NCBI RefSeq assembly: GCF_021044585.1
Contig: NZ_CP087998.1
Coordinates: forward strand, 310,001 to 374,000
Reading direction: 5' to 3'
Source: Sulfurimonas sp. HSL-3221
GTDB lineage: Bacteria; Campylobacterota; Campylobacteria; Campylobacterales; Sulfurimonadaceae
DNA: 64,000 nucleotides
In this document: positions 1 to 64,000 of the stretch, one piece after another
Position numbering within the stretch: the first letter of the stretch is position 1
Layout: every line of letters begins with the position of its first letter
The notes under the pieces: generated by a model
What the model saw: only the letters and a program-made list of their open reading frames with translations
The model's database searches: none
What the model was told of the DNA's origin: nothing
Position numbers and translations under genes: made by a program

Positions 1-414
1 CGCATCGCGCAGGGCATCTTTAAGGGTCTCGACCAGGTCAAGGGCGTTCATCGGCAGCGGCGGCGTCGTCAGCTCAAAGGGGACAAGCGACGCGGAAAAG
101 GAGCCGATAAAGTATTCGATGGCGTCGATTTCGTCCTGCTCCATCGCTTCGTCGAACCCGGCATTGTGCAGCCACTCCTGGAGGCCTGAGCGGATGAGGA
201 ACTGGAAATCGAGCGTCAGGGAGAAGTCTCCCCAGGGCGTCGGGCCGATGGTGTAGTGCCAGGGGTTGATTTCGGTGATCTCGCCCCCGGTGATCTCCGC
301 GACGATCCTGGCACATGCTTCCAGCTCCGGGCCGGAGTACTCCAGTTCAAATCCGACGCGACGCATCTCGCCGTCGCTGCAGCGCACCTTCGGCGGCAGA
401 AGAAAGGGTGTCAT
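1..414 (-). CDS. putative amidoligase family protein (partial, 3' end outside window)
   Basis: This reverse-strand gene is cut by the window edge; 138 codons are open with no stop. The N-terminal motif VGFELEYSG (about residues 22-30) is typical of the putative amidoligase family (PF12224), which joins carboxylates to amines in an ATP-dependent way and resembles glutamine synthetase/GCS-type folds. The glutamates of this motif are expected to bind nucleotide or metal. The start is the ATG at 412-414, chosen because a TATAAT box lies exactly six bases upstream and there is no ribosome-binding site. The substrate cannot be inferred, and the active-site remainder and downstream partners lie outside the window. 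Confidence 0.72.
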   Translation of the reverse strand, partial: MTPFLLPPKVRCSDGEMRRVGFELEYSGPELEACARIVAEITGGEITEINPWHYTIGPTPWGDFSLTLDFQFLIRSGLQEWLHNAGFDEAMEQDEIDAIEYFIGSFSASLVPFELTTPPLPMNALDLVETLKDALRDA

Positions 415-420
415 GCAATA

Positions 421-426
421 ATTATA
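421..426 (-). promoter_or_regulatory. -10 box of the amidoligase gene (leaderless start)
   Basis: On the reverse strand TATAAT is followed by six bases (TATTGC) and then the ATG at 414. Transcription should therefore start on or next to the A of the start codon. No purine-rich Shine-Dalgarno sequence is present. It is one of six such arrangements in the window. Confidence 0.6.
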
Positions 427-453
427 GCCACACTTCCGGCGTTTCCGGCGGGC

Positions 454-482
454 TTGACTTCGCCGTGGCATCGGGCTATTAT
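454..482 (+). promoter_or_regulatory. sigma-70-type promoter of the CDGSH gene operon
   Basis: TTGACT (454-459), a 17-base spacer and TATTAT (477-482) form a near-consensus promoter. It drives the rightward CDGSH, six-hairpin-like and methyltransferase genes and predicts a leader of about 40 bases. A good -35 box is notable because many Campylobacterota promoters lack one. Confidence 0.6.
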
Positions 483-529
483 GAAAAAAACGGTGTGCGG
501 GATCGTCCACTGCAAAACGGGGGTGCCAG

Positions 530-808
530 ATGTGCAAGGATGCTGTTGTTTTTTTCAATAAACCGAAGGGGGTCGACCTGGAGGCGGGGAAGTCCTATAT
601 GTACTGCATGTGCGGCCGCGCCAAAGAGGGGGTCTTCTGCGACGGCAGCCACAAGGGGAGCGGCTGCATGCCCCTGAAGTTCACGGTAGAGAAGAGCAAG
701 GCCTACCTGCTGTGCCGCTGCAAATCCTCCAAGAATCTTCCCTTCTGCGACGGGACGCACAGCTTCTACGGCGACGATGAGGTCGGCGGCCCCGTGATGG
801 GGGAGTGA
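530..808 (+). CDS. CDGSH iron-sulfur domain protein, two domains
   Basis: This 92-residue cytoplasmic protein has two CDGSH-type motifs. The first reads CMCG...FCDGSH (about residues 26-41) and the second CRCK...FCDGTH (about 62-77). In this family three Cys and one His bind a redox-active, acid-labile [2Fe-2S] cluster, so two clusters are expected. Double-CDGSH proteins of this size are common in bacteria and are thought to act in electron transfer or iron/redox homeostasis; no enzyme activity is assigned. It is first in a rightward operon behind a clear promoter. The following gene begins 7 bases after its stop. Confidence 0.88.
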   Translation: MCKDAVVFFNKPKGVDLEAGKSYMYCMCGRAKEGVFCDGSHKGSGCMPLKFTVEKSKAYLLCRCKSSKNLPFCDGTHSFYGDDEVGGPVMGE

Positions 809-815
809 GGCGGCA

Positions 816-1982
816 ATGATCCTGGAACACAGCGAGCGCATCGAAAAGGCCGCGGCCCTGATGGAGGCCTATGATGCGCAAAACCCGATTGGAACGGGGA
901 AGGGGCGTTATCTCTGGACGGATGCCTTCGCCGTCTGCAACTTCCTTTCACTGTACAAACGCACCGGGGAGAAGAGGTATCTTGAAAAGGCCCGGATTTT
1001 GATCGATACGGTCCACCGCGAACTGGGGGCATTCCGCGGCGACGACGCGCGCGAAGGGCCTTTGAGCGGCTTGGCAGCGGCTGATGCGGCCAGCTACCCG
1101 ACGGTAGCGGGACTGCGCATCGGCAAGCCGCAGCCGGAGCGCGGTGCCGATGCAGCGTATGATGAAGCCTCAGAGTGGGACCGCGACGGCCAATATTTCC
1201 ATTACCTCACCAAGTGGATGCATGCTCTCGACCGCATGGCGTCGGTGAGCGGGGAGGTGCGCTACAGCCGCTGGGCCGTCGAACTGGCCAAAAGCGCGCA
1301 CCGGGCCTTTACCTACGCGTTGCCGGACGGCTCAAAACGGATGTACTGGAAAATGAGTATCGACCTGCGCCGGCCGCTGGTCGCATCGATGGGGCAGCAT
1401 GATGCCCTGGAGGCGTATGTGACCTATCTGCAGCTCTCCATGACGGCGAGGGCGCTGGGCGACGATGCGGGTCTGGGCGGGGAGCTCGAAGCCGCCGGGA
1501 CGATGGCCGAAGCGATGCCGCTCGCCACGGAGGACCCTCTGGGGCTGGGCGGCATGCTGTTCGATGCGGCGCGGGTGACTCAGCTGATGGCGGGGCACGA
1601 CCTGCCGTTGCGCGGTCTGCTGCGCTCCCTGCTTGAAGCGGCGCGGGAGGGAACGTCGCGCTACGCGCAGAGTAACGCCCTGCGTCATCCCGCCGACGCG
1701 AGGCTCCCTTTCCGCGAACTGGGATTGGGCATCGGGCTGCACGGGGTCTCCTTGATGCAGGCGCTCAACGGCGCCGTCCTGCATAACGCGATCCTGGCCG
1801 AACAGCTTGAAGGGCTACAGGCCTTTGTGCCGATCGCCGAGGTGCTGGAGCTTTTCTGGCTGCGGGAGGCGCACCAGGCCGTCGGGACGTGGCAGGGGCA
1901 CGCGGGCATCAACAGTGTCATGCTGGCGACCTCGCTGCTGCCGGATGCGTTTTTGACCGTAGGAAGCGGCGATGATGCGTGA
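816..1982 (+). CDS. conserved protein, probable alpha/alpha six-hairpin fold
   Basis: A 388-residue soluble protein with no signal peptide that I do not recognise by name. The repeating pattern of amphipathic helices, with aromatic and acidic motifs such as WTDAFAVCNFL, EWDRDGQYFHYL and MGQHDALEAY, resembles six-hairpin glycosidase or epimerase-like toroids. This is a fold impression, not a motif match. It sits between the CDGSH gene and a methyltransferase gene whose start it overlaps by 11 bases, so the three genes are probably cotranscribed. A sugar-active role is possible but unproven. Confidence 0.6.
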   Translation: MILEHSERIEKAAALMEAYDAQNPIGTGKGRYLWTDAFAVCNFLSLYKRTGEKRYLEKARILIDTVHRELGAFRGDDAREGPLSGLAAADAASYPTVAGLRIGKPQPERGADAAYDEASEWDRDGQYFHYLTKWMHALDRMASVSGEVRYSRWAVELAKSAHRAFTYALPDGSKRMYWKMSIDLRRPLVASMGQHDALEAYVTYLQLSMTARALGDDAGLGGELEAAGTMAEAMPLATEDPLGLGGMLFDAARVTQLMAGHDLPLRGLLRSLLEAAREGTSRYAQSNALRHPADARLPFRELGLGIGLHGVSLMQALNGAVLHNAILAEQLEGLQAFVPIAEVLELFWLREAHQAVGTWQGHAGINSVMLATSLLPDAFLTVGSGDDA

Positions 1983-2592
1983 CCGCGAAGCGACAGAGAG
2001 GCTGATCGCGGGGATGATCGACTACGGGGCGCTACGCACGCCGCGGATCATCGAGGCGTTTCGCGCCGTCGACCGCGGCGCCTTTGTGCCGGAATATTAC
2101 GGGGAGGAGCGCTACGGCGATTACCCGCTTCCCATCGGGGAGGGACAGACGATCTCCCAGCCGACGACGGTGGCGATTATGCTGGAACTGCTCGGCGCCG
2201 AACCGGGTGAGCGGGTCCTCGATATCGGCTCGGGTTCGGGCTGGACGACGGCGCTGCTGGGGCATATTGTCGGTCCGCAGGGGGAGGTGACCGGGCTGGA
2301 GTACCGTAAAACCCTGGTGGCGGTCGGTCAACGCAACATTGCGCCATTCGGGTTCGGGCATGTCCGGATCGAGGAGGCCGGCGAGGCCCTGGGCATGCCG
2401 GGGGAGCAGTATGACAGGATCCTCGTCTCCGCCGCGGCGCGGGAACTCCCCGAAACGCTTCTGAAGCAACTCAAACCCGGGGGAACCCTCGTCATTCCGA
2501 TCGGCGAAAGTCTCTGCCGCTTCAGCATAAACGAGCAGGGGGGAGTAGAGGAGGAGGTGTATCCGGGTTTCTTATTTGTCACATTAATGTGA
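1972..2592 (+). CDS. protein-L-isoaspartate O-methyltransferase family protein
   Basis: A 206-residue class I SAM-dependent methyltransferase. The glycine-rich SAM loop VLDIGSGSGW (about residues 81-90) and the upstream GEGQTISQP segment (about 55-63) are typical of PCM/PIMT enzymes, which methylate abnormal isoaspartyl residues so that they can be repaired. The C-terminal GGTLVIPIG strand also fits. It overlaps the end of the preceding gene. Two ATGs are adjacent (1972 and 1975), and AGGAAG just upstream serves either. Some family members lack repair activity, so the exact substrate is less sure than the family. Confidence 0.82.
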   Translation: MMRDREATERLIAGMIDYGALRTPRIIEAFRAVDRGAFVPEYYGEERYGDYPLPIGEGQTISQPTTVAIMLELLGAEPGERVLDIGSGSGWTTALLGHIVGPQGEVTGLEYRKTLVAVGQRNIAPFGFGHVRIEEAGEALGMPGEQYDRILVSAAARELPETLLKQLKPGGTLVIPIGESLCRFSINEQGGVEEEVYPGFLFVTLM

Positions 2593-2703
2593 AAAAACAA
2601 TAACCGTTACTTTATATATATAATATTAACTATTACTTTTTGTAAAATATTAACTTTGCTTCTGTTACTATCCGACAAATATACATAATTTAAGGAGTCC
2701 CCG
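2593..2703 (+). promoter_or_regulatory. AT-rich promoter region of the PAS protein gene
   Basis: This intergenic stretch is much richer in AT than its surroundings. TATAAT lies at 2619-2624. The ten-mer AATATTAACT occurs twice, at 2622-2631 and 2646-2655, exactly 24 bases apart, and could be a pair of regulator half-sites. A perfect palindrome, ACATTAATGT (2581-2590), overlaps the end of the previous gene. AAGGAG lies six bases before the ATG of the PAS gene. No regulator can be named. Confidence 0.4.
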
Positions 2704-3276
2704 ATGTCGGAGAAGTTTCAGCTCAAGCCCCTGGATATAGAAGTACCTGTCGATTCAAAAAGAGAGATCCTTTCGGAAACGGATGTCATGGGCAAGATCG
2801 TTTATGCCAATGAATATTTCGTGGAACTCTCCGGCTATCCCGAAGAGGAGCTGATGGGCAAACCGCACAACATCGTCCGCCACCCGGATATGCCCAAAAC
2901 CGTCTTCAAACTGCTCTGGGACGCCCTTAAAGCGGGCAAGGAGTACAAGGCTATCGTCAAGAACCGCCGTAAAGACGGTAAATATTACTGGGTCTACTCG
3001 GAGTACAAACCGCTTTTCAACGAGCACAAGCAGATCCGCGGTTACCGCTCCCACCGCTGGCCGGTCCCCAAGAAAGTGCTTGATGAGGTCGAAACCCTCT
3101 ACGCGAAACTCCTCGACCTTGAGCAGACGAAGACGCAGAGAGACGCGGAGATGTTCCTTGAGCTGAAACTCCACAACGACGGATTCCACGACTACTCCGC
3201 CTATATCGACGACATCTTCCATAAAAAACTGAGCGGCATGTTCGGCTTCTTCGGAAAACTCTTCGGCAAAAAATAA
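2704..3276 (+). CDS. Aer/CetB-like PAS sensor protein
   Basis: A 190-residue protein with one PAS domain (about residues 20-125). The signature GYPEEELMGKPHNIVRHPDMP is that of Aer-type PAS domains, which bind FAD and sense redox or energy state. No transmembrane segment, HAMP or chemoreceptor signalling domain follows; the C-terminal ~60 residues are charged helix ending in a Phe/Gly/Lys-rich tail. Stand-alone Aer-type PAS proteins are known in this phylum as CetB, which works with the separate receptor CetA in energy taxis. No cetA is adjacent. The start has a good AAGGAG site. Confidence 0.78.
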   Translation: MSEKFQLKPLDIEVPVDSKREILSETDVMGKIVYANEYFVELSGYPEEELMGKPHNIVRHPDMPKTVFKLLWDALKAGKEYKAIVKNRRKDGKYYWVYSEYKPLFNEHKQIRGYRSHRWPVPKKVLDEVETLYAKLLDLEQTKTQRDAEMFLELKLHNDGFHDYSAYIDDIFHKKLSGMFGFFGKLFGKK

Positions 3277-3302
3277 GCCTTTCTTCGCGCATCGGGCTGC
3301 GC

Positions 3303-3308
3303 TATAAT
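3303..3308 (+). promoter_or_regulatory. -10 box of the MFS gene (leaderless start)
   Basis: A perfect TATAAT is followed by six bases (GCCTGA) and then the ATG at 3315. The mRNA should begin at or next to the start codon, and no Shine-Dalgarno sequence is possible in that space. Confidence 0.65.
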
Positions 3309-3314
3309 GCCTGA

Positions 3315-4466
3315 ATGCACTCTATCGATCAAAACGTCGTGCGCCTCGGATGGGTGAGCTATTTCACTGACCTGGCCTCCGCGATGGTCAATCCCATTCT
3401 TCCTATTTTTGTCATTACCGTCCTGCATGAAGGGATGGACAAGCTGGGCGTCATTGTCGCCGTGGCGACCTTCGTCTCCTATGCGCTCCGGATGGTTTCG
3501 GGCTATATCGCGGATTACTACGGCGTCGTCAAACCGCTGGTAGTGGGCGGCTACCTTTTTTCGGCCCTCTCGAAACCGCTGCTGGGGTTCAGCCACGGCT
3601 GGGGGAGCATTGCGGCGCTGCGCGCACTGGAACGGGTGGGCAAGGGGGTGCGTTCGGCGCCGAAAGACCTGATGATCGCCTCCTACGCCCGGCAGAACGC
3701 CCACGGCAAGACCTTCGGGTTTCACAAAACGATGGATATCGCGGGGGAGTTCAGCGGCACCCTGCTGCTCTTTGGGCTGCTGTGGTATTTCGGCGACAGC
3801 GAAGGGGTGATCCGCACCCTCTTCTTCGCCACGCTGATCCCCGGCCTCATCGGCCTGGTGATCGTCATCTTTTTCGTGCGGGATATCCCCAAACGGGTTC
3901 AGTGCGCCGAGCGTTTCCGGCTGAGCGGCGCGGACAAAAAAACCGTGCTGCAGCTGCTCTTCTATTTTCTGTTCCTCTTTTTCATATTCAGCGAAGCCTT
4001 CTTCACGGTACAGGCCAAAACGGTCGGGATCGCCACGGCTCTGATCCCGCTGCTCTTTGCCGTATCGACGGGGGTGCAGACGTTGACAAGCTATCTTTTC
4101 GGTCTGGGGTCGGACCGCTTCGGCAGCGGGACCGTGAACGCCTTCGGCTACGGCTGCGGCATCGTCGCTCAGGCGCTGCTGTGGCTGCAGACACCGTTGG
4201 CGACCTGGGCGGCCTTCGCTTTCCTGGGCCTTTTTACGGTCGCCACGCTCAATGCGAACCGGGCCATGATCGCGCAGCAGGCGGAGAACCGCGGTTCGGT
4301 CTACGGCATCTTCTATGCGGCGGTCGCGCTCTTCGCCGCGGCTGGGGCGGCCTTCGGCGGGTGGCTCTGGGAGCATTTCGGCATGCAGACGGCGCTGGAC
4401 GTCGCGCTGGGGGGAACCCTCGGCGTTAGTGTATTATATGGGTTAAAAAAGGGGCTTCGAGGATGA
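3315..4466 (+). CDS. major facilitator superfamily transporter
   Basis: A 383-residue inner-membrane protein with about 12 hydrophobic segments. It has an MFS-like loop after the early helices (SGYIADYYG, about residues 61-69) and a charged central loop near residue 200, as expected for a two-bundle MFS protein. Family members that start with DLASAMVNPILP are annotated only as MFS permeases, and no substrate is evident. Transcription probably starts at the ATG (TATAAT six bases upstream). The stop overlaps the dgkA start in an ATGA arrangement, so the two genes are translationally coupled. Confidence 0.85.
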   Translation: MHSIDQNVVRLGWVSYFTDLASAMVNPILPIFVITVLHEGMDKLGVIVAVATFVSYALRMVSGYIADYYGVVKPLVVGGYLFSALSKPLLGFSHGWGSIAALRALERVGKGVRSAPKDLMIASYARQNAHGKTFGFHKTMDIAGEFSGTLLLFGLLWYFGDSEGVIRTLFFATLIPGLIGLVIVIFFVRDIPKRVQCAERFRLSGADKKTVLQLLFYFLFLFFIFSEAFFTVQAKTVGIATALIPLLFAVSTGVQTLTSYLFGLGSDRFGSGTVNAFGYGCGIVAQALLWLQTPLATWAAFAFLGLFTVATLNANRAMIAQQAENRGSVYGIFYAAVALFAAAGAAFGGWLWEHFGMQTALDVALGGTLGVSVLYGLKKGLRG

Positions 4467-4810
4467 ACAAACCGAAATATTCGCTCCGCAGGAACTTCGG
4501 CTACGCCGTCGAGGGGTTTATGCATGTCTTCCGGCATGAGACGGTCTTCAAGATCGAGGTCGCGCTCTTTGTCGTGCTCAGCGTCGTCGCCTGGAGCATC
4601 GACATTGCCAAATGCGAACGGCTCTGGCTGCAGTTCTCGCTCTTCCTCCCCATCGTCGCTGAGCTCTTCAACAGCGCCGTCGAGCGGGGGGTGGATCTGA
4701 GCACGCGCGATTACCACCGCCTGGCCAAGGCGGCCAAGGACAGTGCGGCCGCCGCCTGTCTGATCAGCGTCGCGATGACGGTGATGATCTGGGCGGTGGT
4801 CCTACTTTAG
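4463..4810 (+). CDS. dgkA: diacylglycerol kinase
   Basis: This 115-residue integral membrane kinase of the DgkA type has three transmembrane helices. The family motif ELFNSAVERGVD (about residues 70-81), carrying the catalytic Glu and Asn, is intact. DgkA phosphorylates diacylglycerol (or undecaprenol in some bacteria) to recycle lipid produced during envelope synthesis. It is coupled to the MFS gene upstream by an ATGA overlap. Its 3' end overlaps the convergent ferritin-like gene by 9 bases. Confidence 0.92.
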   Translation: MNKPKYSLRRNFGYAVEGFMHVFRHETVFKIEVALFVVLSVVAWSIDIAKCERLWLQFSLFLPIVAELFNSAVERGVDLSTRDYHRLAKAAKDSAAAACLISVAMTVMIWAVVLL

Positions 4811-5317
4811 CGCCGTCCTGATCTGCTCGACGAACTCTTGGATGTCGTCGTAGAGGGCCTGCAGATCCTCTTCGTGTTCAACCTCGTCGGCGAGGATCTG
4901 GGAGACGATGTCATAGGTGACGATGTCTTTTTCCCGGGTGAGATCGACGAGATCCGAATAGACGCTGATGGCGCACTGCTCCCCTTTGATCGCCTGCTCC
5001 AGCACCGCCATGACGTCGGGGTTCTCCGGCGCCTCGTACCCGCAGTTACCGTGAACCATCCAGTCGCTGGGGCTCAGCGCCGGGGTCCCGCCGAGCTGGA
5101 TGATGCGGTCCGCCACCATCGTCGCATGGCGCAGTTCGTCCGCCGCGTGCTGATTAAGCTCGGCAATCGCGGCGTCTTTCATGATCCCCTTGACGACCTT
5201 GGACTCGATGAAGTACTGGTAGTAGGCCAGCCATTCGTCGCAGTACGCTTTGTTGAGCAGTGTGGCCACCGTTTCCGCTTCGATGCCTTTGAGAATTGAA
5301 ATACCGCGAATCGCCAT
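4802..5317 (-). CDS. ferritin-like di-iron protein (Dps/bacterioferritin-like)
   Basis: A 171-residue four-helix-bundle protein. Carboxylate/histidine motifs sit in the expected helices: DEWLAYY (about residue 27), ADELRH (about 60), KGEQ (about 111) and DEVEHEEDL (near 148). These fit a ferroxidase-type di-iron centre inside each subunit. Relatives store iron or detoxify peroxide. A conserved-looking NCGYEAPENPD segment between helices 2 and 3 distinguishes it from classical ferritin. It has its own start with GAGGAG, and it converges on dgkA. The exact role (iron storage or oxidative protection) is not decided by sequence. Confidence 0.82.
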   Translation of the reverse strand: MAIRGISILKGIEAETVATLLNKAYCDEWLAYYQYFIESKVVKGIMKDAAIAELNQHAADELRHATMVADRIIQLGGTPALSPSDWMVHGNCGYEAPENPDVMAVLEQAIKGEQCAISVYSDLVDLTREKDIVTYDIVSQILADEVEHEEDLQALYDDIQEFVEQIRTALK

Positions 5318-5414
5318 GACAGTCTCCTCTAAAAAATTGTAATAGTTCCATCATAGGACGACAATTCTTAAGTGCAGGTCAACACATAAAAATGATTATT
5401 TGGTTCAGGCCCGT

Positions 5415-5444
5415 TTGATCGTCCCGGCGGTTTAGTGCTATGAT
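5415..5444 (+). promoter_or_regulatory. promoter of the beta-CASP nuclease gene
   Basis: TTGATC (5415-5420), an 18-base spacer and TATGAT (5439-5444) precede a strong AGGAGG ribosome-binding site just upstream of the ATG at 5472. ppsA, 49 bases downstream of this gene, may share the transcript. Confidence 0.5.
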
Positions 5445-5471
5445 AGTGGCAGTGAAGCAAAAGGAGGGGAG

Positions 5472-6869
5472 ATGGCGACGGTAATTTCCTACGGGGCGGC
5501 GGAGGTTGTCACGGGTTCATGCCACCTGCTTGAACTCGAAAACGGCAAACAGATCCTGATCGACTGCGGCATGTTCCAGGGCCGGGAGGAGGAGCGCAAC
5601 GCGGAAGCGTTCGGCTTCGATCCGGCGCAGGTCGATTTTTTGCTGCTGACGCATGCGCATCTCGATCACTGCGGGCGGATGCCGAAACTCGTCAAAGAGG
5701 GGTTTACGAAGACGATCGTCGCGACACGGGCGACCTTCGACCTGGCCGAAGTCATTCTCCTCGACAGCGCCAAGATCATGCAAGAAGACCATGAAACCCG
5801 TTTTAAAAAGGCGCTGCGCCGCGGGACCGAGGGGGAGGTAAGCCCGCCGCTTTACGGCGAGGACGACGTCAGGGACGCCCTGGCCCTCACCCGCATCCTG
5901 CCCGAGTACGGCGAGCCTTTTACCCTTTGCAAGGGGGTGGAGGTGACCTACAGGGACGCGGGGCACATCCTCGGTTCCGCGTTTATCGAAATCGCCTACG
6001 AAGAGGCGGGGGTGACGCGGACGATCGTCTTTTCCGGTGACATCGGCAACGACAACGACATGGTACTGCCCAACCTCGCGCCCTGCCCCCATGCGGACTA
6101 CCTCTATACCGAATCGACCTACGGCGACCGTGACCACCAAAATGCCCTGCAGAGCACGGAAGAGTTCAAAAAGGTCGTGACCGATACCCTGCTAAACTGG
6201 GGTAACGTGCTCATCCCCTCCTTCGCCGTCGAGCGGACCCAGGAGATCCTTTTTCTGCTGAAGCAGATGCACGAAAGCGGCGAACTGCCGCACTGCAAGG
6301 TCTTCGTCGATTCGCCGATGGCCATCAGGGCCACGGAGGTCTACGACCGCTACAGCGACCTGCTCAGCGCCAAGTGCCGGGAGGTGAAGGCGCGGGACGG
6401 GAGCGTCTTTGATTTCGAACTGCTCACCTACACCCTCGACGTTGGGGAGTCCAAGGCGATCAACCAGATCGACAGCCGCGCCATCATCATCGCCGGCAGC
6501 GGGATGTGCACCGGCGGCCGTATCCTGCACCACTTCAAACACCGCCTCTGGAACCGCAAGAATGCGCTGATCTTCGTCGGCTACCAGGCCGCCGGCACGT
6601 TGGGGCGCCGCATCGTTGACGGGGCAAAGTGGGTCAAGATCTACCGCGAAGATATCCGGATCGAGGCCGGTGTCTATACAATCAACGGTTTTTCCGCCCA
6701 TGCCGACCAATCCGGCATCCTGGAGTGGATCAAGGGGATGAACAGCGTCAAAAACATCTTTCTCATCCACGGGGAAGCGGACAAAGAGGCGCTCTTCAAG
6801 GCGGCCATTGCGGAGAAGCTGCACAAAGAGGCCCATATCGTGGAGCAGAACGAGGTGATCTACCTGTAG
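5472..6869 (+). CDS. metallo-beta-lactamase/beta-CASP family RNA-processing exonuclease
   Basis: A 465-residue protein with an N-terminal metallo-beta-lactamase fold. The zinc motif HAHLDHCGR is at about residues 61-69, with further ligands in DAGHILGSA (about 162-170) and SGDIGND. A beta-CASP cap and a C-terminal GFSAHADQ motif follow, and then the terminal IHGE histidine. This is the YSH1/CPSF-like group of bacterial beta-CASP RNases, which cut or trim RNA 5' to 3'. The precise target is unknown. It has its own promoter and a strong ribosome-binding site and lies just before ppsA. Confidence 0.88.
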   Translation: MATVISYGAAEVVTGSCHLLELENGKQILIDCGMFQGREEERNAEAFGFDPAQVDFLLLTHAHLDHCGRMPKLVKEGFTKTIVATRATFDLAEVILLDSAKIMQEDHETRFKKALRRGTEGEVSPPLYGEDDVRDALALTRILPEYGEPFTLCKGVEVTYRDAGHILGSAFIEIAYEEAGVTRTIVFSGDIGNDNDMVLPNLAPCPHADYLYTESTYGDRDHQNALQSTEEFKKVVTDTLLNWGNVLIPSFAVERTQEILFLLKQMHESGELPHCKVFVDSPMAIRATEVYDRYSDLLSAKCREVKARDGSVFDFELLTYTLDVGESKAINQIDSRAIIIAGSGMCTGGRILHHFKHRLWNRKNALIFVGYQAAGTLGRRIVDGAKWVKIYREDIRIEAGVYTINGFSAHADQSGILEWIKGMNSVKNIFLIHGEADKEALFKAAIAEKLHKEAHIVEQNEVIYL

Positions 6870-6918
6870 CGCGGCAGCACAGGGAAGAGGCGAGGAACAC
6901 TGCACTAAGGAGGAAGCG

Positions 6919-9348
6919 ATGGCATATGTCAAATGGTTTGAAGCGCTCGGCATCGGGGATGTCCCTTCGGTCGGGGGCAAGAACGCGTCCCTGGGGGAGA
7001 TGTACCAGCATCTCAGCGCGGCGGGGGTGCTCGTCCCCAACGGTTTTGCCGTCACGGCGGAGGCCTATGACGCTGTGCTCGAAGCGAACGGTGCCCTGGA
7101 GAAGCTCCATGCGCAGCTGGATGATCTCAACCCCGACGACGTCGCGCAGCTGCAGGCGCGGGGGAAGGCGTGCCGGGAGATCCTCTACGGATGCACCCTC
7201 CCGCCCGCGCTCGAAGCGGAGATCCTGGAGGGGTACGCGGCGCTCAGGCGCGAATACGGCGAGGACGTCTCCCTGGCGGTCCGCTCCTCCGCGACGGCGG
7301 AGGACTCCCCGGAGGCCTCCTTCGCGGGGCAGAACGACACCTACCTCAATATCGCCTCTGCGGAGGCGCTCCTGGACGCCTACAAACGCTGCCTTGCTTC
7401 GAACTTTACCGACCGCTCCCTGCACTACAAGTTTGACAGCGGTTTCGACTACTTCGAGGTCAAGCTCTGCGTCGTCGTGATGAAGATGGTGCGCAGCGAC
7501 GTCGGTGCGAGCGGGGTGATGTTCAGCATCGATACGGAGACGGGCTTCCGCGACGTCGTCTACATTACCGGCACCTACGGGCTGGGGGAGAACGTCGTGC
7601 AGGGGACCATCGATCCGGACGGCTTCTACGTTCACAAGCCGACGTTTGACCGGGGGCACCGGGCGGTTTTGAAGCGGAGCCTGGGGAAAAAAGAGCTCGA
7701 GATGATCTTCTCCGAAGCGCTCAGCAGCGGCAGCATCGCCGTCGAGTATACGAAAAACGTCGAGACGCCGCCCGCCGAGCGGACGCGTTTCTGCATTACC
7801 GACGAAGACGTGATGGTCCTGGCCGATTACGCCATCAAGATCGAGCGGCACTACTCCGAAAACGTTGGCCACGACAAGCCGATGGACATGGAGTGGGCCA
7901 AGGACGGCATCGACGGCCGGCTCTACATGGTACAGGCGCGCCCGGAGACGGTGGAGTCGCAGAAGAAAGGGTCGATCCTCGAGATCTACCATCTGACGGG
8001 GGAGGGGGAGCTGCTCGCGACCGGACGCGCCGTCGGTACGAAGATCGGCAGCGGAAAGGTGCACCATATCCGCGATACGTCGCAGCTCGGCGAGTTCAAG
8101 CAGGGGGAGGTGCTGCTGGCCGATACGACGACGCCGGACTGGGAACCGGTGATGAAGATGGCTTCGGCCATCGTGACCAACCGCGGCGGGCGTACCTGTC
8201 ACGCGGCCATTGTCAGCCGGGAGCTCGGCATCCCTGCCATCGTCGGTGCGGAAAACGCGACGGAACTGCTCAAAGACGGCCGGGAGGTGACGGTCAGCTG
8301 TGCCGAGGGGGAGACGGGACGGGTCTACGACGGCATGCTGGCCTTTGAGATTGAACGCACCGATCTCAGCCATCTCCCCAAAACGCGCACGAAGATCATG
8401 ATGAACCTCGGCAACCCCGATCTCGCCTTTTCGCTGGCGCATCTTCCCGTCGACGGGATCGGGCTGGCGCGGATGGAGTTCATCATCAACGAGTCGATCA
8501 AGGTCCACCCGATGGCGCTGGTCCACCCCGAAAAGACGGATCTGGCCACAAGGGTGCAGATCGAGGCGCTCAGCGCCGCCTACGAGGGACCGGAGGATTT
8601 CTTTATCAAGCGCCTCTCCGAGGGGGTGGCGACGATCGCGTCGGCGGTCTACCCCGACCCCTGCGTCGTTCGCATGAGCGACTTCAAAACGAACGAGTAC
8701 GCCACCCTCGCGGGCGGGCAGTTCTTCGAACCGCTGGACGAGGCGAACCCGATGATCGGCTTCCGGGGCGCGGCGCGCTACAGCCATCCCGCCTACGAGG
8801 AGGGGTTCGCGCTGGAGTGTGCCGCGATGAAGCGGGTCCGCGACGAGATGGGCTTTACGAACGTTATCCTGATGATCCCCTTCTGCCGCCGGGTCGAAGA
8901 GGGGCGCCGGGTCGTTGAGACGATGGCGAAGCACGGGCTGGTGCGGGGAGAGAACGGGCTGCAGATCTACGTGATGTGCGAGATCCCCAACAACGTCATC
9001 TCCATCGACGGCTTCAGCGAGGTCTTCGACGGCTTCAGTATCGGCAGCAACGACCTCACCCAACTCACCCTGGGCGTCGACCGCGACAGCGAGATCGTCG
9101 CCTTTGATTACGAGGAGCGGGATGAGGGGGTGCTGAAGATGATCGAGATGGCCGTCGAGGGGGCGAAGCGCAACGGGCGCCACAGCGGCATCTGCGGGCA
9201 GGCCCCGTCGGACTACCCGGAGGTCGCGGAGTTCCTCGTGAAGCTCGGCATCGACTCCATCAGCCTTAACCCCGACAGTGTCCTGACGACACTGCCCAAA
9301 ATTATCGATCTGGAAGCGGCAGAGCAGGAAGCGCAGACGGGACAATAG
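6919..9348 (+). CDS. ppsA: phosphoenolpyruvate synthase
   Basis: An 809-residue pyruvate, water dikinase that converts pyruvate, ATP and water to phosphoenolpyruvate, AMP and phosphate, a gluconeogenic step needed for growth on C2/C3 carbon or after CO2 fixation by the reductive TCA cycle. The N-terminal ATP-binding domain begins GGKNASLGEM. The swivelling domain carries the phosphohistidine in GGRTCHAAI (His at about residue 428). The C-terminal TIM-barrel motifs GFRGAARY, MCEIPNN and GSNDLTQL are intact. Length is normal (E. coli 792). An AAGGAGG site precedes the start. Confidence 0.96.
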   Translation: MAYVKWFEALGIGDVPSVGGKNASLGEMYQHLSAAGVLVPNGFAVTAEAYDAVLEANGALEKLHAQLDDLNPDDVAQLQARGKACREILYGCTLPPALEAEILEGYAALRREYGEDVSLAVRSSATAEDSPEASFAGQNDTYLNIASAEALLDAYKRCLASNFTDRSLHYKFDSGFDYFEVKLCVVVMKMVRSDVGASGVMFSIDTETGFRDVVYITGTYGLGENVVQGTIDPDGFYVHKPTFDRGHRAVLKRSLGKKELEMIFSEALSSGSIAVEYTKNVETPPAERTRFCITDEDVMVLADYAIKIERHYSENVGHDKPMDMEWAKDGIDGRLYMVQARPETVESQKKGSILEIYHLTGEGELLATGRAVGTKIGSGKVHHIRDTSQLGEFKQGEVLLADTTTPDWEPVMKMASAIVTNRGGRTCHAAIVSRELGIPAIVGAENATELLKDGREVTVSCAEGETGRVYDGMLAFEIERTDLSHLPKTRTKIMMNLGNPDLAFSLAHLPVDGIGLARMEFIINESIKVHPMALVHPEKTDLATRVQIEALSAAYEGPEDFFIKRLSEGVATIASAVYPDPCVVRMSDFKTNEYATLAGGQFFEPLDEANPMIGFRGAARYSHPAYEEGFALECAAMKRVRDEMGFTNVILMIPFCRRVEEGRRVVETMAKHGLVRGENGLQIYVMCEIPNNVISIDGFSEVFDGFSIGSNDLTQLTLGVDRDSEIVAFDYEERDEGVLKMIEMAVEGAKRNGRHSGICGQAPSDYPEVAEFLVKLGIDSISLNPDSVLTTLPKIIDLEAAEQEAQTGQ

Positions 9349-9365
9349 CCGTTCCGGGGCATAAG

Positions 9366-9395
9366 CAACGGGGCTTCGCAGCCGTTGAAGGCTGC
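9366..9395. terminator. hairpin between convergent ppsA and the TOBE gene
   Basis: Two alternative stems fit here. One is CAAC-GG-GGCT-TCGC-AGCC-GTTG (9366-9387, with GG bulged). The other is GCAGCC-GTTGAA-GGCTGC (9378-9395). The position between two convergent stops fits a bidirectional terminator, but there is no clear T tract. Confidence 0.4.
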
Positions 9396-9405
9396 AAATA
9401 GAGTG

Positions 9406-9819
9406 TTACTGTGCGAGAATGATGGCGCTGGCTTTGATCAGCGCGTAGACGGTGTCTCCTTTGGCGACGTCAAGTTCCTTGGCCGCTTCTTCGGTGATGA
9501 TCGCGGTCAGGACCGCGCTGCCCATGGCAAGTTTGAGTTCGCAGCTGACCGGGCCTTCGATTATGTCGCTGACCGTTGTCTCGATGACGTTCCGTGTGCT
9601 GATCTTGCCGGGTTTCTCTTTGGCGATCATGACGAAGGAGGCTTTGATGATGGCGTAGACTTCCGAACCGGCCGCCAGTCCCATCTCGGAGACCGCCTCT
9701 TTGGTAATGATAGCCTTGAGCGGGGTGCCTGCCACGTCCATCACCACTTCGCTGTTGACGGTTCCCCCGATGATCTCGGTCACCGTTGCCTTGATCTGGT
9801 TGCGTGCACTGGTTTTCAT
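9406..9819 (-). CDS. tandem TOBE (Mop) domain molybdate-binding protein
   Basis: A 137-residue cytoplasmic protein built of two homologous Mop/TOBE domains. Residues ~1-68 and ~70-137 both run 'SARNQIKATV/STRNVIETTV ... G.V..E ... ITKEA/ITEEA ... VYAIIKAS/VYALIKAS'. Di-Mop molbindins oligomerise and bind molybdate or tungstate at subunit interfaces for storage and homeostasis. No modABC transporter is adjacent, so it stands alone here. The start has GAGGAG upstream. Its 3' end faces ppsA. Confidence 0.9.
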   Translation of the reverse strand: MKTSARNQIKATVTEIIGGTVNSEVVMDVAGTPLKAIITKEAVSEMGLAAGSEVYAIIKASFVMIAKEKPGKISTRNVIETTVSDIIEGPVSCELKLAMGSAVLTAIITEEAAKELDVAKGDTVYALIKASAIILAQ

Positions 9820-9917
9820 GAATTCTCCTCAAAATTAATGTATTTAGGAAGACAGTATCACCTATTTACCCTTAATGATAACAATGAATAATTATTTTTA
9901 TTTAATATTCTTATGGA

Positions 9918-11186
9918 TTAGAGAAGAAAGAGCTCGGTCAGAGAGAGCACCGTGGCCATCGAACCGAGTGTCAGGATGAAGAACTGTGCGGTGCGCCATC
10001 CAAGCTTCAGACCGCCTATCCAGAAGACGATGCCGAGTTTGACGAGCGAATTTGTCACCGAAGCGATGACGATGCCGTTCATGGCGGTGCTTTTGACAAG
10101 TTTGCCGTCCTTGCTCAGTTCCGAGAGCGAGAGGGTGATGGCATCGACATCGGTAATACCGGAGATCAGTGAAACGATGTAGACGCCGACATTGCCGAAG
10201 CGGTTCTCGGTAAAGGCGATCGCCCCGTAGATGACGCCGAAGATCAGGCCGAATTTGATCGCTTCGCTCAGCTGCAGCGGGTTTTTCGTGATCGCTTCGT
10301 TCTCGAGATGGATATCGGCACTCTGCGAACGGGTATAGAGGTAATAGGTGAAGAGCAGGCCCACGGCCGTCGCGGCGAGGAAGGCAGGGGCGAGGAGCTT
10401 GGCGAGGGCGGGATAGATGACGGCCGCTTCGAAGAGGACGCGCAGGTACATGAAGGTACAGGCGACGGCCACGCCGGCGGCGTAGTTGTTGAGCAGGCTG
10501 AACTGATTTGCGAACATCTTGGAGAGCGATACGGCCACGCCCGTGGAAGAGACGAGCCCGCCGGCGGCCCCGGTGATGAAGAGCCCGCGCTTGTGTCCGA
10601 AGAGCTTGACCGCGGCGTACCCCACAAAGGAGATGGCGGCGATGATGACGGCCATCAGCCAGGTCTTGTAGGGGTTGAAAAGTTCATAAGGGCCGATCAT
10701 CTCGTTGGGCAGCACCGGCAGCACGATGAAGCTCATCGCCAGCAGCAGGACGGCGGCGTTGATGTCGGTGGAGGAGAGGTGCGCTTCGAACTCCCGCAGA
10801 CGGGGTTTGATCTCGAGGAGCACGACCATCAGTACGGCGATGAAGATGGCGTAGGGCTCGAGGGAGGCATAGACCATCAGGCCCAGGAGAAAGGTGACGA
10901 CGGCGGCGACCTGGGTCGTCATCCCCGTCTTGTGAAAGCGGGTGACCTTGAGGTAATAGGAGAGCCCGACGAGGAGGCCGACGACCGCCGTCGCGGCGAA
11001 GACGAAGCCCGGGACCGTCTCGCCGAGCCAGCTGGCGAGGTAGCCGATAAGGGCCAGCAGGGCAAAGGTCCGGCTGCCCGCGAAGCTCTGGCCGCTTTGG
11101 GGCATGCGGCTCATGGTGCGCTGCATGCCGATCATGAACCCCAGCAGCAGCGCGATGACCATCGATTTGAGAACGGCGTATTCCAT
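9918..11186 (-). CDS. MgtC/DUF4010 family membrane protein
   Basis: A 422-residue polytopic membrane protein with about 12 hydrophobic segments. The N-terminus (LLLGFMIGMQRTMS...GSRTFALLALIGYL) is the MgtC/SapB-like domain. The remainder, with GAAGGLVSSTG and SGITDVDAITLSLS motifs, is the DUF4010 domain. The function of the family is not established, although MgtC proteins are linked to magnesium limitation and membrane energetics. TACAAT lies exactly six bases before the ATG and there is no ribosome-binding site, so the message is probably leaderless. It is divergent from the LOG gene. Confidence 0.85.
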   Translation of the reverse strand: MEYAVLKSMVIALLLGFMIGMQRTMSRMPQSGQSFAGSRTFALLALIGYLASWLGETVPGFVFAATAVVGLLVGLSYYLKVTRFHKTGMTTQVAAVVTFLLGLMVYASLEPYAIFIAVLMVVLLEIKPRLREFEAHLSSTDINAAVLLLAMSFIVLPVLPNEMIGPYELFNPYKTWLMAVIIAAISFVGYAAVKLFGHKRGLFITGAAGGLVSSTGVAVSLSKMFANQFSLLNNYAAGVAVACTFMYLRVLFEAAVIYPALAKLLAPAFLAATAVGLLFTYYLYTRSQSADIHLENEAITKNPLQLSEAIKFGLIFGVIYGAIAFTENRFGNVGVYIVSLISGITDVDAITLSLSELSKDGKLVKSTAMNGIVIASVTNSLVKLGIVFWIGGLKLGWRTAQFFILTLGSMATVLSLTELFLL

Positions 11187-11192
11187 AGAAGG

Positions 11193-11198
11193 ATTGTA
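11193..11198 (-). promoter_or_regulatory. -10 box of the DUF4010 gene (leaderless start)
   Basis: On the reverse strand TACAAT is followed by CCTTCT (6 bases) and the ATG at 11186. The spacing is identical to the other leaderless candidates in the window, and there is no Shine-Dalgarno sequence. Confidence 0.6.
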
Positions 11199-11253
11199 CC
11201 ATGTAGACGCGGATGCATGCTACAATGGGAGATCGGAGTTGAAAGAGAAAGCC

Positions 11254-12210
11254 ATGAAGAAAAACCATGATAAAAAAGCGTTCCGCAAGCTGCTGAAACG
11301 GCACCAGAAGCCGTTGCCGTGGGAACACCCGAAGCCCAACGAGGACGACCCCAAAGCACATAAACGCGTGAAGGCCATCATGGCCCACGACAATTTTATC
11401 CAGGCGGACCGGGACCCGAACTTTCTCCGGCGCGACGAGGTGCGGGGCGTGCGGCTGGAGGTGGACTACTTCAAGCCCGAGCTGCTGCTGCGCGAACACG
11501 GCATCGAACACACCATCGTCGTCTTCGGCTCCACGCGGATCATGGAGGAGGCGGAGGCCAAGCGCCTGATCGAGAGCCTCGAATCGGAACGGAACGCCAA
11601 AGACGGCGAGGCCCTTGAAAAAGAGCTGGGCATTGCGCGGCGGATCCTGGCCAAGAGCCACTACTACGAGACGGCCCGCGCTTTCGGGAGGATCGTCGGC
11701 CGCAGCGGCAAAGGGCCCGAAGATACGAAGATCACCCTGATGACAGGCGGGGGGCCGGGCATCATGGAGGCGGCCAACCGCGGGGCTTTCGACGTCGGGG
11801 CCAAATCGATCGGCCTCAACATTACCCTGCCCCATGAACAGTACCCCAACCCCTACATTACCCCCGAACTCTGCTTCCAGGTGCACTACTTCGCCATCCG
11901 CAAGCTCCACTTTCTGCGGCGGGCCAAAGCCCTTGTCATCTTCCCCGGCGGCTACGGGACCCTGGACGAATGTTTCGAAGTGCTGACCCTGGTGCAGACA
12001 CGCAAGATCGACCCGATGCCCGTCGTCTTCGTCGGCGAAAGCTACTGGCGGGGGATCATCAATTTCGAGATGCTTGTCGAGGAGGGGACGATAGACGAAG
12101 AGGACCGGGAACTTTTCGCATTCGCCGAAACGGCTGAAGAGGCGTGGGAGGCGATTGTGAAATGGCATAAAAAATGCGGCTCGACGCTCATTCACGACCT
12201 GAAAAAGTAA
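11254..12210 (+). CDS. LOG family protein (lysine decarboxylase-like, TIGR00730 relative)
   Basis: A 318-residue protein with the LOG/Rossmann nucleotide-binding core. It has GGGPGIMEAANRGA (about residues 166-179) and the catalytic signature PGGYGTLDE (about 231-239), which in LOG enzymes cleaves nucleoside monophosphates (cytokinin-riboside phosphohydrolase type). An extra N-terminal stretch of ~85 charged residues makes it longer than the ~190-residue minimal LOG. The ATG at 11254 was preferred to upstream in-frame starts because those would run into the divergent gene. TACAAT at 11221-11226 is a likely -10 box. DUF6629 follows after 3 bases. Confidence 0.85.
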   Translation: MKKNHDKKAFRKLLKRHQKPLPWEHPKPNEDDPKAHKRVKAIMAHDNFIQADRDPNFLRRDEVRGVRLEVDYFKPELLLREHGIEHTIVVFGSTRIMEEAEAKRLIESLESERNAKDGEALEKELGIARRILAKSHYYETARAFGRIVGRSGKGPEDTKITLMTGGGPGIMEAANRGAFDVGAKSIGLNITLPHEQYPNPYITPELCFQVHYFAIRKLHFLRRAKALVIFPGGYGTLDECFEVLTLVQTRKIDPMPVVFVGESYWRGIINFEMLVEEGTIDEEDRELFAFAETAEEAWEAIVKWHKKCGSTLIHDLKK

Positions 12211-12213
12211 GCC

Positions 12214-12966
12214 ATGTTCTTTGCCATTATGAACTTTACGCTCTCCGGTGCCCTGGGCGTGATCGGCCTGCTGACGCTTCGGCGGGTCAGCGAGCCAAAA
12301 GAGGTCGTCTTCGCGAGCCTGCCGCTGCTTTTCGCCCTGCACCAGTTCACCCAGGGGTTCGTCTGGCTGGGCATGGACGGGTTGATCGAACCGCGCGCGC
12401 TGGAGATGGCGGAGAGCATCTTCATCTTCTATGCCCAGGGGCTGCTGCCGTTTCTCGTGCCGCTGGCGATCTGGCTGCTGGAGCCTTCGGGATGGTACCG
12501 GAGGGTGATCGGGGTGCTTCTCGTACTGGGCGGCATTCTGGCGGCCTATACGCTGTGGGGACTCTCCGTACAGCCGACGTACGTTGCGGTGAAGCACGAC
12601 GCGCTTGTCTACGTCAACGCGTGGACGCAAAAGGGGTGGATCAACATCGCCTATATTCTCACGACCTGCGGGCCGCTGGTCCTGAGCAGCAGCGTCTCCG
12701 TACAGCTCTTCGGATGGTTCAACCTGATGGGCCTGGTGGGCATTACGCTGTGGAAACCCTATGCCGTCACCTCCGTTTGGTGCCTTTATGCCGCTGTTGT
12801 CAGCATCATGCTCTACTTCTACTTCGTTGAGCGCCGCATTGCGTTCTTGCAGGAGATCCGGCGCAAAGAGACGGAGTGGAGCGGGGCGCTGATGCAGGAA
12901 CTCTCACACCTTGAACGGCATTTCCCGCGCGTGCGCAGAGTGCTTTTGCACTATCGAAACCTTTAG
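12214..12966 (+). CDS. DUF6629-type integral membrane protein
   Basis: A 250-residue protein with about seven predicted transmembrane segments and a basic, charged C-terminal helix (about residues 208-250). The start MFFAIMNFTLSGALGVIGLLTL and the motif FALHQFTQGFVWLG (about 44-57) match the uncharacterised DUF6629 family. It follows the LOG gene with a 3-base gap and no ribosome-binding site, so translation is probably coupled. Its stop overlaps that of the convergent antiporter-ATPase gene. No function is known. Confidence 0.7.
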   Translation: MFFAIMNFTLSGALGVIGLLTLRRVSEPKEVVFASLPLLFALHQFTQGFVWLGMDGLIEPRALEMAESIFIFYAQGLLPFLVPLAIWLLEPSGWYRRVIGVLLVLGGILAAYTLWGLSVQPTYVAVKHDALVYVNAWTQKGWINIAYILTTCGPLVLSSSVSVQLFGWFNLMGLVGITLWKPYAVTSVWCLYAAVVSIMLYFYFVERRIAFLQEIRRKETEWSGALMQELSHLERHFPRVRRVLLHYRNL

Positions 12967-15900
12967 ACCTCCGCCGGAAGGCCGTTGCGCCGTCCCCACC
13001 ACTCCAGCCACTTATAGAGTTCGACGATGACGAAGAGCGGCAGCGCGATCTCGAAGATCAGCAGCCAGTCCTGCCAGCCGAGCGCAACGGTATGCAGGGC
13101 TTCCTGCAGAAACGGCACGTAGACGGCGGCGGCCTGCAGCGAGACGGTCGTCACCCAGGCGCCGAGCAGCCAGGGGTTGGTAAAGAAGCCGATGATCGGC
13201 ATCGGCGCATGCAGGCTGCGGTAGTTGAAGACGTTCATCTTTTCCAGCACGATGATCGCCGTGAAGGCGACGGTCTGCGCCAGCATGACCGCCTGTGGCT
13301 CCGCCATGCCGGAGGCAAGATAGTAGTGGAATATCCACAGCGTTGCCCCGGCGATGTAGGCGCCCAGCAGCAGGATCATCAAGATCCCCCTTCGCTGCAG
13401 GAAGGTGCTGTTCCCTGCCCGGGGAGGGCGCTGCATAAGCCCCTTTTCCGCGGGCTCCATGCCCAGGGCGACGGCGGTCATCCCGTCGGTGACGAGGTTC
13501 ATCCAGAGGATCTGCACGGGCAGGAGCAGCAGCGGGCCGCCGAGCAGAATATTGATAAAGATGGCGAGGACCTCCCCGATATTGGAGGAGAGGAGGTAGG
13601 TGACGAACTTTTTGATATTGTCGTACTGGCGCCGCCCTTCGCGCACGGCGTTGACGATGGAGGCAAAGTTGTCGTCGAGCAGGAGCATGTCGGAGGCCCC
13701 TTTGGCGACGTCCGTACCCCGCATCCCCATCGCGATGCCGATGTCGGCGCGCTTGAGCGCCGGCGCGTCGTTGACGCCGTCGCCCGTCATCGCCGTCACC
13801 ATCCCTTCGCGCTGCAGGGCTTTGACGATGCGCAGCTTGTTCTCGGGTGTCGTCCGTGCAAAGATCGCTTCCGCCTGCAGCGCCGACGCGAGGGCCGCGT
13901 CGTTCATGGTCGCCAGTTCTGCTCCCGTGACGGCCCGCGGCGGGTGCATCCCGATCTTCTCGGCGATCGCCATGGCGGTCAACGGGGCGTCGCCGGTGAT
14001 CATGACGACGGCGATGCCGGCGCTTTTCGCCGTGCGGATCGCCTCGGGGACTTCCGGACGCGGCGGGTCGATAATGCCGGCAATGCCGAGCAGGACAAGC
14101 GCTTGTTCGACCGCGTCGGGATCGAGCTTCGTCTCCGGGGCGAGGGTGCGCGTGGCCAGGGCGAGGGTGCGGAGACCCGATGCGGCGAGGGAGGTGTAGG
14201 CGGCTTCGAAGCGGCCGCGCGCCTCGGCGTCCAGCGGGCGAATTTCACCGTGTTCGAGATAGGAGGCCGCGCGCGCAAGGAGGACTTCGGGCGCCCCCTT
14301 GACGTAGGCGGCCCTGGCCCCATCCTCGTCGATCACCGTCGTCATTCGTTTGCGCTCGGAGTTGAAGGAGAACTCGCTGACGATGCGGACGTCCGCCGGC
14401 GCCATCCACGCTTTGTAGGCGGCGGTGATCAGGGCGGCCTCGGTCGGTTCGCCGGTGATTCCCCACGCACCCGCTTCGCGGTGCAGTGAGGCGTGGTTGC
14501 AGATCAGCCCCGTTTTCAGCAGCGCCAAAAGGTCGGCACGGCCCTTGTAATCAATTTTGTGTCCGTCGGCCTCAAAATGGCCGGCGGGATCATACCCGCT
14601 GCCGGTGACGGTCACGCCGCCACCGAAAAGCCAGATCTGCTGTACCGTCATCTCGTTCTTCGTCAGCGTTCCCGTTTTGTCCGTACAGATGACGTCGGCG
14701 CTGCCGAGGTTCTCCGCCGCCTGCAGGCGCCTCAGCAGGGCGTTTTGGCGCACCATCGCCTTGACGCCGAGCGCAAGGGTGATCGTGACGACGGCGGGCA
14801 GTCCCTCGGGGACGACGGCGACGGCAAGGGAAATGCCGGTGAGGAACATCTCCATGACCGGTTTGCCGAAGAGGTAGCCCATGATCGCCACCAGCGCCGA
14901 GACGGCGACGGAGAGGATACCGAGCCGTTTACCCAGGACGGCGAGCCGTTTCTGCAGCGGAGTACGGGTCTGTTCGACCTCGCTGGTCAGCCGTGCGATG
15001 CGTCCGAACTCCGTCGCCATGCCGGTGCCGGTGACGATCCCCCGCGCATAGCCGTTGGTGACATTCGTCCCCATCCAGACCATGTCGCTGCGCTCGGCGA
15101 GAGGCGTCGCTTCGGCGATGCTGTCGGCCGATTTGCCGACGGAGGCCGATTCGCCCGTGAGGGCGGATTCGTCGGCTTTGAGATTGACGGCTTCGAGCAG
15201 CCGCAGGTCCGCGGGGACCCTGTCGCCTATTTCGAGCAGGACGACGTCGCCGGGGACAAGCGCTTCGGCGTCGATTTCGCTCCGGCTGCCGTCGCGCAGC
15301 ACCTTGCAGCGCGGGGAGAGCATCTTCTGCAGCGCTTCGATCGCCTTTTCCGCCTTGAACTCCTGGACAAAGCCCAGCAGGCCGTTGAGGAGAATGATGG
15401 CGAGGATCGTGATCGTATCCCCGATTTCGCCGACGGCAAAAGAGACGACTGCCGCCGCGGCAAGGATGAGGATCAGCACATCGGTGAACTGGCGCAGCAG
15501 GATCGAACCCCACCCCTCTTTGCGGACGGCCTCGATACGGTTGGGGCCGGCCTCGGCGAGACGGCTCTTGGCCCGGGCGTCATCCAGCCCCGTGCCGACA
15601 TCCGTGCCCAGCAGCGCGGTGACCTCCGCGATCGCTTTGGCGTGCCACGGCGTCTGCGTTTCGGTGATCACGATTCCGGCCATGGGAGCGGGCACGACCT
15701 CCGCACCTCCTGTGATCGCGCTCCTCCAGCGGGAGACGATGAAGATGAAGAGCAGGGGGACGGCGATGGTCGAGAAGGAGGAGGCGGCCACCAGGGCGGT
15801 AAAGAGCTGGAGGTCGATCAGCTGGGCGTCAAAGAGCAGCTTGGCGACGATGATCTCCGTCGTCAGCCGTACGTTCAGGCCGATACCGATGGTCAGGGCC

Positions 15901-16916
15901 TCTTTGAAGGTCAGTTTTTTCATCGGCACCATCAGGAGGATGCCCGCCGTCTTCCCGATGAAGTCGGCTAGAAAGAGCCCGATGGCCAGATGGGGAGCCG
16001 CACCCAATCCCTCGAGGTCGATGCTCATCCCGATCCAGAGGAAAAAGATGATGCCGAAAAATCCGTAGCTGACGGCCCGGACCGCCTTGGTCGCCTCCGC
16101 ACCGGTTTTCGTCGCCGCGGTAAATACCGGCCGCATCAGCATCCCTGCGACGATGGCCCCGACAACCAGTCCCAGCCCGACATACTCCGCGAAGCCGCCG
16201 AAGATAAAAAGGACGATGATCATCAGGAGGATGAGGTTGGGGACTTTGATCTGCAGCCAGCGGGAGAGGGGGACGAGGACCAGGCTGCGGACGCCCCAGG
16301 CGACGGTGATGAAGATGGCCATGTTGGTCACGATATGCACGACTTCCATCGAATCGGAGGTGATGATGCCGCTGCGCTCCCCGACCCAGACGGAGACGAG
16401 CGCGACGAGAAAGACCTCGATGACGTCGTCCATGACCCCGGCGCCGACGATGTAGTTGCCGACCTTTGTCCGCAGCAGTCTGAATTCATCGACGATTGGG
16501 ACGATGACGGCTTCGGCCGTCGGCATCCGTGTCAATCCGATAACGACGGCGATGAGCCAGCCGTAACCGAGGTAGAGCATAAACCCCAGGGCGAGGAGGA
16601 AGGGAACGGAGGTGTTGAGCACCGTGGCGATCAGGATATCCTTCCCCTGGCGCCGCATCGCATTCGTGTCGATCTGCAGGCCGATAAAAAAGAGCAGGAA
16701 AAGGACGCCGAGGTCCGCAAGGACGGTGAAGACGGCACCGTTGACCCCCTGGGTCAGCATCGGTTCGATCGGCGTATAATGCGCCCCCATCGCCACGAAG
16801 AGCGCCGAGAGGATTCCCGGGATCTTCAGCCGTTCGAAGAGGCCGGCGAGGAGATAGGTCAGTGCGAACAGCAGCGCGAGCAGCAGTAAAAAGGTGCCGA
16901 GGGTCTGATCGTTCAT
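12963..16916 (-). CDS. CPA2 cation/proton antiporter fused to type II P-type ATPase
   Basis: A single uninterrupted reading frame of 1317 residues joins two complete transporters. Residues ~1-400 are a CPA2/NapA-Kef-type antiporter with ~12 helices, an Asp pair in GVMDDVIE (D163/D164), and NVRLTTEIIVA near 348-358. Residues ~420-1317 are a P-type ATPase: actuator TGES (587-590), VPEGLPA (702-708), DKTGT with phosphorylated Asp ~746, TGDGVNDAP, and the helices SSNIGE, WMNLVTDG and VLEKMN. The last three, with PEGLPA, place Glu, Asn, Asp and Glu like the calcium ligands of SERCA, including the M8 glutamate, so calcium is the likely pumped ion. The linker is only ~20 residues. No KTN domain is seen. 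Confidence 0.88.
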   Translation of the reverse strand: MNDQTLGTFLLLLALLFALTYLLAGLFERLKIPGILSALFVAMGAHYTPIEPMLTQGVNGAVFTVLADLGVLFLLFFIGLQIDTNAMRRQGKDILIATVLNTSVPFLLALGFMLYLGYGWLIAVVIGLTRMPTAEAVIVPIVDEFRLLRTKVGNYIVGAGVMDDVIEVFLVALVSVWVGERSGIITSDSMEVVHIVTNMAIFITVAWGVRSLVLVPLSRWLQIKVPNLILLMIIVLFIFGGFAEYVGLGLVVGAIVAGMLMRPVFTAATKTGAEATKAVRAVSYGFFGIIFFLWIGMSIDLEGLGAAPHLAIGLFLADFIGKTAGILLMVPMKKLTFKEALTIGIGLNVRLTTEIIVAKLLFDAQLIDLQLFTALVAASSFSTIAVPLLFIFIVSRWRSAITGGAEVVPAPMAGIVITETQTPWHAKAIAEVTALLGTDVGTGLDDARAKSRLAEAGPNRIEAVRKEGWGSILLRQFTDVLILILAAAAVVSFAVGEIGDTITILAIILLNGLLGFVQEFKAEKAIEALQKMLSPRCKVLRDGSRSEIDAEALVPGDVVLLEIGDRVPADLRLLEAVNLKADESALTGESASVGKSADSIAEATPLAERSDMVWMGTNVTNGYARGIVTGTGMATEFGRIARLTSEVEQTRTPLQKRLAVLGKRLGILSVAVSALVAIMGYLFGKPVMEMFLTGISLAVAVVPEGLPAVVTITLALGVKAMVRQNALLRRLQAAENLGSADVICTDKTGTLTKNEMTVQQIWLFGGGVTVTGSGYDPAGHFEADGHKIDYKGRADLLALLKTGLICNHASLHREAGAWGITGEPTEAALITAAYKAWMAPADVRIVSEFSFNSERKRMTTVIDEDGARAAYVKGAPEVLLARAASYLEHGEIRPLDAEARGRFEAAYTSLAASGLRTLALATRTLAPETKLDPDAVEQALVLLGIAGIIDPPRPEVPEAIRTAKSAGIAVVMITGDAPLTAMAIAEKIGMHPPRAVTGAELATMNDAALASALQAEAIFARTTPENKLRIVKALQREGMVTAMTGDGVNDAPALKRADIGIAMGMRGTDVAKGASDMLLLDDNFASIVNAVREGRRQYDNIKKFVTYLLSSNIGEVLAIFINILLGGPLLLLPVQILWMNLVTDGMTAVALGMEPAEKGLMQRPPRAGNSTFLQRRGILMILLLGAYIAGATLWIFHYYLASGMAEPQAVMLAQTVAFTAIIVLEKMNVFNYRSLHAPMPIIGFFTNPWLLGAWVTTVSLQAAAVYVPFLQEALHTVALGWQDWLLIFEIALPLFVIVELYKWLEWWGRRNGLPAEV

Positions 16917-16928
16917 CCCGGCCCCGGT

Positions 16929-17849
16929 CTAGGGTTTGCTTTTGAGCCCGACGAGGTAGCGGAACATCATGATCTCCCCGATAAAGGGACCGGCGAAGTT
17001 GAGCAGGGGGAAGAAGTTGAACAGCGCAGTGACGGCGGCCACGGCCCAAATGTGCTTGTCACCCTTTTTGATCAGGCGCAGCTCCTTGGGGTTGAAGAAG
17101 AGTGCCCCGACATCGTAGGTGAAGGTGTCCTTGACCAGCCAGATCCACAGCAGCAGCTGGACGAAGATATTGAGCACCGGGACGAAGAGCAGCGGCATCA
17201 GCACCAGAGAGGCGGCAACAAACAGGAGGGTGTTTCTGGCGGTGTAGACCAGCGAGCGCAGTTCGGCTTCGCTGTGCACGTCCTCGTAGGGATAGACCTC
17301 TTCGCGGATGCGACGTAGCAGCACCGGCGAGTAGAGGCTTGTAAAAAAGAGCATGGTGATGATGGCGGCGTTGTAGAGGAAGTAGAAGATCAGCAGGGTA
17401 CTGACCCCGTTCTCGACGGTATCGAAGGGAAGCATGGTCAGCAGCTTCAGCACGCCGTCGTAGATGGTGCTCCCTTTGAAAAGCCACACGACGGTCCAGA
17501 AGATCGTGGCGCCCAGCAGCAGCCAGACGGCGGCCTTGGTAAAATCTTTTTTGGGAAGATCGCGGTAGAGCGTCACCGTCAGCAGCAGCGAGAGCAGGGC
17601 GACGGTGAGCATAATGGCCTGGACCCAGAGGAAGGTCGAGAGCATCCACGCCCCGTTGGAGCGGAGCATTGCAAAGGGGAGCCATTCGACGAGACGGTCG
17701 CTGAAGGTGAGGAAATGTTCCCAGTAGAGCATCCCTATGATCGCCCAGATGCCCGCAGCCACCGTGGCGAAAATGACGAGGACGATCATCGTCCGCCGCC
17801 GCAGCACTTCTTCCATGCCGTCCAAAAACCCGTCGAAAAGCTCACGCAT
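16929..17849 (-). CDS. EI24/CysZ-like membrane protein
   Basis: A 306-residue membrane protein with about six hydrophobic helices. The C-terminal half contains VPVLNIFVQ and FPLLNFAGPFIGEIMMFRYLVG, matching the EI24 domain family (PF07264) that includes the sulfate channel CysZ. CysZ itself is ~250 residues, and the N-terminal half here diverges, so sulfate transport is not assured. The start has AAGGA at good spacing. It is transcribed just ahead of the antiporter-ATPase gene (12 bases between stop and start), so the two may form an operon. Confidence 0.75.
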   Translation of the reverse strand: MRELFDGFLDGMEEVLRRRTMIVLVIFATVAAGIWAIIGMLYWEHFLTFSDRLVEWLPFAMLRSNGAWMLSTFLWVQAIMLTVALLSLLLTVTLYRDLPKKDFTKAAVWLLLGATIFWTVVWLFKGSTIYDGVLKLLTMLPFDTVENGVSTLLIFYFLYNAAIITMLFFTSLYSPVLLRRIREEVYPYEDVHSEAELRSLVYTARNTLLFVAASLVLMPLLFVPVLNIFVQLLLWIWLVKDTFTYDVGALFFNPKELRLIKKGDKHIWAVAAVTALFNFFPLLNFAGPFIGEIMMFRYLVGLKSKP

Positions 17850-17907
17850 CGCAAATCCTTTTTCATAGGTGCCGTGAAATATTATAGCACCGAATACTTT
17901 GGGTGCG

Positions 17908-18402
17908 TCAGCAGAAGCGCTCCGCGATATGGCGCAGGCAGCCGCGGGGATTGTCTGCCACGAGCGTGTGGGCGAACATCAGGTTGTGCGACAGGGCGAA
18001 GGACTCGATGCTTTTGCCCTCCAGGCACTGCACGGCGTCGGATGCCAGCCGCTGATGTTCCCGGAGGCGTTCGAGCATGTGGCGGCGGTCCGCGGCGTAG
18101 GCGAAGACCGGCTTGCCGAGCGCCTCGGCGAACCCGACCTCGTAGACGGTGCCCGAGTCGGGTTCGAAACCGCGGAAGGGGTTGAGGTTCGCCATGACGA
18201 TGTCGGCCCGGCGGATGAGGTCGATGTTCGCTTTCCGGATCGCTTCGGCGGTTTTGTGCGGGTGGTCGAAGGCTTCGATGGCGTTGTCCAGGGGGAAGAG
18301 CCCTTCGAAGCCGTGCTCGCTGCAGAGCTGCTTGAGAGCCTCGCCCGCGGCAAAAGGGTCGGGTTCGAAGACGTCGGGGCCGGCGAGGTAGATGGTTTTC
18401 AT
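17908..18402 (-). CDS. nucleoside 2-deoxyribosyltransferase family protein
   Basis: A 164-residue Rossmann-like cytoplasmic enzyme. The N-terminal IYLAGPDVF (about residues 4-12), the DIVMANLNPFRG segment (about 68-79) and the PDSGTVYEVGFAEALGKPV segment with catalytic Glu (about 82-100) match nucleoside 2-deoxyribosyltransferases (PF05014). These exchange bases between deoxynucleosides or hydrolyse nucleotide N-glycosidic bonds. AAGGA precedes the ATG. Repeat copy A lies immediately upstream. Confidence 0.85.
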   Translation of the reverse strand: MKTIYLAGPDVFEPDPFAAGEALKQLCSEHGFEGLFPLDNAIEAFDHPHKTAEAIRKANIDLIRRADIVMANLNPFRGFEPDSGTVYEVGFAEALGKPVFAYAADRRHMLERLREHQRLASDAVQCLEGKSIESFALSHNLMFAHTLVADNPRGCLRHIAERFC

Positions 18403-18426
18403 TGTTTTCCTTCTTGATGAGGTGCT

Positions 18427-18570
18427 TTGTTCCCCTTCTTTTTTGCTTATCCAAAAAAGAAGCCGAACCGGGAAGAAAAAAGGATAAAAGGCTGCCGCTC
18501 TCGGGCACTGCCATGCCTAGGTGATCCGCTCGACCCGCTAACTACCGTTTCGGCCTTGACGGAAAAGCAG
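18427..18570. repeat. dispersed structured repeat, copy A
   Basis: This intergenic element matches 47204-47347 without a gap, with about 75% identity counted by eye (106 of 141 compared bases). Helix 1 pairs 18435-18444 with 18453-18462 (10 bp, 8-base loop). Helix 2 pairs TTATCC in that loop (18447-18452) with GGATAA (18482-18487). Together they make an H-type pseudoknot. Six of these base pairs differ from copy B by compensatory changes. Conserved blocks follow: GGCTGCCGCT, ATCCGCTCGAC and TTCGGCCTTGACGGAA. A short open frame through the repeat is probably not a gene. Confidence 0.75.
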
Positions 18571-18583
18571 ATGTTGATACTCT

Positions 18584-19102
18584 TTACGTTTCATGCTTTA
18601 CCAGTATTTTATCGGCAATGATCCCCTGCAGCCAGGCGCCCAGTAGGATGTAGAAGCTAAGCACAAGGGTGAAACCGATGCCGAAGTAGCTGATCATGAC
18701 GGGGAGCCAGGGGAGTTTGATGGCCCGGGCGTAAAAGAAGGCGACGATGAGGCCGTCGCGGGCCCCCTGGCTTCTCAGGTCGGCGAGCATGGGGTACCAG
18801 ACATACCCGGGGCCGTGGCTGAGGATCCCGCCGAAGAGGGCGATGAACCAGCCGCGAAACCGCGAACCCTTGCCGAGGTGTTTCGCGATGCTTTTGGGTT
18901 TCAAAAAGGTGTTGAGCAGGGCGGTGAGAAAAAAGACGACGAGCAGGATCGGCAGGATCTTGACCAGAATGCCGAAGCTCTCTTCGGCGGCGAGGAGCGT
19001 CTTCTCCGGGGCGAACAGCGCCGCCATGCCGTAGAGCAGGAGGGTAACAACGAGTAGGACGCAGCCGTTGCACTTCGGCTTTTTGGGGGCATTCTGTTTC
19101 AT
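18584..19102 (-). CDS. permease half-protein, C-terminal half (COG0701-like)
   Basis: A 172-residue membrane protein with about five hydrophobic segments. It begins with a charged stretch containing KCNGC and includes FGGILSHGPGYVWYPML and FYARAIKLPWLPVM, which resemble the second half of predicted permeases of the COG0701 type. The ATG at 19102 overlaps the stop of the preceding half (ATGA), so both are made from one message and should assemble as a complex. The longer in-frame upstream extension is rejected because it lies inside the first half in another frame. The substrate is unknown. Confidence 0.75.
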   Translation of the reverse strand: MKQNAPKKPKCNGCVLLVVTLLLYGMAALFAPEKTLLAAEESFGILVKILPILLVVFFLTALLNTFLKPKSIAKHLGKGSRFRGWFIALFGGILSHGPGYVWYPMLADLRSQGARDGLIVAFFYARAIKLPWLPVMISYFGIGFTLVLSFYILLGAWLQGIIADKILVKHET

Positions 19103-19530
19103 GAGAGCCCCTGCAGCGTCAGGGCGGTCGCGACGCCGATCAGCATCGCGAAAACGAAGCTGAGCAGGTTGCGGACAATGGTGAAACGCCGTCCGAAGAG
19201 GGAGGCTTCGAGCGGCAGCTGAATGATCCCGAGCGTCACCCATGCGAGGATAAAGGCGGTGACCGCATAAAGGGAGATCCCCTGGCCGAGCAGCTCGCCG
19301 CCGATAATGTAGCTGATGACGGGCTGGCCGATGGAGATCCCGCCGATGACGGTCCCGATCAGGGTGTCAAGGAAGGCGGAGCCGCTAAAGAGTGCGCGGA
19401 GCATCTCCGGGGAGACAAAGGCCTGGAAGAGGCCCACCAGGGCGATGACGGCCAGGAGCATCGGCGTCATGGCGGCGAGGGAGCGCAGGGCCTTGCTAAA
19501 GGCCTCTTTGGCGCGGGAGTGTTCTTTCAT
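19099..19530 (-). CDS. permease half-protein, N-terminal half (COG0701-like)
   Basis: A 143-residue membrane protein with about four helices. The central stretch GGISIGQPVISYIIGGELL followed by TAFILAWVTLGIIQLP resembles the first half of COG0701-type permeases, in which two homologous halves form one transporter. Single-gene members are usually ~300-350 residues, which matches the sum of this protein and the next. The ATG at 19530 was chosen because TACAAT lies exactly six bases upstream with no ribosome-binding site (leaderless). Confidence 0.72.
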   Translation of the reverse strand: MKEHSRAKEAFSKALRSLAAMTPMLLAVIALVGLFQAFVSPEMLRALFSGSAFLDTLIGTVIGGISIGQPVISYIIGGELLGQGISLYAVTAFILAWVTLGIIQLPLEASLFGRRFTIVRNLLSFVFAMLIGVATALTLQGLS

Positions 19531-19536
19531 ACTGTG

Positions 19537-19542
19537 ATTGTA
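19537..19542 (-). promoter_or_regulatory. -10 box of the split permease operon (leaderless start)
   Basis: On the reverse strand TACAAT, then CACAGT (6 bases), then the ATG at 19530. There is no Shine-Dalgarno sequence. Confidence 0.55.
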
Positions 19543-19566
19543 TCGAAACCCCTTCCCCAAATGGGG

Positions 19567-19686
19567 TCACGACTGCTCTTTTTCTCGGCGTGCGATCTCG
19601 TCGACGTTGAGGCGGACGAAGCGGTAGCTGACGTAGATGATCAGCGGCCAGGATGCAAACCAGATGAGTGAAGATGTGTAGTCCAT
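19567..19686 (-). CDS. small membrane peptide, candidate cytochrome bd accessory subunit
   Basis: A 39-residue reading frame begins 10 bases after the cydB stop with a consensus AAGGAG seven bases before its ATG (TACGGT spacer). It encodes one hydrophobic helix (LIWFASWPLIIYVSYRF, about residues 7-23) followed by a charged tail RLNVDEIARREKEQS. Position, size and topology match CydX/CydS-type small subunits that stabilise cytochrome bd oxidases, although the sequence does not match the E. coli CydX consensus. It is inferred to be the last gene of the cydAB operon. Confidence 0.65.
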   Translation of the reverse strand: MDYTSSLIWFASWPLIIYVSYRFVRLNVDEIARREKEQS

Positions 19687-19696
19687 ACCGTACTCC

Positions 19697-20830
19697 TTAA
19701 TAGTTGTGCGCGTCGGGCGCGGTGATCTCTTCTTCGGTGATCTTGACCCGGTCCATCTGCCGCCACGCGTAGGCGATGTAGGCGAGGACGAAGGGCACCA
19801 TCAGCGAGACGTAACTCATCACGGTCAGCGTGTAGTGGCTGCCGGAGGCATTCTCGATGGTGAGCGAGTGCTGGATGTCGTGCGTCGAGGGGTAGAAGGC
19901 CGTGCCGTTAAACCCGACGGCGAGCAGCACCGCCATAACCGTCAGCACGATCCCGACCCCGTTGGTCCAGGCGCAGCAGCCTTTGCCGCGGAAGACCGTG
20001 TTGAAGACGGAGAGCAGGACCATGACGACCCCTGCGAGGAACATGATGCCCACAACGGGCATTTCGATGAAGTTCCAGAAGTATTTGTGCGGTACCATCG
20101 ACACCGTTTTGGTGGCGGCGTCGTAGGCGAAGCCGTCTTTGAGGAAAACCCAGGCGACGAAACCGAGGAAGAAGGGCAGGAACCAGACGATGTTACGCTT
20201 GATCATCATACGCGCCTTGGCTTCGATCGGCGCATGGTCGATGCTCGAGATGAAATACATCCCCGCCGCGATCCGCACGAGGAAGAGCAGGGCGAAGCCC
20301 AGCAGGTAGTTCATGGGGTTCAGCAGCGCTTCAAGGCCCCGCGCAGCCCCCTGCCAGTGGACGAAGTTGCTCTCATCGAGGGCGAAATCCGCACCGCTGA
20401 AGAAGGTGCTGATGGCGATGCCGAGCAGCACGACGCCGAGGCTGCCGTTGATGTAGAGGAACGCTTCGTAGGTCTTCTGCCCCAGGACGTTGTCGGGTTT
20501 CTTGCGGTACTCGTAGCTGACCGCCTGGATGATAAAACAGAAGAGGATAACCATCCAGACCCAGTACGCCCCGCCGAAGCTCGTGGCGTAAAAGAGCGGG
20601 AAGGCGGCAAAGAGCGCCCCGCCGAAAAGGACCAGGGTCGTGAAGCCGAGCTCCCACTTGCGCCCGAGGGAGTTGACGAGCATCGTCTTTTCCGTTTCGT
20701 TGTCGCTGAGCTGACTCAGGAGGGTCTGGCCCCCCTGGATAAACATGATATAGACAAAGAGTCCGCCCAGCAGGCTGATGATGATCCACCAGTACTGCTG
20801 GAGTTGAAGGAGTGTAAGTTGCTCAAACAT
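19697..20830 (-). CDS. cydB: cytochrome bd ubiquinol/menaquinol oxidase subunit II
   Basis: A 377-residue membrane subunit with about nine helices, the usual CydB length. N-terminal YWWIIISLLGGLFVYIM, the GRKWELGFTTL segment and the C-terminal MSYVSLMVPFVLAYIAYAWR are family features. It pairs with CydA in the high-affinity quinol oxidase, which reduces oxygen to water without pumping protons and works at low oxygen. Its ATG overlaps the cydA stop by one base (TGATG), giving coupled translation. A 39-residue membrane peptide follows. Confidence 0.96.
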   Translation of the reverse strand: MFEQLTLLQLQQYWWIIISLLGGLFVYIMFIQGGQTLLSQLSDNETEKTMLVNSLGRKWELGFTTLVLFGGALFAAFPLFYATSFGGAYWVWMVILFCFIIQAVSYEYRKKPDNVLGQKTYEAFLYINGSLGVVLLGIAISTFFSGADFALDESNFVHWQGAARGLEALLNPMNYLLGFALLFLVRIAAGMYFISSIDHAPIEAKARMMIKRNIVWFLPFFLGFVAWVFLKDGFAYDAATKTVSMVPHKYFWNFIEMPVVGIMFLAGVVMVLLSVFNTVFRGKGCCAWTNGVGIVLTVMAVLLAVGFNGTAFYPSTHDIQHSLTIENASGSHYTLTVMSYVSLMVPFVLAYIAYAWRQMDRVKITEEEITAPDAHNY

Positions 20831-22368
20831 CAGTGGTGTCCTCCGTCGGGTCCGATTTTGATCTGGCGGAGCATGATCTTGATCTCCGCGACGAGCAGCG
20901 CTGTAAAGAGCGCCGCGAACATCCAGAAGGTCGTCTGGACGCTGCTGCTCGAGATGTCCGTCATCGCGATGCCGACGGGCAGCAGGTCCTGCACGGCCCA
21001 GGGCTGGCGGCCGACCTCGGCGACGATCCAGCCCGCTTCGGCGGCGATGTAGCCCAGCGGGATCGACCAGATGGCGAGCCAGAGCAGTTTGCGGAATCGG
21101 GTGATCTCGTTGGCCATCGTCAGGTAGAGCAGGACAAGGAAGAGCAGGATGAACCAGCTGCCCAGTCCCACCATGACGTGGAAACTGTAGAAGGTCAGCG
21201 CGATCGGCGGGACGATATCTTCGGGTTTCTCGAGGTAACCGTAGCCGAAATCAGCGATGTTTGCTTCGAGCACCGTGCGGGCTTCGGCCGCAGCAGTGTC
21301 ATCGCCCGCTTTTACGGCCGCTTTGTACTCCTTGAACGCCGCAACCGCTGTCTTGCCGCGCTCAATCCGCGCCTGCGCCGGTTCGATGCCGTGCTTCTCG
21401 TTGCCGTAGACGAGGTCGTCGAGGCCCGGCACGAAGGCGTCGATATCGTGGTAGCCCAGGAAAGAGAGGGCGTAGGGGATTTCGATGTCGCCGTAAAACT
21501 CGTGGCGGTCGTCGCCCAGCTCTTTGTCGATGTTGAGGATGCCGAAGGCGATGATGCCCGCGCGGGTCTCGCCTTTGTAGAGCCCCTCCATGGCGGCCAG
21601 TTTGACCGGCTGTTTCTGCGCGACGTTATAGGCGCTCTCATCCCCGCTCAGTGCGAGGAAAAGCGAAACAAGCAGGCCGAAAGAGGCGCCGACGACCATG
21701 CTGCGCTTTGCGATCAGCACGTCGCGGTTCTTCAGCAGGTACCAGCCGGAGATTCCGACGACGAAGAGCCCGGCGATGACGTAGCCGCTGCTGATGGTGT
21801 GCAAGAACTTCGACATCGCAACCGGGGAGAGAATGACATCCCAGAAGGAGGCCATCTCGTTACGGGCGGTGTCGGGGTTGAAGGCCATGCCGACGGGGTA
21901 CTGCATCCAGCCGTTGGCGACAAGGATCCAGAGGGCGGAGAGGTTCGAACCGACGGCGACGAGCCAGGTGGAGAGGAGGTGGAACCCTTTGCTCACCTTC
22001 TCCCAGCCGAAGAACATGACGGCGAAGAAGGTCGACTCCATAAAGAAGGCGAGGATCCCCTCGACCGCCAGGGGCGCGCCGAAGATGTCGCCGACGAACC
22101 AGGAGTAGTTGGCCCAGTTTGTCCCGAACTCGAACTCCATGATCAGCCCCGTGGCGACGCCGACGGCGAAGTTGATGGCAAAGAGGGTCATCCAGAACTT
22201 CGTCGCCCGCTTCCACTGCGGGTCGTTCGTGCGGACATAGAGCGTCTCCATGATCGCGACGATAAACGAGAGTCCCAGGGTGAGCGGGACGAACAGGAAG
22301 TGGTAGATCGCCGTCAGGGCAAACTGGGCCCGTGCCCAGTCAACGCTTGCGGCCGTTTCATACAGCAT
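20830..22368 (-). CDS. cydA: cytochrome bd oxidase subunit I
   Basis: A 512-residue heme-bearing subunit. Expected ligands are present: the N-terminal His in AIYHFLFVPLTLG (about residue 23) for heme b595, a His in FLHTISSGY (about 192) and a Met in SFHVMVGLG (about 394) for heme b558. The quinol-binding Q-loop contains GDDRHEFYGDIEIPYALSFLG, and the acidic stretch ~320-370 is longer and more Ala/Lys/Glu-rich than usual. The message should start at a TATAAT (22437-22442), giving a leader that contains a small CCCC-TTCT-GGGG hairpin. AAGGA precedes the ATG. Confidence 0.96.
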   Translation of the reverse strand: MLYETAASVDWARAQFALTAIYHFLFVPLTLGLSFIVAIMETLYVRTNDPQWKRATKFWMTLFAINFAVGVATGLIMEFEFGTNWANYSWFVGDIFGAPLAVEGILAFFMESTFFAVMFFGWEKVSKGFHLLSTWLVAVGSNLSALWILVANGWMQYPVGMAFNPDTARNEMASFWDVILSPVAMSKFLHTISSGYVIAGLFVVGISGWYLLKNRDVLIAKRSMVVGASFGLLVSLFLALSGDESAYNVAQKQPVKLAAMEGLYKGETRAGIIAFGILNIDKELGDDRHEFYGDIEIPYALSFLGYHDIDAFVPGLDDLVYGNEKHGIEPAQARIERGKTAVAAFKEYKAAVKAGDDTAAAEARTVLEANIADFGYGYLEKPEDIVPPIALTFYSFHVMVGLGSWFILLFLVLLYLTMANEITRFRKLLWLAIWSIPLGYIAAEAGWIVAEVGRQPWAVQDLLPVGIAMTDISSSSVQTTFWMFAALFTALLVAEIKIMLRQIKIGPDGGHH

Positions 22369-22436
22369 TAATTATCCTTTTCATTTTCATTTTTGTCCTG
22401 TTCTCGACACGCCTCTCCCCTTCTGGGGTGCAGAGT

Positions 22437-22442
22437 ATTATA
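22437..22442 (-). promoter_or_regulatory. -10 box of cydAB
   Basis: TATAAT on the reverse strand lies 24-29 bases beyond the DUF4492 stop and ~70 bases before the cydA ATG. No -35 box is seen, as is usual for many Campylobacterota promoters. A CCCCTTCTGGGG hairpin (22417-22428) sits in the leader. Confidence 0.45.
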
Positions 22443-22465
22443 GTATCGAATAAACTACTGGGGGG

Positions 22466-22675
22466 TTACGGTGTGCCCGTCAGCTGTCGGCTGACATACT
22501 CCTGCCGCGCTTCGTCACTGTCGAAGCGGCTCTGCAGGGTATCGTTGAAAAAGAGCAGCTTGATTACGCCGAAAAGAATGAGAAGCTTGACGGCCACGAC
22601 GGTCCAGAGCGTACGGCCAAGCCGCATGGCGCTGAAACCGTCCCGGTAAAAACGGTAAATGGCTGAAAGCTTCAT
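22466..22675 (-). CDS. DUF4492 family small membrane protein
   Basis: A 69-residue protein with a basic amphipathic N-terminus (YRFYRDGFSAMRLGRTLW), one transmembrane helix (about residues 25-43) and a charged periplasmic or cytoplasmic tail. This pattern is the DUF4492 family, which is repeatedly found directly upstream of cydAB in Campylobacterota and Bacteroidota, as here. A role in bd oxidase assembly or stability is inferred from that linkage. AAGGAT precedes the start. Confidence 0.8.
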   Translation of the reverse strand: MKLSAIYRFYRDGFSAMRLGRTLWTVVAVKLLILFGVIKLLFFNDTLQSRFDSDEARQEYVSRQLTGTP

Positions 22676-22689
22676 GATCTCATCCTTGC

Positions 22690-23055
22690 TCAGTGGGTGG
22701 AACAGGTCCCTTTGCCGCCGAGGGCGCCGAGGGCGTTACGCATCAGGCGTTCGACGGAGTCGCGTACCGTCGGCGATTCGCGGTCGACATAGACGGTGAG
22801 GCCCGCCTGTTCAAACCCTTTGGCCGGGGAGCCGCCGATACCCGAAACGACCAGCGCGTCCGGGTGCAGGGCCATGATATTGGCGACGGCGTTGCCGCAG
22901 CCGCCGGCATCGTGGCCTGGGTTGACGATACCTTCGACATCCATTATACGATTATTTTCGACGGTGACGAGGGTGTAGTACTTGGCCTTGCCGAAGTGCG
23001 CCCCGCGGCGGGAGAGGAATCCCATGTCTTCATCGGTCGGGAATACGATTTTCAT
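22690..23055 (-). CDS. dinitrogenase iron-molybdenum cofactor (NifX/NafY) family protein
   Basis: A 121-residue protein with the NifX-type fold (PF02579): KIVFPTDEDMGFLSRRGAHFGKA at the N-terminus and GGCGNAVANIMALHPDALVVSGIGGSP in the middle. Members bind iron-sulfur or iron-molybdenum cofactors in nitrogenase maturation, but many occur without nitrogenase. No nif genes are visible here. The C-terminus ends GGKGTCSTH, with a Cys/His pair that could bind metal. Its start overlaps the previous gene in an ATGA arrangement. A role in metal or cluster transfer to nearby redox enzymes is inferred. Confidence 0.82.
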   Translation of the reverse strand: MKIVFPTDEDMGFLSRRGAHFGKAKYYTLVTVENNRIMDVEGIVNPGHDAGGCGNAVANIMALHPDALVVSGIGGSPAKGFEQAGLTVYVDRESPTVRDSVERLMRNALGALGGKGTCSTH

Positions 23056-23450
23056 GCTGCTTTCTCCTCTAGATAGTTTTTGACGGCTTCATCGGCGGTT
23101 TCGCCGTGTTTCTCGCGGATCTTCTTGACGGTGATGCCGGCGCGGTCGACCGCCTCTTTCATATGCGTTCCGATCATGCGTACGAGCATCATCTCGACAC
23201 CGGCGAGGTTGGAGAGGCTCTTGCCGTGTCCCTTGATATGCTCCTCGTCTTCGGCGTGGTGATGCCCGTGATGGCCGTCGTGGTCCTCATGGTCATGGTG
23301 ATCGAGATGGTCGTCGTGGGCATGCCCGCTTTGCGGCGCCTCGACGATCCGCTCGAAGACGGTGTCGTCGAAGAGGGCGTAGTAGGGGGCCTGCCCCGTG
23401 CGTTTGACGATTTTGAGGTTTTCACCCTCTACGGGGATGGCGATTTTCAT
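23052..23450 (-). CDS. NifX-like protein with histidine-rich insertion
   Basis: A 132-residue relative of the NifX/NafY family (start MKIAIPVEGENLKIVKRTGQAPYY split by a diverged core). Between about residues 42 and 73 there is an insertion dominated by His and Asp/Glu (HDDHLDHHDHEDHDGHH and continuation), a probable metal-binding or metal-storage segment, e.g. for nickel, zinc or copper. The C-terminus is a coiled helix ending EEKAA. The ATG at 23450 was chosen over far upstream in-frame starts, which lie inside the rhodanese gene. It overlaps both neighbours by 4 bases. Confidence 0.78.
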   Translation of the reverse strand: MKIAIPVEGENLKIVKRTGQAPYYALFDDTVFERIVEAPQSGHAHDDHLDHHDHEDHDGHHGHHHAEDEEHIKGHGKSLSNLAGVEMMLVRMIGTHMKEAVDRAGITVKKIREKHGETADEAVKNYLEEKAA

Positions 23451-23920
23451 TTTGATTCCTTTATCGGTGCGTTTTTTGTCGTATCGGAAGTTGCGAGCGC
23501 GACGATGCCCCCTTTGAGCACCTGTACGTTCTTGATCCCGATCATTTTCAGCCCCATGGCCGCCATCGTTGCCCGCGTACCGGAGTAGCAGACAAGGATG
23601 ATCGGGCGGTCCGTGGGGAGGGCGTCGAGGTTCGTTTTTTCGAACAGGTGCTCGACGGGGACGTGTCTGGAACCTGCAGTGCCCAGACCGACGACGGAGG
23701 CTTCCCCTTCGGTCCGGATATCGAGCAGGAGCATCGGTTTGGCTTCGCGCAGCATCTTCATGACGTCGTCGGCCTTGACGAAGAGCGTCGAGTTGGCGCA
23801 CGCCTTGTGGGTCATGTGGGAGAAGAAGCCGTCAAACTCGGCGGCTTTCGCGGCGTCGTAGGCGAAAGCGGAAGCGGCCAGTGCGCTCAGTGCGATCAGG
23901 GAGATCACTGTTTTTCTCAT
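23447..23920 (-). CDS. periplasmic rhodanese-domain protein
   Basis: A 157-residue protein with a signal peptide (MRKTVISLIALSALAASAFA) and one rhodanese domain. The domain contains LLLDIRTEGE (about residues 63-72) and the active-site loop VCYSGTRA (about 109-116), with the catalytic Cys in a six-residue loop. Rhodaneses move sulfane sulfur between donors and acceptors, and a periplasmic one fits sulfide or polysulfide handling. It overlaps the His-rich NifX-like gene by 4 bases and follows the second rhodanese gene by 28 bases. Confidence 0.85.
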   Translation of the reverse strand: MRKTVISLIALSALAASAFAYDAAKAAEFDGFFSHMTHKACANSTLFVKADDVMKMLREAKPMLLLDIRTEGEASVVGLGTAGSRHVPVEHLFEKTNLDALPTDRPIILVCYSGTRATMAAMGLKMIGIKNVQVLKGGIVALATSDTTKNAPIKESK

Positions 23921-23948
23921 GCGGTTTTTCCTTTGTATCGTGCCGGTC

Positions 23949-24344
23949 TCAGCGGCCGCTGTGGGCGTAGTGTGCTTCGATCAGCGCCGTGACGCTGGTG
24001 TCGAGGATATAGACATTGGCATAGCCCATCATCTCGAGGTAGGCCATGACGCGGTTGCCGAACCACCCTTTGACGCAGGCGGTGATAATCGGGGTCGTTT
24101 TGTCTTCGGGCAGCAGGTCCAGGGAGGCGGCAAAAGCCGGGTAGGGCGTGTAATGGGCATTTTTGATCCCCGCTTCCTGGGCATTTTCGCCCTCCACCTT
24201 CGCCGGCGGCCGGACGTCAAAGAGCACGGCACCGGCGTCCATCAGCAGTTCCCGCGCTTTGTGCAGGTCGATATGGCCGAGGTTCTCTTTGGCGACGTCG
24301 TTGGCGATAATGGATGCCAGACGCTCATTGAAATTCTCATTCAT
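23949..24344 (-). CDS. cytoplasmic rhodanese-like domain protein
   Basis: A 131-residue protein without a signal peptide. It has the rhodanese features VLFDVRPPAKVEG (about residues 40-52) and a catalytic Cys in ACVKGWFGNRVM (about 89-100). It is the first gene of a leftward run (rhodanese, rhodanese, His-rich NifX-like, NifX-like, DUF4492, then cydAB), with AAGGAG before the ATG. The paired periplasmic and cytoplasmic rhodaneses suggest sulfur relay across the membrane, but this is inference from order and topology only. Confidence 0.82.
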   Translation of the reverse strand: MNENFNERLASIIANDVAKENLGHIDLHKARELLMDAGAVLFDVRPPAKVEGENAQEAGIKNAHYTPYPAFAASLDLLPEDKTTPIITACVKGWFGNRVMAYLEMMGYANVYILDTSVTALIEAHYAHSGR

Positions 24345-24374
24345 TTTTACTCCTTATGAAAATAATCTGTCAGC

Positions 24375-24423
24375 ATTATAATACTTGACGATTAAACTAA
24401 AATAAAAATATAGTTTTATCGTC
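24375..24423 (-). promoter_or_regulatory. promoter and inverted-repeat operator of the rhodanese operon
   Basis: TATAAT on the reverse strand (24375-24380) is preceded by an imperfect 12-base inverted repeat, GACGATTAAACT (24387-24398) and AGTTTTATCGTC (24412-24423), with 11 of 12 positions paired and a 13-base AT-only centre. The repeat covers the -35 region, the place where a repressor or activator would bind. It is unlikely to be a terminator of mtfA because no T tract follows. Confidence 0.5.
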
Positions 24424-24473
24424 AGACGAGAATCGTTTACGGTTGCAGTGAAAAGAGCTGATATATGGCAGTA

Positions 24474-25286
24474 TCAGCCGTAGTAGGCGGAAAAGAGGGT
24501 GTAGAGTTCGGGGTAGTGCTGCTCGAAAGCGTCGGGCTGCATAAAGTAGCGCTCGGAAGCGACGGCAAAAAACTCGGCCATGTCCGTGGCGGCATAAGTA
24601 CCGAGGAGCTGCTGCTTTTCGTTCAGGTGCCCGTGCTCCGTGGCGGCCGCGAGGTGTTTGAACTCCCGCGCCATGACGTGCTCCCATTTGGGGGCGCTCT
24701 CTTTGGGCAGCAGCGGAACGCCGTCGGTCAGCCCGTCCTCGAAGTCGAGGAGATGGGCGAATTCGTGAATGACGACGTTGTACTCGGAGGGGTGGTAGGC
24801 CTCGGCTTCCACGTCGGGCCAGGCAAGGACGACGGTATCGTGGGAGGATTGCCCGTCAAGCACCGCACGTTGTTCCGAAACGATCCCGCCGTGTTCATGG
24901 TACTCATCGACAAGGAAACCGTCCGCGTAAATGATGATGCCCTCCAGCGTCGGGTAGTCGTAGGATTCGGGCCGGTGCCGCACGATCATACAGGCGTAAA
25001 AGGCGATGACGGCTTTCATCTCCTCCGTCACCTCAAGCCCGACACCGCTGAAGGGTTTCGTATAGACAAAACGCAGGACGGCACGTTCGATACGCCGGCG
25101 CTCCTCTTCGCTGAGCTGAGGATAGTGAACGGTCCGTTCCAGGTAACGGCGCCACTCCTCGGGAAAAGGCATGGTGCGCAGCGTCTCCAGGAGCCTGTTG
25201 CGGCGGCGTGCGCGAACATAGACAATGGAGGCCCAGAGCACGAACAGTAAAAAGAAGATGGATAAAAGCGCGAGAGGATACGTCAT
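24474..25286 (-). CDS. mtfA: MtfA-type zinc metallopeptidase
   Basis: A ~270-residue protein with an N-terminal membrane anchor (YPLALLSIFFLLFVLWASIVYV) and a gluzincin domain. The zinc motif is VIHEFAHLLD, with the further ligand Glu in DMAEFFAVASE. E. coli MtfA is a soluble aminopeptidase that binds the Mlc repressor; the anchored form is common in other phyla. The ATG at 25286 is used, but a GTG at 25322 in frame would add 12 residues. Neither has a clear ribosome-binding site. Confidence 0.85.
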   Translation of the reverse strand: MTYPLALLSIFFLLFVLWASIVYVRARRRNRLLETLRTMPFPEEWRRYLERTVHYPQLSEEERRRIERAVLRFVYTKPFSGVGLEVTEEMKAVIAFYACMIVRHRPESYDYPTLEGIIIYADGFLVDEYHEHGGIVSEQRAVLDGQSSHDTVVLAWPDVEAEAYHPSEYNVVIHEFAHLLDFEDGLTDGVPLLPKESAPKWEHVMAREFKHLAAATEHGHLNEKQQLLGTYAATDMAEFFAVASERYFMQPDAFEQHYPELYTLFSAYYG

Positions 25287-25403
25287 AGTATGCGCCCATT
25301 CGTTGGAGCAAACGGCCAACACTCCAGGGAGGCCGTCTGATAGTGCAATCTTAACACAGCTTGCTTAGGAGGTTCTGAGGGGTGCAGGGCCTTTGCAGAG
25401 GGT

Positions 25404-26114
25404 TTAAGCATCGGCGGGAGAACGCAGGTCGATAAGGCGCGCATCCGGGATCCGTGTGCGGATGATCCAGCCGGCGAGGTCGAACCATGCGACCCCGCTG
25501 GCGAGGATCTCCGAATCGGCGGTGACGGCGACGCCGCCGCACCGTTTCACTTTGGCGTCGACCTCGTCGGCCGTGAGCGCCTCCATTGGGACCGAGAGCC
25601 TGTGTGCGGTATCGTTGACGAGGGCGGCGACCCTGCCGCTGTTGGAAACGGGGCGGTCGAAGAGCCACAGCACCTCGGCGACCCCGGCCTCTTTGAGCGC
25701 AGTGGCGGCGACGGTGATGGCCTCCTCGGTTTCAGCCCGAAGAGCGTAGGCGCCGTGGATATTGGCGATGTCGCGGTAGCAGCCGTCTGTCCCGATGAGG
25801 ATGATGCCTCCGCCCAGCGCCGTTTCGAGGGTAATCAGCAGGTTGAAACCGTCGATGCAGAGCGCTTTGCCCCGCAGCGTCTCGAAGGCCAGGGGGGAGT
25901 GTCTCGGTGCGCCGTCGCCGGCGGTATGCACGATGGCGAGCCGTTCACGCTCGACGAGCTGAAAATGGTTGCCGACCAGAACGAGGGCCGCCTTGGTGCT
26001 GTAGCCGCGCTGCAGCAGCCACGAGAGGTCGCCGACGGCCTGCCGCAGCACGGCAAGCCGCTTCGGATCGAAAAAGAGGGTGTCTTCGGGGGCCAATCCA
26101 CGGTGTTTGCGCAT
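25404..26114 (-). CDS. DUF434/DUF5616 protein
   Basis: A 236-residue soluble protein. The N-terminal ~55 residues (RGLAPEDTLFFDPKRLAVLRQAVGDLSWLLQRGYS) match DUF434. The rest (ALCIDGFNLLITLETALGGG, EVLWLFDRPVSNSGRVA) matches the partner DUF5616 domain of COG2454, which looks like a PIN/NYN-type nuclease fold with acidic residues in IDGFN, GTDGCYRD and LFDRP. Nuclease activity is therefore plausible but not shown. The GGAGG site is nine bases before the ATG. It is divergent from rnz. Confidence 0.78.
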   Translation of the reverse strand: MRKHRGLAPEDTLFFDPKRLAVLRQAVGDLSWLLQRGYSTKAALVLVGNHFQLVERERLAIVHTAGDGAPRHSPLAFETLRGKALCIDGFNLLITLETALGGGIILIGTDGCYRDIANIHGAYALRAETEEAITVAATALKEAGVAEVLWLFDRPVSNSGRVAALVNDTAHRLSVPMEALTADEVDAKVKRCGGVAVTADSEILASGVAWFDLAGWIIRTRIPDARLIDLRSPADA

Positions 26115-26146
26115 TCAGGGGTACCTCCAGAAACCCTATATTGTAC

Positions 26147-26152
26147 TATACT
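26147..26152 (+). promoter_or_regulatory. -10 box of rnz (leaderless start)
   Basis: TATACT is followed by six bases (ATGCGT) and the ATG at 26159. The other ATG at 26153 lies within the spacer, so the spacing selects 26159 as the start of a leaderless message. Confidence 0.5.
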
Positions 26153-26158
26153 ATGCGT

Positions 26159-27109
26159 ATGAAACTGACCTTCCTTGGAACAAGCGCGGGAAAACCGACG
26201 AAGGAGCGCAACGTCACGGCGCTGGCGCTGCAGATGGAGCAGGAGCCGCAATGGTACCTCTTCGACTGCGGGGAGGGGACCCAGCACCAACTGCTGCGCA
26301 CGCGCCCCTCCGTCGGAAAACTGGCCGCGATCTTCATCACCCATATGCACGGCGACCACATCTTCGGGCTGCCGGGCCTGCTGGCATCAAAGCGGATGGA
26401 CAGGGCCTTCCGTCCGCTGCGCATTTACGGGCCCAAAGGGATCGCCGCATTCATCAACTGCTTTACGGACACCGACGCCGACTACCTTGGGTACGACCTG
26501 CAGATCATCGAGTACACGCCGGGGGATCAGTTTATCTTTGAGCGTTTCCGCGTCACTGTTATGCCGTTGGTGCACTCCATCGAGAGTCACGGCTTCTTGG
26601 TCAAAGAGAACGACACCGCCAACCGGCTCGACGAGGCGAAGCTGCGCAGTGAAGGCCTGGAACCCTCCCCGCTCTACGGGGAGCTGAAAAGGGGCCTGAC
26701 CGTCACCGCCGGGGGGCGGGTCTACGAACCGCAGGCGTATATGCTGGAGCCGTTCCGGGGACGCTCACTCCTTATCGCCGGGGACAATGCGGAGCCTTCC
26801 GTACTGGGCGCGGCGCTGGAGGGGCTCGACCTGCTCGTGCACGAATGCACCTACACGCAGGCGATCTACGACAGTCTCGTCGAAAAACAGCTGCACACGA
26901 CGGCCCGCGATCTTGGGCGCGCGGCGGGCGCTGCCGGCGTCGGCGCGCTCATCGCGACGCACATCAGCCCCCGCTTCGGCAGGGGCGGTCCCCATGAACT
27001 AAGCGAAATAGAGCAGGAGATCCGCTCAGCCTATGACGGCCCCTTGTTCATTGCCGAGGATTTCGACGTGTTCCGTCTTGGGCGGGACAGGAGGATAGAG
27101 CGGGAGTGA
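26159..27109 (+). CDS. rnz: ribonuclease Z
   Basis: A 316-residue metallo-beta-lactamase nuclease that removes 3' trailers from tRNA precursors. Zinc motif FITHMHGDHIFGLPGLL (about residues 58-74), the GTSAG start loop, and later His/Asp ligands in VHSIESHGF, AGDNAEP and IATHISPRF are all present; length is normal. MKLTFLGT is the usual N-terminus. An ATG six bases earlier (26153) would add two residues. Its stop abuts that of the convergent flavin reductase gene, forming TGATCA (27107-27112) with no space. Confidence 0.95.
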   Translation: MKLTFLGTSAGKPTKERNVTALALQMEQEPQWYLFDCGEGTQHQLLRTRPSVGKLAAIFITHMHGDHIFGLPGLLASKRMDRAFRPLRIYGPKGIAAFINCFTDTDADYLGYDLQIIEYTPGDQFIFERFRVTVMPLVHSIESHGFLVKENDTANRLDEAKLRSEGLEPSPLYGELKRGLTVTAGGRVYEPQAYMLEPFRGRSLLIAGDNAEPSVLGAALEGLDLLVHECTYTQAIYDSLVEKQLHTTARDLGRAAGAAGVGALIATHISPRFGRGGPHELSEIEQEIRSAYDGPLFIAEDFDVFRLGRDRRIERE

Positions 27110-27703
27110 TCAGGGGATCGGCGGCGGGGTGCGCTCCTCGCCGATATGGGCGTAGCTCTTGCCGATACGGGCGATGGGGTCGAAGGTGATCGTCATGCGC
27201 TCTTTGTCCGTGATGCAGACATCGTCGACGAACTGCGCCTTGATCTCGACGATGAGCGGGATCGTCTTGCTCTCCCCCAGGTCGACTTCGCTGTAAAAGT
27301 CGCAGAAAAAGGCGACGGGGGCACCTTCGATCATCGGCGGGTATTCCGGCACGGGGCGCGTATGGGGAATGGCGAACTGCTCCGCTTCGCTGACGTGGGC
27401 CTCGAGCTCCTTGGAGGAGAAATGCAGGTGCTCGAGCTGAGCTTCCGAGGCGATACAGACGGTGCACTTCTGCGTTTCGCGCAGGTTGCGCAGGGTGTCC
27501 TTGGGCGTGCCGTCGCTTTTGTGGCCGACAGAGAAGAGCATCGTCGGTGGGTTGGAGGAGAGGCCGGTGAAGTAGCTGAAGGGTGCCACGTTTACGACGC
27601 CGCTGCTCTCGGTGACGACCCAGGCGATCGGGCGGGGGATGATGGTCTGCGACATCAGTTTGTAGATGTCCCCGGCGTTGACAGCGTCATAGCTTACGAG
27701 CAT
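27110..27703 (-). CDS. flavin reductase-like domain protein (FMN-binding)
   Basis: A 197-residue protein of the flavin reductase/DUF447 split-barrel type. The motif IPRPIAWVVTESSGVVNVAPFSYFTGLSSNPP (about residues 22-53, typical FMN-binding loop) and the later VEIKAQFVDD segment fit. Members reduce flavins with NAD(P)H or bind FMN. The ATG at 27703 has AAGGAG eight bases upstream, and longer in-frame starts are rejected. It is the last gene of the leftward MoxR-DUF58-TgpA run, overlapping the transglutaminase gene end by 17 bases. Confidence 0.85.
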   Translation of the reverse strand: MLVSYDAVNAGDIYKLMSQTIIPRPIAWVVTESSGVVNVAPFSYFTGLSSNPPTMLFSVGHKSDGTPKDTLRNLRETQKCTVCIASEAQLEHLHFSSKELEAHVSEAEQFAIPHTRPVPEYPPMIEGAPVAFFCDFYSEVDLGESKTIPLIVEIKAQFVDDVCITDKERMTITFDPIARIGKSYAHIGEERTPPPIP

Positions 27704-29672
27704 CGGAGTCTCCTTTGGCGGTGGATTCGCGCAGAAAGGCGCGGATGGCCTTTTTGAATTGTACAGCATCTTCCTTGGCCGTGCCGTACTGCAGCCGGTG
27801 ATAGAGGCGGTCGACCTCGGTCAGGGCGCTGCCGGGGTAGAGGTCGAGATAGCGCGTGAAAAGGCGGTGCAGCGTCTCCCCCTCTTCGCGTGCGAAGCCG
27901 CTGCGCTGCAGCCTTGAAAGCAGCGGGCGCAGCAGGCAGAGCAGCCTATCCTTGCAGCGCGGACGGCGCAGCCAGAGAAAGAGCGCCGCGCTGGCCAGCA
28001 CGATCAGGGCGAAAGCGGCGGCCAGTTTGGCGGCCAGGGCGGGATGCTGCTTGACGTTTTCGAGCAGGCGCATCTGCCTGAAGTGGCTGTACTGCAGGAC
28101 CCAGGTCTCCACCTGGTATTTGACATAGAGCAGGTAGAGGTTCAGCCGGGTCAGGCGCTCGCCGTTGTCTTCGAGCGTGCCGGTCTGACGCAGCAGTTCG
28201 GCGCTCTCGCTGTCGATGAATGCGGCGGCCGCCGTCGTTTCGACGCGTTGCCAGTGGTCGCCCAGGTAGACCTCCGCCCAGGCATGGGCGTCGCGCTCCT
28301 TGACGGCAAGGTAGTTTTTGACGCTGTTCTTGCGGTCGGCCTTGTAGCCCGTGACGACGCGGGCCGGCAGCCCCGCCAGCCTTGAGAGGGTCACGAAACT
28401 GCCCGCGAAATGGACGCAGTACCCTTTGTGTTTGTCGAAGAGGAAACTGTCGGCGGTGTGGTTGAGGTCCAGGGGCTCCGGGCGCAGGCTGTAAGTGAGA
28501 TTTTGGTCGCGGAAAAAGTGCAAAAGGGCGTTGAGGCGCTGTTTCGGGTCGGGGTTGGCTGCCGCGATCGTGTCGGCGGCTTTTGCGCTGCGGGGGTTGG
28601 CGCTGCGGTTGACGTCGCGGGCGTAGGCTAAAACGGTGCGTTCCGTGCGGTCGCCGTAGCGGTAGACGAGGGCCGATCCCGCGTCGTAGTGCTGCGGTTC
28701 GTCAACGGGTTTCTCCAGCGTCGTTTCGAAGTCGGCGTTGATCGTCGCCCCCTCCGGGGCCTCGAGCGGCAGGTCGAGGAGGTAGAGCCACTTCTTGTGG
28801 GTCGGGTAGAGCGACACCTTGTAGGCGGTCACATCATCGGCGGAACGGTACATCCCCTCCTGGGCGCGCTGTTTCGGCGCGAAGGCCCTTCTGACATAGG
28901 CGGGAAGCGGCTCCCAGTGATCTTTTTTATCGCGGTAGAGGACGCTGCCGCGGAAATAGAGCTGACCATCGGGCGGCATCGCGTTCTGGAATCCCACCTC
29001 CATGACGATGCGTTCGGAGGGCACCAGCAGGGCGGCGCCGTCCATGCGCATCGTGCCGTCGTGGCCGGTCCGGGTGATTTCGTCGCCCCGGAAACCGTAC
29101 GAGGCGTGCTCAAACGAGATGCGGGGAAAGAAGAAAAAGAGCAGCACGACCCAGGGCAGCGACAGGGCGAAAAGCATCCCCGTGACCCGGAGGCTCGAGA
29201 GCGCGTCGGCGCGGGTGCGGTAGGCGAGGATGAGCCACAGCAGGACGAAGACCTCGAAAACGACGTAGACGAGCATCGCGATGGAGTCGAAAAAGAAGAG
29301 CGACAGGGCCAGGATCAGCACCGGGGAGACGAGCAGGTAGAAGTTGATCGTCCGGGTCAGCCGCTGCAGGCTGACGGCGAGCAGCAGGAGGTAGAGGATG
29401 AGCTCGACAAAGAGCTTCAGCCGCGAGAGCCCCGCGAAGTTGAAGGCGCCGTAGATGGAGAAGAAGATGGCGAAGAGGCCGGCCAGCGCGACGAGCAGCA
29501 GGGTCGCCGCGCTGCCTCGTTTGCGGGCCAGCAGCAGCACGAGCACCAGCAGCAGAAAGAGGAGCATCGGCGCCTTGACCAGCAGCAGTACCGGGGTCAC
29601 CACCGCCAGATAGGCGAGGTCGAGCAAAAAGAGTTCGCGGTTTTCGCGCCAGGCGCGCAGGCGCTTTGCCAT
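27687..29672 (-). CDS. TgpA-type transmembrane transglutaminase-like protein
   Basis: A 661-residue inner-membrane protein. The N-terminal ~200 residues hold about six to seven helices (DUF3488 region). A periplasmic transglutaminase-like domain follows with the catalytic Cys in KHKGYCVHFAGSF, His in RDAHAWAEVYL and Asp in the following WQRVETT region. A final helix (ALIVLASAALFLWL) leads to a cytoplasmic DUF4129-like tail. The start ATG at 29672 has GGAGGAG. It sits downstream of MoxR and DUF58 genes, a common arrangement whose function, likely envelope protein processing, is not established. Confidence 0.9.
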   Translation of the reverse strand: MAKRLRAWRENRELFLLDLAYLAVVTPVLLLVKAPMLLFLLLVLVLLLARKRGSAATLLLVALAGLFAIFFSIYGAFNFAGLSRLKLFVELILYLLLLAVSLQRLTRTINFYLLVSPVLILALSLFFFDSIAMLVYVVFEVFVLLWLILAYRTRADALSSLRVTGMLFALSLPWVVLLFFFFPRISFEHASYGFRGDEITRTGHDGTMRMDGAALLVPSERIVMEVGFQNAMPPDGQLYFRGSVLYRDKKDHWEPLPAYVRRAFAPKQRAQEGMYRSADDVTAYKVSLYPTHKKWLYLLDLPLEAPEGATINADFETTLEKPVDEPQHYDAGSALVYRYGDRTERTVLAYARDVNRSANPRSAKAADTIAAANPDPKQRLNALLHFFRDQNLTYSLRPEPLDLNHTADSFLFDKHKGYCVHFAGSFVTLSRLAGLPARVVTGYKADRKNSVKNYLAVKERDAHAWAEVYLGDHWQRVETTAAAAFIDSESAELLRQTGTLEDNGERLTRLNLYLLYVKYQVETWVLQYSHFRQMRLLENVKQHPALAAKLAAAFALIVLASAALFLWLRRPRCKDRLLCLLRPLLSRLQRSGFAREEGETLHRLFTRYLDLYPGSALTEVDRLYHRLQYGTAKEDAVQFKKAIRAFLRESTAKGDSDARKL

Positions 29673-29697
29673 GCGGCTCCTCCCCGCTGCCGCGGGA

Positions 29698-30567
29698 TCA
29701 GTAAAGCGCGAGATAGCCGAGAATCTCATCGATCCCCTCCTTTTTGCTGTCAAGCACCTTGCGGGGCATGAGGATGGTAAAGGGGAGGCGCGCGGCCTCG
29801 CACTCGAGGGCCCAGAGGGTCAGCTGCGAGAGGCGGGCTTCGTCATCCCTGCCGCTGCGGACGAAGTCGAATTGCAGGCTCTCCGTCCGTCGTTCACGGT
29901 CGAAGCTTTTCACGGCGAGTTCGCCCCTGGCGACGGAGGGCCAGTGGATGCGCGAAGGGCTCTCCGCGCCGCTGTAGCTGCGCAGCCCCTCAAAATCCGT
30001 TTCATCCCCGAAGGGGGAGCGTTGCCGCAGCAGGAAGCTGCGCAGGGGTTCGCCCCTGGGTTCAGGGTAGACGATGCGCTCGCAGCTCTTGGCGATCTCG
30101 AGGACGAAACGGACCGTCGAGAGGGGAAAGAGGCTCTGCAGGGTGCAGGGCCCCGCCTCAAAGTGCCCCCGCCGCTCGGGGCTGAGCTGCAGCGCGGCAC
30201 TGAGCGTCGTGTGCGGGGGGATTTCGGGCAGGGTGTTGAGGGCCTCCCCGCCGTGCAGTTCGACGGCCCAGGCCCCCAGCGCAGAGGTGTTGCGTATTTT
30301 GAAATGGCACTGCGTTGTCCTGCGGGCGAAGAGGCGGTCGCAGCCGTTTGGTTCCGCCTCGAGGCAGCCGAGGTTGCGCAGCCCGAGCGGCCCGGCGGCA
30401 AAGGCGCTGGCAAAGACGAAAAAGAGGGTGATGTAGACGAGGTTGAAGTTGTGCATATAGGCCTCGAGAAAGAGGCTGAAGAGCAGGATGACGACCAGGA
30501 GGCTGAAGCGCGTCGCCCGTTGGCGGACGCGTCTACGCATCCGCAGGAACGTGCGAAAAGAGCTCAT
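29698..30567 (-). CDS. DUF58 domain protein
   Basis: A 289-residue membrane-anchored protein with two closely spaced N-terminal helices (about residues 20-60). The DUF58 core follows, with the motif GDETDFEGLRSYSGAESPSRIHWPSVARGELAVKSF read over about residues 185-220 (key residues Y-G-D/R-I-HW). DUF58 proteins resemble von Willebrand A domains and act with MoxR ATPases. It overlaps the 3' end of the MoxR gene by 35 bases; no ribosome-binding site is visible, so coupling to MoxR translation is likely. Confidence 0.85.
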   Translation of the reverse strand: MSSFRTFLRMRRRVRQRATRFSLLVVILLFSLFLEAYMHNFNLVYITLFFVFASAFAAGPLGLRNLGCLEAEPNGCDRLFARRTTQCHFKIRNTSALGAWAVELHGGEALNTLPEIPPHTTLSAALQLSPERRGHFEAGPCTLQSLFPLSTVRFVLEIAKSCERIVYPEPRGEPLRSFLLRQRSPFGDETDFEGLRSYSGAESPSRIHWPSVARGELAVKSFDRERRTESLQFDFVRSGRDDEARLSQLTLWALECEAARLPFTILMPRKVLDSKKEGIDEILGYLALY

Positions 30568-31453
30568 GGCGGATGCGGTTCAGGGTCGTGACCCCCTCTT
30601 TGAAGGCGAGGCGGTGGAGGCAGACTTCGCCGAGGACGGCCTGGACGTCGTCGGGGACGGCGTAGTCGCGCCCGTGCAGGTGGGCCCAGGCCCGTGTCAT
30701 CGCCGCCAGCGCCAGTGCCCCCCGTGTCGAGAGGCCGTAGACGAAGCGGCCGCTGTCGCGGGTGTAGGCGATCAGCGACTGGAGGTACTCGATCAGCGCC
30801 GGGCTGAGGTGGACTGTCCGTACCGCCTCCATCGCCGTGTTGATCGCCGCGGCGTCCATGAGTGGCACCGCCGCGGCGGCACGGCTGCCTCCGCCCAGCA
30901 AGACGGCACGTTCCGCCTCTTTGTCCGGGTAGCCGATCCCGAACGAGCAGAGGAAACGGTCAAGCTGGGAGTGGGGCAGGGCAAAGGTGCCGACCTCTTC
31001 GTGGGGGTTCTGGGTCGCGATGACGAAGAAAGGCTCTTTGAGATCGTGGCTTTTGCCGTCGATGGTGACGTGGTGCTCCTCCATCGCTTCGAGCAGCGCC
31101 GACTGGGTTTTGGGCATGGAGCGGTTGATCTCGTCCGCGAGGAGGAACTGGGTGAAGATGGGGCCCTTTTTCAGGACGAACTTACCGCTCTCCTGGTCGA
31201 AGTAGCTGACCCCGAGGATGTCAGAGGGGAGCAGGTCCCCGGTAAACTGGACGCGGCCGAAATCGAGCCCCATGACGTTCGCGAAGGTCTTGGCGAGGGT
31301 CGTTTTCCCGACGCCGGGAATGTCTTCAAGCAGGACATGGCCTCCGGCGAAGAAGGCGGCGAGCGTCAGGGAGATGGCGTGGCGCTTGCCGAGCAGGTGG
31401 GCTTCGACGGCGTCGACAAGGGGGCGGAATTCGGGGGCGATTGTCTCATTCAT
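30533..31453 (-). CDS. MoxR family AAA+ ATPase
   Basis: A 306-residue AAA+ protein: Walker A in LLEDIPGVGKTTLAK (about residues 36-50), Walker B FLLADEINRS (about 107-116), sensor 1 FFVIATQNP (about 144-152) and a C-terminal helical domain with sensor 2. MoxR ATPases act as chaperones that help insert metals or assemble complexes with DUF58/VWA partners encoded alongside, as here. It is first in the operon. TATGAT lies exactly six bases before the ATG and no ribosome-binding site is present (leaderless). Confidence 0.92.
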   Translation of the reverse strand: MNETIAPEFRPLVDAVEAHLLGKRHAISLTLAAFFAGGHVLLEDIPGVGKTTLAKTFANVMGLDFGRVQFTGDLLPSDILGVSYFDQESGKFVLKKGPIFTQFLLADEINRSMPKTQSALLEAMEEHHVTIDGKSHDLKEPFFVIATQNPHEEVGTFALPHSQLDRFLCSFGIGYPDKEAERAVLLGGGSRAAAAVPLMDAAAINTAMEAVRTVHLSPALIEYLQSLIAYTRDSGRFVYGLSTRGALALAAMTRAWAHLHGRDYAVPDDVQAVLGEVCLHRLAFKEGVTTLNRIRHELFSHVPADA

Positions 31454-31459
31454 GGCTTT

Positions 31460-31465
31460 ATCATA
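31460..31465 (-). promoter_or_regulatory. -10 box of the MoxR operon (leaderless start)
   Basis: On the reverse strand TATGAT, then AAAGCC (6 bases), then the ATG at 31453. The intergenic region beyond (31466-31584) is AT-rich and also carries TATAAT at 31546-31551 for the divergent YeeE/YedE genes. Confidence 0.55.
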
Positions 31466-31584
31466 GCATACCGTTTTGCACGATGATCAAAATATTTGAA
31501 CGAAATTAAAAATTATCTTGATTTATGTTTTTCATTGTCAAATATTATAATTATAAAAACAAATAGGATTGATAAAGGATGATT

Positions 31585-32097
31585 ATGATTAGACGTATTC
31601 CCTGGTGGGCCGGCGGACTGCTGATGGCGCTGCTCCTGCTGTTTACCTTCTCCGTTTTCGGAGCGGACCGTCCTATCGGTGCTTCGACCTACGTCCCCTA
31701 CTTCGCGGGGCTGCTCTTCAATCTCGACCCCGAGCAGTACGGCTACCTCAAGCAGATCGACGGGGCCGGCGCCTGGGAGGGCGTGATGCTGCTGGGCGCG
31801 CTTTTCGGCGGGTTCGTCACCTCGGTCTTTATCACCAAGAGTTTCCGTTTCAGCGTCATTCCGACCGCATGGAAAAAGTATAAGAACGGCTCCGTCCTCT
31901 CCCGCCTGGCATGGAGCTTCGCGAGCGGCTTTTTTATGATCATCGGCGCGCGCCTGGCGGGGGGATGCACCAGCGGCCACTTCCTGAGCGGCATGAGCCA
32001 GACGGCGGTCAGCGCGATGATCTTCGGCGGCGTCGTGATGGCGACCCTACTCATAACGGGCCGTCTCTTCTACAAAAAGGAGGCGCAGGATGTTTGA
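31585..32097 (+). CDS. YeeE/YedE family protein, first half of a pair
   Basis: A 170-residue membrane protein with four to five helices. The signature GARLAGGCTSGHFLSGMS (about residues 124-141) is the conserved Cys motif of the YeeE/YedE (DUF395) family, which imports thiosulfate or other sulfur compounds. It is paired with a second half gene, as in PmpA/PmpB-type transporters. The ATG at 31585 was preferred over 31579 because AAAGG directly abuts 31579 but is six bases before 31585. It overlaps the next gene by 8 bases. Confidence 0.88.
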   Translation: MIRRIPWWAGGLLMALLLLFTFSVFGADRPIGASTYVPYFAGLLFNLDPEQYGYLKQIDGAGAWEGVMLLGALFGGFVTSVFITKSFRFSVIPTAWKKYKNGSVLSRLAWSFASGFFMIIGARLAGGCTSGHFLSGMSQTAVSAMIFGGVVMATLLITGRLFYKKEAQDV

Positions 32098-32692
32098 GCG
32101 TATCATGGGGATGTTTGACACCGTCGCGAACGAGGGGCACGGTTCCATCGCCCTTGTCTTTGTCATCGGGATTCTCTTTGGGGGGATCATACAGTACAGC
32201 CGCGTCGACAAATTCGAGAAGATCGCCGGGTTCGCGATGCTGCGCGACACCGTCGTGCCGAAGATGCTTTTCCTGGCCGTAGGCGTGGCGAGTATCGGGC
32301 TCTACTTTATGATCGAAGCGGGATGGGCGCACTACCACATCAAGCCGATCCTGCTCGGCGGGCTTATCATCGGCGGGGTGATCTTCGGCGTCTCCATGGC
32401 GATCTTCGGCAAATGCCCGGGAACGGGCCCCGTATCCATCGCCGAGGGGCGGATCGACGTCCTCGTCGGGGCCATCGGCGGGCTGCTCGGCGGGCTCGTT
32501 TTTACCCTCTTCTACGAGCCGGTCTTCAAAACGATCATGGGGCCGGACCTCGGAAAAAGCGTCCTGACGGGGGGTGCCGGCGATTACGGCAGTGTGACAA
32601 TCCTCGTTTTCGGGATCGCGCTGGTCGCCGTGAGCATGCTCATCCCGCTGCGGCAGGAGTTCGACGAAGCGGACCTGAACCGGCTGGGCTGA
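32090..32692 (+). CDS. YeeE/YedE family protein, second half of a pair
   Basis: A 200-residue membrane protein with about five helices. It has GILFGGIIQYSRVDKFEKIAGF near the N-terminus and the second Cys signature FGKCPGTGPVSIAEG (about residues 104-118), which matches the DUF395/DUF6691 partner of YeeE-type sulfur transporters. Its start overlaps the first half by 8 bases, so they are cotranslated. Substrate is probably thiosulfate or sulfane sulfur, by family. Its 3' end converges on the histidine kinase gene. Confidence 0.88.
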   Translation: MFERIMGMFDTVANEGHGSIALVFVIGILFGGIIQYSRVDKFEKIAGFAMLRDTVVPKMLFLAVGVASIGLYFMIEAGWAHYHIKPILLGGLIIGGVIFGVSMAIFGKCPGTGPVSIAEGRIDVLVGAIGGLLGGLVFTLFYEPVFKTIMGPDLGKSVLTGGAGDYGSVTILVFGIALVAVSMLIPLRQEFDEADLNRLG

Positions 32693-32702
32693 GCCGCGCG
32701 CT

Positions 32703-33872
32703 TTATTGTTTTGCCTCTCCCTGCGGAAAGCAGAGGCGGAACCGCGTCCCCTTCCCCTCCTCGGAATCGAGCGCAAGCGCGACCCCGTAGGCGTCGCAGA
32801 TCCGTTTGACGATGGAGAGCCCCACTCCGAAGCCTCCGCCTATATCCGTGGCACGGGTGAACTGCTCGAAGATCCTGCGCTGCTGCTCCGGCGCTATCCC
32901 CATCCCCTCATCCACGACAATGATGCAATTATCATCCATTTCCAGCTGCACGGTTGCGCCCGCCGGGGAGTACTTGACGGCATTGCCGATAAGGTTGCCC
33001 AGCAACAGCTGCGCCTCCGCCTCGGGGATGGCAATGTACAGGGTGTGCGTCTTGAGCAGAAGGCGCTGCTGTTTGCTCTCCATCAGCGGCCGGTAGTAGT
33101 CCGCGCTCTTTTGAGCTACCTTCGCCAGGTCGATAGCGTGGGGCGTTTCCGTTTTGCGCGCGAAATTGAGGTAGGTCAGGGAACGGTAGATGTCATAGAG
33201 CTGCCGGGTACTCGCCGTGATGTTGCGCAGGGTCTTCTCGCTGCAGCGGCCCGCTTGCAGGAGATGCTCGGCCGCCATGGAAAGGGCGGTGATGGGGGTG
33301 TTGAGCTCATGGGTGACGTCACTGACAAAGCGTTCGGTCTGTACGACGCGCTGATGCAGGGGGCGCATAAAGAGTTTGGACAGGGTCCAGGCGACGGTGG
33401 CGGCGAGCAGCGCGATGGCGGCCATCATCGCCAGGACGACCTCGCGCAGCTCCGCGAGCACCCCGAAGAGCGCATCGGAGCTGACGACGACGTAGCGGAT
33501 ACTCAGGTGCTCCTTCGGGGCGTCAGAGACGAGGACCATGCGTCCGCCGTACTCTCGGTAGTCGGGCCCGTCGGGAACGAGGGCGGGGGGGAGCTCCCCC
33601 GAGACAAGCCGCCCGTCCGTCCCGATCAGGGCGATGCGGACATCCCCGCCGTGTAGTGCGGGGATCTGCAGAGGGGTGCCGTGCATATGGGCCATGATGA
33701 TCGCCGTGCCGATGCGATCGGCAATATGCTCCAGCCGGTAGTGCTCGTTGTTCTCGAAGGCGTGCTTTTGGGCCGTGTAGTACCAAAAGCCCGCCAGAAG
33801 GATGAAGAGAAAAGAGGAGACGATGTAGAGCCCCAGGAAAGAGTAGAAGGAGCGTTTTTCGAGTTCATTCAT
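32703..33872 (-). CDS. sensor histidine kinase of a metal-responsive two-component system
   Basis: A 389-residue kinase with two transmembrane helices (about residues 12-33 and 145-168) flanking a ~110-residue periplasmic sensor that contains a histidine/methionine-bearing segment (IIMAHMHGTPLQIPALHGGD). The phosphoacceptor His is in VSDVTHELNTP (about residue 188), and ATP-binding boxes N (LIGNAVKYSP), G1 (VDEGMGI) and G2 (GGFGVGLSI) follow. No HAMP domain is evident. It overlaps the response regulator gene by 8 bases. The surrounding genes and the His/Met loop suggest copper or silver sensing. Confidence 0.9.
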   Translation of the reverse strand: MNELEKRSFYSFLGLYIVSSFLFILLAGFWYYTAQKHAFENNEHYRLEHIADRIGTAIIMAHMHGTPLQIPALHGGDVRIALIGTDGRLVSGELPPALVPDGPDYREYGGRMVLVSDAPKEHLSIRYVVVSSDALFGVLAELREVVLAMMAAIALLAATVAWTLSKLFMRPLHQRVVQTERFVSDVTHELNTPITALSMAAEHLLQAGRCSEKTLRNITASTRQLYDIYRSLTYLNFARKTETPHAIDLAKVAQKSADYYRPLMESKQQRLLLKTHTLYIAIPEAEAQLLLGNLIGNAVKYSPAGATVQLEMDDNCIIVVDEGMGIAPEQQRRIFEQFTRATDIGGGFGVGLSIVKRICDAYGVALALDSEEGKGTRFRLCFPQGEAKQ

Positions 33873-34518
33873 AGCGGTAGCCTATGCCGCGGACGGTGGT
33901 GATGCGTTCGCCGCCGATCAGCTCGCGCAGTCGGCGGATATGCGAGCGCAGGGTCGCGTCGCTGGGGAGCTGGTCGTAGGCCCAGAGGTTTTGCACCAGC
34001 TCTTCCGAAGAGAGGGTACGTCCGGGGTGGGCGAGGAAATACTCCAGCATCGCCGCCTCTTTCGGGGCGAGGGATTGCCGTCCCTGCGCCGTTTCGATGC
34101 GCTTGGCGTCCGGATCGTAGAAGCAGTCGTCTCCGAGCCTTACTTTCTGACGCTGTTCAATGTTGAAGAGCCGCTTGCTGTTCTCGATGCGCAGCCGCAG
34201 CTCTTCGAGGGCGAAGGGTTTGCGGATGTAGTCGTGGGCGCCGGCCTCGAATCCGGCCTTCAGCCTGGCCGTGTCTTCATAGGCGGTGACGAGGATGGCG
34301 GGGGTGGTAACGCTCAGTTCGCGCAGGCTCTGCAGCAGGGCGATGCCGTTCTGGCCGGGGACGTTGATGTCGAAAATGAAGAGGTCGTAGTGCTTTGCGT
34401 CGATCAGGGCCGTTGCTTCGTCGGCCGTATAGGCCCGGTCCGTCTCGTAATGATCCGCCAGGTAGTCGCCGACGATGTCGGAGAGAACGGGGTCGTCCTC
34501 GAGCAGGAGTATGCGCAT
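33865..34518 (-). CDS. OmpR/PhoB-type response regulator
   Basis: A 217-residue regulator. The receiver domain has acidic residues EDD (7-9), the phosphoacceptor Asp at about residue 50 (LFIFDINVPG) and Lys at about 100 (YIRKPF). The C-terminal winged helix (about 125-217) contains RTLSSEELVQNLW and SDATLRSHIRRLR. OmpR-type regulators bind direct repeats in tandem, and three 7-mer direct repeats in this island (near 35218, 37330 and 44605) are its likely targets. It is cotranscribed with the Met-rich and SHOCT genes and the kinase. Confidence 0.93.
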   Translation of the reverse strand: MRILLLEDDPVLSDIVGDYLADHYETDRAYTADEATALIDAKHYDLFIFDINVPGQNGIALLQSLRELSVTTPAILVTAYEDTARLKAGFEAGAHDYIRKPFALEELRLRIENSKRLFNIEQRQKVRLGDDCFYDPDAKRIETAQGRQSLAPKEAAMLEYFLAHPGRTLSSEELVQNLWAYDQLPSDATLRSHIRRLRELIGGERITTVRGIGYRYE

Positions 34519-34583
34519 GGCCCGCCTTCATTGGGAATGACCCAGTTTAATCTGTTTGCGGTTAGAAGCGGCTTTCTGGCGCT

Positions 34584-34790
34584 TCAGCCGTTTTCGGTCA
34601 ACTCTGCCTTGAGCTTTTCGTAGGTACCGATATCGATCTCCCCGCGGGCCAGGCGTTCATCAAGCAGTTCAAGGGCCCTGGAACGCCGGCGGCCGTTGTC
34701 ACGTCCGGCGGCGAGATAGAACACGGCGGCGATGATCAGCAGGGGAAGCAGCCACCACAGCCACATCCAGCCCATGCCGTAGGTATGCAT
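34584..34790 (-). CDS. SHOCT domain small membrane protein
   Basis: A 68-residue protein with a Trp-rich transmembrane helix (about residues 8-27) and a C-terminal SHOCT motif (ALELLDERLARGEIDIGTYEKLK). SHOCT domains are short oligomerisation or regulatory modules of unknown function, often at the ends of membrane proteins. The gene lies between the Met-rich protein gene and the response regulator gene with an AAGGAG site, so it is probably part of the metal-responsive operon. Confidence 0.82.
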   Translation of the reverse strand: MHTYGMGWMWLWWLLPLLIIAAVFYLAAGRDNGRRRSRALELLDERLARGEIDIGTYEKLKAELTENG

Positions 34791-34832
34791 CTTGTCTCCT
34801 TTTGTGGCGAGGCGTTATCCAAGGCAGTCGCC

Positions 34833-35174
34833 TCAGTTACCCCCGGTACACTTTTTCTGACCGCCCATGCCCTGGCCGCCCATATTTTTGCCGCCCATGC
34901 CCTGCGGCATCATGGGACCGCCTTTGCGCATCTTCATGTTACACATATTGAGCTCCTGCGTCGTCGTGGCGCTGTTGACGCAGCTCTTGACGTTGTCGAG
35001 GTGCTGCATCATCATCATACGGTCATGATTCATATCACCGTTCATCATCATTTTGCCCTGCTGCATGTTGCCTTGCTGCATGCCCATACCGTTGCACTTG
35101 CCCATTTGGGCGGCCGCCGTTGTCGTCAGTCCGAGTGCGAGCAGCACTGCCGCAGCGAGCGTGATCGTTTTCAT
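34833..35174 (-). CDS. methionine-rich periplasmic protein, candidate copper/silver binder
   Basis: A 113-residue protein with a clear signal peptide (cleavage after about residue 22, TTTAAAQ). About a quarter of the mature protein is Met, in runs such as GMGMQQGNMQQGKMMM and HDRMMMMQ, plus GGKNMGG repeats at the C-terminus and four Cys. Met clusters bind Cu(I)/Ag(I) in periplasmic resistance proteins such as CopC/CusF/CueP types, but no named family fits. It is first in the operon that encodes the two-component system, behind a GTGTGCA direct repeat. Confidence 0.75.
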   Translation of the reverse strand: MKTITLAAAVLLALGLTTTAAAQMGKCNGMGMQQGNMQQGKMMMNGDMNHDRMMMMQHLDNVKSCVNSATTTQELNMCNMKMRKGGPMMPQGMGGKNMGGQGMGGQKKCTGGN

Positions 35175-35203
35175 CCTTCATCCTTTGAATGGTATTGAAG
35201 AAC

Positions 35204-35235
35204 AGTGTAGTGGGATAGTGTGCAGAGAGTGTGCA
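35204..35235 (-). promoter_or_regulatory. promoter with 11-bp direct-repeat regulator box (Met-rich gene)
   Basis: GTGTGCA-gaga-GTGTGCA occupies 35218-35235 (plus strand). On the reverse strand a TACACT -10 element (35204-35209) lies exactly 8 bases downstream, and the box covers the -35 position. It matches the boxes at 37330 and 44605 in unit, period and distance to the -10. It probably binds the OmpR-type regulator of this operon, giving autoregulation. Confidence 0.7.
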
Positions 35236-35244
35236 TGCCGGGCC

Positions 35245-37284
35245 TCAGTGTGCCGCCCGTTTGAGCAGCTGCGCATTCAGGGCGACGATGACGGTGCTGA
35301 TGGACATCAAAACGGCGCCGAACGCCGGGCCGATGACGATGTTCCAGGGGGCGAGGACCCCGGCGGCGAGGGGGATGGCGACGAGGTTGTAGCCGCTTGC
35401 CCACCAGAGGTTCTCTTTCATCTTGCCGTAGGTGCGGCGCGAAAGCCGCACGGCGTCCACGACGCTGCGCAGGTCGCTTCGGGTCAGGATGATGTCGGCG
35501 CTGTCGATGGCGATGTCCGTCCCCGCGCCGACGGCGATGCCGATGTCTGCCCCAAGCAGGGAGGGGGCGTCGTTGACGCCGTCGCCGACCATCGCCACGC
35601 GCCTGCCTTCGGCCCGGCGCGCTTTGACAAAGGCGAGTTTTTCGTCAGGCAGCAGCCCCGCGCGATAACGGTCGATGCCCGTCATATCGGCGACGGAGGC
35701 GGCGACTGCCTCGTTGTCGCCGGTCAGCATCCAGGTCTTGATGCCGAAGGATTTCAGCGTCGCAACGGCATCCGCGGAGCTGTTGCGGATCCTGTCATCA
35801 AGGAGGATGACGCCGACGGGGCGGCGGTCGACGATGACCCAGACCGTCGTCGAGGCGCTGTCGCTGTACACCTGCAGGGGCGACGGGATGGCGAGCCTTT
35901 CGCGTGCAATGAGCTGCGGGCCGCCGACCATGACGGCACGCCCGTCGACCTCCGCCGAAGCCCCGATGCCGGGAATGGCTTTGAAGGCGTCGGCCCGGAG
36001 CGGGCGGACCCCGACGCTGTCGGCATAGGCGGTGACGGCGCGGGCGATGCTGTGCTCGGAATCGCGTTCCAGCGCGGCAGCATAGGCGAGCATTTCATTG
36101 TCATCTTCCAGGGCCACCGTTTTGCTGACGGCCAGGCGCCCTTCGGTGACGGTCCCCGTTTTGTCGAAGCAGATGGTGTCGATGCCGCGGAGGGCTTCGA
36201 AGGCCTGCCGGTTGCGGATAAGAATGCCCGATTTCGCCGCGAGCGACGTCGAGATGGCGACGACCAGCGGCACGGCAAGGCCCAGGGCGTGGGGGCAGGC
36301 GATAATGAGGACGGTCACGCCGCGCAGCACGGCGTCGGCGGGGGAGAGAAGCAGCGACCAGACGGCGAAGGTGGCACTCCCGGCGGCGAGCGCGGCATAG
36401 AAGAGCCACCCCGCGGCGCGGTTGGCCAGGTCCTGGGTGTGCGAGCGGCTCTGCTGGGCCTCTTTGACGAGGGCGATCACCTGCGATAGGTAGCTTTCGC
36501 TGCCGGCCTTGTCGATGCGAACGCGCAGGGCGCCATCGAGGTTGAGGGCGCCCATGAAGAGCGTTCCGCCTGCCGTTTTGAAGATGGGTTTGGACTCCCC
36601 CGTGAGCAGGGCCTCGTTGACACTGCTCTCTCCCGCTTCGACCGTACCGTCCGCGGCAATGTTCTCCCCGGGCCGCACGAGGATGAGGTCGCCGGGCTGC
36701 AGGGCCGTGACGTCGACGTTTTCCGAGGTGCCGTCCCGGTTCAGTCGCGTCGCCGTCTTCGGCATCAGCCGTACGAGGTCCTCAAGCGCGTCCGAGGCGC
36801 CGAGGATGCTTTTGGCCTCGATGTAGTGGCCGATGAGCATCACGTCGATCAGGGTGGCCAGCTCCCAGAAAAAGGCTTTGCCGCCGGGGAAGACGAGGGT
36901 GGAGACGGAGTAGCCGTAGGCGACGGTGATCGCCATCGAAATCAGGGTCATCATCCCCGGCTGCCGCGCTTTGAGTTCGTCCAGGGTCATTGTCAGGAAG
37001 GGTTTGCCGCCGTAGAGGTAGATAAACGTGGCAAGCAGGGCGGTGAGCTCTTCGCGGTAGGGGAAGTCGAAGCGGATGCCGGCCCAGTCCTGGAGCATCG
37101 GCGAGAAGAGGAGGATGGGAACGGTGACAATGAGCGAAACAATGAAGCGCCGCCGCATCTCCTCCATGTGGTGCATATGGCCCATGCCGCCGTGCCCATG
37201 CCCCGCATGCGCATGGGCCGCGGCATGCTCGGAGTGGTCATGCGCCATCGCGTGTACATGGTGCATCATGTGGTCGTGTTCCAT
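35245..37284 (-). CDS. copB: copper-translocating P-type ATPase, CopB type
   Basis: A 679-residue P1B-type ATPase. The cytoplasmic N-terminus is His/Met-rich instead of carrying a CxxC domain. Motifs: actuator LLTGESKP, transmembrane metal site [11 protein letters not shown] (CPH, the mark of CopB/P1B-3 pumps), [17 protein letters not shown] and [15 protein letters not shown] pumps export Cu(II) or Cu(I)/Ag(I) across the inner membrane. The ATG at 37284 has AAGGAG; the much longer upstream frame runs into the divergent porin gene. A direct-repeat box lies 46 bases upstream. Confidence 0.93.
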
Positions 37285-37315
37285 GGGATACTCCTTCGTC
37301 AGACTGCTTTCCAAC

Positions 37316-37347
37316 ATCATAAAATGTTTGTGTGCACACAGTGTGCA
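37316..37347 (-). promoter_or_regulatory. promoter with direct-repeat regulator box (copB)
   Basis: GTGTGCA-caca-GTGTGCA occupies 37330-37347. On the reverse strand TATGAT (37316-37321) lies exactly 8 bases further, giving the copB promoter. The same box faces the divergent porin gene (start 106 bases away) and could act on both. Each unit also sits in a GTGTGCACAC palindrome. Confidence 0.72.
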
Positions 37348-37421
37348 CACTATATTGATAGGGTTTTCGTAGACACTTTTTGGGTGCCGATTCAACGAAC
37401 GGGCAGCTCCGATACCCACCG

Positions 37422-37437
37422 CGGGCGTCGGCGCCCG
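37422..37437 (+). other. GC-rich hairpin in the porin leader
   Basis: CGGGCG-TCGG-CGCCCG forms a 6-bp stem four bases ahead of the AAGGAG ribosome-binding site (37442-37447) of the porin gene. It could protect the mRNA 5' end or affect ribosome access. Confidence 0.35.
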
Positions 37438-37452
37438 GGTTAAGGAGCAGTC

Positions 37453-38574
37453 ATGAAATGTATGACGCGACAGGGAGTACTGCTGTTTTCCCTGGCGACG
37501 GTGCTGACGGCGCAGGACGACATTGCGCAGCTGCGCGAGGAGATCACTTCGCTGAAAACATCGGTGGCCGAACTGCAGCGGGCCCGGGAGACGAATGCCG
37601 ACGGCGTTTTTACGCTCTCGGGGTATGCGGCGGCGGGGTATGCCTATGCCGAACACACCAACGGCGGTTTCGACCTGGTACAGTTCTCGCCGATTTTTCA
37701 GTACGCCTACGCGGACCTTGTCCTCTTCACCGGCGAACTTGAAACGAAAATGAATGACGATCTGGAAACGAGTGTGGAGCTGGAGTACGCCTCCGCAAGC
37801 ATCTTCCTTAACGATTATATGGTGCTGGTTGCCGGGAAGTTTCTCTCCCCGCTGGGGCAGTTCCGGCAGAACCTGCACCCTTCGTGGATCAACAAATTGC
37901 CGACGGAGCCGATCGGTTTCGGAGAGGACGGCGCTGCCCCGATCTCCTTTACCGGTCTCGGCCTGCGCGGCGGGATCCCGCTGGGGGCGCTGCAAAGCAA
38001 CTACACCCTTTTTGTCGCCAATGCCCCCGTGCTGGAGCTTGCCGATGATAACAACACGAGTATCGGCGCAATCGCCGCAGAAGGCCCTACCAGTTCCGAT
38101 ACCGCGGGCTACACCGTCGGTCTACGCTATGCCGTCGACCCGCTGCCCAACTGCGAGATCGGCGTCTCCGGCGCCTACGGCAAGGCGGCGCTCGAAGGCG
38201 AATCGAAACGCGATTACACCGTGTTTGATGCGGACCTCTCATGGCACTACGACGGCGCAGACCTGAAAGCGGAATACAGCCAGCAGACGGTCGGGAAGCT
38301 GGGCAGCAGCGTCGCCCCGGACACCTTCACCTGGAAGGCATGGTACGCGCAGCTGGCCTATCAGTTCGGGACGCTGCCCGTGGAGCCCGTCGTGCGATAC
38401 GGCGCCTTCCGCCCGGCCGATTCCGACCTCGACCGTGACCAGGTGTCTATGGGGCTTAACTACCTGTTTGCCCCGAGTGTCATCGCCAAGGTGGCGTATG
38501 AGTTCAACAATGCGGACAAGGCGCCGGAATACGATGACAACCGCGTCCTGGCCCAGTTCGCCTTCGGTTTTTAG
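37453..38574 (+). CDS. outer-membrane porin-like beta-barrel protein
   Basis: A 373-residue secreted protein: signal peptide (to about residue 20), a short coiled coil (DIAQLREEITSLKTSVAELQ), and then alternating beta-strand segments rich in Tyr/Gly and ending in Phe (QFAFGF), as in outer-membrane barrels. The N-terminal coiled coil resembles porins that trimerise or anchor to peptidoglycan. It lies opposite copB and may share its regulator box. It is probably cotranscribed with a small cytochrome c (6 bases downstream). Substrate is unknown; metal-related transport or oxyanion uptake is conjecture. Confidence 0.78.
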   Translation: MKCMTRQGVLLFSLATVLTAQDDIAQLREEITSLKTSVAELQRARETNADGVFTLSGYAAAGYAYAEHTNGGFDLVQFSPIFQYAYADLVLFTGELETKMNDDLETSVELEYASASIFLNDYMVLVAGKFLSPLGQFRQNLHPSWINKLPTEPIGFGEDGAAPISFTGLGLRGGIPLGALQSNYTLFVANAPVLELADDNNTSIGAIAAEGPTSSDTAGYTVGLRYAVDPLPNCEIGVSGAYGKAALEGESKRDYTVFDADLSWHYDGADLKAEYSQQTVGKLGSSVAPDTFTWKAWYAQLAYQFGTLPVEPVVRYGAFRPADSDLDRDQVSMGLNYLFAPSVIAKVAYEFNNADKAPEYDDNRVLAQFAFGF

Positions 38575-38580
38575 GAGGGG

Positions 38581-38844
38581 ATGATGAACCGGTTTGCACA
38601 ATTAATCTGTATCCAGGCGATGGTGGCGGGGGCCCTCTGCGCGGCGCCCGCCGGTGAGGGCGACCCCGTCAACGGGGCGAAGGTGTGGGCCGACACCTGT
38701 GTGCGGTGCCACAACATACGGCCCCCTTCGAACCTTTCCGAACGGGCATGGCGGATCTCCATGCAGCACATGCGGGTCCGCGCCAACCTGACGGGCAAAG
38801 AGGCGCGCGATACGCTGGCGTTTATTCTGGAATCAAAAGAGTGA
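38581..38844 (+). CDS. small periplasmic c-type cytochrome
   Basis: An 87-residue secreted protein with a signal peptide (about residues 1-21) and a single heme-binding motif CVRCH (about 40-44). The distal heme ligand is probably a Met in WRISMQHMRVR (about 59-69). It is a minimal class I cytochrome c with the usual C-terminal helix DTLAFILESK. It follows the porin gene after 6 bases. Its electron partner is not clear. Confidence 0.82.
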   Translation: MMNRFAQLICIQAMVAGALCAAPAGEGDPVNGAKVWADTCVRCHNIRPPSNLSERAWRISMQHMRVRANLTGKEARDTLAFILESKE

Positions 38845-38851
38845 CCGCCGC

Positions 38852-38868
38852 GCGGCCCTTGAGGCCGC
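38852..38868 (+). terminator. GC-rich hairpin after the cytochrome c gene
   Basis: GCGGCC-CTTGA-GGCCGC forms a 6-bp stem just after the cytochrome c stop (38844). A T-rich run follows only ~25 bases later, so it may be a weak terminator between convergent genes. Confidence 0.4.
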
Positions 38869-38900
38869 CTGTCCCCTGTTACAATCACTTCGACTGTTTT

Positions 38901-39212
38901 TTATTTCGACGCGTTGTACTCAAGCGTCAGCTTGCCCGTTTCGGGGTCCCGGACGCAGTCGTAGACCGCTTCGACCGTTTTCGCCTGCGTGACGCACCCC
39001 ATGCGCGGGTCGGCTGCCGACATCTGGGTAAGGACCGCACGCTGTTTTTTCGCCAGTTCCGAGCTGCCGCTGACCATATTGGCCCCGCATTTACCGGCCC
39101 CGCATTTCATGGCACCGGCGGTAGGGGTGTCGGATGCTTTTTTCTGATCGCTGCAGCCTGCGAAGGCGACGAGCGCTGCGAGCAGCGCGGCGGTATAAAG
39201 AGTTGGATTCAT
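38901..39212 (-). CDS. small lipoprotein with Cys-rich metal-binding motif
   Basis: A 103-residue protein with a lipobox (VAFAGC, Cys at about residue 19), so it is a membrane lipoprotein. The mature part begins with Lys/Ser/Ala-rich linker and then AMKCGAGKCGANM (about residues 34-46), a short Cys pair that resembles the KCGxGKCG motifs of small copper-responsive proteins. Two further Cys (GCVTQ and YDCVRD) may form a disulfide. It overlaps the cusA-like gene by 4 bases (ATGA), so it is the last gene of the RND operon and perhaps a metal chaperone. Confidence 0.7.
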   Translation of the reverse strand: MNPTLYTAALLAALVAFAGCSDQKKASDTPTAGAMKCGAGKCGANMVSGSSELAKKQRAVLTQMSAADPRMGCVTQAKTVEAVYDCVRDPETGKLTLEYNASK

Positions 39213-42200
39213 CTGTTTTCCTTTTGAGTGGTGTGGGCAGTGTCGCCCGGTTGTTTGTTCAAGTGGCGCCGCTCGTACATCTCGTAGAGAATCGGGATGA
39301 TGAGGAGGCTGAGCAGCGCCGAGGTGACGATCCCGCCGAGCATCGGGGCGGCGATGCGCTGCATCACCTCGCTGCCGACACCGTGGGTGTACATGATGGG
39401 GGCGAGGCCGGCGAGGATGGAGAAGACCGTCATCAGCTTGGGGCGGACCCTCTTGACGGCCCCCTCATTGATCGCCGCTTTCAGGGCTTGGGCGTCGAAA
39501 CGTTCGCCCAGCGCCGCGCGGGAAGCTTCCACGCTGTCGGTGAGGTAGACGATCATGACGATGGCCGTCTCCGCGGCGATCCCCAGCAGGGCGAGGAAAC
39601 CGACGATGACGGCGATGCTCATGCTGAATCCGAGCATCCAGACGTAGACGACCCCGCCAAGCAGCGCAAAGGGGAGCGTCAGGAAGACGATCAGGGTCGC
39701 AACGAGGCGCCGCAGCGAGAGGTAGATGAGCAGTAAAATCACCGCCAGCACCGCCGGGATGATCCAGCGCATCTTCTCCATGGCCGAGGCGAGGTACTCC
39801 GCCTGGCCCGCCCACTCCATGTGGTAGCCCGGCGGCAGCGGGAAGTCCGCGAGGGCCTTCAGCGCCGCGTCTTTATAGGCGACGGCGCCTACGCCCGGGC
39901 GCGGGGTGATGTAGACATAGGTGACCGGCGTCGCCATTTCGCTCTTGATGACCGAGGCGCTTTCGCGGTAGCGGACGTCGGCGAAGGTACAGAGGGGGAC
40001 GAATCCCAGCGGCGTCTTGACGGGAAGAGCGCGGATATCGTCGAGGTTCCGCCGTTCATCCTCCTCGAGGCGAAGGGCGACGGGATAGCGTTCGATCCCT
40101 TTGTAGAGCGTCGTCACCTTCATGCCGCCGATGGCCGCACGGGTGGTTTCGAGCAGGGCCGTCTTTGCCAGCCCGTAGCGCTGCAGTGCCGTTTCGTTGA
40201 TATCGATGTCGATATAGTAGCCCGCGGCGGAGCGGTCGGCGAAGACAGACTGGGATTCGGGCAGTGGCATCAGTTTCTGTTCGATATCCCGTGCCAGCCG
40301 CTGCAGCGTCGCGGCGTCGCTGCCGTAGAGCTTGATGCCCACGGGGGTGCGGATGCCGCTTAAGAGCATATCGATCCGGCCGCGGATGGGGTAGGTCCAG
40401 GAGTTGACAAGCCCGGGAACCTGGAGGGCTGCCTCCATGTCGTTTCGCAGCTGCTCGTAGGTCATCCCTTCCCGCCACTGGGAGGGGTCTTTGAAGGTGA
40501 TGATCGTCTCCAGCATCCCCAGGGGCGCGGGGTCGGTGGCGGTGTCGGCGCGCCCCCCTTTGCCGAAGACCGTCTCCACCTCGGGGAAGCTCTTGAGGAT
40601 CTTGTCCGTCTTCTGCGTCAGCGCCTTGCTCTGGTCGATGCTGATCCCGAAGGGTGTCACCGGCATGTACATGAACGTCTGTTCATTGAGCATCGGCATG
40701 AACTCCCACTCGAGCTTCTCGTACAGCGGCGCGATGGCGACGAGCAGCGCGAGGGAGGCGGCCAGGACGACGTAGCGCAGCTTCAGCCCCCACGCCAGCA
40801 GGGGCTGGTAGAGCCAGAGGAAGAAGCGGTTGATGGGGTTGGCGGTCTCTTCGCGGATGGGGCCGCGGATAAAGGAGACCATCAGCACCGGCACCAGCGT
40901 GACGGCGAGAATGGCGCCCGCGGACATGGCGAAGGTTTTGGTGAAGGCCAGCGGGGTAAACAGCAGCCCCTCCTCGCCCGAGAGCGCGAAAATGGGGAGG
41001 AAAGAGACGACGACGAGGGCGAGGGCGAAGAAGATGGGGCGTCCCACCTGCTGCGCCGCCGCCACGACCGTCTCGGCGTGTTCGGCCGGTGTGAGCTCGC
41101 GGCCCAGCTCCCCGCGCTTTTTACGCAGCCGCTTATGGGCGTTTTCGATCATGACGATGCTCGCGTCCACGACGGTACCGAGCGCAATGGCGATCCCGCC
41201 GAGGCTCATGATATTGCTGCCGATGCCGGCGAGCTTCATCAGCCCGAAGGTCGCCCCGATGACGAGCGGCAGCACGAGCAGCACGATGAGCGAAGAGCGC
41301 AGGTGCATCAGGAAGAGGCCGATGATGATCACGACGATGATGCTCTCTTCGACGAGGGTGTCGGTCAGGGTTCCGATTGCCTTGTCGATCAGCCCGGAGC
41401 GGTCGTAGGTGGTGACGACGTCGACCCCGTCGATGTGCAGGGCGGCCATTTTCGCCTTGATCTGCTGGATGACGCTGTAGACGTCCTCGCCGTAGCGTAC
41501 CATGACGATTCCGCCGACGACCTCGCCCCGGCCGTTAAGGTCCGCCACCCCCCGGCGGGCGGCGGGCACGACTTCCACCCTCCCCAGCTGCGCAAGGGTG
41601 ACGGGAATGCCCTCTTTGACGGTGACGACGAGGTTCCGGATGGCATCCAGGTCTTTGAGGTAGCCCTTCGCCTGCACCATCCACTCGAAGCCGTTCTGGA
41701 TGACGATGCGCCCGCCGGTATCGTTGTTGTTCTGCCGCAGCACCCGCGCGACGTCGCCGACGGAGAGGCCGTAGCGGATCAGGGCGTCGTTGTTGACGGT
41801 GAGCTGGAAGGTCGGCACGAAACCGCCCACGGTGGCGACGTCGCTGACGCCGTCGACGCCCATCAGGGCATATTTGAAGTAGTAGTCCTGCAGGGTGCGC
41901 AGCTCGGCGAGGCTTTTCGTTTTCGATGTCAGGGCGTACTCATAGACCCAGCCCACCCCCGAGGCGTCCGGCCCCAGGGCGACTTCCATCCCCTCGGGCA
42001 GTTTGCTCTGGATGGCGGCAAGCTGCTCCAGGACCCGTGAGCGGGCCCAGTAGAGGTCTGTTCCCTCCTTGAAGATGATGTAGATGAGCGCATTTTCGTA
42101 GGTGGAGAAGCCGCGCACGGTGCGGATGTCGGCGATGGAGAGGAACTGCGACACCAGCGGGTAGGTTCCCTGGTCCTCGACGATCTCGGGGCTCTGCCCC

Positions 42201-42361
42201 TTCCAGGTGACCTGGACGATCACCTGGGGCGGGGAGAGGTCCGGCAGGGCGTCGAGCGGCGTCGTCATCACTGCCCGGTAGGCGCCGAAGATGAGAAAGA
42301 GCGTCGCCATAAGGACAAGAAAGCGGTTTTTGACGCTGAAGGCGATAAGGCGTTCGATCAT
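39209..42361 (-). CDS. heavy-metal RND efflux pump, CusA-like
   Basis: A 1050-residue inner-membrane pump of the HME-RND family with 12 helices and two large periplasmic loops. The fourth helix has the proton-path Asp in GTVVDASIVMIENAHKR; the NAHK signature is closer to CusA (Cu(I)/Ag(I)) than to CzcA. It should take metal from periplasm or cytoplasm and export it through the adaptor and TolC partners encoded upstream (CusB-like, TolC). CusA-type methionine pairs were not individually verified. It is the third gene of the operon, 3 bases after the adaptor gene. Confidence 0.92.
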   Translation of the reverse strand: MIERLIAFSVKNRFLVLMATLFLIFGAYRAVMTTPLDALPDLSPPQVIVQVTWKGQSPEIVEDQGTYPLVSQFLSIADIRTVRGFSTYENALIYIIFKEGTDLYWARSRVLEQLAAIQSKLPEGMEVALGPDASGVGWVYEYALTSKTKSLAELRTLQDYYFKYALMGVDGVSDVATVGGFVPTFQLTVNNDALIRYGLSVGDVARVLRQNNNDTGGRIVIQNGFEWMVQAKGYLKDLDAIRNLVVTVKEGIPVTLAQLGRVEVVPAARRGVADLNGRGEVVGGIVMVRYGEDVYSVIQQIKAKMAALHIDGVDVVTTYDRSGLIDKAIGTLTDTLVEESIIVVIIIGLFLMHLRSSLIVLLVLPLVIGATFGLMKLAGIGSNIMSLGGIAIALGTVVDASIVMIENAHKRLRKKRGELGRELTPAEHAETVVAAAQQVGRPIFFALALVVVSFLPIFALSGEEGLLFTPLAFTKTFAMSAGAILAVTLVPVLMVSFIRGPIREETANPINRFFLWLYQPLLAWGLKLRYVVLAASLALLVAIAPLYEKLEWEFMPMLNEQTFMYMPVTPFGISIDQSKALTQKTDKILKSFPEVETVFGKGGRADTATDPAPLGMLETIITFKDPSQWREGMTYEQLRNDMEAALQVPGLVNSWTYPIRGRIDMLLSGIRTPVGIKLYGSDAATLQRLARDIEQKLMPLPESQSVFADRSAAGYYIDIDINETALQRYGLAKTALLETTRAAIGGMKVTTLYKGIERYPVALRLEEDERRNLDDIRALPVKTPLGFVPLCTFADVRYRESASVIKSEMATPVTYVYITPRPGVGAVAYKDAALKALADFPLPPGYHMEWAGQAEYLASAMEKMRWIIPAVLAVILLLIYLSLRRLVATLIVFLTLPFALLGGVVYVWMLGFSMSIAVIVGFLALLGIAAETAIVMIVYLTDSVEASRAALGERFDAQALKAAINEGAVKRVRPKLMTVFSILAGLAPIMYTHGVGSEVMQRIAAPMLGGIVTSALLSLLIIPILYEMYERRHLNKQPGDTAHTTQKENR

Positions 42362-42364
42362 TCC

Positions 42365-43369
42365 CTACTCCAGTCCGCTGATCTGGGCGTCGGCATCGAG
42401 CATAAAGAGGGCGTCGCCGGCGACTTCATCCCCGGCGCTCAACCCGGAAACGACCTCGAAGCGATCCTTGTCAAGGGGTTTGACCTCGATCTTGACGGGT
42501 TCGAAAACCCCCTTGAAATCCCCGGCGCGGAAGACGTACCATCCGCCGTTCTTGCGCAGCACTGCCGTGCGGGGAAGGGTGAGCAGCGGCAACGCCGCCG
42601 CCGCTGCAGTGACCGTGGCGTACATGCCCGGCAGCAGCTCGCCGTGGGGGTTGTCGACGGCGAGGCGCAGGGTGACCGTGGCCGCCTTGGGGTCGATGTC
42701 GGGGTAGAGCGTAAGCTTTTTGGCGGGGTAGGCCCGCTCCACGCCGCTGGCCCTGACGGTGAAATTGTTCAGGGAGGCGAGCCGCGGCAGTTCCTGCTGG
42801 TAAAGCGCGGCCTCGACCCAGACACGCTCAAGGTTGACGATGGTAAAGAGCTTCATGCCCGCTTTGAAAGCGGAGCCTTCGACGACGCTCTTTTCAAAAA
42901 GCCACCCCGATGCCGGGGCGTGGATCGTGGTGAGGGAGTCGGCTTTCATCCCGGAGCGGACCGCGTCGATCTCGGCGCGGCTGACACCGAGCAGCGTCAG
43001 TTTTTTACGAAGGCTGCGCAGCATCTCCGGGCTGGGGCGCGTCGCGTTGAAACGCAGGGCAGTGAGGTAATCCTCCTTCGCCTGGAGCACCTCGGGCGAG
43101 TAGACTTCGGCCAGCGCCTCGCCCTTCTTGAGCCGGCGGTAGCGCGTATCGGCGTAGAGCTTCTGGACATAGCCGCCGAACCGTGGCGATACGTCGTACA
43201 TGCGGGAGTCTTCGGCACGGACATAGCCGTAGTTGGTCTGCGCCCGCGCGGCGCTGGTCTGCTGTACTTTGACCGTTTTGACGGCAAAGAGCTGTTCGAC
43301 GCTCGGCCGCTCATCGGCACATAGCAGCAGGGGCAGCAGGGCTGCGAGGACTAAGATGTGTTGTCTCAT
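42365..43369 (-). CDS. RND efflux periplasmic adaptor, CusB-like
   Basis: A 334-residue membrane-fusion protein with an N-terminal signal peptide (LVLAALLPLLLCADERP). A barrel-sandwich hybrid domain, alpha-helical hairpin (about residues 75-140) and beta-barrel/membrane-proximal domains follow. It links the CusA-like pump to the TolC channel. It is shorter than E. coli CusB (~407) and lacks the N-terminal Met motif region. Its start overlaps the tolC-like stop (ATGA). Gene order TolC-adaptor-pump is typical of the CusCBA type. Confidence 0.9.
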   Translation of the reverse strand: MRQHILVLAALLPLLLCADERPSVEQLFAVKTVKVQQTSAARAQTNYGYVRAEDSRMYDVSPRFGGYVQKLYADTRYRRLKKGEALAEVYSPEVLQAKEDYLTALRFNATRPSPEMLRSLRKKLTLLGVSRAEIDAVRSGMKADSLTTIHAPASGWLFEKSVVEGSAFKAGMKLFTIVNLERVWVEAALYQQELPRLASLNNFTVRASGVERAYPAKKLTLYPDIDPKAATVTLRLAVDNPHGELLPGMYATVTAAAAALPLLTLPRTAVLRKNGGWYVFRAGDFKGVFEPVKIEVKPLDKDRFEVVSGLSAGDEVAGDALFMLDADAQISGLE

Positions 43370-44565
43370 TTGATCTCTCCCGTCAATGCTTTAAGGCGCG
43401 CGCCGGCGCGGAGGTAGTCGGCTTTCGCGGCGATGCGCTGTTCGTCGAAACGGAGCTTGCGTTCGAGCAGGTCGAAATAGTTGAAAAGGTCGCTGCCGCT
43501 GCGCAGTTTCGCGTCGCTGAGGTCGACCATGTGCTCCACCTGGGGCAGGCTCTCCTCGGTGATGATGCGGTAGGTGCGGTAGGCCTCGGTCAGCGCCGCG
43601 TACGCCGTCTCGATCTCGCTGCGCAGCTGCAGGCGGTAGTCGGCGGCCGCCTCCGCCGTTGCCAGCTCCGCCTTCCGTGCCGCCTCGGTGTCGTCGCGCT
43701 CTGCGCCGTAAAGGGGGAGCGCCGCGCCGACGGTGACGCTCAGGTAGTCGGGGTGGGCTTCGCGGTAGTAGTAGCCCACCATCACGAAGGGGTCGGCGTT
43801 GGCCGAGAGTGTTTTGACCTTCGTCTCCGCCGCCGCGGCCTTTTGGTCGGCTGCTTTGACGCGGTAGATCCGGTTGTTCTCCAGCCGCTGTAGGTAGGTC
43901 TCCAGGGGCGGCGGGGGCGCAACCGCTTCATCGGCCTCGACGGCGTCGAAGGGGGCCTGCACGAGGTAGGCCAGTCGCGCTTTTTGCGCCGTGAGCATCG
44001 CCGTGAGCTTTTCCCGGCGCACGGCGATGTCGGAGCGGAGCAGCTCGGCGGACATAATCCCCATATGGCGGTCACGCTGGGTGGAGGCGTAGGCGGTGTT
44101 GAGGGCGATGTTCTGGTTTGTTAGTTCCAGGTAGTTTTGCAAGACGCCCAGCCGCGCGTTTAGTTCGGCGACGGTGTAGGCCCGCAGACGGATCCGCTTG
44201 GCCAGCTCTGCCTGCGCCGCCTCAAAGGAGGCGAAGAGCACGGCTTTCTGTGCCCGTACCTTCTCACCCGCCGCGCCGCGTTTCCCGAACCAGGGGAATT
44301 TCTGTTTGAGCGTGACGGAGGTGAACTGCATCGGCTCGAGGGTGCGGTCCATGGGGTCGTCGAACTGGATGTCGTTGATGCCGACGAGCAGCTCCGGGTT
44401 GGCGAAGAGGGAACTTTTGTCCTCCAGGGCGTCATAGGCGCCGAGGCGCTGTTCGATTATCTTCAGCGAGTGGTGCTGTGCAAGCGAGCGGTCGATCAGG
44501 GTGTCGATCCCCTCGGCCCGGAGCGCGGCGGCAGCGAGCAGCAGGGCTAAGAGCGGACGGAACAT
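43366..44565 (-). CDS. TolC family outer-membrane efflux protein
   Basis: A 399-residue TolC/OprM-type channel protein: signal peptide (MFRPLLALLLAAAALRA), long alpha-helical repeats and short hydrophobic beta-strand segments. It is the first gene of the RND operon. The ATG at 44565 has AAGGAG and lies 40 bases from a direct-repeat box; longer in-frame starts are inconsistent with the promoter. It exports the metal across the outer membrane with the CusB/CusA-like partners. Confidence 0.9.
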   Translation of the reverse strand: MFRPLLALLLAAAALRAEGIDTLIDRSLAQHHSLKIIEQRLGAYDALEDKSSLFANPELLVGINDIQFDDPMDRTLEPMQFTSVTLKQKFPWFGKRGAAGEKVRAQKAVLFASFEAAQAELAKRIRLRAYTVAELNARLGVLQNYLELTNQNIALNTAYASTQRDRHMGIMSAELLRSDIAVRREKLTAMLTAQKARLAYLVQAPFDAVEADEAVAPPPPLETYLQRLENNRIYRVKAADQKAAAAETKVKTLSANADPFVMVGYYYREAHPDYLSVTVGAALPLYGAERDDTEAARKAELATAEAAADYRLQLRSEIETAYAALTEAYRTYRIITEESLPQVEHMVDLSDAKLRSGSDLFNYFDLLERKLRFDEQRIAAKADYLRAGARLKALTGEIK

Positions 44566-44590
44566 CGGTCTCCTTTTGAGTGAATAGGAA

Positions 44591-44622
44591 ATGATACTGC
44601 GGCTGTGTGTAAGAAGTGTGCA
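44591..44622 (-). promoter_or_regulatory. promoter with direct-repeat regulator box (RND efflux operon)
   Basis: GTGTGTA-agaa-GTGTGCA occupies 44605-44622 (one unit with one mismatch). On the reverse strand TATCAT (44591-44596) lies exactly 8 bases further. Unit, 11-base period and distance to the -10 are the same as at 35218 and 37330. The box is also upstream of the divergent SO_0444-type exporter. Confidence 0.7.
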
Positions 44623-44725
44623 GGTCAACCTTAGCGCCCGGACATAAAAACGGTAAGCTTGGCGGATAAAAGCGGGTTATAAAACGTTTCGTCGGACAAT
44701 AGCGTTTTCGCATGAAGGAATAGCA

Positions 44726-45877
44726 ATGGAGTTTCTGCTTCTGTTTTGGGGTGCACTGGTCGACCTGAGCAATGCGATGGCCCCCTATATCATTTTCGGC
44801 CTCCTCTTCGCGGGCCTGCTGCACGAACTCGTGCCTGATGCGCTGGTTACGAAGCACCTTGGCAGCGACAACGTGGCTTCCGTCGTCAAGTCGACCCTCT
44901 TCGGCATCCCGCTGCCGGTCTGCTCCTGCGGGGTGATCCCGCTGGCGACCTCCATCAAAAAGAGCGGGGCGAGCCACGGGGCGACGCTCAGCTTTCTCAT
45001 CTCGACGCCCATTACGGGCGTAGACTCCATCCTCGCGACCTACGGGATGTTCGGATGGGCCTTTACCCTCTACCGCGTCTTCACCTCCATGCTGATGGCG
45101 ATGATTGCCGGGATCCTGACGAACCTGTTCGGTTCGGAGCCTGAACCCGCGTCCACGCCCGCGCCGAAGGCCCCGGCCTTTTCGATGGCCGCACCGCCGA
45201 AACAGGCCGCGACCGTCGGCTTCAGCATGGCCGCCCCTGTCAAAGAGGAAGAGAGCTGCTGCAGCTCCGGCTGCGGCTGCGAAACGGAGACGAAAAAGCG
45301 CTTTTCGATGGTCGGCGCGCTGCGCTATGCCTTTGTGACCCTGCTAGGCGACATCGCCAAACCGCTCTTCTGGGGGCTCATCGTCGGGGCGCTGATCACC
45401 GTGGCGATCCCCGAGGACCTCGGCACGCTCCTCGCCGAAAACAGCTGGCTTTCCTATCTCATCGTTATCGCCGTCGCCGTGCCGATGTACGTTTGCGCGA
45501 CGGCCTCGCTGCCGATTGCCGCGGGGCTGATGCTCTCTGGGGTGAGCGCCGGGGCGGCCTTCGTCTTCCTGAGCGCGGGCCCCGCGACGAACACCGTCAC
45601 CATCGGTGTCGTGAAAAAGATGCTGGGAACAAGGGCCCTCGCCATCTACCTGGGCACCATCACCGTGGCCAGCGTCGTTTTCGGGCTCATGCTCGACTGG
45701 CTCTTCATCCGTGCCGAGATCGACCCGAAGGCGTTGGTGCACCTGCATGAAGAGGCGGGCATCATTGCCGTCGCGTCGTCGCTGCTGCTTTGGGGGCTGG
45801 TGCTCTACTTCCTCGCCAAACCGTGGTTCCGCAAAAAAGAGTCATCGTGCTGTTCGGGGGAGAGCTGCTGCAGCTGA
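44726..45877 (+). CDS. SO_0444-type Cu/Zn efflux permease
   Basis: A 383-residue COG0701 permease with about eight helices in two halves. The signature PLPVCSCGVIPLA (about residues 60-72) is conserved in this Cu/Zn-exporter group. Two Cys clusters, CCSSGCGCE (about 176-184) in the central loop and CCSGESCCS at the very C-terminus, are likely metal-sensing or metal-binding sites. It is divergent from the RND operon with an AAGGA site at good spacing, so the direct-repeat box at 44605 may regulate both. By family it exports copper or zinc from the cytoplasm. Confidence 0.9.
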   Translation: MEFLLLFWGALVDLSNAMAPYIIFGLLFAGLLHELVPDALVTKHLGSDNVASVVKSTLFGIPLPVCSCGVIPLATSIKKSGASHGATLSFLISTPITGVDSILATYGMFGWAFTLYRVFTSMLMAMIAGILTNLFGSEPEPASTPAPKAPAFSMAAPPKQAATVGFSMAAPVKEEESCCSSGCGCETETKKRFSMVGALRYAFVTLLGDIAKPLFWGLIVGALITVAIPEDLGTLLAENSWLSYLIVIAVAVPMYVCATASLPIAAGLMLSGVSAGAAFVFLSAGPATNTVTIGVVKKMLGTRALAIYLGTITVASVVFGLMLDWLFIRAEIDPKALVHLHEEAGIIAVASSLLLWGLVLYFLAKPWFRKKESSCCSGESCCS

Positions 45878-45879
45878 GT

Positions 45880-45909
45880 CTTGATTAAATCAAGAAAGAT
45901 TGATATAGT
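45880..45909 (+). promoter_or_regulatory. arsB promoter with overlapping ArsR-like operator
   Basis: TTGATT (45881-45886), a 17-base spacer and TATAGT (45904-45909) make a sigma-70-type promoter. Overlapping it are three half-sites: TTGAT-taa-ATCAA-gaaaga-TTGAT (45881-45904). The ATCAA-N6-TTGAT pair and the CTTGATT-A-AATCAAG palindrome resemble operators of ArsR/SmtB-family repressors, which would block polymerase here until arsenic is present. Confidence 0.6.
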
Positions 45910-45939
45910 TTCGCCTGATTCAAACCCAAGGATGTTCCC

Positions 45940-47196
45940 ATGCTGACGGCGGCCCTGCTCTTTCTTCTTACCCTTCTTTTCGTCATCTGGCAGCCCAAAG
46001 GGCTCCAGATCGGGACGACGGCCGTCATCGGTGCCGTCATTGCCGTCGTCCTCGGCGTCGTCAGCGTCGATGACGTTTGGACGGTGACGGGAATAGTCTG
46101 GGATGCGACGCTCGCCTTTATCGGGATCATCCTGCTCTCCCTCGTCCTCGACGAGATCGGCTTCTTCGAGTGGGCGGCGCTGAAGATGGCGAAACTCTCC
46201 GGCGGCAGCGGGAACAAGATGTTCGTCTACATCCTGCTGCTCGGCGCCCTGGTGGCGGCCTTCTTCGCCAACGACGGGGCGGCGCTCATTCTCACGCCGA
46301 TCCTGCTGGCGAAGATGAAGCACCTGCGCATGAACCCCGTCGCCGTGTTCGCATTCCTGATAGCGGGGGGCTTTATCGGCGACAGCGCCTCCAACCCGCT
46401 GGTGATCTCCAACCTTACCAACATCGTGACAGCGGGCTATTTCGACCTCGGCTTCTGGGAGTATGCACAGGCGATGTTCCTGCCGAACCTTTTAAGCATT
46501 ATCGCTTCGATCATTGTGCTCTGGATCTATTTCCGCAAAGATATCCCGCTCAAGGTCGACGTCTCCGAACTCCCCGAACCTTCGTCGGTCATCAAGAATA
46601 TGACGATGTTTAAGCTCAGTTGGGGTTTTCTCGCCCTGCTGATGGCGGGCTACTTTATCGGCGACCGCTATGACCTCCCTGTTTCCCTCTTCGCCCTGGG
46701 GGGGGCGGTTATTTTCCTCTTCATCGCCAACTACTACAAGGCGGTCAAACCCGTTATGACCGTCAAGGCGGCGCCGTGGCAGGTCGTCTGGTTTTCCATA
46801 GGCCTCTACGTCGTTGTCTACGGGCTGAAAAACGCGGGGCTGACCGATTACCTGGCCGATGCCGTCACGGCGATGGCGGCGCAGGGAGAGGCGGTGGCGG
46901 TCATCGGGACCGGTTTCCTCTCCGCCGGTCTCAGTGCCGTCATGAATAATATGCCCACCATTATGATCATGGACATCGCTATCGCCGACGCGGGACGGGA
47001 CGCCCTGGCGTACGCGAACATCCTCGGGGCCAACCTGGGGCCGAAGATGACGCCGATCGGCTCGCTGGCGACCCTGCTGTGGCTGCATGTCCTTGCCAAT
47101 AAAGGTGTGAAAATTGGGTGGGGGGAGTATATGAAAGTCGGCCTTGTTATTACGCCGCCTGTTTTGTTGGCGGCGTTGGTTGGGCTGTTGTTTTAG
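45940..47196 (+). CDS. arsB: arsenite efflux pump membrane subunit
   Basis: A 418-residue protein with about 11-12 helices. It closely follows E. coli ArsB motif by motif: VIWQPKGL at the N-terminus, DEIGFFEWAALKMAK, FFANDGAALILTPI, FRKDIPLKVD, YGLKNAGLTDYL, MNNMPT and PKMTPIGSLATLLWLHVL. ArsB extrudes arsenite or antimonite in exchange for protons, alone or with an ArsA ATPase. No arsA, arsC or arsR lies in the window. The ATG has AAGGA upstream, and an operator-like site overlaps its promoter. Confidence 0.96.
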   Translation: MLTAALLFLLTLLFVIWQPKGLQIGTTAVIGAVIAVVLGVVSVDDVWTVTGIVWDATLAFIGIILLSLVLDEIGFFEWAALKMAKLSGGSGNKMFVYILLLGALVAAFFANDGAALILTPILLAKMKHLRMNPVAVFAFLIAGGFIGDSASNPLVISNLTNIVTAGYFDLGFWEYAQAMFLPNLLSIIASIIVLWIYFRKDIPLKVDVSELPEPSSVIKNMTMFKLSWGFLALLMAGYFIGDRYDLPVSLFALGGAVIFLFIANYYKAVKPVMTVKAAPWQVVWFSIGLYVVVYGLKNAGLTDYLADAVTAMAAQGEAVAVIGTGFLSAGLSAVMNNMPTIMIMDIAIADAGRDALAYANILGANLGPKMTPIGSLATLLWLHVLANKGVKIGWGEYMKVGLVITPPVLLAALVGLLF

Positions 47197-47203
47197 ATGT
47201 TTA

Positions 47204-47347
47204 TTGTTCCCTTTCTTCTTTGCTCGCACAAAGAAGAAACCGAACCCGAAAGAAGAAAGTGCGAAAGGCTGCCGCTTTCGGGATATTCCATTCTCTTGTT
47301 ATCCGCTCGACACGCTAATTTGCGCTTCGGCCTTGACGGAAGAAGCG
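47204..47347. repeat. dispersed structured repeat, copy B
   Basis: The second copy of the element at 18427-18570, starting 7 bases after the arsB stop. Helix 1 pairs TTTCTTCTTT (47212-47221) with AAAGAAGAAA (47230-47239). Helix 2 pairs TCGCAC (47224-47229, in the helix 1 loop) with GTGCGA (47259-47264); loop lengths equal those of copy A. Here helix 2 has four base pairs changed relative to copy A and helix 1 two, all preserving pairing. Confidence 0.75.
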
Positions 47348-47363
47348 GATTGCCGCATGCTTC

Positions 47364-47426
47364 TCTTAACTCTTAACTCTTAACTCTTAACTCTTAACTC
47401 TTAACTCTTAACTCTTAACTCTTAAC
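47364..47426. repeat. perfect nine-copy heptamer tandem repeat TCTTAAC
   Basis: Nine uninterrupted units of TCTTAAC (63 bases) run from just after the structured repeat and end at 47426. That base is also the last base of the heme O synthase stop codon (reverse strand). Such perfect repeats mutate in length by slippage. Change here would not alter any protein, but could affect the 3' end or terminator of the oxidase operon. Confidence 0.95.
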
Positions 47427-48274
47427 TAGATCGTATCGATACTCATCAGGGTCATTGTGCCCAGCAGGAAGAGGTTGATCCCCCGGAAAAGGGTACTGGC
47501 GCGTTCCGCGGTGAGCTGTCGGAAGGGGATGCGTCCGCCCGCGGCGGCCGTGGCGGCGGCCAGTGCTGCCAGCAGTAGAAGGATGGCGGAGCTTCTGATC
47601 CCGAAGATCGCCGCGGTGTAGAGGGCGCAGAAGATGGTGAGCATCCACCAGACGCAGAGCACCCGTCGAAACCCGGTCTCGCCGAAGATCTCGACGGCCG
47701 TCGGGAAGCCCGCGGCGCGGTAGTCGGCGTCGTGTTTGGCCGCGAGGAGCCAGAAGTGGGGGACCTGCCAGACGAAAAAGAGCAGCCCCAGCGCAAAGAA
47801 CTCCGGATCGGCGAGGCTCCGCCCTGCGGCGAGCCAGCCGATGGCAGGGGGGATCATCCCCAGCAGGCCTCCCGGTACGACGGCGAAGGCCGAATAGCGT
47901 TTGAGGATGGTGTAGACGCCGTTGTACCAGAAAGGGACGAAGAGGAAGAGCAGCAGGCCCGTCGTCTTCAGGGTGGCGGAGATCAGGAGCGTCCCCAGGG
48001 CGATCAGCGCCAGTGAGACGGCCAGTGCGGCATCGGGATGGACCCGCCCAGAGGGGATGGGCCGCCGTTTCGTGCGTTTCATCTTGCTGTCGCTCTCCCA
48101 CTCCTGGTACTGGTTCAGCGCCGAAACGCCCAGGGCGAGGAGCAGCACGGCCAGCGTCGAGGGGAGAAGCGGCGCAAGATCTCTGCCGCCGCCCAGGGCG
48201 AAGCCGAAAACGGCGGAGAGCGTCACCGCCGCCGAGAGGCGGAATTTGGTCAGTTCCATCAGTGTGCGAATCAT
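47426..48274 (-). CDS. ctaB: heme O synthase (protoheme IX farnesyltransferase)
   Basis: A 282-residue membrane prenyltransferase with about nine helices. It attaches a farnesyl group to heme B, making heme O for the oxidase encoded beside it. The active-site region has NQYQEWESD (about residues 54-62), where E. coli CyoE has NNYIDRDID; the second motif YTILKR...GMIPPAIGWLA is also present. A conservative Glu replaces the first Asp. It is the last gene of the oxidase operon and overlaps coxB by 4 bases (ATGA). Confidence 0.93.
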   Translation of the reverse strand: MIRTLMELTKFRLSAAVTLSAVFGFALGGGRDLAPLLPSTLAVLLLALGVSALNQYQEWESDSKMKRTKRRPIPSGRVHPDAALAVSLALIALGTLLISATLKTTGLLLFLFVPFWYNGVYTILKRYSAFAVVPGGLLGMIPPAIGWLAAGRSLADPEFFALGLLFFVWQVPHFWLLAAKHDADYRAAGFPTAVEIFGETGFRRVLCVWWMLTIFCALYTAAIFGIRSSAILLLLAALAAATAAAGGRIPFRQLTAERASTLFRGINLFLLGTMTLMSIDTI

Positions 48275-49629
48275 TTGAGCTCCTTCATGTAGGTGACGAG
48301 CGCTTCGATCTCCTCAGCGGAGAGCATCTTCCCGAAGGGGGGCATAAGCCCCGGCGCAAAGCCTTCGACGATGTCGGCGTTCGGGGTTTCGACGGAGCTG
48401 CGCAGGTACGCTTCGTCGGCCGTTACCTCGCGGTTTTTGCCGTCGGTGACGACCGTCAGCTTGCTGCCATAGAGGCCTTTGAGCGTCGGACCGAGCTTTT
48501 TCGAACCGTCGAGACTGTGGCAGGCGCCGCACCCTTTTGCATTGAAGAGGGTCGCCCCGTCAGGGGCGGCAGACGCCTCCTGCGGTGCGGTCGGTTCGGC
48601 TTCCGCCGGTGCGGGTGCTGCGGCCGGCTCCATCGTTGGCGCTGCGGCGGGAGCGGCCGTCTCGGGGGCCGCACCGCCGCCGTTTTGCTCTTTGATGAAG
48701 GCCACGAGCGCCTTCAGCTGCTCGGCGTCGATCTGGCCGGAGAGGTCGGGCATGACGCCATCCGGGAAGCCCTCGGCCACGTCGGCGCCCGGTGCGCGGA
48801 TGGCACGTTCGAGGTAGGCGTCGTCGACGACGGTCCGGCGCGTTTTGCCGCCCGTTGTCACGGTGACTTCTTTGCCGAAGAGTCCCGCAAAAGAGGGACC
48901 GACGATAACCGAACCGTCGAGGCTGTGGCAGGAGGCGCAACCCAGCGTTTTGTAAAGCATCTCCCCTTTGCTTTTGGGTGCGGCCGTGTCGTGGGGGCTC
49001 AGCTTGTCGCTGGCGTACCACGCATCAAAATCCGCCGTCTTCATGACCTCGACTTTCGTGAGCATCTTTGCGTGTCCGACGCCGCAGTACTCGGCACATT
49101 CGATGTCATACCTTCCCGGTTTTGTGGCATTGAACCAGATGTGCGTTTTACGCCCGGGAACGACATCCTCCTTGACCCGGAAAGCGGGGACGAAGAAGCT
49201 GTGCAGGACGTCGCCGTCGGGCGCACTCATGATCAGCTTAACGTTTTGGCCGACGGGAACGTAGAGTTCGTCGGTCTGTTTGCCGTTGGGATAGGTGAAA
49301 GTCCAGGACCAGCGCTTGCCCAGCACGTCGATGGTGAAGGCGTCCTTGGGCATGGTACGCAGGTCCCGGAAGGAGGTGTAGCCGTAGTAGAAGATGACGA
49401 AGAGCAGGATCGTCGGGATGACGGTCCAGGCGATTTCCAGCCCCAGGTGGTCGCGAATGTTGCGGATCTCCCCGGGCTCGACACGACTGTGGTGGTAGCG
49501 CACGATAAAGAGGAGCATCAGGCCGGCCACGAGGACGAACATGGCGATGGAGATGCCGGTCGTGATCCAGAAGGCCCGGTCCACGTCGGCGGCGTAGGTG
49601 GAAACGTCTTGATTGAATCCTTCGAGCAT
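48271..49629 (-). CDS. coxB: cytochrome c oxidase subunit II with two fused cytochrome c domains
   Basis: A 452-residue subunit: two N-terminal helices (about residues 20-42 and 65-82), a periplasmic CuA domain with ligands His ~143, Cys 178, Cys 182, His 186 and Met 189 (ECAEYCGVGHAKM), then two tandem cytochrome c domains with CASCH (231-235) and CGACH (367-371). An Ala/Pro/Glu-rich linker (about 318-356) separates them. Single-heme caa3 subunits have one such domain, so two give a longer electron path from the donor to CuA. It is transcribed with coxACD and ctaB. Confidence 0.92.
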   Translation of the reverse strand: MLEGFNQDVSTYAADVDRAFWITTGISIAMFVLVAGLMLLFIVRYHHSRVEPGEIRNIRDHLGLEIAWTVIPTILLFVIFYYGYTSFRDLRTMPKDAFTIDVLGKRWSWTFTYPNGKQTDELYVPVGQNVKLIMSAPDGDVLHSFFVPAFRVKEDVVPGRKTHIWFNATKPGRYDIECAEYCGVGHAKMLTKVEVMKTADFDAWYASDKLSPHDTAAPKSKGEMLYKTLGCASCHSLDGSVIVGPSFAGLFGKEVTVTTGGKTRRTVVDDAYLERAIRAPGADVAEGFPDGVMPDLSGQIDAEQLKALVAFIKEQNGGGAAPETAAPAAAPTMEPAAAPAPAEAEPTAPQEASAAPDGATLFNAKGCGACHSLDGSKKLGPTLKGLYGSKLTVVTDGKNREVTADEAYLRSSVETPNADIVEGFAPGLMPPFGKMLSAEEIEALVTYMKELK

Positions 49630-49641
49630 GCCTTCTCCTTT

Positions 49642-49923
49642 TTATGAGTGGGCCACGTCGATACCGACGATGACGAAAAAGACCAGTAAGATCACGAGAG
49701 CCATGCCCACATACCCTTTGAGGTACGCGGTCTCGCTGCGCAGGTGCATGTAGTACGCGGCGACCAGGGCCACCTTCATGGCGGCGATGAGCAGCTGGAT
49801 GCCAACCGTGCCGCCGACGGCAAGGGGGAGGAGCGAGGGCTGCACGAAGGTCAGCAGCGTCAGCAGCAGCAGGCCGCCCAGCACTTTGGTATAGAGGGCG
49901 ACGGAGGGGGTGGCGTGTTCCAT
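49642..49923 (-). CDS. cytochrome c oxidase subunit IV (CtaF/CyoD-like)
   Basis: A 93-residue membrane protein with three hydrophobic segments: LGGLLLLTLLTFVQPSLL, GTVGIQLLIAAMKVALVAAYYMHLR and GMALVILLVFFVIVGIDVA. It matches the small subunit IV of heme-copper oxidases, which stabilises the CuB centre during assembly. It lies between subunit III (1-base gap) and subunit II genes in a leftward operon. Confidence 0.88.
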   Translation of the reverse strand: MEHATPSVALYTKVLGGLLLLTLLTFVQPSLLPLAVGGTVGIQLLIAAMKVALVAAYYMHLRSETAYLKGYVGMALVILLVFFVIVGIDVAHS

Positions 49924-49924
49924 C

Positions 49925-50572
49925 TCAGACTCCTATCATGTAAAACAGCGGGAAGAGGATGATCCAGACGAGGTGGACGAAATCCCAGTAGAGCGTCACG
50001 TTCTTCATCACGATGGTGTGCTCGGGCCGGATGCCGCCGGAGCGGATCAGCAGGAGCACCCAGCTCATCAGCGCCACGCCGGCGATGACGTGCAGGCCGT
50101 GCAGACCCGTCATGACGAAGTAGAGGCCGAAAAAGAGGATCTCGCCTCTGTCCAGGGCGTCAAGTACCCCCGAACCGGGGTAGATGCCCCGGCTGATCTC
50201 CATGTTCCACTCGACGGCCTTGATCCCGAGAAAGATAAGGGCCATCAGGGCGGTCGCGCCCACGAGCAGGACCGCGGCGCGGACCCTGCCCCGGCGCAGC
50301 ATCATCGTACCGAGCCCCATGGTGTAGGTGCTGATGAGCAGGATCATTGTATTGGTGCCGCCCAGCCAGACGTCGAGGTGGCCGGAGGAGGCGACATAGC
50401 TCTCCGTGTGGCGGTAGAAGTAGATGGCGAAGAGCAGAAAGAGTGTCCCAAACATCATCGCCTCGGTCATCAAAAAGACCCAGAACCCGAACTTGGCTCC
50501 GCCGTAGTCATTGTGAAAGTCGACGACGGGATGGGGCTGTCCCTGTGCGTCGTATGCCATTTCCTGTTGCAT
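49925..50572 (-). CDS. coxC: cytochrome c oxidase subunit III
   Basis: A 215-residue membrane protein with five to six helices. Family residues: FWVFLMTEAMMFGTLF (about 30-45), EWNMEISRGIYPGSG and the C-terminal GLHGLHVIAGVALMSWVLLLI segment with conserved HxxH. Subunit III supports proton entry and stability of the catalytic subunit. The start overlaps the coxA stop by one base. Confidence 0.92.
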   Translation of the reverse strand: MQQEMAYDAQGQPHPVVDFHNDYGGAKFGFWVFLMTEAMMFGTLFLLFAIYFYRHTESYVASSGHLDVWLGGTNTMILLISTYTMGLGTMMLRRGRVRAAVLLVGATALMALIFLGIKAVEWNMEISRGIYPGSGVLDALDRGEILFFGLYFVMTGLHGLHVIAGVALMSWVLLLIRSGGIRPEHTIVMKNVTLYWDFVHLVWIILFPLFYMIGV

Positions 50573-52218
50573 CAGCGTATCCTCCGGAAGTTTTCATCGA
50601 ACTGCACGAGGGGCTCGCCCGCCTCGTACTCATAGGGCTCGAAATCCACGTAAGGGATCTTGGGGAAGTTCTCCAGCGGCGGGGGCGAGGGGATGTGCCA
50701 CTCCAGTGTCGTCGCGTTCCAGGGGTTTGGACCGGCGTCGCGTCCCGAGCGGAGTCCCCGGTAGAAGGTGTAGACGATCATGACCAGGCCGGATGCTATC
50801 AGCAGCGCCCCGACCCCGGAGATCTGGTGGTAGACGGTGAAATCGGGCAGATAATCGAAATAGCGGCGGGGGTTGCCGAAGAAGCCGGCGAGGAACATCG
50901 GGAACCAGAGCATATTGAACCCGACGAAGGCGAGCCCGAAGGCGATGCGCCCCAGCCCCTCGTCATAGAGCTTCCCGGTGATCTTCGGGTACCAGTAGTG
51001 CAGCCCCCCGATAAACATAAAAATGACCCCGCCGAGAATAGTGTAGTGGAAATGGGCCACGACGTAGTAGGTGTCGTGCAGGTGGATGTCCGGGCCGATG
51101 GCGCCCAGGGTCAGGCCCGTCAGCCCGCCGACGGTGAAGTTGATGATACTCCCCAGGATCCAGAGCATCGGCGTGGCGAGGACGATGGAGCCTTTGTACA
51201 TCGTCGCTACCCAGTCGAAGATCTTTACTCCCGTGGGCACCGCGACGAGGAAGGTGAGAAAGGAGAAGATGACCCGGGCCAGGTCGCTCATGCCCGAGGT
51301 GTACATGTGGTGGCCCCAGACGAGGTAGCCGATGCCGGCGATGGAGGCCGAGGAGATGGCGATGGCGTGGTAGCCGAATATGGTGCGGCGGGTGAAGGCG
51401 GGCAGCACCTCGGAGACGATGCCGAATCCCGGAAGGATCATCAGGTAGACCGCCGGGTGGGAGTAGATCCAGAAGAGGTGCTCGAAGAGGACCGGATCGC
51501 CCCCCTTCGTCGGGTCGAAGATCCCTATTCCCAGGGTGCGTTCAAGGATGACGAGCAGCAGGGTGATGCCCACGACCGGGGTCGCGAGCACCTGGATCCA
51601 TGCCGTGGCGTAGAGTCCCCAGATAAAGAGCGGCATCTTGAAAAACCCCATGCCGGGGGCGCGCAGCCGGTGGATGGTGACGATGAAATTGAGCCCCGTC
51701 AGGATCGACGACAGGCCCAGGATAAAGGCGGCGCTCAGCGTCGAGAGTACATGCGCGTCGGTGCGGATGCTGTAGGGGGCGTAGAAGGTCCAGCCCGTGT
51801 CGGCGAACCCGTGCCCCGTGACCAGGGAGGAGATCCCCAGGATTACGCCGAGGACGTAGAACCAAAATGAGATGAGGTTGAGCCGGGGGAAGGAGACGTC
51901 GTGTGCGCCCAGCATCAGCGGCAGCAGAAAGTTGCCGAGGGTCGCGGGGATCCCGGGGACGATGAACAGAAAGATCATCGTGACGCCGTGGAAGGTGAAG
52001 AGTTCGTTGTAGGTCTGCGGTTCAAGGAACTGGGCCCCGGGCGCGAAAAGCTCCGCGCGCATCGTCAGCGCGGCGCCCACCGCCAGGAAAAAGAGCGTAA
52101 ACATCAGCGTCATATACATCAGGCCGATGCGCTTGTGGTCGATGCTGAAGATCCACTGCAGGACGGGGTTGCGCAGATGGCCGAACATGGTATGGGTTTC
52201 ATGATAGAAGCTAGGCAT
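50572..52218 (-). CDS. coxA: cytochrome c oxidase subunit I, A2-type
   Basis: A 548-residue catalytic subunit with 12 helices. Heme and CuB ligands: His in ELFTFHGVTM (low-spin heme side), YSHPAVYLMIL (~residues 253-263), WGHHMY (two CuB His) and HDTYYVVAHFHYTI (two hemes). YSHP instead of GHPEVY places it in the A2 subfamily, so it lacks the D-channel Glu and should use the adjacent Tyr/Ser path. Reduces oxygen to water and pumps protons. GGAGG lies six bases before the ATG, which overlaps the end of the SCO gene. Confidence 0.95.
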   Translation of the reverse strand: MPSFYHETHTMFGHLRNPVLQWIFSIDHKRIGLMYMTLMFTLFFLAVGAALTMRAELFAPGAQFLEPQTYNELFTFHGVTMIFLFIVPGIPATLGNFLLPLMLGAHDVSFPRLNLISFWFYVLGVILGISSLVTGHGFADTGWTFYAPYSIRTDAHVLSTLSAAFILGLSSILTGLNFIVTIHRLRAPGMGFFKMPLFIWGLYATAWIQVLATPVVGITLLLVILERTLGIGIFDPTKGGDPVLFEHLFWIYSHPAVYLMILPGFGIVSEVLPAFTRRTIFGYHAIAISSASIAGIGYLVWGHHMYTSGMSDLARVIFSFLTFLVAVPTGVKIFDWVATMYKGSIVLATPMLWILGSIINFTVGGLTGLTLGAIGPDIHLHDTYYVVAHFHYTILGGVIFMFIGGLHYWYPKITGKLYDEGLGRIAFGLAFVGFNMLWFPMFLAGFFGNPRRYFDYLPDFTVYHQISGVGALLIASGLVMIVYTFYRGLRSGRDAGPNPWNATTLEWHIPSPPPLENFPKIPYVDFEPYEYEAGEPLVQFDENFRRIR

Positions 52219-53044
52219 TGTTGTCCTCCATGGAACGCTTTTTTCTGCCGGAGAGCACCAGGTAGAGGAAGAAGCCGGCCAGGATCAACGTCAGGGCGAT
52301 GGCCCCGAACTTTTCGGCGGCAAAAACGTAGGTTTTGTTCTTCGGGTCGAAGGCGAAGCAGAAGAGGAGCCCCTTGGCGATGGTGGGGCGCACTTTTCCC
52401 TGTGAGGCTTCCATCAGGGCCATCTGGATATCAAAGGGGAGCTGCTGGATTCCGTTGAGGTAGCGGGTAATCTTCCCTTGGGGCGAGAGGGCGACGAGCA
52501 CGGCGGGGTGGACATACTCTTCCATGCCGTTCGGTCCGACCTGTTTTTCGTATTGGAAGCCGACGGCATCGGTCACCTTTCGGATGTTTTCGTCGCTGCC
52601 GGTCAGGAAGGTCCAGGCGGCGGGATCGAAGGGACGGGGCATGGAGGCGAGGAGGTTCGCCTTTTTCTTGGCTGCGTCGGCAGGCCCCTCGTCGGGGTTG
52701 AAACTGAGGGTGATGATCTTATACTCTTTGCCTTCGGCCAGTTTGACCATCGTGAGGTTTTGGGCGAGGTCGTTGAGCTGGGGGGTGCAGAGGCCGGGAC
52801 ATCCGTAGTAGTTGAGGGTGAGAATGGCCGGTTTGCCGTCCATGACCTCCCCGAGCGTGACACGGTGCCCTTCGTCATCGACAAAGGGGACATCCAGCGG
52901 CAGCTGTCCGGCGGGATGTTCGATCATCCCCAGCGTGGGCGGCGTATCGGCGTAGCCTGCCGCGGCACAGAGCAGAATGCATGCGAACCAGTAGAGCGGC
53001 AGCGCAATTGGGTAGGTCTTTTTTCGTCGTATGCCGGCGGACAT
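52211..53044 (-). CDS. SCO1/SenC family copper chaperone
   Basis: A 277-residue membrane-bound thioredoxin-fold protein. It has an N-terminal signal or anchor (YWFACILLCAAAGYA) and, unusually, a second C-terminal helix (IALTLILAGFFLYLVL). The copper ligands are CPGLC (about residues 81-85) and His in VHPAVLV (about 170). SCO proteins insert copper into CuA of subunit II. It is the first gene of the oxidase operon. Upstream, 53045-53289 (245 bp) is an AT-rich stretch with a TCCGG-AAA-CCGGA palindrome (53168-53180) and a likely TATAAG -10 (53094-53099, reverse). Confidence 0.92.
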   Translation of the reverse strand: MSAGIRRKKTYPIALPLYWFACILLCAAAGYADTPPTLGMIEHPAGQLPLDVPFVDDEGHRVTLGEVMDGKPAILTLNYYGCPGLCTPQLNDLAQNLTMVKLAEGKEYKIITLSFNPDEGPADAAKKKANLLASMPRPFDPAAWTFLTGSDENIRKVTDAVGFQYEKQVGPNGMEEYVHPAVLVALSPQGKITRYLNGIQQLPFDIQMALMEASQGKVRPTIAKGLLFCFAFDPKNKTYVFAAEKFGAIALTLILAGFFLYLVLSGRKKRSMEDNNA

Positions 53045-53289
53045 GGGATGGTCTCCTTGTGAACAACGTCGAAATGATGGTCGTGATAGAGGCCTTATAG
53101 TCGTCGGCCCGATAAAACTGCTGGATTCCCCTCCGGCATTTTCGGGTAGAAAATGCATGTTTTTGATCCGGAAACCGGAATGGCATTATTCGGATTTCTA
53201 ATACTATGCTAACGAGAAAAACCAAAAGAAATCTTTGGATTTTTGTCTAGTTTCGGTCCGCCCCGTTTCGTTTCAATCCGAAAGAGGGC

Positions 53290-55410
53290 TTAGATCGTGC
53301 AGTGGTCCTTGTGGATCTCCCTGCTTTTGGGAAAGGGGTCGATGGAGAGGAGGAAAACGGGGAGCAGCAGCAGGTCGGTGGCGAGGGAGAGCGTAATGAG
53401 CTCGGCGCCGAACTTGCCGATGTCGCGCAGGCTCGCGATCGACGTCATCATCAGCGACGCGAAGAAGATGACGAGGACGAAGGCGCCGATGACGACGGGG
53501 ACGGCGCCGTAGAAGAAGGTGATCTCCAGGGCGTGTTTGCGGCTGCGTCCGAAGAAGCGGGCGCGGAAATACTTGAAAGCAAAATGGACTGTCGCATCGG
53601 AACCGAGCCCGACGGAGATGGACATCGCGATGAGCATCTCGAGGTTGACGGGGGTGTCGAGCAGTTCCATCGCCAGACCGAACCAGGCGATGGGGATGGC
53701 GTTGGTGATAAAGCCGATGTAGATCATCCGTCCCGACCCGAAGATGATCCCCATGATCAGACCGATGATGACGAGGGCCGTAAAGAGCGAGGCGGCCAGC
53801 ACGACGATCTGCTGCTGTTTGGCGCTGCGCACGAGGGTCTGGACGTCGCTGAAGTGCAGGGGGAGCGCCCGGTAATCGCGCAGGTAGGTCAGCAGCGCCG
53901 CCGTATCGACGCCGGGCTCCATGAAGAGCGTGAGTTTGAGCGTCTGTTTTTCGTCGTCGAAGTAGCGCTGGTTGAGGTCATACATGTCGATAAAGAAGAG
54001 CGCGCGTAGGATCGCCTGGTCGTCCATTGGTTCGTCGGGGGCTTCGGCCTGGTGAATGAGGCGCAGCAGCGCGGCGACGCTGTCGACCCGGTCAACACTG
54101 GCGAAGCGGCCTGTCAGCTCCGAGGCGAAGGTGTCGATCTTGGCCACGGTGGCGGGGTCGATCTCCTCGAACGGTACGGTAAGCACGAGGGTGCGGCCGC
54201 TCTGGCCGGGGGAAAGGAGCAGGTCCGCGCGGGTCAGGAAGAGGCTGAGCCCCAGCAGCAGGATACCGATGGTGACGAGGTTGAGCAGTCGCAGGAGTTT
54301 GGGATTGTAGTCCAGTTCCCGGCTGACGAAGTAGTAGACGGGACGCGTAAAACGCACGCGGGGGTGGCGCACCCGGAAATAGCTGAGTAGGGCGATCAGC
54401 AGCGTCGTGTTGAGCAGCAGGGCGATGAGGGAGGCGCCGATGATGCTGATGCTGAGCATCCGGACGATTTCGTTCTCGGAGAAGAGCAGCGTTCCCAGCC
54501 CCACGGCAGTGATAACGGTGGTCCAGAGTGCCGGCGTCACCGTACGGTTGAGGGATTTGAGCAGGGCCCGGTGGGAGTCGTCTCGGTACTGTGTCACGTG
54601 CCACCGGTAGTAGAAGTAGAGATAATCCACCAGGGCGATGGCGATGATAATGAGCCCCAGGGCGAGATGCAGTTCGTGCAGTCCGGTGATGAGGTAGACG
54701 AGTTCGAAGGTGAAGAGGAGGGTGCCCGAGACGACAACGATCGCGGCGAAGGCGGAGACGTAGTTGTGAAAGATGATCCGGAAAAAGAGTATGACGGCCA
54801 GGATGATCAGGCACAGATACAGCAGGGTCTGCCGGTAGCTGAAGCTGCTGTCGGTTTCATCGAGCGTATACCCGAACGGGATGGAGAGCTGTGTCCCGGC
54901 CAGCCGTTCGTCCCCGTAGAGGTAGAAATCGAAAGCGCCGAAGTCCTCCGTGACGTAGCGGCGGTAGGCGTCGGGCAGGGCCCGGATAAACGCATACGCC
55001 TGGGCGGCATTGAGTTCGGAGAGGGGAAGGGCCTTGATGAGCGACGAACCTTCGGTTGCCTTGTCGTTGTAGATGTAGCGGCTGCTAAAGAGCGAATCGA
55101 CGTGCCGTACCCCTTTCATCTGTGTCAGCTGCGTATGGAGCGCCGCCAGTTTTGACTTGGTGTCGTCATCGAACCGGTCGACGTAGACCCGCAGATGCTG
55201 CACATTCTCGGGCACGATTCCCAGGGCCTTCGTCATGGCAAGCTCCTGCGAACCCCCCAGCCAGAACCGTTCGTCGCTGAGAACAAAACTGAAACGCCCC
55301 AGGGCGAGCGTCAGCAGGGCTAGCAGCAGAAAAAGCCCGATCACGGCGGCGCGATTACGGGTGATGAAGGTGACGTAGCGGCTGACTTTGGGGGTCTCTT
55401 GGTATCTCAT
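53290..55410 (-). CDS. MMPL/RND-type exporter (SSD-like)
   Basis: A 706-residue inner-membrane protein with about 12 helices and two periplasmic loops. Conserved features include GSDATVHFAFKY (about residues 605-616) and LVDYLYFYYRW (about 258-268), as in the MMPL/HpnN-type predicted exporters (COG1033), which transport lipids or hydrophobic molecules. No adaptor protein is encoded. Its start overlaps the thioredoxin-like gene by 4 bases, so the two products may act together. Confidence 0.85.
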   Translation of the reverse strand: MRYQETPKVSRYVTFITRNRAAVIGLFLLLALLTLALGRFSFVLSDERFWLGGSQELAMTKALGIVPENVQHLRVYVDRFDDDTKSKLAALHTQLTQMKGVRHVDSLFSSRYIYNDKATEGSSLIKALPLSELNAAQAYAFIRALPDAYRRYVTEDFGAFDFYLYGDERLAGTQLSIPFGYTLDETDSSFSYRQTLLYLCLIILAVILFFRIIFHNYVSAFAAIVVVSGTLLFTFELVYLITGLHELHLALGLIIIAIALVDYLYFYYRWHVTQYRDDSHRALLKSLNRTVTPALWTTVITAVGLGTLLFSENEIVRMLSISIIGASLIALLLNTTLLIALLSYFRVRHPRVRFTRPVYYFVSRELDYNPKLLRLLNLVTIGILLLGLSLFLTRADLLLSPGQSGRTLVLTVPFEEIDPATVAKIDTFASELTGRFASVDRVDSVAALLRLIHQAEAPDEPMDDQAILRALFFIDMYDLNQRYFDDEKQTLKLTLFMEPGVDTAALLTYLRDYRALPLHFSDVQTLVRSAKQQQIVVLAASLFTALVIIGLIMGIIFGSGRMIYIGFITNAIPIAWFGLAMELLDTPVNLEMLIAMSISVGLGSDATVHFAFKYFRARFFGRSRKHALEITFFYGAVPVVIGAFVLVIFFASLMMTSIASLRDIGKFGAELITLSLATDLLLLPVFLLSIDPFPKSREIHKDHCTI

Positions 55411-55895
55411 GGCTGCTTCTTTTTGTCGAGGATGAGGTAGGGGCGTTTGTCGACGCCGATCTGCTCCGCTGCCTTCTTGATGCGGGCGACCTTGACGTGG
55501 ATGATTGGCGGGGTAAGGCGGTTGAGTTTGGGCAGGGGGGCGCGCCTCAGCATATAGTCGAGCATCGCCTCTTTGGGACGGGGGGCGTTGTAGATGGCGT
55601 TGATGACGGCCCCGGACTTGAACATGGGATGGGCGTAGAGAAAAAAGTAGTAGTGGTAGCGCCGCTGCATCTTTTCGTTTTCTGTAATCATGCCGACAAA
55701 ATCCCGCGAATGGGGGCAGCGCGGATCGATAAAGGCGTAGACGTCCGTCGGCCCTTTTCCCAGTTCGATGGCGTCGCCCTTGATGTCAAAGAGAAGGGGC
55801 AGCACTTCGCTCAGCGGTTTTTTGATGGTTGCCCCGGCGGCATAGGGGGCGGTGAACAGCAGGACCGAAAGGAGGCTGAACAACAGAAATTTCAT
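55407..55895 (-). CDS. secreted thioredoxin-fold protein (DsbG/C-like, degenerate active site)
   Basis: A 162-residue protein with a signal peptide (to about residue 21). A core resembling disulfide isomerases includes YAFIDPRCPHSRDF (about residues 50-63), where the active site is CPHS and lacks the second Cys of CxxC. A later KRPYLIL (about 150-157) matches a thioredoxin cis-proline position. It cannot form the usual redox disulfide and might act as a chaperone or isomerase with one Cys. TATAAT (55907-55912) lies 11 bases before the ATG and no ribosome-binding site is seen. Confidence 0.7.
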   Translation of the reverse strand: MKFLLFSLLSVLLFTAPYAAGATIKKPLSEVLPLLFDIKGDAIELGKGPTDVYAFIDPRCPHSRDFVGMITENEKMQRRYHYYFFLYAHPMFKSGAVINAIYNAPRPKEAMLDYMLRRAPLPKLNRLTPPIIHVKVARIKKAAEQIGVDKRPYLILDKKKQP

Positions 55896-56026
55896 GCTTA
55901 GTGACGATTATAGTATACCTTCTTCCCATTTGTCTGTATAAATAGAACAAATAGGTGGCAGCGGAGGGGTTTCGTTAACCTAAAGTGCTACAATAATAGG
56001 CAATTTAAACGGCTGCAGGAGAGAGT

Positions 56027-57022
56027 ATGGATCAAGTTTACAACCTGGCGATCATCGGGGCGGGCCCCGCCGGAATCGCTGCCGCGGTAGAGAGCTATCT
56101 GCTGGGGATGCGCGACATCATCATCCTGGAGAAGGGGCAGAGCCATAACGAGACGATCCGCAAGTACTACAAGGACAACAAGCGCGTTGACAAGGATTGG
56201 CAGGGGCAGAAGGTCGAGCTTGACGGCAACATCTATTTTATCGACGGTACAAAAGAGAGCACGCTTGATTTTTTTGATGAGGTGCTGGCGAAGCACTCGG
56301 TAAAACTGCAGCCGCAGACGGAGGTGCAGAAAATCGTCAGAGGCGACGACGGCATCTTCGACGTCATGGTCCCCGGCGGCAGCATCCGCGCGCGCTACGT
56401 CGTCGTCACCATCGGCCGGATGGGCAAACCGAACAAACCCGATTACAAGATCCCGCCCGCGATCCGCAAACAGGTCAACTACACCCTCGACGATGTCGGT
56501 GAGGGCGAGAAGATCCTCGTTGTCGGCGGGGGCGATTCGGCCGTCGAGTACGCCGTCGACCTGGCCGCGAAAAACGACGTAGCCATCTGCTACCGCCGCG
56601 CGACGTTCCGCCGGGCCAACCCCACGAATCAGACCGACATCGCCAACGCCATCGCCCACGGCGAGGTGCGCCCTATTCTCAACACGAACATCGAAGGGCT
56701 TGAAGAGGATGCGGGCAAAGTGAAAGTCCTCTTCGAAGAGCGCGAGCCGGAGAGTTTCGACCGCGTTATCTACGCCATCGGCGGGACGACGCCGAGCGCC
56801 TTCCTTACCGGTTCGGGCATCGGCATCGAAGAGGGGTGCCCGGTCCATGACGAGAACTACGAAAGCGACGTCCCGGGCATCTTTGTCGCCGGGGACATTA
56901 CCCAGGAACGCGGCGGCTCCATCGCCCTGGGGCTTAACCACGGTTTTTATATCGCGCGGCACATCCTCGACAACGACAAAACGCTGCGGCGCGATGACGA
57001 TGTCATCAAGCGTCTCGATTAA
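56027..57022 (+). CDS. thioredoxin reductase-like flavoprotein (NAD(P)-binding, no CxxC)
   Basis: A 331-residue FAD/NAD(P)H oxidoreductase with two Rossmann motifs: GAGPAGIAAAV (about residues 11-21) and VVGGGDSAVEYA (about 166-177). VFVAGDIT-like C-terminal segment (IFVAGDITQERGG) binds FAD. The CxxC of thioredoxin reductase is missing, as in YpdA/FNR2-type ferredoxin or bacillithiol-related reductases. TACAAT (55989-55994) is a probable -10; GGAGAG precedes the ATG. Redox partner unknown. Confidence 0.87.
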   Translation: MDQVYNLAIIGAGPAGIAAAVESYLLGMRDIIILEKGQSHNETIRKYYKDNKRVDKDWQGQKVELDGNIYFIDGTKESTLDFFDEVLAKHSVKLQPQTEVQKIVRGDDGIFDVMVPGGSIRARYVVVTIGRMGKPNKPDYKIPPAIRKQVNYTLDDVGEGEKILVVGGGDSAVEYAVDLAAKNDVAICYRRATFRRANPTNQTDIANAIAHGEVRPILNTNIEGLEEDAGKVKVLFEEREPESFDRVIYAIGGTTPSAFLTGSGIGIEEGCPVHDENYESDVPGIFVAGDITQERGGSIALGLNHGFYIARHILDNDKTLRRDDDVIKRLD

Positions 57023-57229
57023 GGGTCCCTGTAGAAGCTGAAACGAGCAGAAAATGATCCGTTCTCTAGAGGAGAATAAATCCGAAAACGGTATTGGTTG
57101 ATTGCAAAAGAGGTTATCAAATTACGAGGTGAGAGAAAGAAAGCGTGGTGAGGTAATGAACTCCTAGAGTTAAAACATTCAACGAGACCGGTTTTTCATC
57201 TGCTGAACGCTCTTTCTTTCCCGAAGGAA

Positions 57230-57258
57230 GATGTTTCCGCTTTTGCAGCGGAAACATC
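57230..57258. terminator. 12-bp perfect hairpin between convergent genes
   Basis: GATGTTTCCGCT (57230-57241) pairs fully with AGCGGAAACATC (57247-57258) across a 5-base loop. It lies between the convergent flavoprotein and lipoprotein genes and is likely a bidirectional terminator, although neither side has a strong T tract. The rest of 57023-57279 shows no gene. Confidence 0.6.
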
Positions 57259-57279
57259 TAAGATAGATACCTGATCTGA

Positions 57280-58932
57280 TTATTTAAAATAGAAGCGGGT
57301 GTCGATCAGATTCGCTTCCGTAGAGCCTGTGGTCGCGGCTTCATCATAATTGCCCCACAGAAGTTGCTGGTTTGGTGCAGCACCGCGTCTACAGTCAACG
57401 CTATCACCTGAACCGCCTGTGCCTCTGATCTCGAGAACCAGGTTTGAAACACCGTCATAGTGGAATGGCTTTTTCAGAGTGATGCCTACCCAGTCACCCG
57501 CTTTCACTGCAGGGGTGTTGATCATACCGGAAAAGACAAGGGTTTTATCTGTCATAAGGTTGTCTGCGAAAACACTTGATAAATCCATGGAAGTCGTGTG
57601 CGCCATGGTGACGTCGTAATCAAAGCCTGAATCCGCAGGATTGTCGGTGTTGGCTCTACACTCGATACGGTTGATCGTACCTGCAGATCCCAGTTGGTAA
57701 GCGCTGTAAAGCTGTTGCATAGAACCTACCGTGGCCCAGAACGGGAAGGCTTGTCCACTATTGCTGGTAGACATGAGAACATTTGTCGTTGCGCCGTTGA
57801 AGCGGAATTTGGCATTGTTGACATAGCCGTCTACCGTGCCTGTAGCGGTGTTAATGCCATAAACACGCTGGCTGCCCCCCATATCGACCGCTTCGGCATA
57901 GTTCAGACCCCCCTGTCCGATGGACGTTGTGAAATCGACGACAAGGTTGTCTGTCCCGTTATAGTTGAAGCTGCCGTCCAGAGGAATCCATACCCATCCG
58001 CCGGCAGGAATGCCGGCCGGGACATGGACGGTGACATCCTGTGCAACGGTTACAAACTTATCGGCGTTGTCGGCAAATGTCGCCGAAAGAACGTTAGATG
58101 ATGCATGCCCCATTTTAACGGTCATCGTATAGTTCCCTTCAACGGAGAGTTTGTTCAGCCGCAAGGCATAGCCGGTAATGGGACCGGAACCGTTGATATC
58201 GGCTGCCATGTACATGTTCTGTAAATGGAGATTTGCTCCTGTCGTCAATGGGTAGGCATGGTCCAGACCCGTGCCGTAGTACTGGGTGTTGTCCCCGCCG
58301 CTGAATGCGAATGTCGCTTTCAGCAGAGTCCCATCAAGACCGGTGGCTGTCGGTGAAACGGCGCCAAAATTATAGGCCCTGCGCGGCTCTGGCCTATCAC
58401 CTCTCTGGGCATAGAGGTTGGCTGAACATGCTGCGCTTCTTTCAAACTCAATGACAAGGTTGTCTTTACCATTATAAGCAAACGGTTCATCAAGCGTGAT
58501 GTCGAATGCTTCTCCCGCATTGCCGGCCGGGATGGTCAGTGTTCTGTTGTCGAAAACAGTCTGCAGTGAACCATAGCCATTTTCTACGTTGTCAGCGTAG
58601 GTGGCTGTCAGGTTCGATTCGCCGCTATGTCCCAACCTGATGGTCATCTGCGGACACGAAATCGCGGCGGGTTCGTCGTAAAAATAGTAAAGAGAGATCT
58701 TCTCTATATTACCCGAGCCCTCGATTTCCGAAGCCAGATACAGGTTCTGATACTTTTGATAGGCATCATCATTATTTAGCGGGTACCTATTGCCTGATGT
58801 CACGCTGTCAACGACCGTTTTCAGGAAAACCCCTGCCGGTGTTGACGATCCGCCACCGCCGCCACATGCCGTCATGGCCACGATGGCCGCCGCTGATACG
58901 GCTGCCGTTAGCATTTTGCTTACCAAATTCAT
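57280..58932 (-). CDS. surface lipoprotein with three ~165-residue repeats
   Basis: A 550-residue secreted lipoprotein. Signal peptide and lipobox end MTACGGGGGSS, with Cys at about residue 23. Three homologous units follow (about residues 45-210, 215-380 and 390-550). Each carries a strand pattern like 'MTIRLGHSG / MTVKMGHASS / VTMAHTTS', 'FADN', 'PFAYNGKDNLVIEF / SFNYNGTDNLVVDF / PFHYDGVSNLVLEI', suggesting beta-sandwich domains on the cell surface. Visibly lower in GC than neighbours and flanked by AT-rich spacers, so it may be acquired. ATG at 58932 chosen, six bases after AAGGAG. Confidence 0.75.
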   Translation of the reverse strand: MNLVSKMLTAAVSAAAIVAMTACGGGGGSSTPAGVFLKTVVDSVTSGNRYPLNNDDAYQKYQNLYLASEIEGSGNIEKISLYYFYDEPAAISCPQMTIRLGHSGESNLTATYADNVENGYGSLQTVFDNRTLTIPAGNAGEAFDITLDEPFAYNGKDNLVIEFERSAACSANLYAQRGDRPEPRRAYNFGAVSPTATGLDGTLLKATFAFSGGDNTQYYGTGLDHAYPLTTGANLHLQNMYMAADINGSGPITGYALRLNKLSVEGNYTMTVKMGHASSNVLSATFADNADKFVTVAQDVTVHVPAGIPAGGWVWIPLDGSFNYNGTDNLVVDFTTSIGQGGLNYAEAVDMGGSQRVYGINTATGTVDGYVNNAKFRFNGATTNVLMSTSNSGQAFPFWATVGSMQQLYSAYQLGSAGTINRIECRANTDNPADSGFDYDVTMAHTTSMDLSSVFADNLMTDKTLVFSGMINTPAVKAGDWVGITLKKPFHYDGVSNLVLEIRGTGGSGDSVDCRRGAAPNQQLLWGNYDEAATTGSTEANLIDTRFYFK

Positions 58933-58935
58933 CAT

Positions 58936-59194
58936 GTACTCCTTATATGATTTTGGTCGTGTTTTCATTACCTATTAACCATTCTACACCTTTACATATT
59001 GAGATTGCTTAAATAGAAAATAATAGTAAACATTAAGAATAGAAAAATTTTATATCATTAAAATAAATTATTATATATTTATAGGAAAAAGTTTTATGGA
59101 AAATAGGGAGAAAAACGGCTAGCGTTGTGTCCATTAGACCGATGGTTTTTGGGGGTAGTACTCTTTAGGCAGCAGCAGAAACGATATTCCGCTG
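58936..59194. other. AT-rich intergenic region
   Basis: About 259 bases without a gene. The part from 58970 to 59100 is almost pure AT with long A and T runs and no repeated element, serving as the promoter/upstream region of the lipoprotein gene. 59101-59194 returns to mixed composition just past the end of the memo gene. No RNA structure was recognised. Confidence 0.5.
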
Positions 59195-59974
59195 TTAGTA
59201 GAACACCGCCGAAGTATACCCGACGACGTTGCTCGTATCCTTCGTAGCCCAGCTGCTGGTGCGGTAGTCGAGGAGTTTGACGTTGAGGTCGTCGTTCTGC
59301 GCGGCGATCAGCACCCCCTCCACTCCGATGGCACCGCAGGCTTCGCATCCCGAATGCATCATGGAAGGTTCGCGTTTGTCAATGGCGTTCAGACAGATAT
59401 TGTCGAGCCTGTTCGCCTCCTCCTCCGTATAGAAGTGGCTCAGATCCGTACTGATGACGACGACGTTCTCTTCGTCTTTGAGCAGATCGGTAATGATGAC
59501 GCCGAGGGTTTTCGGATCGAAGGCGCCGTAGACCATCTCCACGACCTCAAGTTGTGGGGCATAATGCTTGATAAAAGGCATCTGAACCTCCGTCGAGTGT
59601 TCCATGTGCATCGCCGGCTCGAACGCAAGCCCGTAGGTCTCCTTAAGATGCTCGGCATACGCCCTGTCAATGGTCAGCGACCCCAGCGGAGTGGAGAACT
59701 CGTCGAAGAGGGAGACGCTCATCCCGTGAAAGGCTACCCGGTGGGACGGTCCGATGACGATGGCGCGTTTGGCGCTGCTGTGGCGCAGCTGCTCGAAGGC
59801 CAGGTGCGCAGTGAAGCCGGAGTACATGTACCCCGCGTGGGGGACGATCAGCGCCCGCGGCGTTTCGGGGACGTCGACGTTCCCCATCTCTTCGAACGCT
59901 TTGAAAAAGCGCTCGATCTCGGAAGCCTGGGCCGGGTAGAAGGAGCCGGCATGTGCTGTAGTGCGTGCGCTCAT
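59195..59974 (-). CDS. AmmeMemoRadiSam system protein B (Memo family)
   Basis: A 259-residue Memo-family protein. It has the LIVPHAGYMYSGFTA motif (about residues 43-57), FHGMSVS and SSDLSHFYTEEEANR-like HF motif (the actual text reads VISTDLSHFYTEEEANRLDN, about 172-191), and CGAIGVEGVL. Memo folds like a dioxygenase with a metal site of His/Cys residues. In prokaryotes it clusters with AMMECR1 and a radical SAM enzyme. Its start overlaps the next upstream AMMECR1 gene by 4 bases. No radical SAM partner is in the window. Confidence 0.9.
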   Translation of the reverse strand: MSARTTAHAGSFYPAQASEIERFFKAFEEMGNVDVPETPRALIVPHAGYMYSGFTAHLAFEQLRHSSAKRAIVIGPSHRVAFHGMSVSLFDEFSTPLGSLTIDRAYAEHLKETYGLAFEPAMHMEHSTEVQMPFIKHYAPQLEVVEMVYGAFDPKTLGVIITDLLKDEENVVVISTDLSHFYTEEEANRLDNICLNAIDKREPSMMHSGCEACGAIGVEGVLIAAQNDDLNVKLLDYRTSSWATKDTSNVVGYTSAVFY

Positions 59975-60552
59975 AGCACACCTCCTGTTTCAAGCGGGGC
60001 ATCCTCGAAATGCTCCGCCTGGTAGGTGAAGATCTCGGGATGGTGGTTGAGGACGTCCGTCCCCAGGCCGGCCTTGAGGCCGAGGTGGGCGAAGAAGGCA
60101 TCGAAATCGGGCAGCTCCTCCCAGACCTGCGGCAGGAAGGTTGCGCTGCGTCCCCCCAGCTGCAAAATGACCCCGTCGACGTTCGGGCGGATCTTGCGCC
60201 GGAGGTCTTCAGTATCGTTGTAGGGGAGGTTCTCCGGCACGCTCAACAGCGAAACTTCGACACTGCAGCGGCGGTATTCTCGGTCGGTCAGTGATGAAAA
60301 GCGGGGGTCGCTGAAGGCCGCCGATTTGGCGTTGGCAATGACGTCCTCGTAGAGTGAGGAGTGCGGGACGATGGAACCGATACAGCCGCGCAACGCCTTC
60401 CCCCCGATTTTGAGGGTGACGAAGGTGGCGCGCGGTTCGTCCAGTTCCGGGAATTGTGCAACCAGTTCGGCTTTATGAAATGGGAAAGGTTCGCCGAACG
60501 CCGATGTGATCGCTGCGCGTGCGAGCTGCAGCAGGAGGGTCTGAAGCGTCAT
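59971..60552 (-). CDS. AmmeMemoRadiSam system protein A (AMMECR1 family)
   Basis: A 193-residue AMMECR1-domain protein. Markers are FVTLKIGGKALRGCIGSI (about residues 44-61, with the conserved LRGCIG box), SDPRFSSLT (about 83-91) and VDGVILQLGGRSATFLPQVWEEL. The family is uncharacterised biochemically. The ATG at 60552 is chosen because AAGGAG lies six bases upstream; an in-frame ATG at 60567 would precede that site. It overlaps the Memo gene (ATGA). Confidence 0.92.
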   Translation of the reverse strand: MTLQTLLLQLARAAITSAFGEPFPFHKAELVAQFPELDEPRATFVTLKIGGKALRGCIGSIVPHSSLYEDVIANAKSAAFSDPRFSSLTDREYRRCSVEVSLLSVPENLPYNDTEDLRRKIRPNVDGVILQLGGRSATFLPQVWEELPDFDAFFAHLGLKAGLGTDVLNHHPEIFTYQAEHFEDAPLETGGVL

Positions 60553-60615
60553 AGCCGTCTCCTTCATGCCATATCTGATGATTATAGCACAAAAAATGTT
60601 ACCAGGTGTAACAGG

Positions 60616-61779
60616 CTAGCCGTGCAGCTCCTCTGCCGGCATTTGAACGATATGGAGCAGTTTGATGGCGATCATGACGACGATGACTTCGAAGAGCGAA
60701 GCCAGGATCAGCGCGTAGTAGTGGAGCTTGTCGATGCTGTTGTTGGTGTAGGCGAGGGTCGTAATGGCGATGAGGAGCGTCAGGGGCATGGCGTGGCTGA
60801 GGCCGATGCGCAGGGCGTCGCGCCACCCCATTGCCGGGGCGAAGATCTGTGCGGCGATCAGGCGGATTGCGATCATCAGGAAGGTGACCATCAGGGCTTT
60901 GGCAATTAGCCCCTCCATCATCAGTGCACTGAGATCGAACGTTGTGCCGATATAGATGAAAAAGAGGGGTACGAGAAAGCCGAAGCCGAAACTGCCGAGT
61001 TTCTCCGGAAGCTCATGTTTATGCTCGAAAAAGGTGGGGATGAACATCCCCGCGATAAAGGCGGCAAAGGCCAGTTCGAGGTCGAGGTAGAGCATGATGG
61101 CCACCAGCAGGAAAAGGATGCCGATGGAGAGGCGGACGTCCTGTTCTCGGTTGTCCACGTGGGGCATCAGCATCGTGGCGACTTCGGGAAACCACCAGAA
61201 AAAGAGCTGCAGCAGCTTGAACAGCAGCATGATAATCACGATAAAGAGGATGAGCGAACCGATGGTCTTGAACAGTCCGATGCCGTCGCCGTACTCGAGC
61301 GCGGCGGAGGAGACGGTCAGGATGGCGATAGAAACGACCTCACCGATCCCGCCGGCGAGCATGGCGAGGCCCAGCCATTCGGCTTTGCCGTACTCCTTGT
61401 TGAGGGCTGCGACGAGGCCGACGGAGATGAGCGGCAGCAGGACCATGAAGATGCGGCCGAGATCAAAATACCAGACGGCGATGCCGGAGAGGGCATAGAG
61501 GGCCGCGAGGTAGAGGGTGATGCGCCTCAGAACGGTGCGATCCAGACGCCAGAAGGTGCGCAGATTGATCTCCATTCCGGCGAGGAACATGAGAAACAAA
61601 AAGCCCACTTCTGCAATGAATTCGAAGAAGTGGCTGCCGTGCAACAGTCCGACGAAACCGAAAAAGGCGCCGAGGATGATCTCGATCGGCGTCGTGGGGA
61701 TCTTGAAGAGTTTGGCAAGGAAGGGGGAGAAGATGATGATCAGCGCCAGGGTGATAATGAGCGTGATATCATGATCCAT
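60616..61779 (-). CDS. CPA2 family cation:proton antiporter (KefB-like)
   Basis: A 387-residue membrane protein of about 12 helices. The early segment KIPTTPIEIILGAFFGFVG, the GMEINLRTFW motif (about residues 69-78) and GGIGEVVSIAILTV (about 144-157) are typical of monovalent cation/proton antiporters of the CPA2 group. No KTN/TrkA-N regulatory domain is present. Relatives export Na+ or K+ in exchange for protons. SD GGGGAG lies six bases before the ATG. It follows bioB by 3 bases, so the two may be cotranscribed. Confidence 0.87.
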   Translation of the reverse strand: MDHDITLIITLALIIIFSPFLAKLFKIPTTPIEIILGAFFGFVGLLHGSHFFEFIAEVGFLFLMFLAGMEINLRTFWRLDRTVLRRITLYLAALYALSGIAVWYFDLGRIFMVLLPLISVGLVAALNKEYGKAEWLGLAMLAGGIGEVVSIAILTVSSAALEYGDGIGLFKTIGSLILFIVIIMLLFKLLQLFFWWFPEVATMLMPHVDNREQDVRLSIGILFLLVAIMLYLDLELAFAAFIAGMFIPTFFEHKHELPEKLGSFGFGFLVPLFFIYIGTTFDLSALMMEGLIAKALMVTFLMIAIRLIAAQIFAPAMGWRDALRIGLSHAMPLTLLIAITTLAYTNNSIDKLHYYALILASLFEVIVVMIAIKLLHIVQMPAEELHG

Positions 61780-61782
61780 AGG

Positions 61783-62631
61783 TTACTCCCCGACACGGTC
61801 CGCAACGGCGAGGCCGAGATCGCGTAGCATCTCGAGGTCGGCATTGCGGTCGCGGCCTTCGGTCGTGAGGTAGTTCCCGACGACGATGGAGTTGGCGCCG
61901 GCGGCAAAAATCTCGTGCTGCCGTTCCCCGAACATCAGTTCCCGCCCGCCTGCGACCATGATGCGCTCTGCGTTCGGAAGCATCTGCCGCGTCAGCGTGA
62001 TAAGCTCCAGGGCTTCGTCCGTCGTGAGGGGGTTGGGACGCAGCGGCAGGGCCGGATTGTGGTGATAAAAATTGATGGGAACGGAGACCGGGTTCAGTTT
62101 CTGCAGGGAGGTGAGCATACTAATGCGGTCCTCCTGGCTCTCGCCCAAGCCGAAGATCCCGCCGGAGATCAGCTTGAGACCGACGGCATTGACGTTTTCG
62201 CAGGTCTCGAACCGTTCGTCCCAGGGGTGGGTGGTGCAGATCTGCGGGTAGAACTCCCGGGAGGTCTCGAGGTTGTGGTTGTAGGCTTTGATGCCGGATC
62301 GTTTGAGGGTTTCGAGCTGGGAAACGGAGGCGGTACCGTTGCAGGCGATCAGTCGCAGCCCAGGGACCTCAGCGTTGACGGATTCGGCGACTTCGCAGAC
62401 GAAATCGAGGGTACGTTCGTCAAGCCCTTTGTGCGCCGTGACCAGGCAGAAGCCAAGGGCACCGGAGGCTTTGGCTGCACGGGCCTCTTCGATGATGTCT
62501 GTGACGGGCTTTTGCTTGTAGCGGGCAATATCGGCCTTATAGCGTACACTCTGCGAGCAGAACTTGCAGTCTTCGCTGCAGGTGCCGCTGTTGATGTTGC
62601 TGATGGCGCACAGAAAAACCTTCTCGGTCAT
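61783..62631 (-). CDS. bioB: biotin synthase
   Basis: A 282-residue radical SAM enzyme that inserts sulfur into dethiobiotin. The [4Fe-4S] motif is CSEDCKFCSQS (about residues 18-28), and later YNHNLETS, RISML and PINFYHHNP segments match BioB. It is shorter than E. coli BioB (346), as in other Campylobacterota, and lacks the usual N-terminal helix. The start overlaps the phosphodiesterase gene stop by 4 bases. No other bio genes are in the window. Confidence 0.94.
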   Translation of the reverse strand: MTEKVFLCAISNINSGTCSEDCKFCSQSVRYKADIARYKQKPVTDIIEEARAAKASGALGFCLVTAHKGLDERTLDFVCEVAESVNAEVPGLRLIACNGTASVSQLETLKRSGIKAYNHNLETSREFYPQICTTHPWDERFETCENVNAVGLKLISGGIFGLGESQEDRISMLTSLQKLNPVSVPINFYHHNPALPLRPNPLTTDEALELITLTRQMLPNAERIMVAGGRELMFGERQHEIFAAGANSIVVGNYLTTEGRDRNADLEMLRDLGLAVADRVGE

Positions 62632-63149
62632 GCCGATTCCCTCTCGAAACTGAAGTGTCTGGCGTGGAAGGCTTCCTCTTCCAGCGGCCGGCTGTACTGG
62701 GTGACGCCAAACGTGTCATCCGTGATCTCAAGCATAGCACATTCCGAGACCGGTTTGGAGCGCGCGCATGCCTCGCCGGGATTGAGGTAGAGCGTCCCGT
62801 TTTTAAAATCGCACTCGAAGGTGTGGGTATGGCCGAAGAGCACGATCTGGGCGTCGGGTGCCATATAAAACGGCAGGTGCATCAGTTTGAATTTCGTTTT
62901 TGCCAGTTTGAAGTAGTGGGGCTCCTGCACCAGGCTGTAGCGGTTATGGACCGCCGCGAGATGGGGGTCGTTGTTGCCGTAGACGGCAACGTAGCGTTTG
63001 CCGCAGGTTTTCAGCTGTTGGAGCATCTCCTCTTTGACGATGTCGCCGCAGTGGATCAGAAACTCGGCCCCCTCGGCCAGCAGGTGGTCGATCACCTGCT
63101 GGGAGTAGTCCACTTTTTTATGGGTATCGGAGAGCAGCCCGATTTTCAC
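62628..63149 (-). CDS. YfcE/MJ0936-type metallophosphoesterase
   Basis: A 173-residue calcineurin-like phosphodiesterase. Metal ligands: LLSDTHKK (about residues 4-11), HCGDIV (about 34-39), GNNDPH (about 59-64) and GHTHTFE (about 105-111). YfcE-type enzymes hydrolyse phosphodiesters in vitro; the cellular substrate is not known. The gene is coupled to both neighbours by 4-base overlaps (topA upstream, bioB downstream). Confidence 0.9.
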   Translation of the reverse strand: MKIGLLSDTHKKVDYSQQVIDHLLAEGAEFLIHCGDIVKEEMLQQLKTCGKRYVAVYGNNDPHLAAVHNRYSLVQEPHYFKLAKTKFKLMHLPFYMAPDAQIVLFGHTHTFECDFKNGTLYLNPGEACARSKPVSECAMLEITDDTFGVTQYSRPLEEEAFHARHFSFERESA

Positions 63150-64000
63150 GCCTCTTCCTCAATCGGGGTGCGGTGCTTGCACTTGACGCACTCATAGACC
63201 TCTTTGCCGCGGTAGGTGCGGCGTGCGAGGACGCCGTCGCATCCCTCCTGGTCGCACTTCTTGTCGGTGGGCTCGAACTTCGAGATGAACTTGCATTTGG
63301 GGTAGTTCTCGCATCCCCAGAAGGCGCCGCGGCGCGACTGGCGGAAGAGTAGCTTGCCCCCGCAGTCCGGACAGGGGACCGCCGCCTCTGTCGGGGCTTC
63401 GAGGGGACGGGTGTTTTTGCATTTCGGGTAGGCGCTGCAGGCCAGGAATTTCCCGTTGCGGCCGCTTTTGATGACCATCGGGCTGCCGCACTTGTCGCAC
63501 ACCTCGTCGGTCGTTTCCGGTTCGACGGCGGGTTGCGCCTCGCTCCCCTCTTCGGCAACCTGTTCGGTGTATTTGCACTTGGGGAAACCGCTGCAGGCGA
63601 TGAATTTGCCGTAGCGGCCCGAGCGCATCAGCAGCTCCGATCCGCACTCGGGGCAGTTGCGGCCGATCGGCTCGGCCATCTTGAGACTCTTGATCTCTGT
63701 TTTCCCTTTGGTGATCTCCTCCATGAACGGGAAGTAGAAGTCAATAAGAACGCTCTGCCAGTCGTGGTGTTCGTCGGCGATCTTGTCGAGGATCTCCTCC
63801 ATATTGGCGGTGAAGTTCGCATCGACGATCTCCGGGAAGTGCTTCTCGAGCAGTTCGGTGACGGTAAAGGCGACTTCCGTCGGGACGATCTGGCGTTTTT
63901 CGATGTTGATATAGCTGCGGGCCTGCAGCGTCGAGATCGTCGGTGCGTACGTTGACGGGCGGCCGATCCCTTCGGCTTCGAGTTTCTTGATCAGGCTCGC
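63146..64000 (-). CDS. topA: DNA topoisomerase I, C-terminal part (5' end outside window)
   Basis: The frame is open from the window end (64000) to the stop at 63146, 284 residues visible. The first residues, ASLIKKLEAEGIGRPSTYA, are the conserved end of the core domain. Four Cys4 zinc ribbons follow: CPECG...CSGFPKC, CDKCG...CSAYPKC, CPDCG...CENYPKC and CDQEGC...CVKC. This matches type IA topoisomerase I, which relaxes negative supercoils. Active-site Tyr lies upstream, outside the window. The last 4 bases overlap the phosphodiesterase start. Confidence 0.95.
   Translation of the reverse strand, partial: ASLIKKLEAEGIGRPSTYAPTISTLQARSYINIEKRQIVPTEVAFTVTELLEKHFPEIVDANFTANMEEILDKIADEHHDWQSVLIDFYFPFMEEITKGKTEIKSLKMAEPIGRNCPECGSELLMRSGRYGKFIACSGFPKCKYTEQVAEEGSEAQPAVEPETTDEVCDKCGSPMVIKSGRNGKFLACSAYPKCKNTRPLEAPTEAAVPCPDCGGKLLFRQSRRGAFWGCENYPKCKFISKFEPTDKKCDQEGCDGVLARRTYRGKEVYECVKCKHRTPIEEEA

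Follow-up and report, generated by a model that had tools for sequence, protein, structure and literature searches.

The question raised by this locus is whether two copies of a dispersed repeat, A and B, keep a common fold and, if so, whether that fold belongs to DNA or to RNA. Both lie on the + strand of the window, by which we mean the whole stretch of 64,000 nucleotides analysed here (positions 310001-374000 of a complete 2,524,721-bp genome). The initial annotation had aligned the copies without gaps and reported 106 of 141 bases as identical; in its frame we count 109 of 144, which bears out the alignment. The 8-base loop, its six pairing bases and the spacing of 29 bases occur in both copies as it described, and so are the letters of its second helix (TTATCC/GGATAA in A, TCGCAC/GTGCGA in B). 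We also confirm the hairpin, whose length was given as 10 bp and is in fact 11 bp in A and B; below it follow a CC x CC internal loop and then a basal GTTC/GAAC helix. The features of the two copies are:

18429..18573, + strand: copy A, whole repeat, about 145 nt, from alignment to copy B and relatives' copies (3' limit approximate)
18435..18462, + strand: hairpin of copy A, from pair counts in 41 copies
18435-18445, 18446-18451 and 18452-18462, + strand: pyrimidine arm, loop and purine arm of copy A
18429-18432 with 18465-18468, + strand: basal helix of copy A
18472..18481, + strand: putative purine third strand of copy A, GAAGAAAAAA, parallel complement of the pyrimidine arm
18482..18487, + strand: tail of copy A, GGATAA, pseudoknot with loop bases TTATCC (18447-18452)
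47206..47350, + strand: copy B, whole repeat, about 145 nt, with convergent arsB and ubiA-like genes on either side
47212..47239, + strand: hairpin of copy B, from pair counts in 41 copies
47212-47222, 47223-47228 and 47229-47239, + strand: pyrimidine arm, loop and purine arm of copy B
47206-47209 with 47242-47245, + strand: basal helix of copy B
47249..47258, + strand: putative purine third strand of copy B, AAAGAAGAAA, from three-strand agreement
47259..47264, + strand: tail of copy B, GTGCGA, pairing with loop bases TCGCAC (47224-47229)

Plain DNA folding, which models neither a triplex nor a pseudoknot, gave the whole 145 nt of copy A a result modestly better than shuffles (z -1.25 and -1.72) and that of copy B a better one (z -2.52 and -3.16). 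Directly 3' of copy B is a perfect tandem array of the heptamer CTCTTAA (9.3 copies, window 47363-47427) that overlaps the end of the ubiA-like gene; in G004 the array at the orthologous site is down to about 2 units. Heptamer arrays of other kinds follow copies L004 and L011.

A search of relatives by covariance model, as had been suggested with the initial annotation, uncovered many further copies. The model (R1) was built from 41 distinct copies of this genome and four related genomes and, together with BLAST, identified 16 copies in this chromosome. Three related complete genomes hold 17, 17 and 18 copies, and more are present in draft relatives; weaker opposite-strand matches at the same places represent the hairpin matching itself and were left out of these counts. 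E-values and gene calls are rough throughout. Within the family, the repeat is numerous in just one other genus, g8 (G014, G047), and most genera are devoid of it. A second model, R2, found almost no matches in 200 Campylobacterota genomes, so that the repeat family is patchy, with g1 and g8 carrying distinct variants of it. Eight copies (L002, L014, L058, L075, L076, L080, L099 and L101) carry an enlarged hairpin loop with two extra small hairpins (...GGCATTTAGTGCC...GCGCTTTAGCGC...) in which the loop-tail pairing is kept. At one g8 locus (L145, G047:C1:1846500-1852000), four copies form a direct tandem array, each within a non-coding unit of about 300-750 bp that has further motifs in common with the others.

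Across the 41 distinct copies, 97.1% of the cells are paired, as against 44-57% in slid registers. Both sides have changed in 9 of the 20 pairs, and the 101 double-changed cells compare with 35.5 +/- 5.7 after shuffling, none of 500 shuffles reaching the observed number; the counts of paired and of changed cells and the covariation score were not equalled in these 500 shuffles either. Loop and tail occur as matching sets, TTATCC/GGATAA, TCGCAC/GTGCGA, TTGCAC/GTGCAA, TTGCCC/GGGCAA, TTGTCC/GGACAA, TTGTGC/GCACAA, TCGTAC/GTACGA and TTGCTC/GAGCAA, and the basal helix covaries between genera (GTTC/GAAC, GTTA/TAAC, GTCA/TGAC, GCTA/TAGC, TCAA/TTGA). A set of 47 sequences, chosen for matching tail and third strand and hence informative for covariation only, showed 102 double-changed cells in pseudoknot and hairpin. 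The paired positions of these two elements do not change independently in the 41 copies, and the proposal that the structure itself is selected, be it as DNA or as RNA, is strongly supported by this far larger alignment. A further 3-bp stem that had been proposed on the basis of two copies (GGC/GCC versus GGA/TCC) did not hold up, as its two bases are nearly independent over 45 copies (A-T 21, A-G 10, G-T 8, G-G 2, A-C 2, A-A 1, C-G 1) and the agreement is attributed to chance.

The covariation extends to a third strand. Between hairpin and tail runs a purine linker that complements the pyrimidine arm in parallel orientation. It thereby mirrors the purine arm, and a direct copy of that arm is ruled out. 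Arm and third strand read CTTCTTTTTT with GAAGAAAAAA in copy A, TTTCTTCTTT with AAAGAAGAAA in copy B and CTTTTTCTTT with GAAAAAGAAA in relatives; in g8 the arms are different and obey the same rule, for example TTTTTCTCT with AAAAAGAGA and TTTCTTTCTT with AAAGAAAGAA. Pyrimidine arm, purine arm and third strand change together. For an unbiased test, a public genome collection was searched with a pattern that specifies the hairpin only, GTTACTTYYYTTTG N6 CAAARRRAAGTAAC, and at least 114 stretches were found, mostly in Pseudomonadota; among the matches listed are single loci labelled Spirochaetes, Bacteroidetes, Desulfobacterales and Ruminococcus, plus one viral contig. The exact 8-base third strand is present, at one fixed position and on one side only, in 90 of 108 distinct loci among the matches listed, compared with 36.0 on average and at most 58 when third strands were shuffled among these 108 loci (2000 shuffles). 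In 72 distinct loci, taken from rows filtered for a match at 6 of 8 positions, the three variable positions agree across the strands in 211 of 216 cells.

A polymerase copies an arm only in antiparallel orientation, so template switching cannot yield a parallel complement, and selection on a three-stranded fold would be the natural reading. The strand order is pyrimidine, purine, purine, and the third strand matches the purine arm antiparallel, as in class II intrastrand triplexes; we infer that it forms a triplex. The data strongly support a widespread bacterial repeat family, with A and B among its members, in which hairpin, third strand and loop-tail pairing covary and in which a three-stranded fold, probably one of single-stranded DNA, would be kept by selection. 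Of 95 loci with an exact third strand, 36 have a second small pseudoknot in the 55 nt upstream of the hairpin (L165-L275), directly adjoining its 5' side (0.14 expected from shuffles).

Elsewhere, ten named genomes have 4 to 96 R2 matches each. In Methylomonas and Dyella, many matches form inverted pairs with a spacing of about 0.5-3.7 kb; the close pairs seen in Xanthomonas are arranged the opposite way. The inverted similarity spans about 120-290 bp per side in the Methylomonas pairs examined, and gene cassettes or other cargo were rejected for these pairs, as there are mostly no coding genes in between. An inverted pair in Stenotrophomonas nitritireducens (L168, 412-3444) surrounds one large norB-like (nitric oxide reductase) gene, in contrast to the mostly gene-free Methylomonas pairs. 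BoxC/TM-like purine motifs (GGGAGAGGGTTGGGGTGAGGG) occur in or beside Methylomonas inverted pairs (L329 position 810, L324 position 496). The mainly Pseudomonadota set shows no clear gene-orientation preference.

No named element had been recognised in the initial annotation, a statement that has to be qualified, as the repeat fits a kind known from BoxC/PIT/TM. The comparison with Rfam suggested at the time gave no credible match at gathering or relaxed thresholds, a literature search by sequence gave none, and neither a description nor a name was found for the A/T-rich, pseudoknot-locked triplex form in the part of the literature covered. REP/REPIN elements, which are associated with TnpA_REP (RAYT), are dispersed repeats thought to move as single-stranded DNA. 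They resemble the present repeat in being structured, dispersed and intergenic and often forming inverted pairs, but the latter begins with GTTCCC or GTTAC, lacks the GTAG tag and would combine a triplex with a pseudoknot. H-DNA mirror repeats are comparable, since purine arm and linker together make up a mirror repeat of purines; here, however, the pyrimidine partner is on the same strand, in a hairpin, and a pseudoknot lock is predicted. An intrinsic terminator was not found at the hairpins on either strand (no T run, counts within shuffles), and terminator and sigma-70 promoter were both rejected as neither gave a signal above shuffles.

By its strand order the repeat fits the class II intrastrand triplex kind, exemplified by BoxC/PIT/TM_ECO (Holder et al. 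2015, PMC4666352). According to that study, a TM_ECO oligonucleotide adopts a stable triplex in vitro, no stable triplex was seen by footprinting in vivo, and purine-motif triplexes cannot form in RNA. The repeats described there also form inverted pairs, are concentrated close to the origin of E. coli K-12, lack promoter or terminator activity and are associated with sequence variability; the paper does not mention pseudoknots or covariation (PMC4666352). Common to both are the order of pyrimidine arm, purine arm and purine third strand, the intergenic location, the many copies and the inverted pairs, and A/T-rich triplex motifs were counted as a group in the survey (PMC4666352). In contrast to BoxC/PIT/TM_ECO, where the arms are CCCTCNCCC, those of the present repeat are A/T-rich, its loop of 6-8 nt pairs with a tail, its basal helix covaries, its arm, third strand and loop form covarying classes, and its replication polarity is fixed in the genus. 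Its length is 145 nt here and roughly 260-380 nt in Methylobacter and Methylomonas, a further difference. The TM_ECO consensus, CCCTCNCCC N3-6 GGGNGAGGG N3 GGGNGAGGG, has no match within the window. The kind of triplex is thus already known, and what we did not find described is the putative combination of A/T-rich arms with a pseudoknot lock.

Of several possible explanations, we favour, at about even confidence, a non-coding dispersed DNA repeat whose core folds as a single-stranded class II triplex during replication and is selected through copying or exchange. On the given strand, the purine arm of the hairpin would also carry the purine third strand, antiparallel to it, and base pairs between hairpin loop and tail would lock the resulting pyrimidine-purine-purine triplex at its top. 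The fold would most probably arise as the replication fork leaves the DNA of the lagging-strand template single-stranded, and would be kept by selection because it is a substrate for copying or exchange of the repeat. Selection would act on propagation and not on a host function, the element being non-autonomous, probably mobile in the past and now reshuffled by gene conversion. With somewhat less assurance, we suggest that the pseudoknot-locked three-stranded fold is itself the selected, functional entity, serving as a recognition structure for a putative copying or exchange machinery in lagging-strand replication, in a very widespread repeat family whose three strands covary across phyla.

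Support for the single-stranded triplex comes from the covariation of two helices in 41 copies and the three-strand rule in the genus, in g8 and in other phyla, from the in vitro triplex of the related TM_ECO oligonucleotide (PMC4666352), and from the wobble counts, polarity, class swapping, empty site and template-switch corrections detailed below. We count against it the missing polarity in G047, the negative in vivo result for TM_ECO, the wobble pairs in one of our sets and the lack of suitable enzymes. Neither Y1 transposase (PF01797), the enzyme of REP/REPIN with RAYT, nor reverse transcriptase (PF00078; retron, group II intron etc.) is encoded in G000, G004, G005 or G007, and TnpB (PF07282; omega-RNA elements) and IS110 (PF01548; bridge-RNA elements) are absent from the complete genomes of the genus; all four were rejected as current mobilisers for this reason.

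Were the active form instead an RNA of the - strand, a pyrimidine third strand would run parallel to the purine arm (U.A-U, C+.G-C) as in telomerase and MALAT1, and the fold would protect or end the 3' part of - strand gene transcripts. The same covariation fits such pyrimidine-motif triples, which are possible in RNA where purine-motif triples are not (PMC4666352). Read on the - strand, the repeat shares with telomerase/MALAT1 RNA the order Hoogsteen pyrimidine, Watson-Crick pyrimidine, purine and the pseudoknot, but it is a dispersed multi-copy DNA repeat and shows no clear RNA wobble signature: G.U pairs are not in excess on the - strand. In one set T.G and C.A mismatches are equally rare, which is unlike an RNA helix; another, unselected set has 15 T.G versus 3 C.A, and the small upstream pseudoknot 6 versus 3. 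In the genus, a - strand gene often has its stop codon just past the 3' end of the repeat; the basal helix covaries, and the short linker would suit a deep-groove path. That linker, by the same kind of reasoning, looks short for a B-form triplex if the basal helix is intact, which counts against the triplex fold and implies that long hairpin and triplex may be alternative states. As the Pseudomonadota lack a clear orientation preference, terminator and promoter signals stay within shuffles and the other loop would, on the - strand, have just 2 nt for crossing 6 bp, we consider a - strand RNA unlikely. In the reading favoured here, DNA rather than RNA would be the active form.

The placement of the copies could point to a host role in chromosome organisation, namely as a polar signal or a site of fork pausing, close to the origin and between convergent genes. 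In four complete genomes of the genus, all 68 copies are oriented from origin to terminus and none is found at about 0.95-1.95 Mb, in the terminus region; dnaA begins at base 1, and the GC skew of sampled loci, positive as far as about 0.95 Mb and negative between 1.97 and 2.46 Mb, agrees with this polarity. The copies occupy about 19 sites, most of them common to several species and with flanks mostly 88-97% identical, so that the 68 copies are non-independent and count as about 19 sites. By heuristic gene calls, 14 of the sites are convergent gaps, three are (-,-) and two (+,+); of the neighbour pairs in the window, only 8 of 55 are convergent. Against this role, most genera of the family do without the repeat, one site is empty, polarity is absent in G047 (genus g8), and elsewhere the copy number ranges from 4 to 96 with inverted pairs; we regard it as rather improbable. 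Polarity from origin to terminus as a general rule is rejected, as it fails in G047.

Still less credence is given to a + strand RNA in which the hairpin, following the stop codon of a leading-strand gene, acts as mRNA 3' stabiliser or terminator. At many sites the + gene's stop codon is indeed found 5-12 nt upstream of the hairpin, T.G exceeds C.A in one set, and the loop lengths fit a classical H-type pseudoknot. Copy A is an exception, being flanked by two - strand genes, the hairpin is not followed by a T run, the Pseudomonadota show no clear orientation preference, and RNA does not allow the pairing of a purine third strand (PMC4666352).

The single-stranded DNA reading finds further support in the exchange between copies. 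At shared sites, the class of arm, loop, third strand and tail differs between species, and chimeras with mismatched loop and tail are few (L083, L086), which argues for exchange of whole units. G003 has the junction on the arsB/ubiA side without a repeat. Corrections of the CC x CC internal loop are always on the 3' arm, which in 3 of 54 copies (L013, L066, L102) has become GGGAAC and so gives a perfect palindrome. Template switching in the nascent leading strand is expected to leave just such a corrected 3' arm, and the correction implies that the hairpin forms in DNA. These corrections, the class swapping and the few chimeras might suggest that template switching and gene conversion alone maintain the pairing, with no selection at all, but this was already unlikely and is the least probable reading, as the third strand matched in 90 of 108 loci listed cannot be copied from either arm and chimeras are so few.

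The role of DNA triplexes in living cells has so far been argued mainly from sequence motifs. Three-way covariation is evidence beyond motif counts, as the third strand tracks the arm in independent lineages, in a family that is common in Pseudomonadota with up to 96 model matches per genome. The repeat provides a short sequence that is easy to make and comes with natural variants as well as compensatory mutants already built in; it is suited to direct triplex tests and would also allow tests of the effect of a triplex on replication and exchange.
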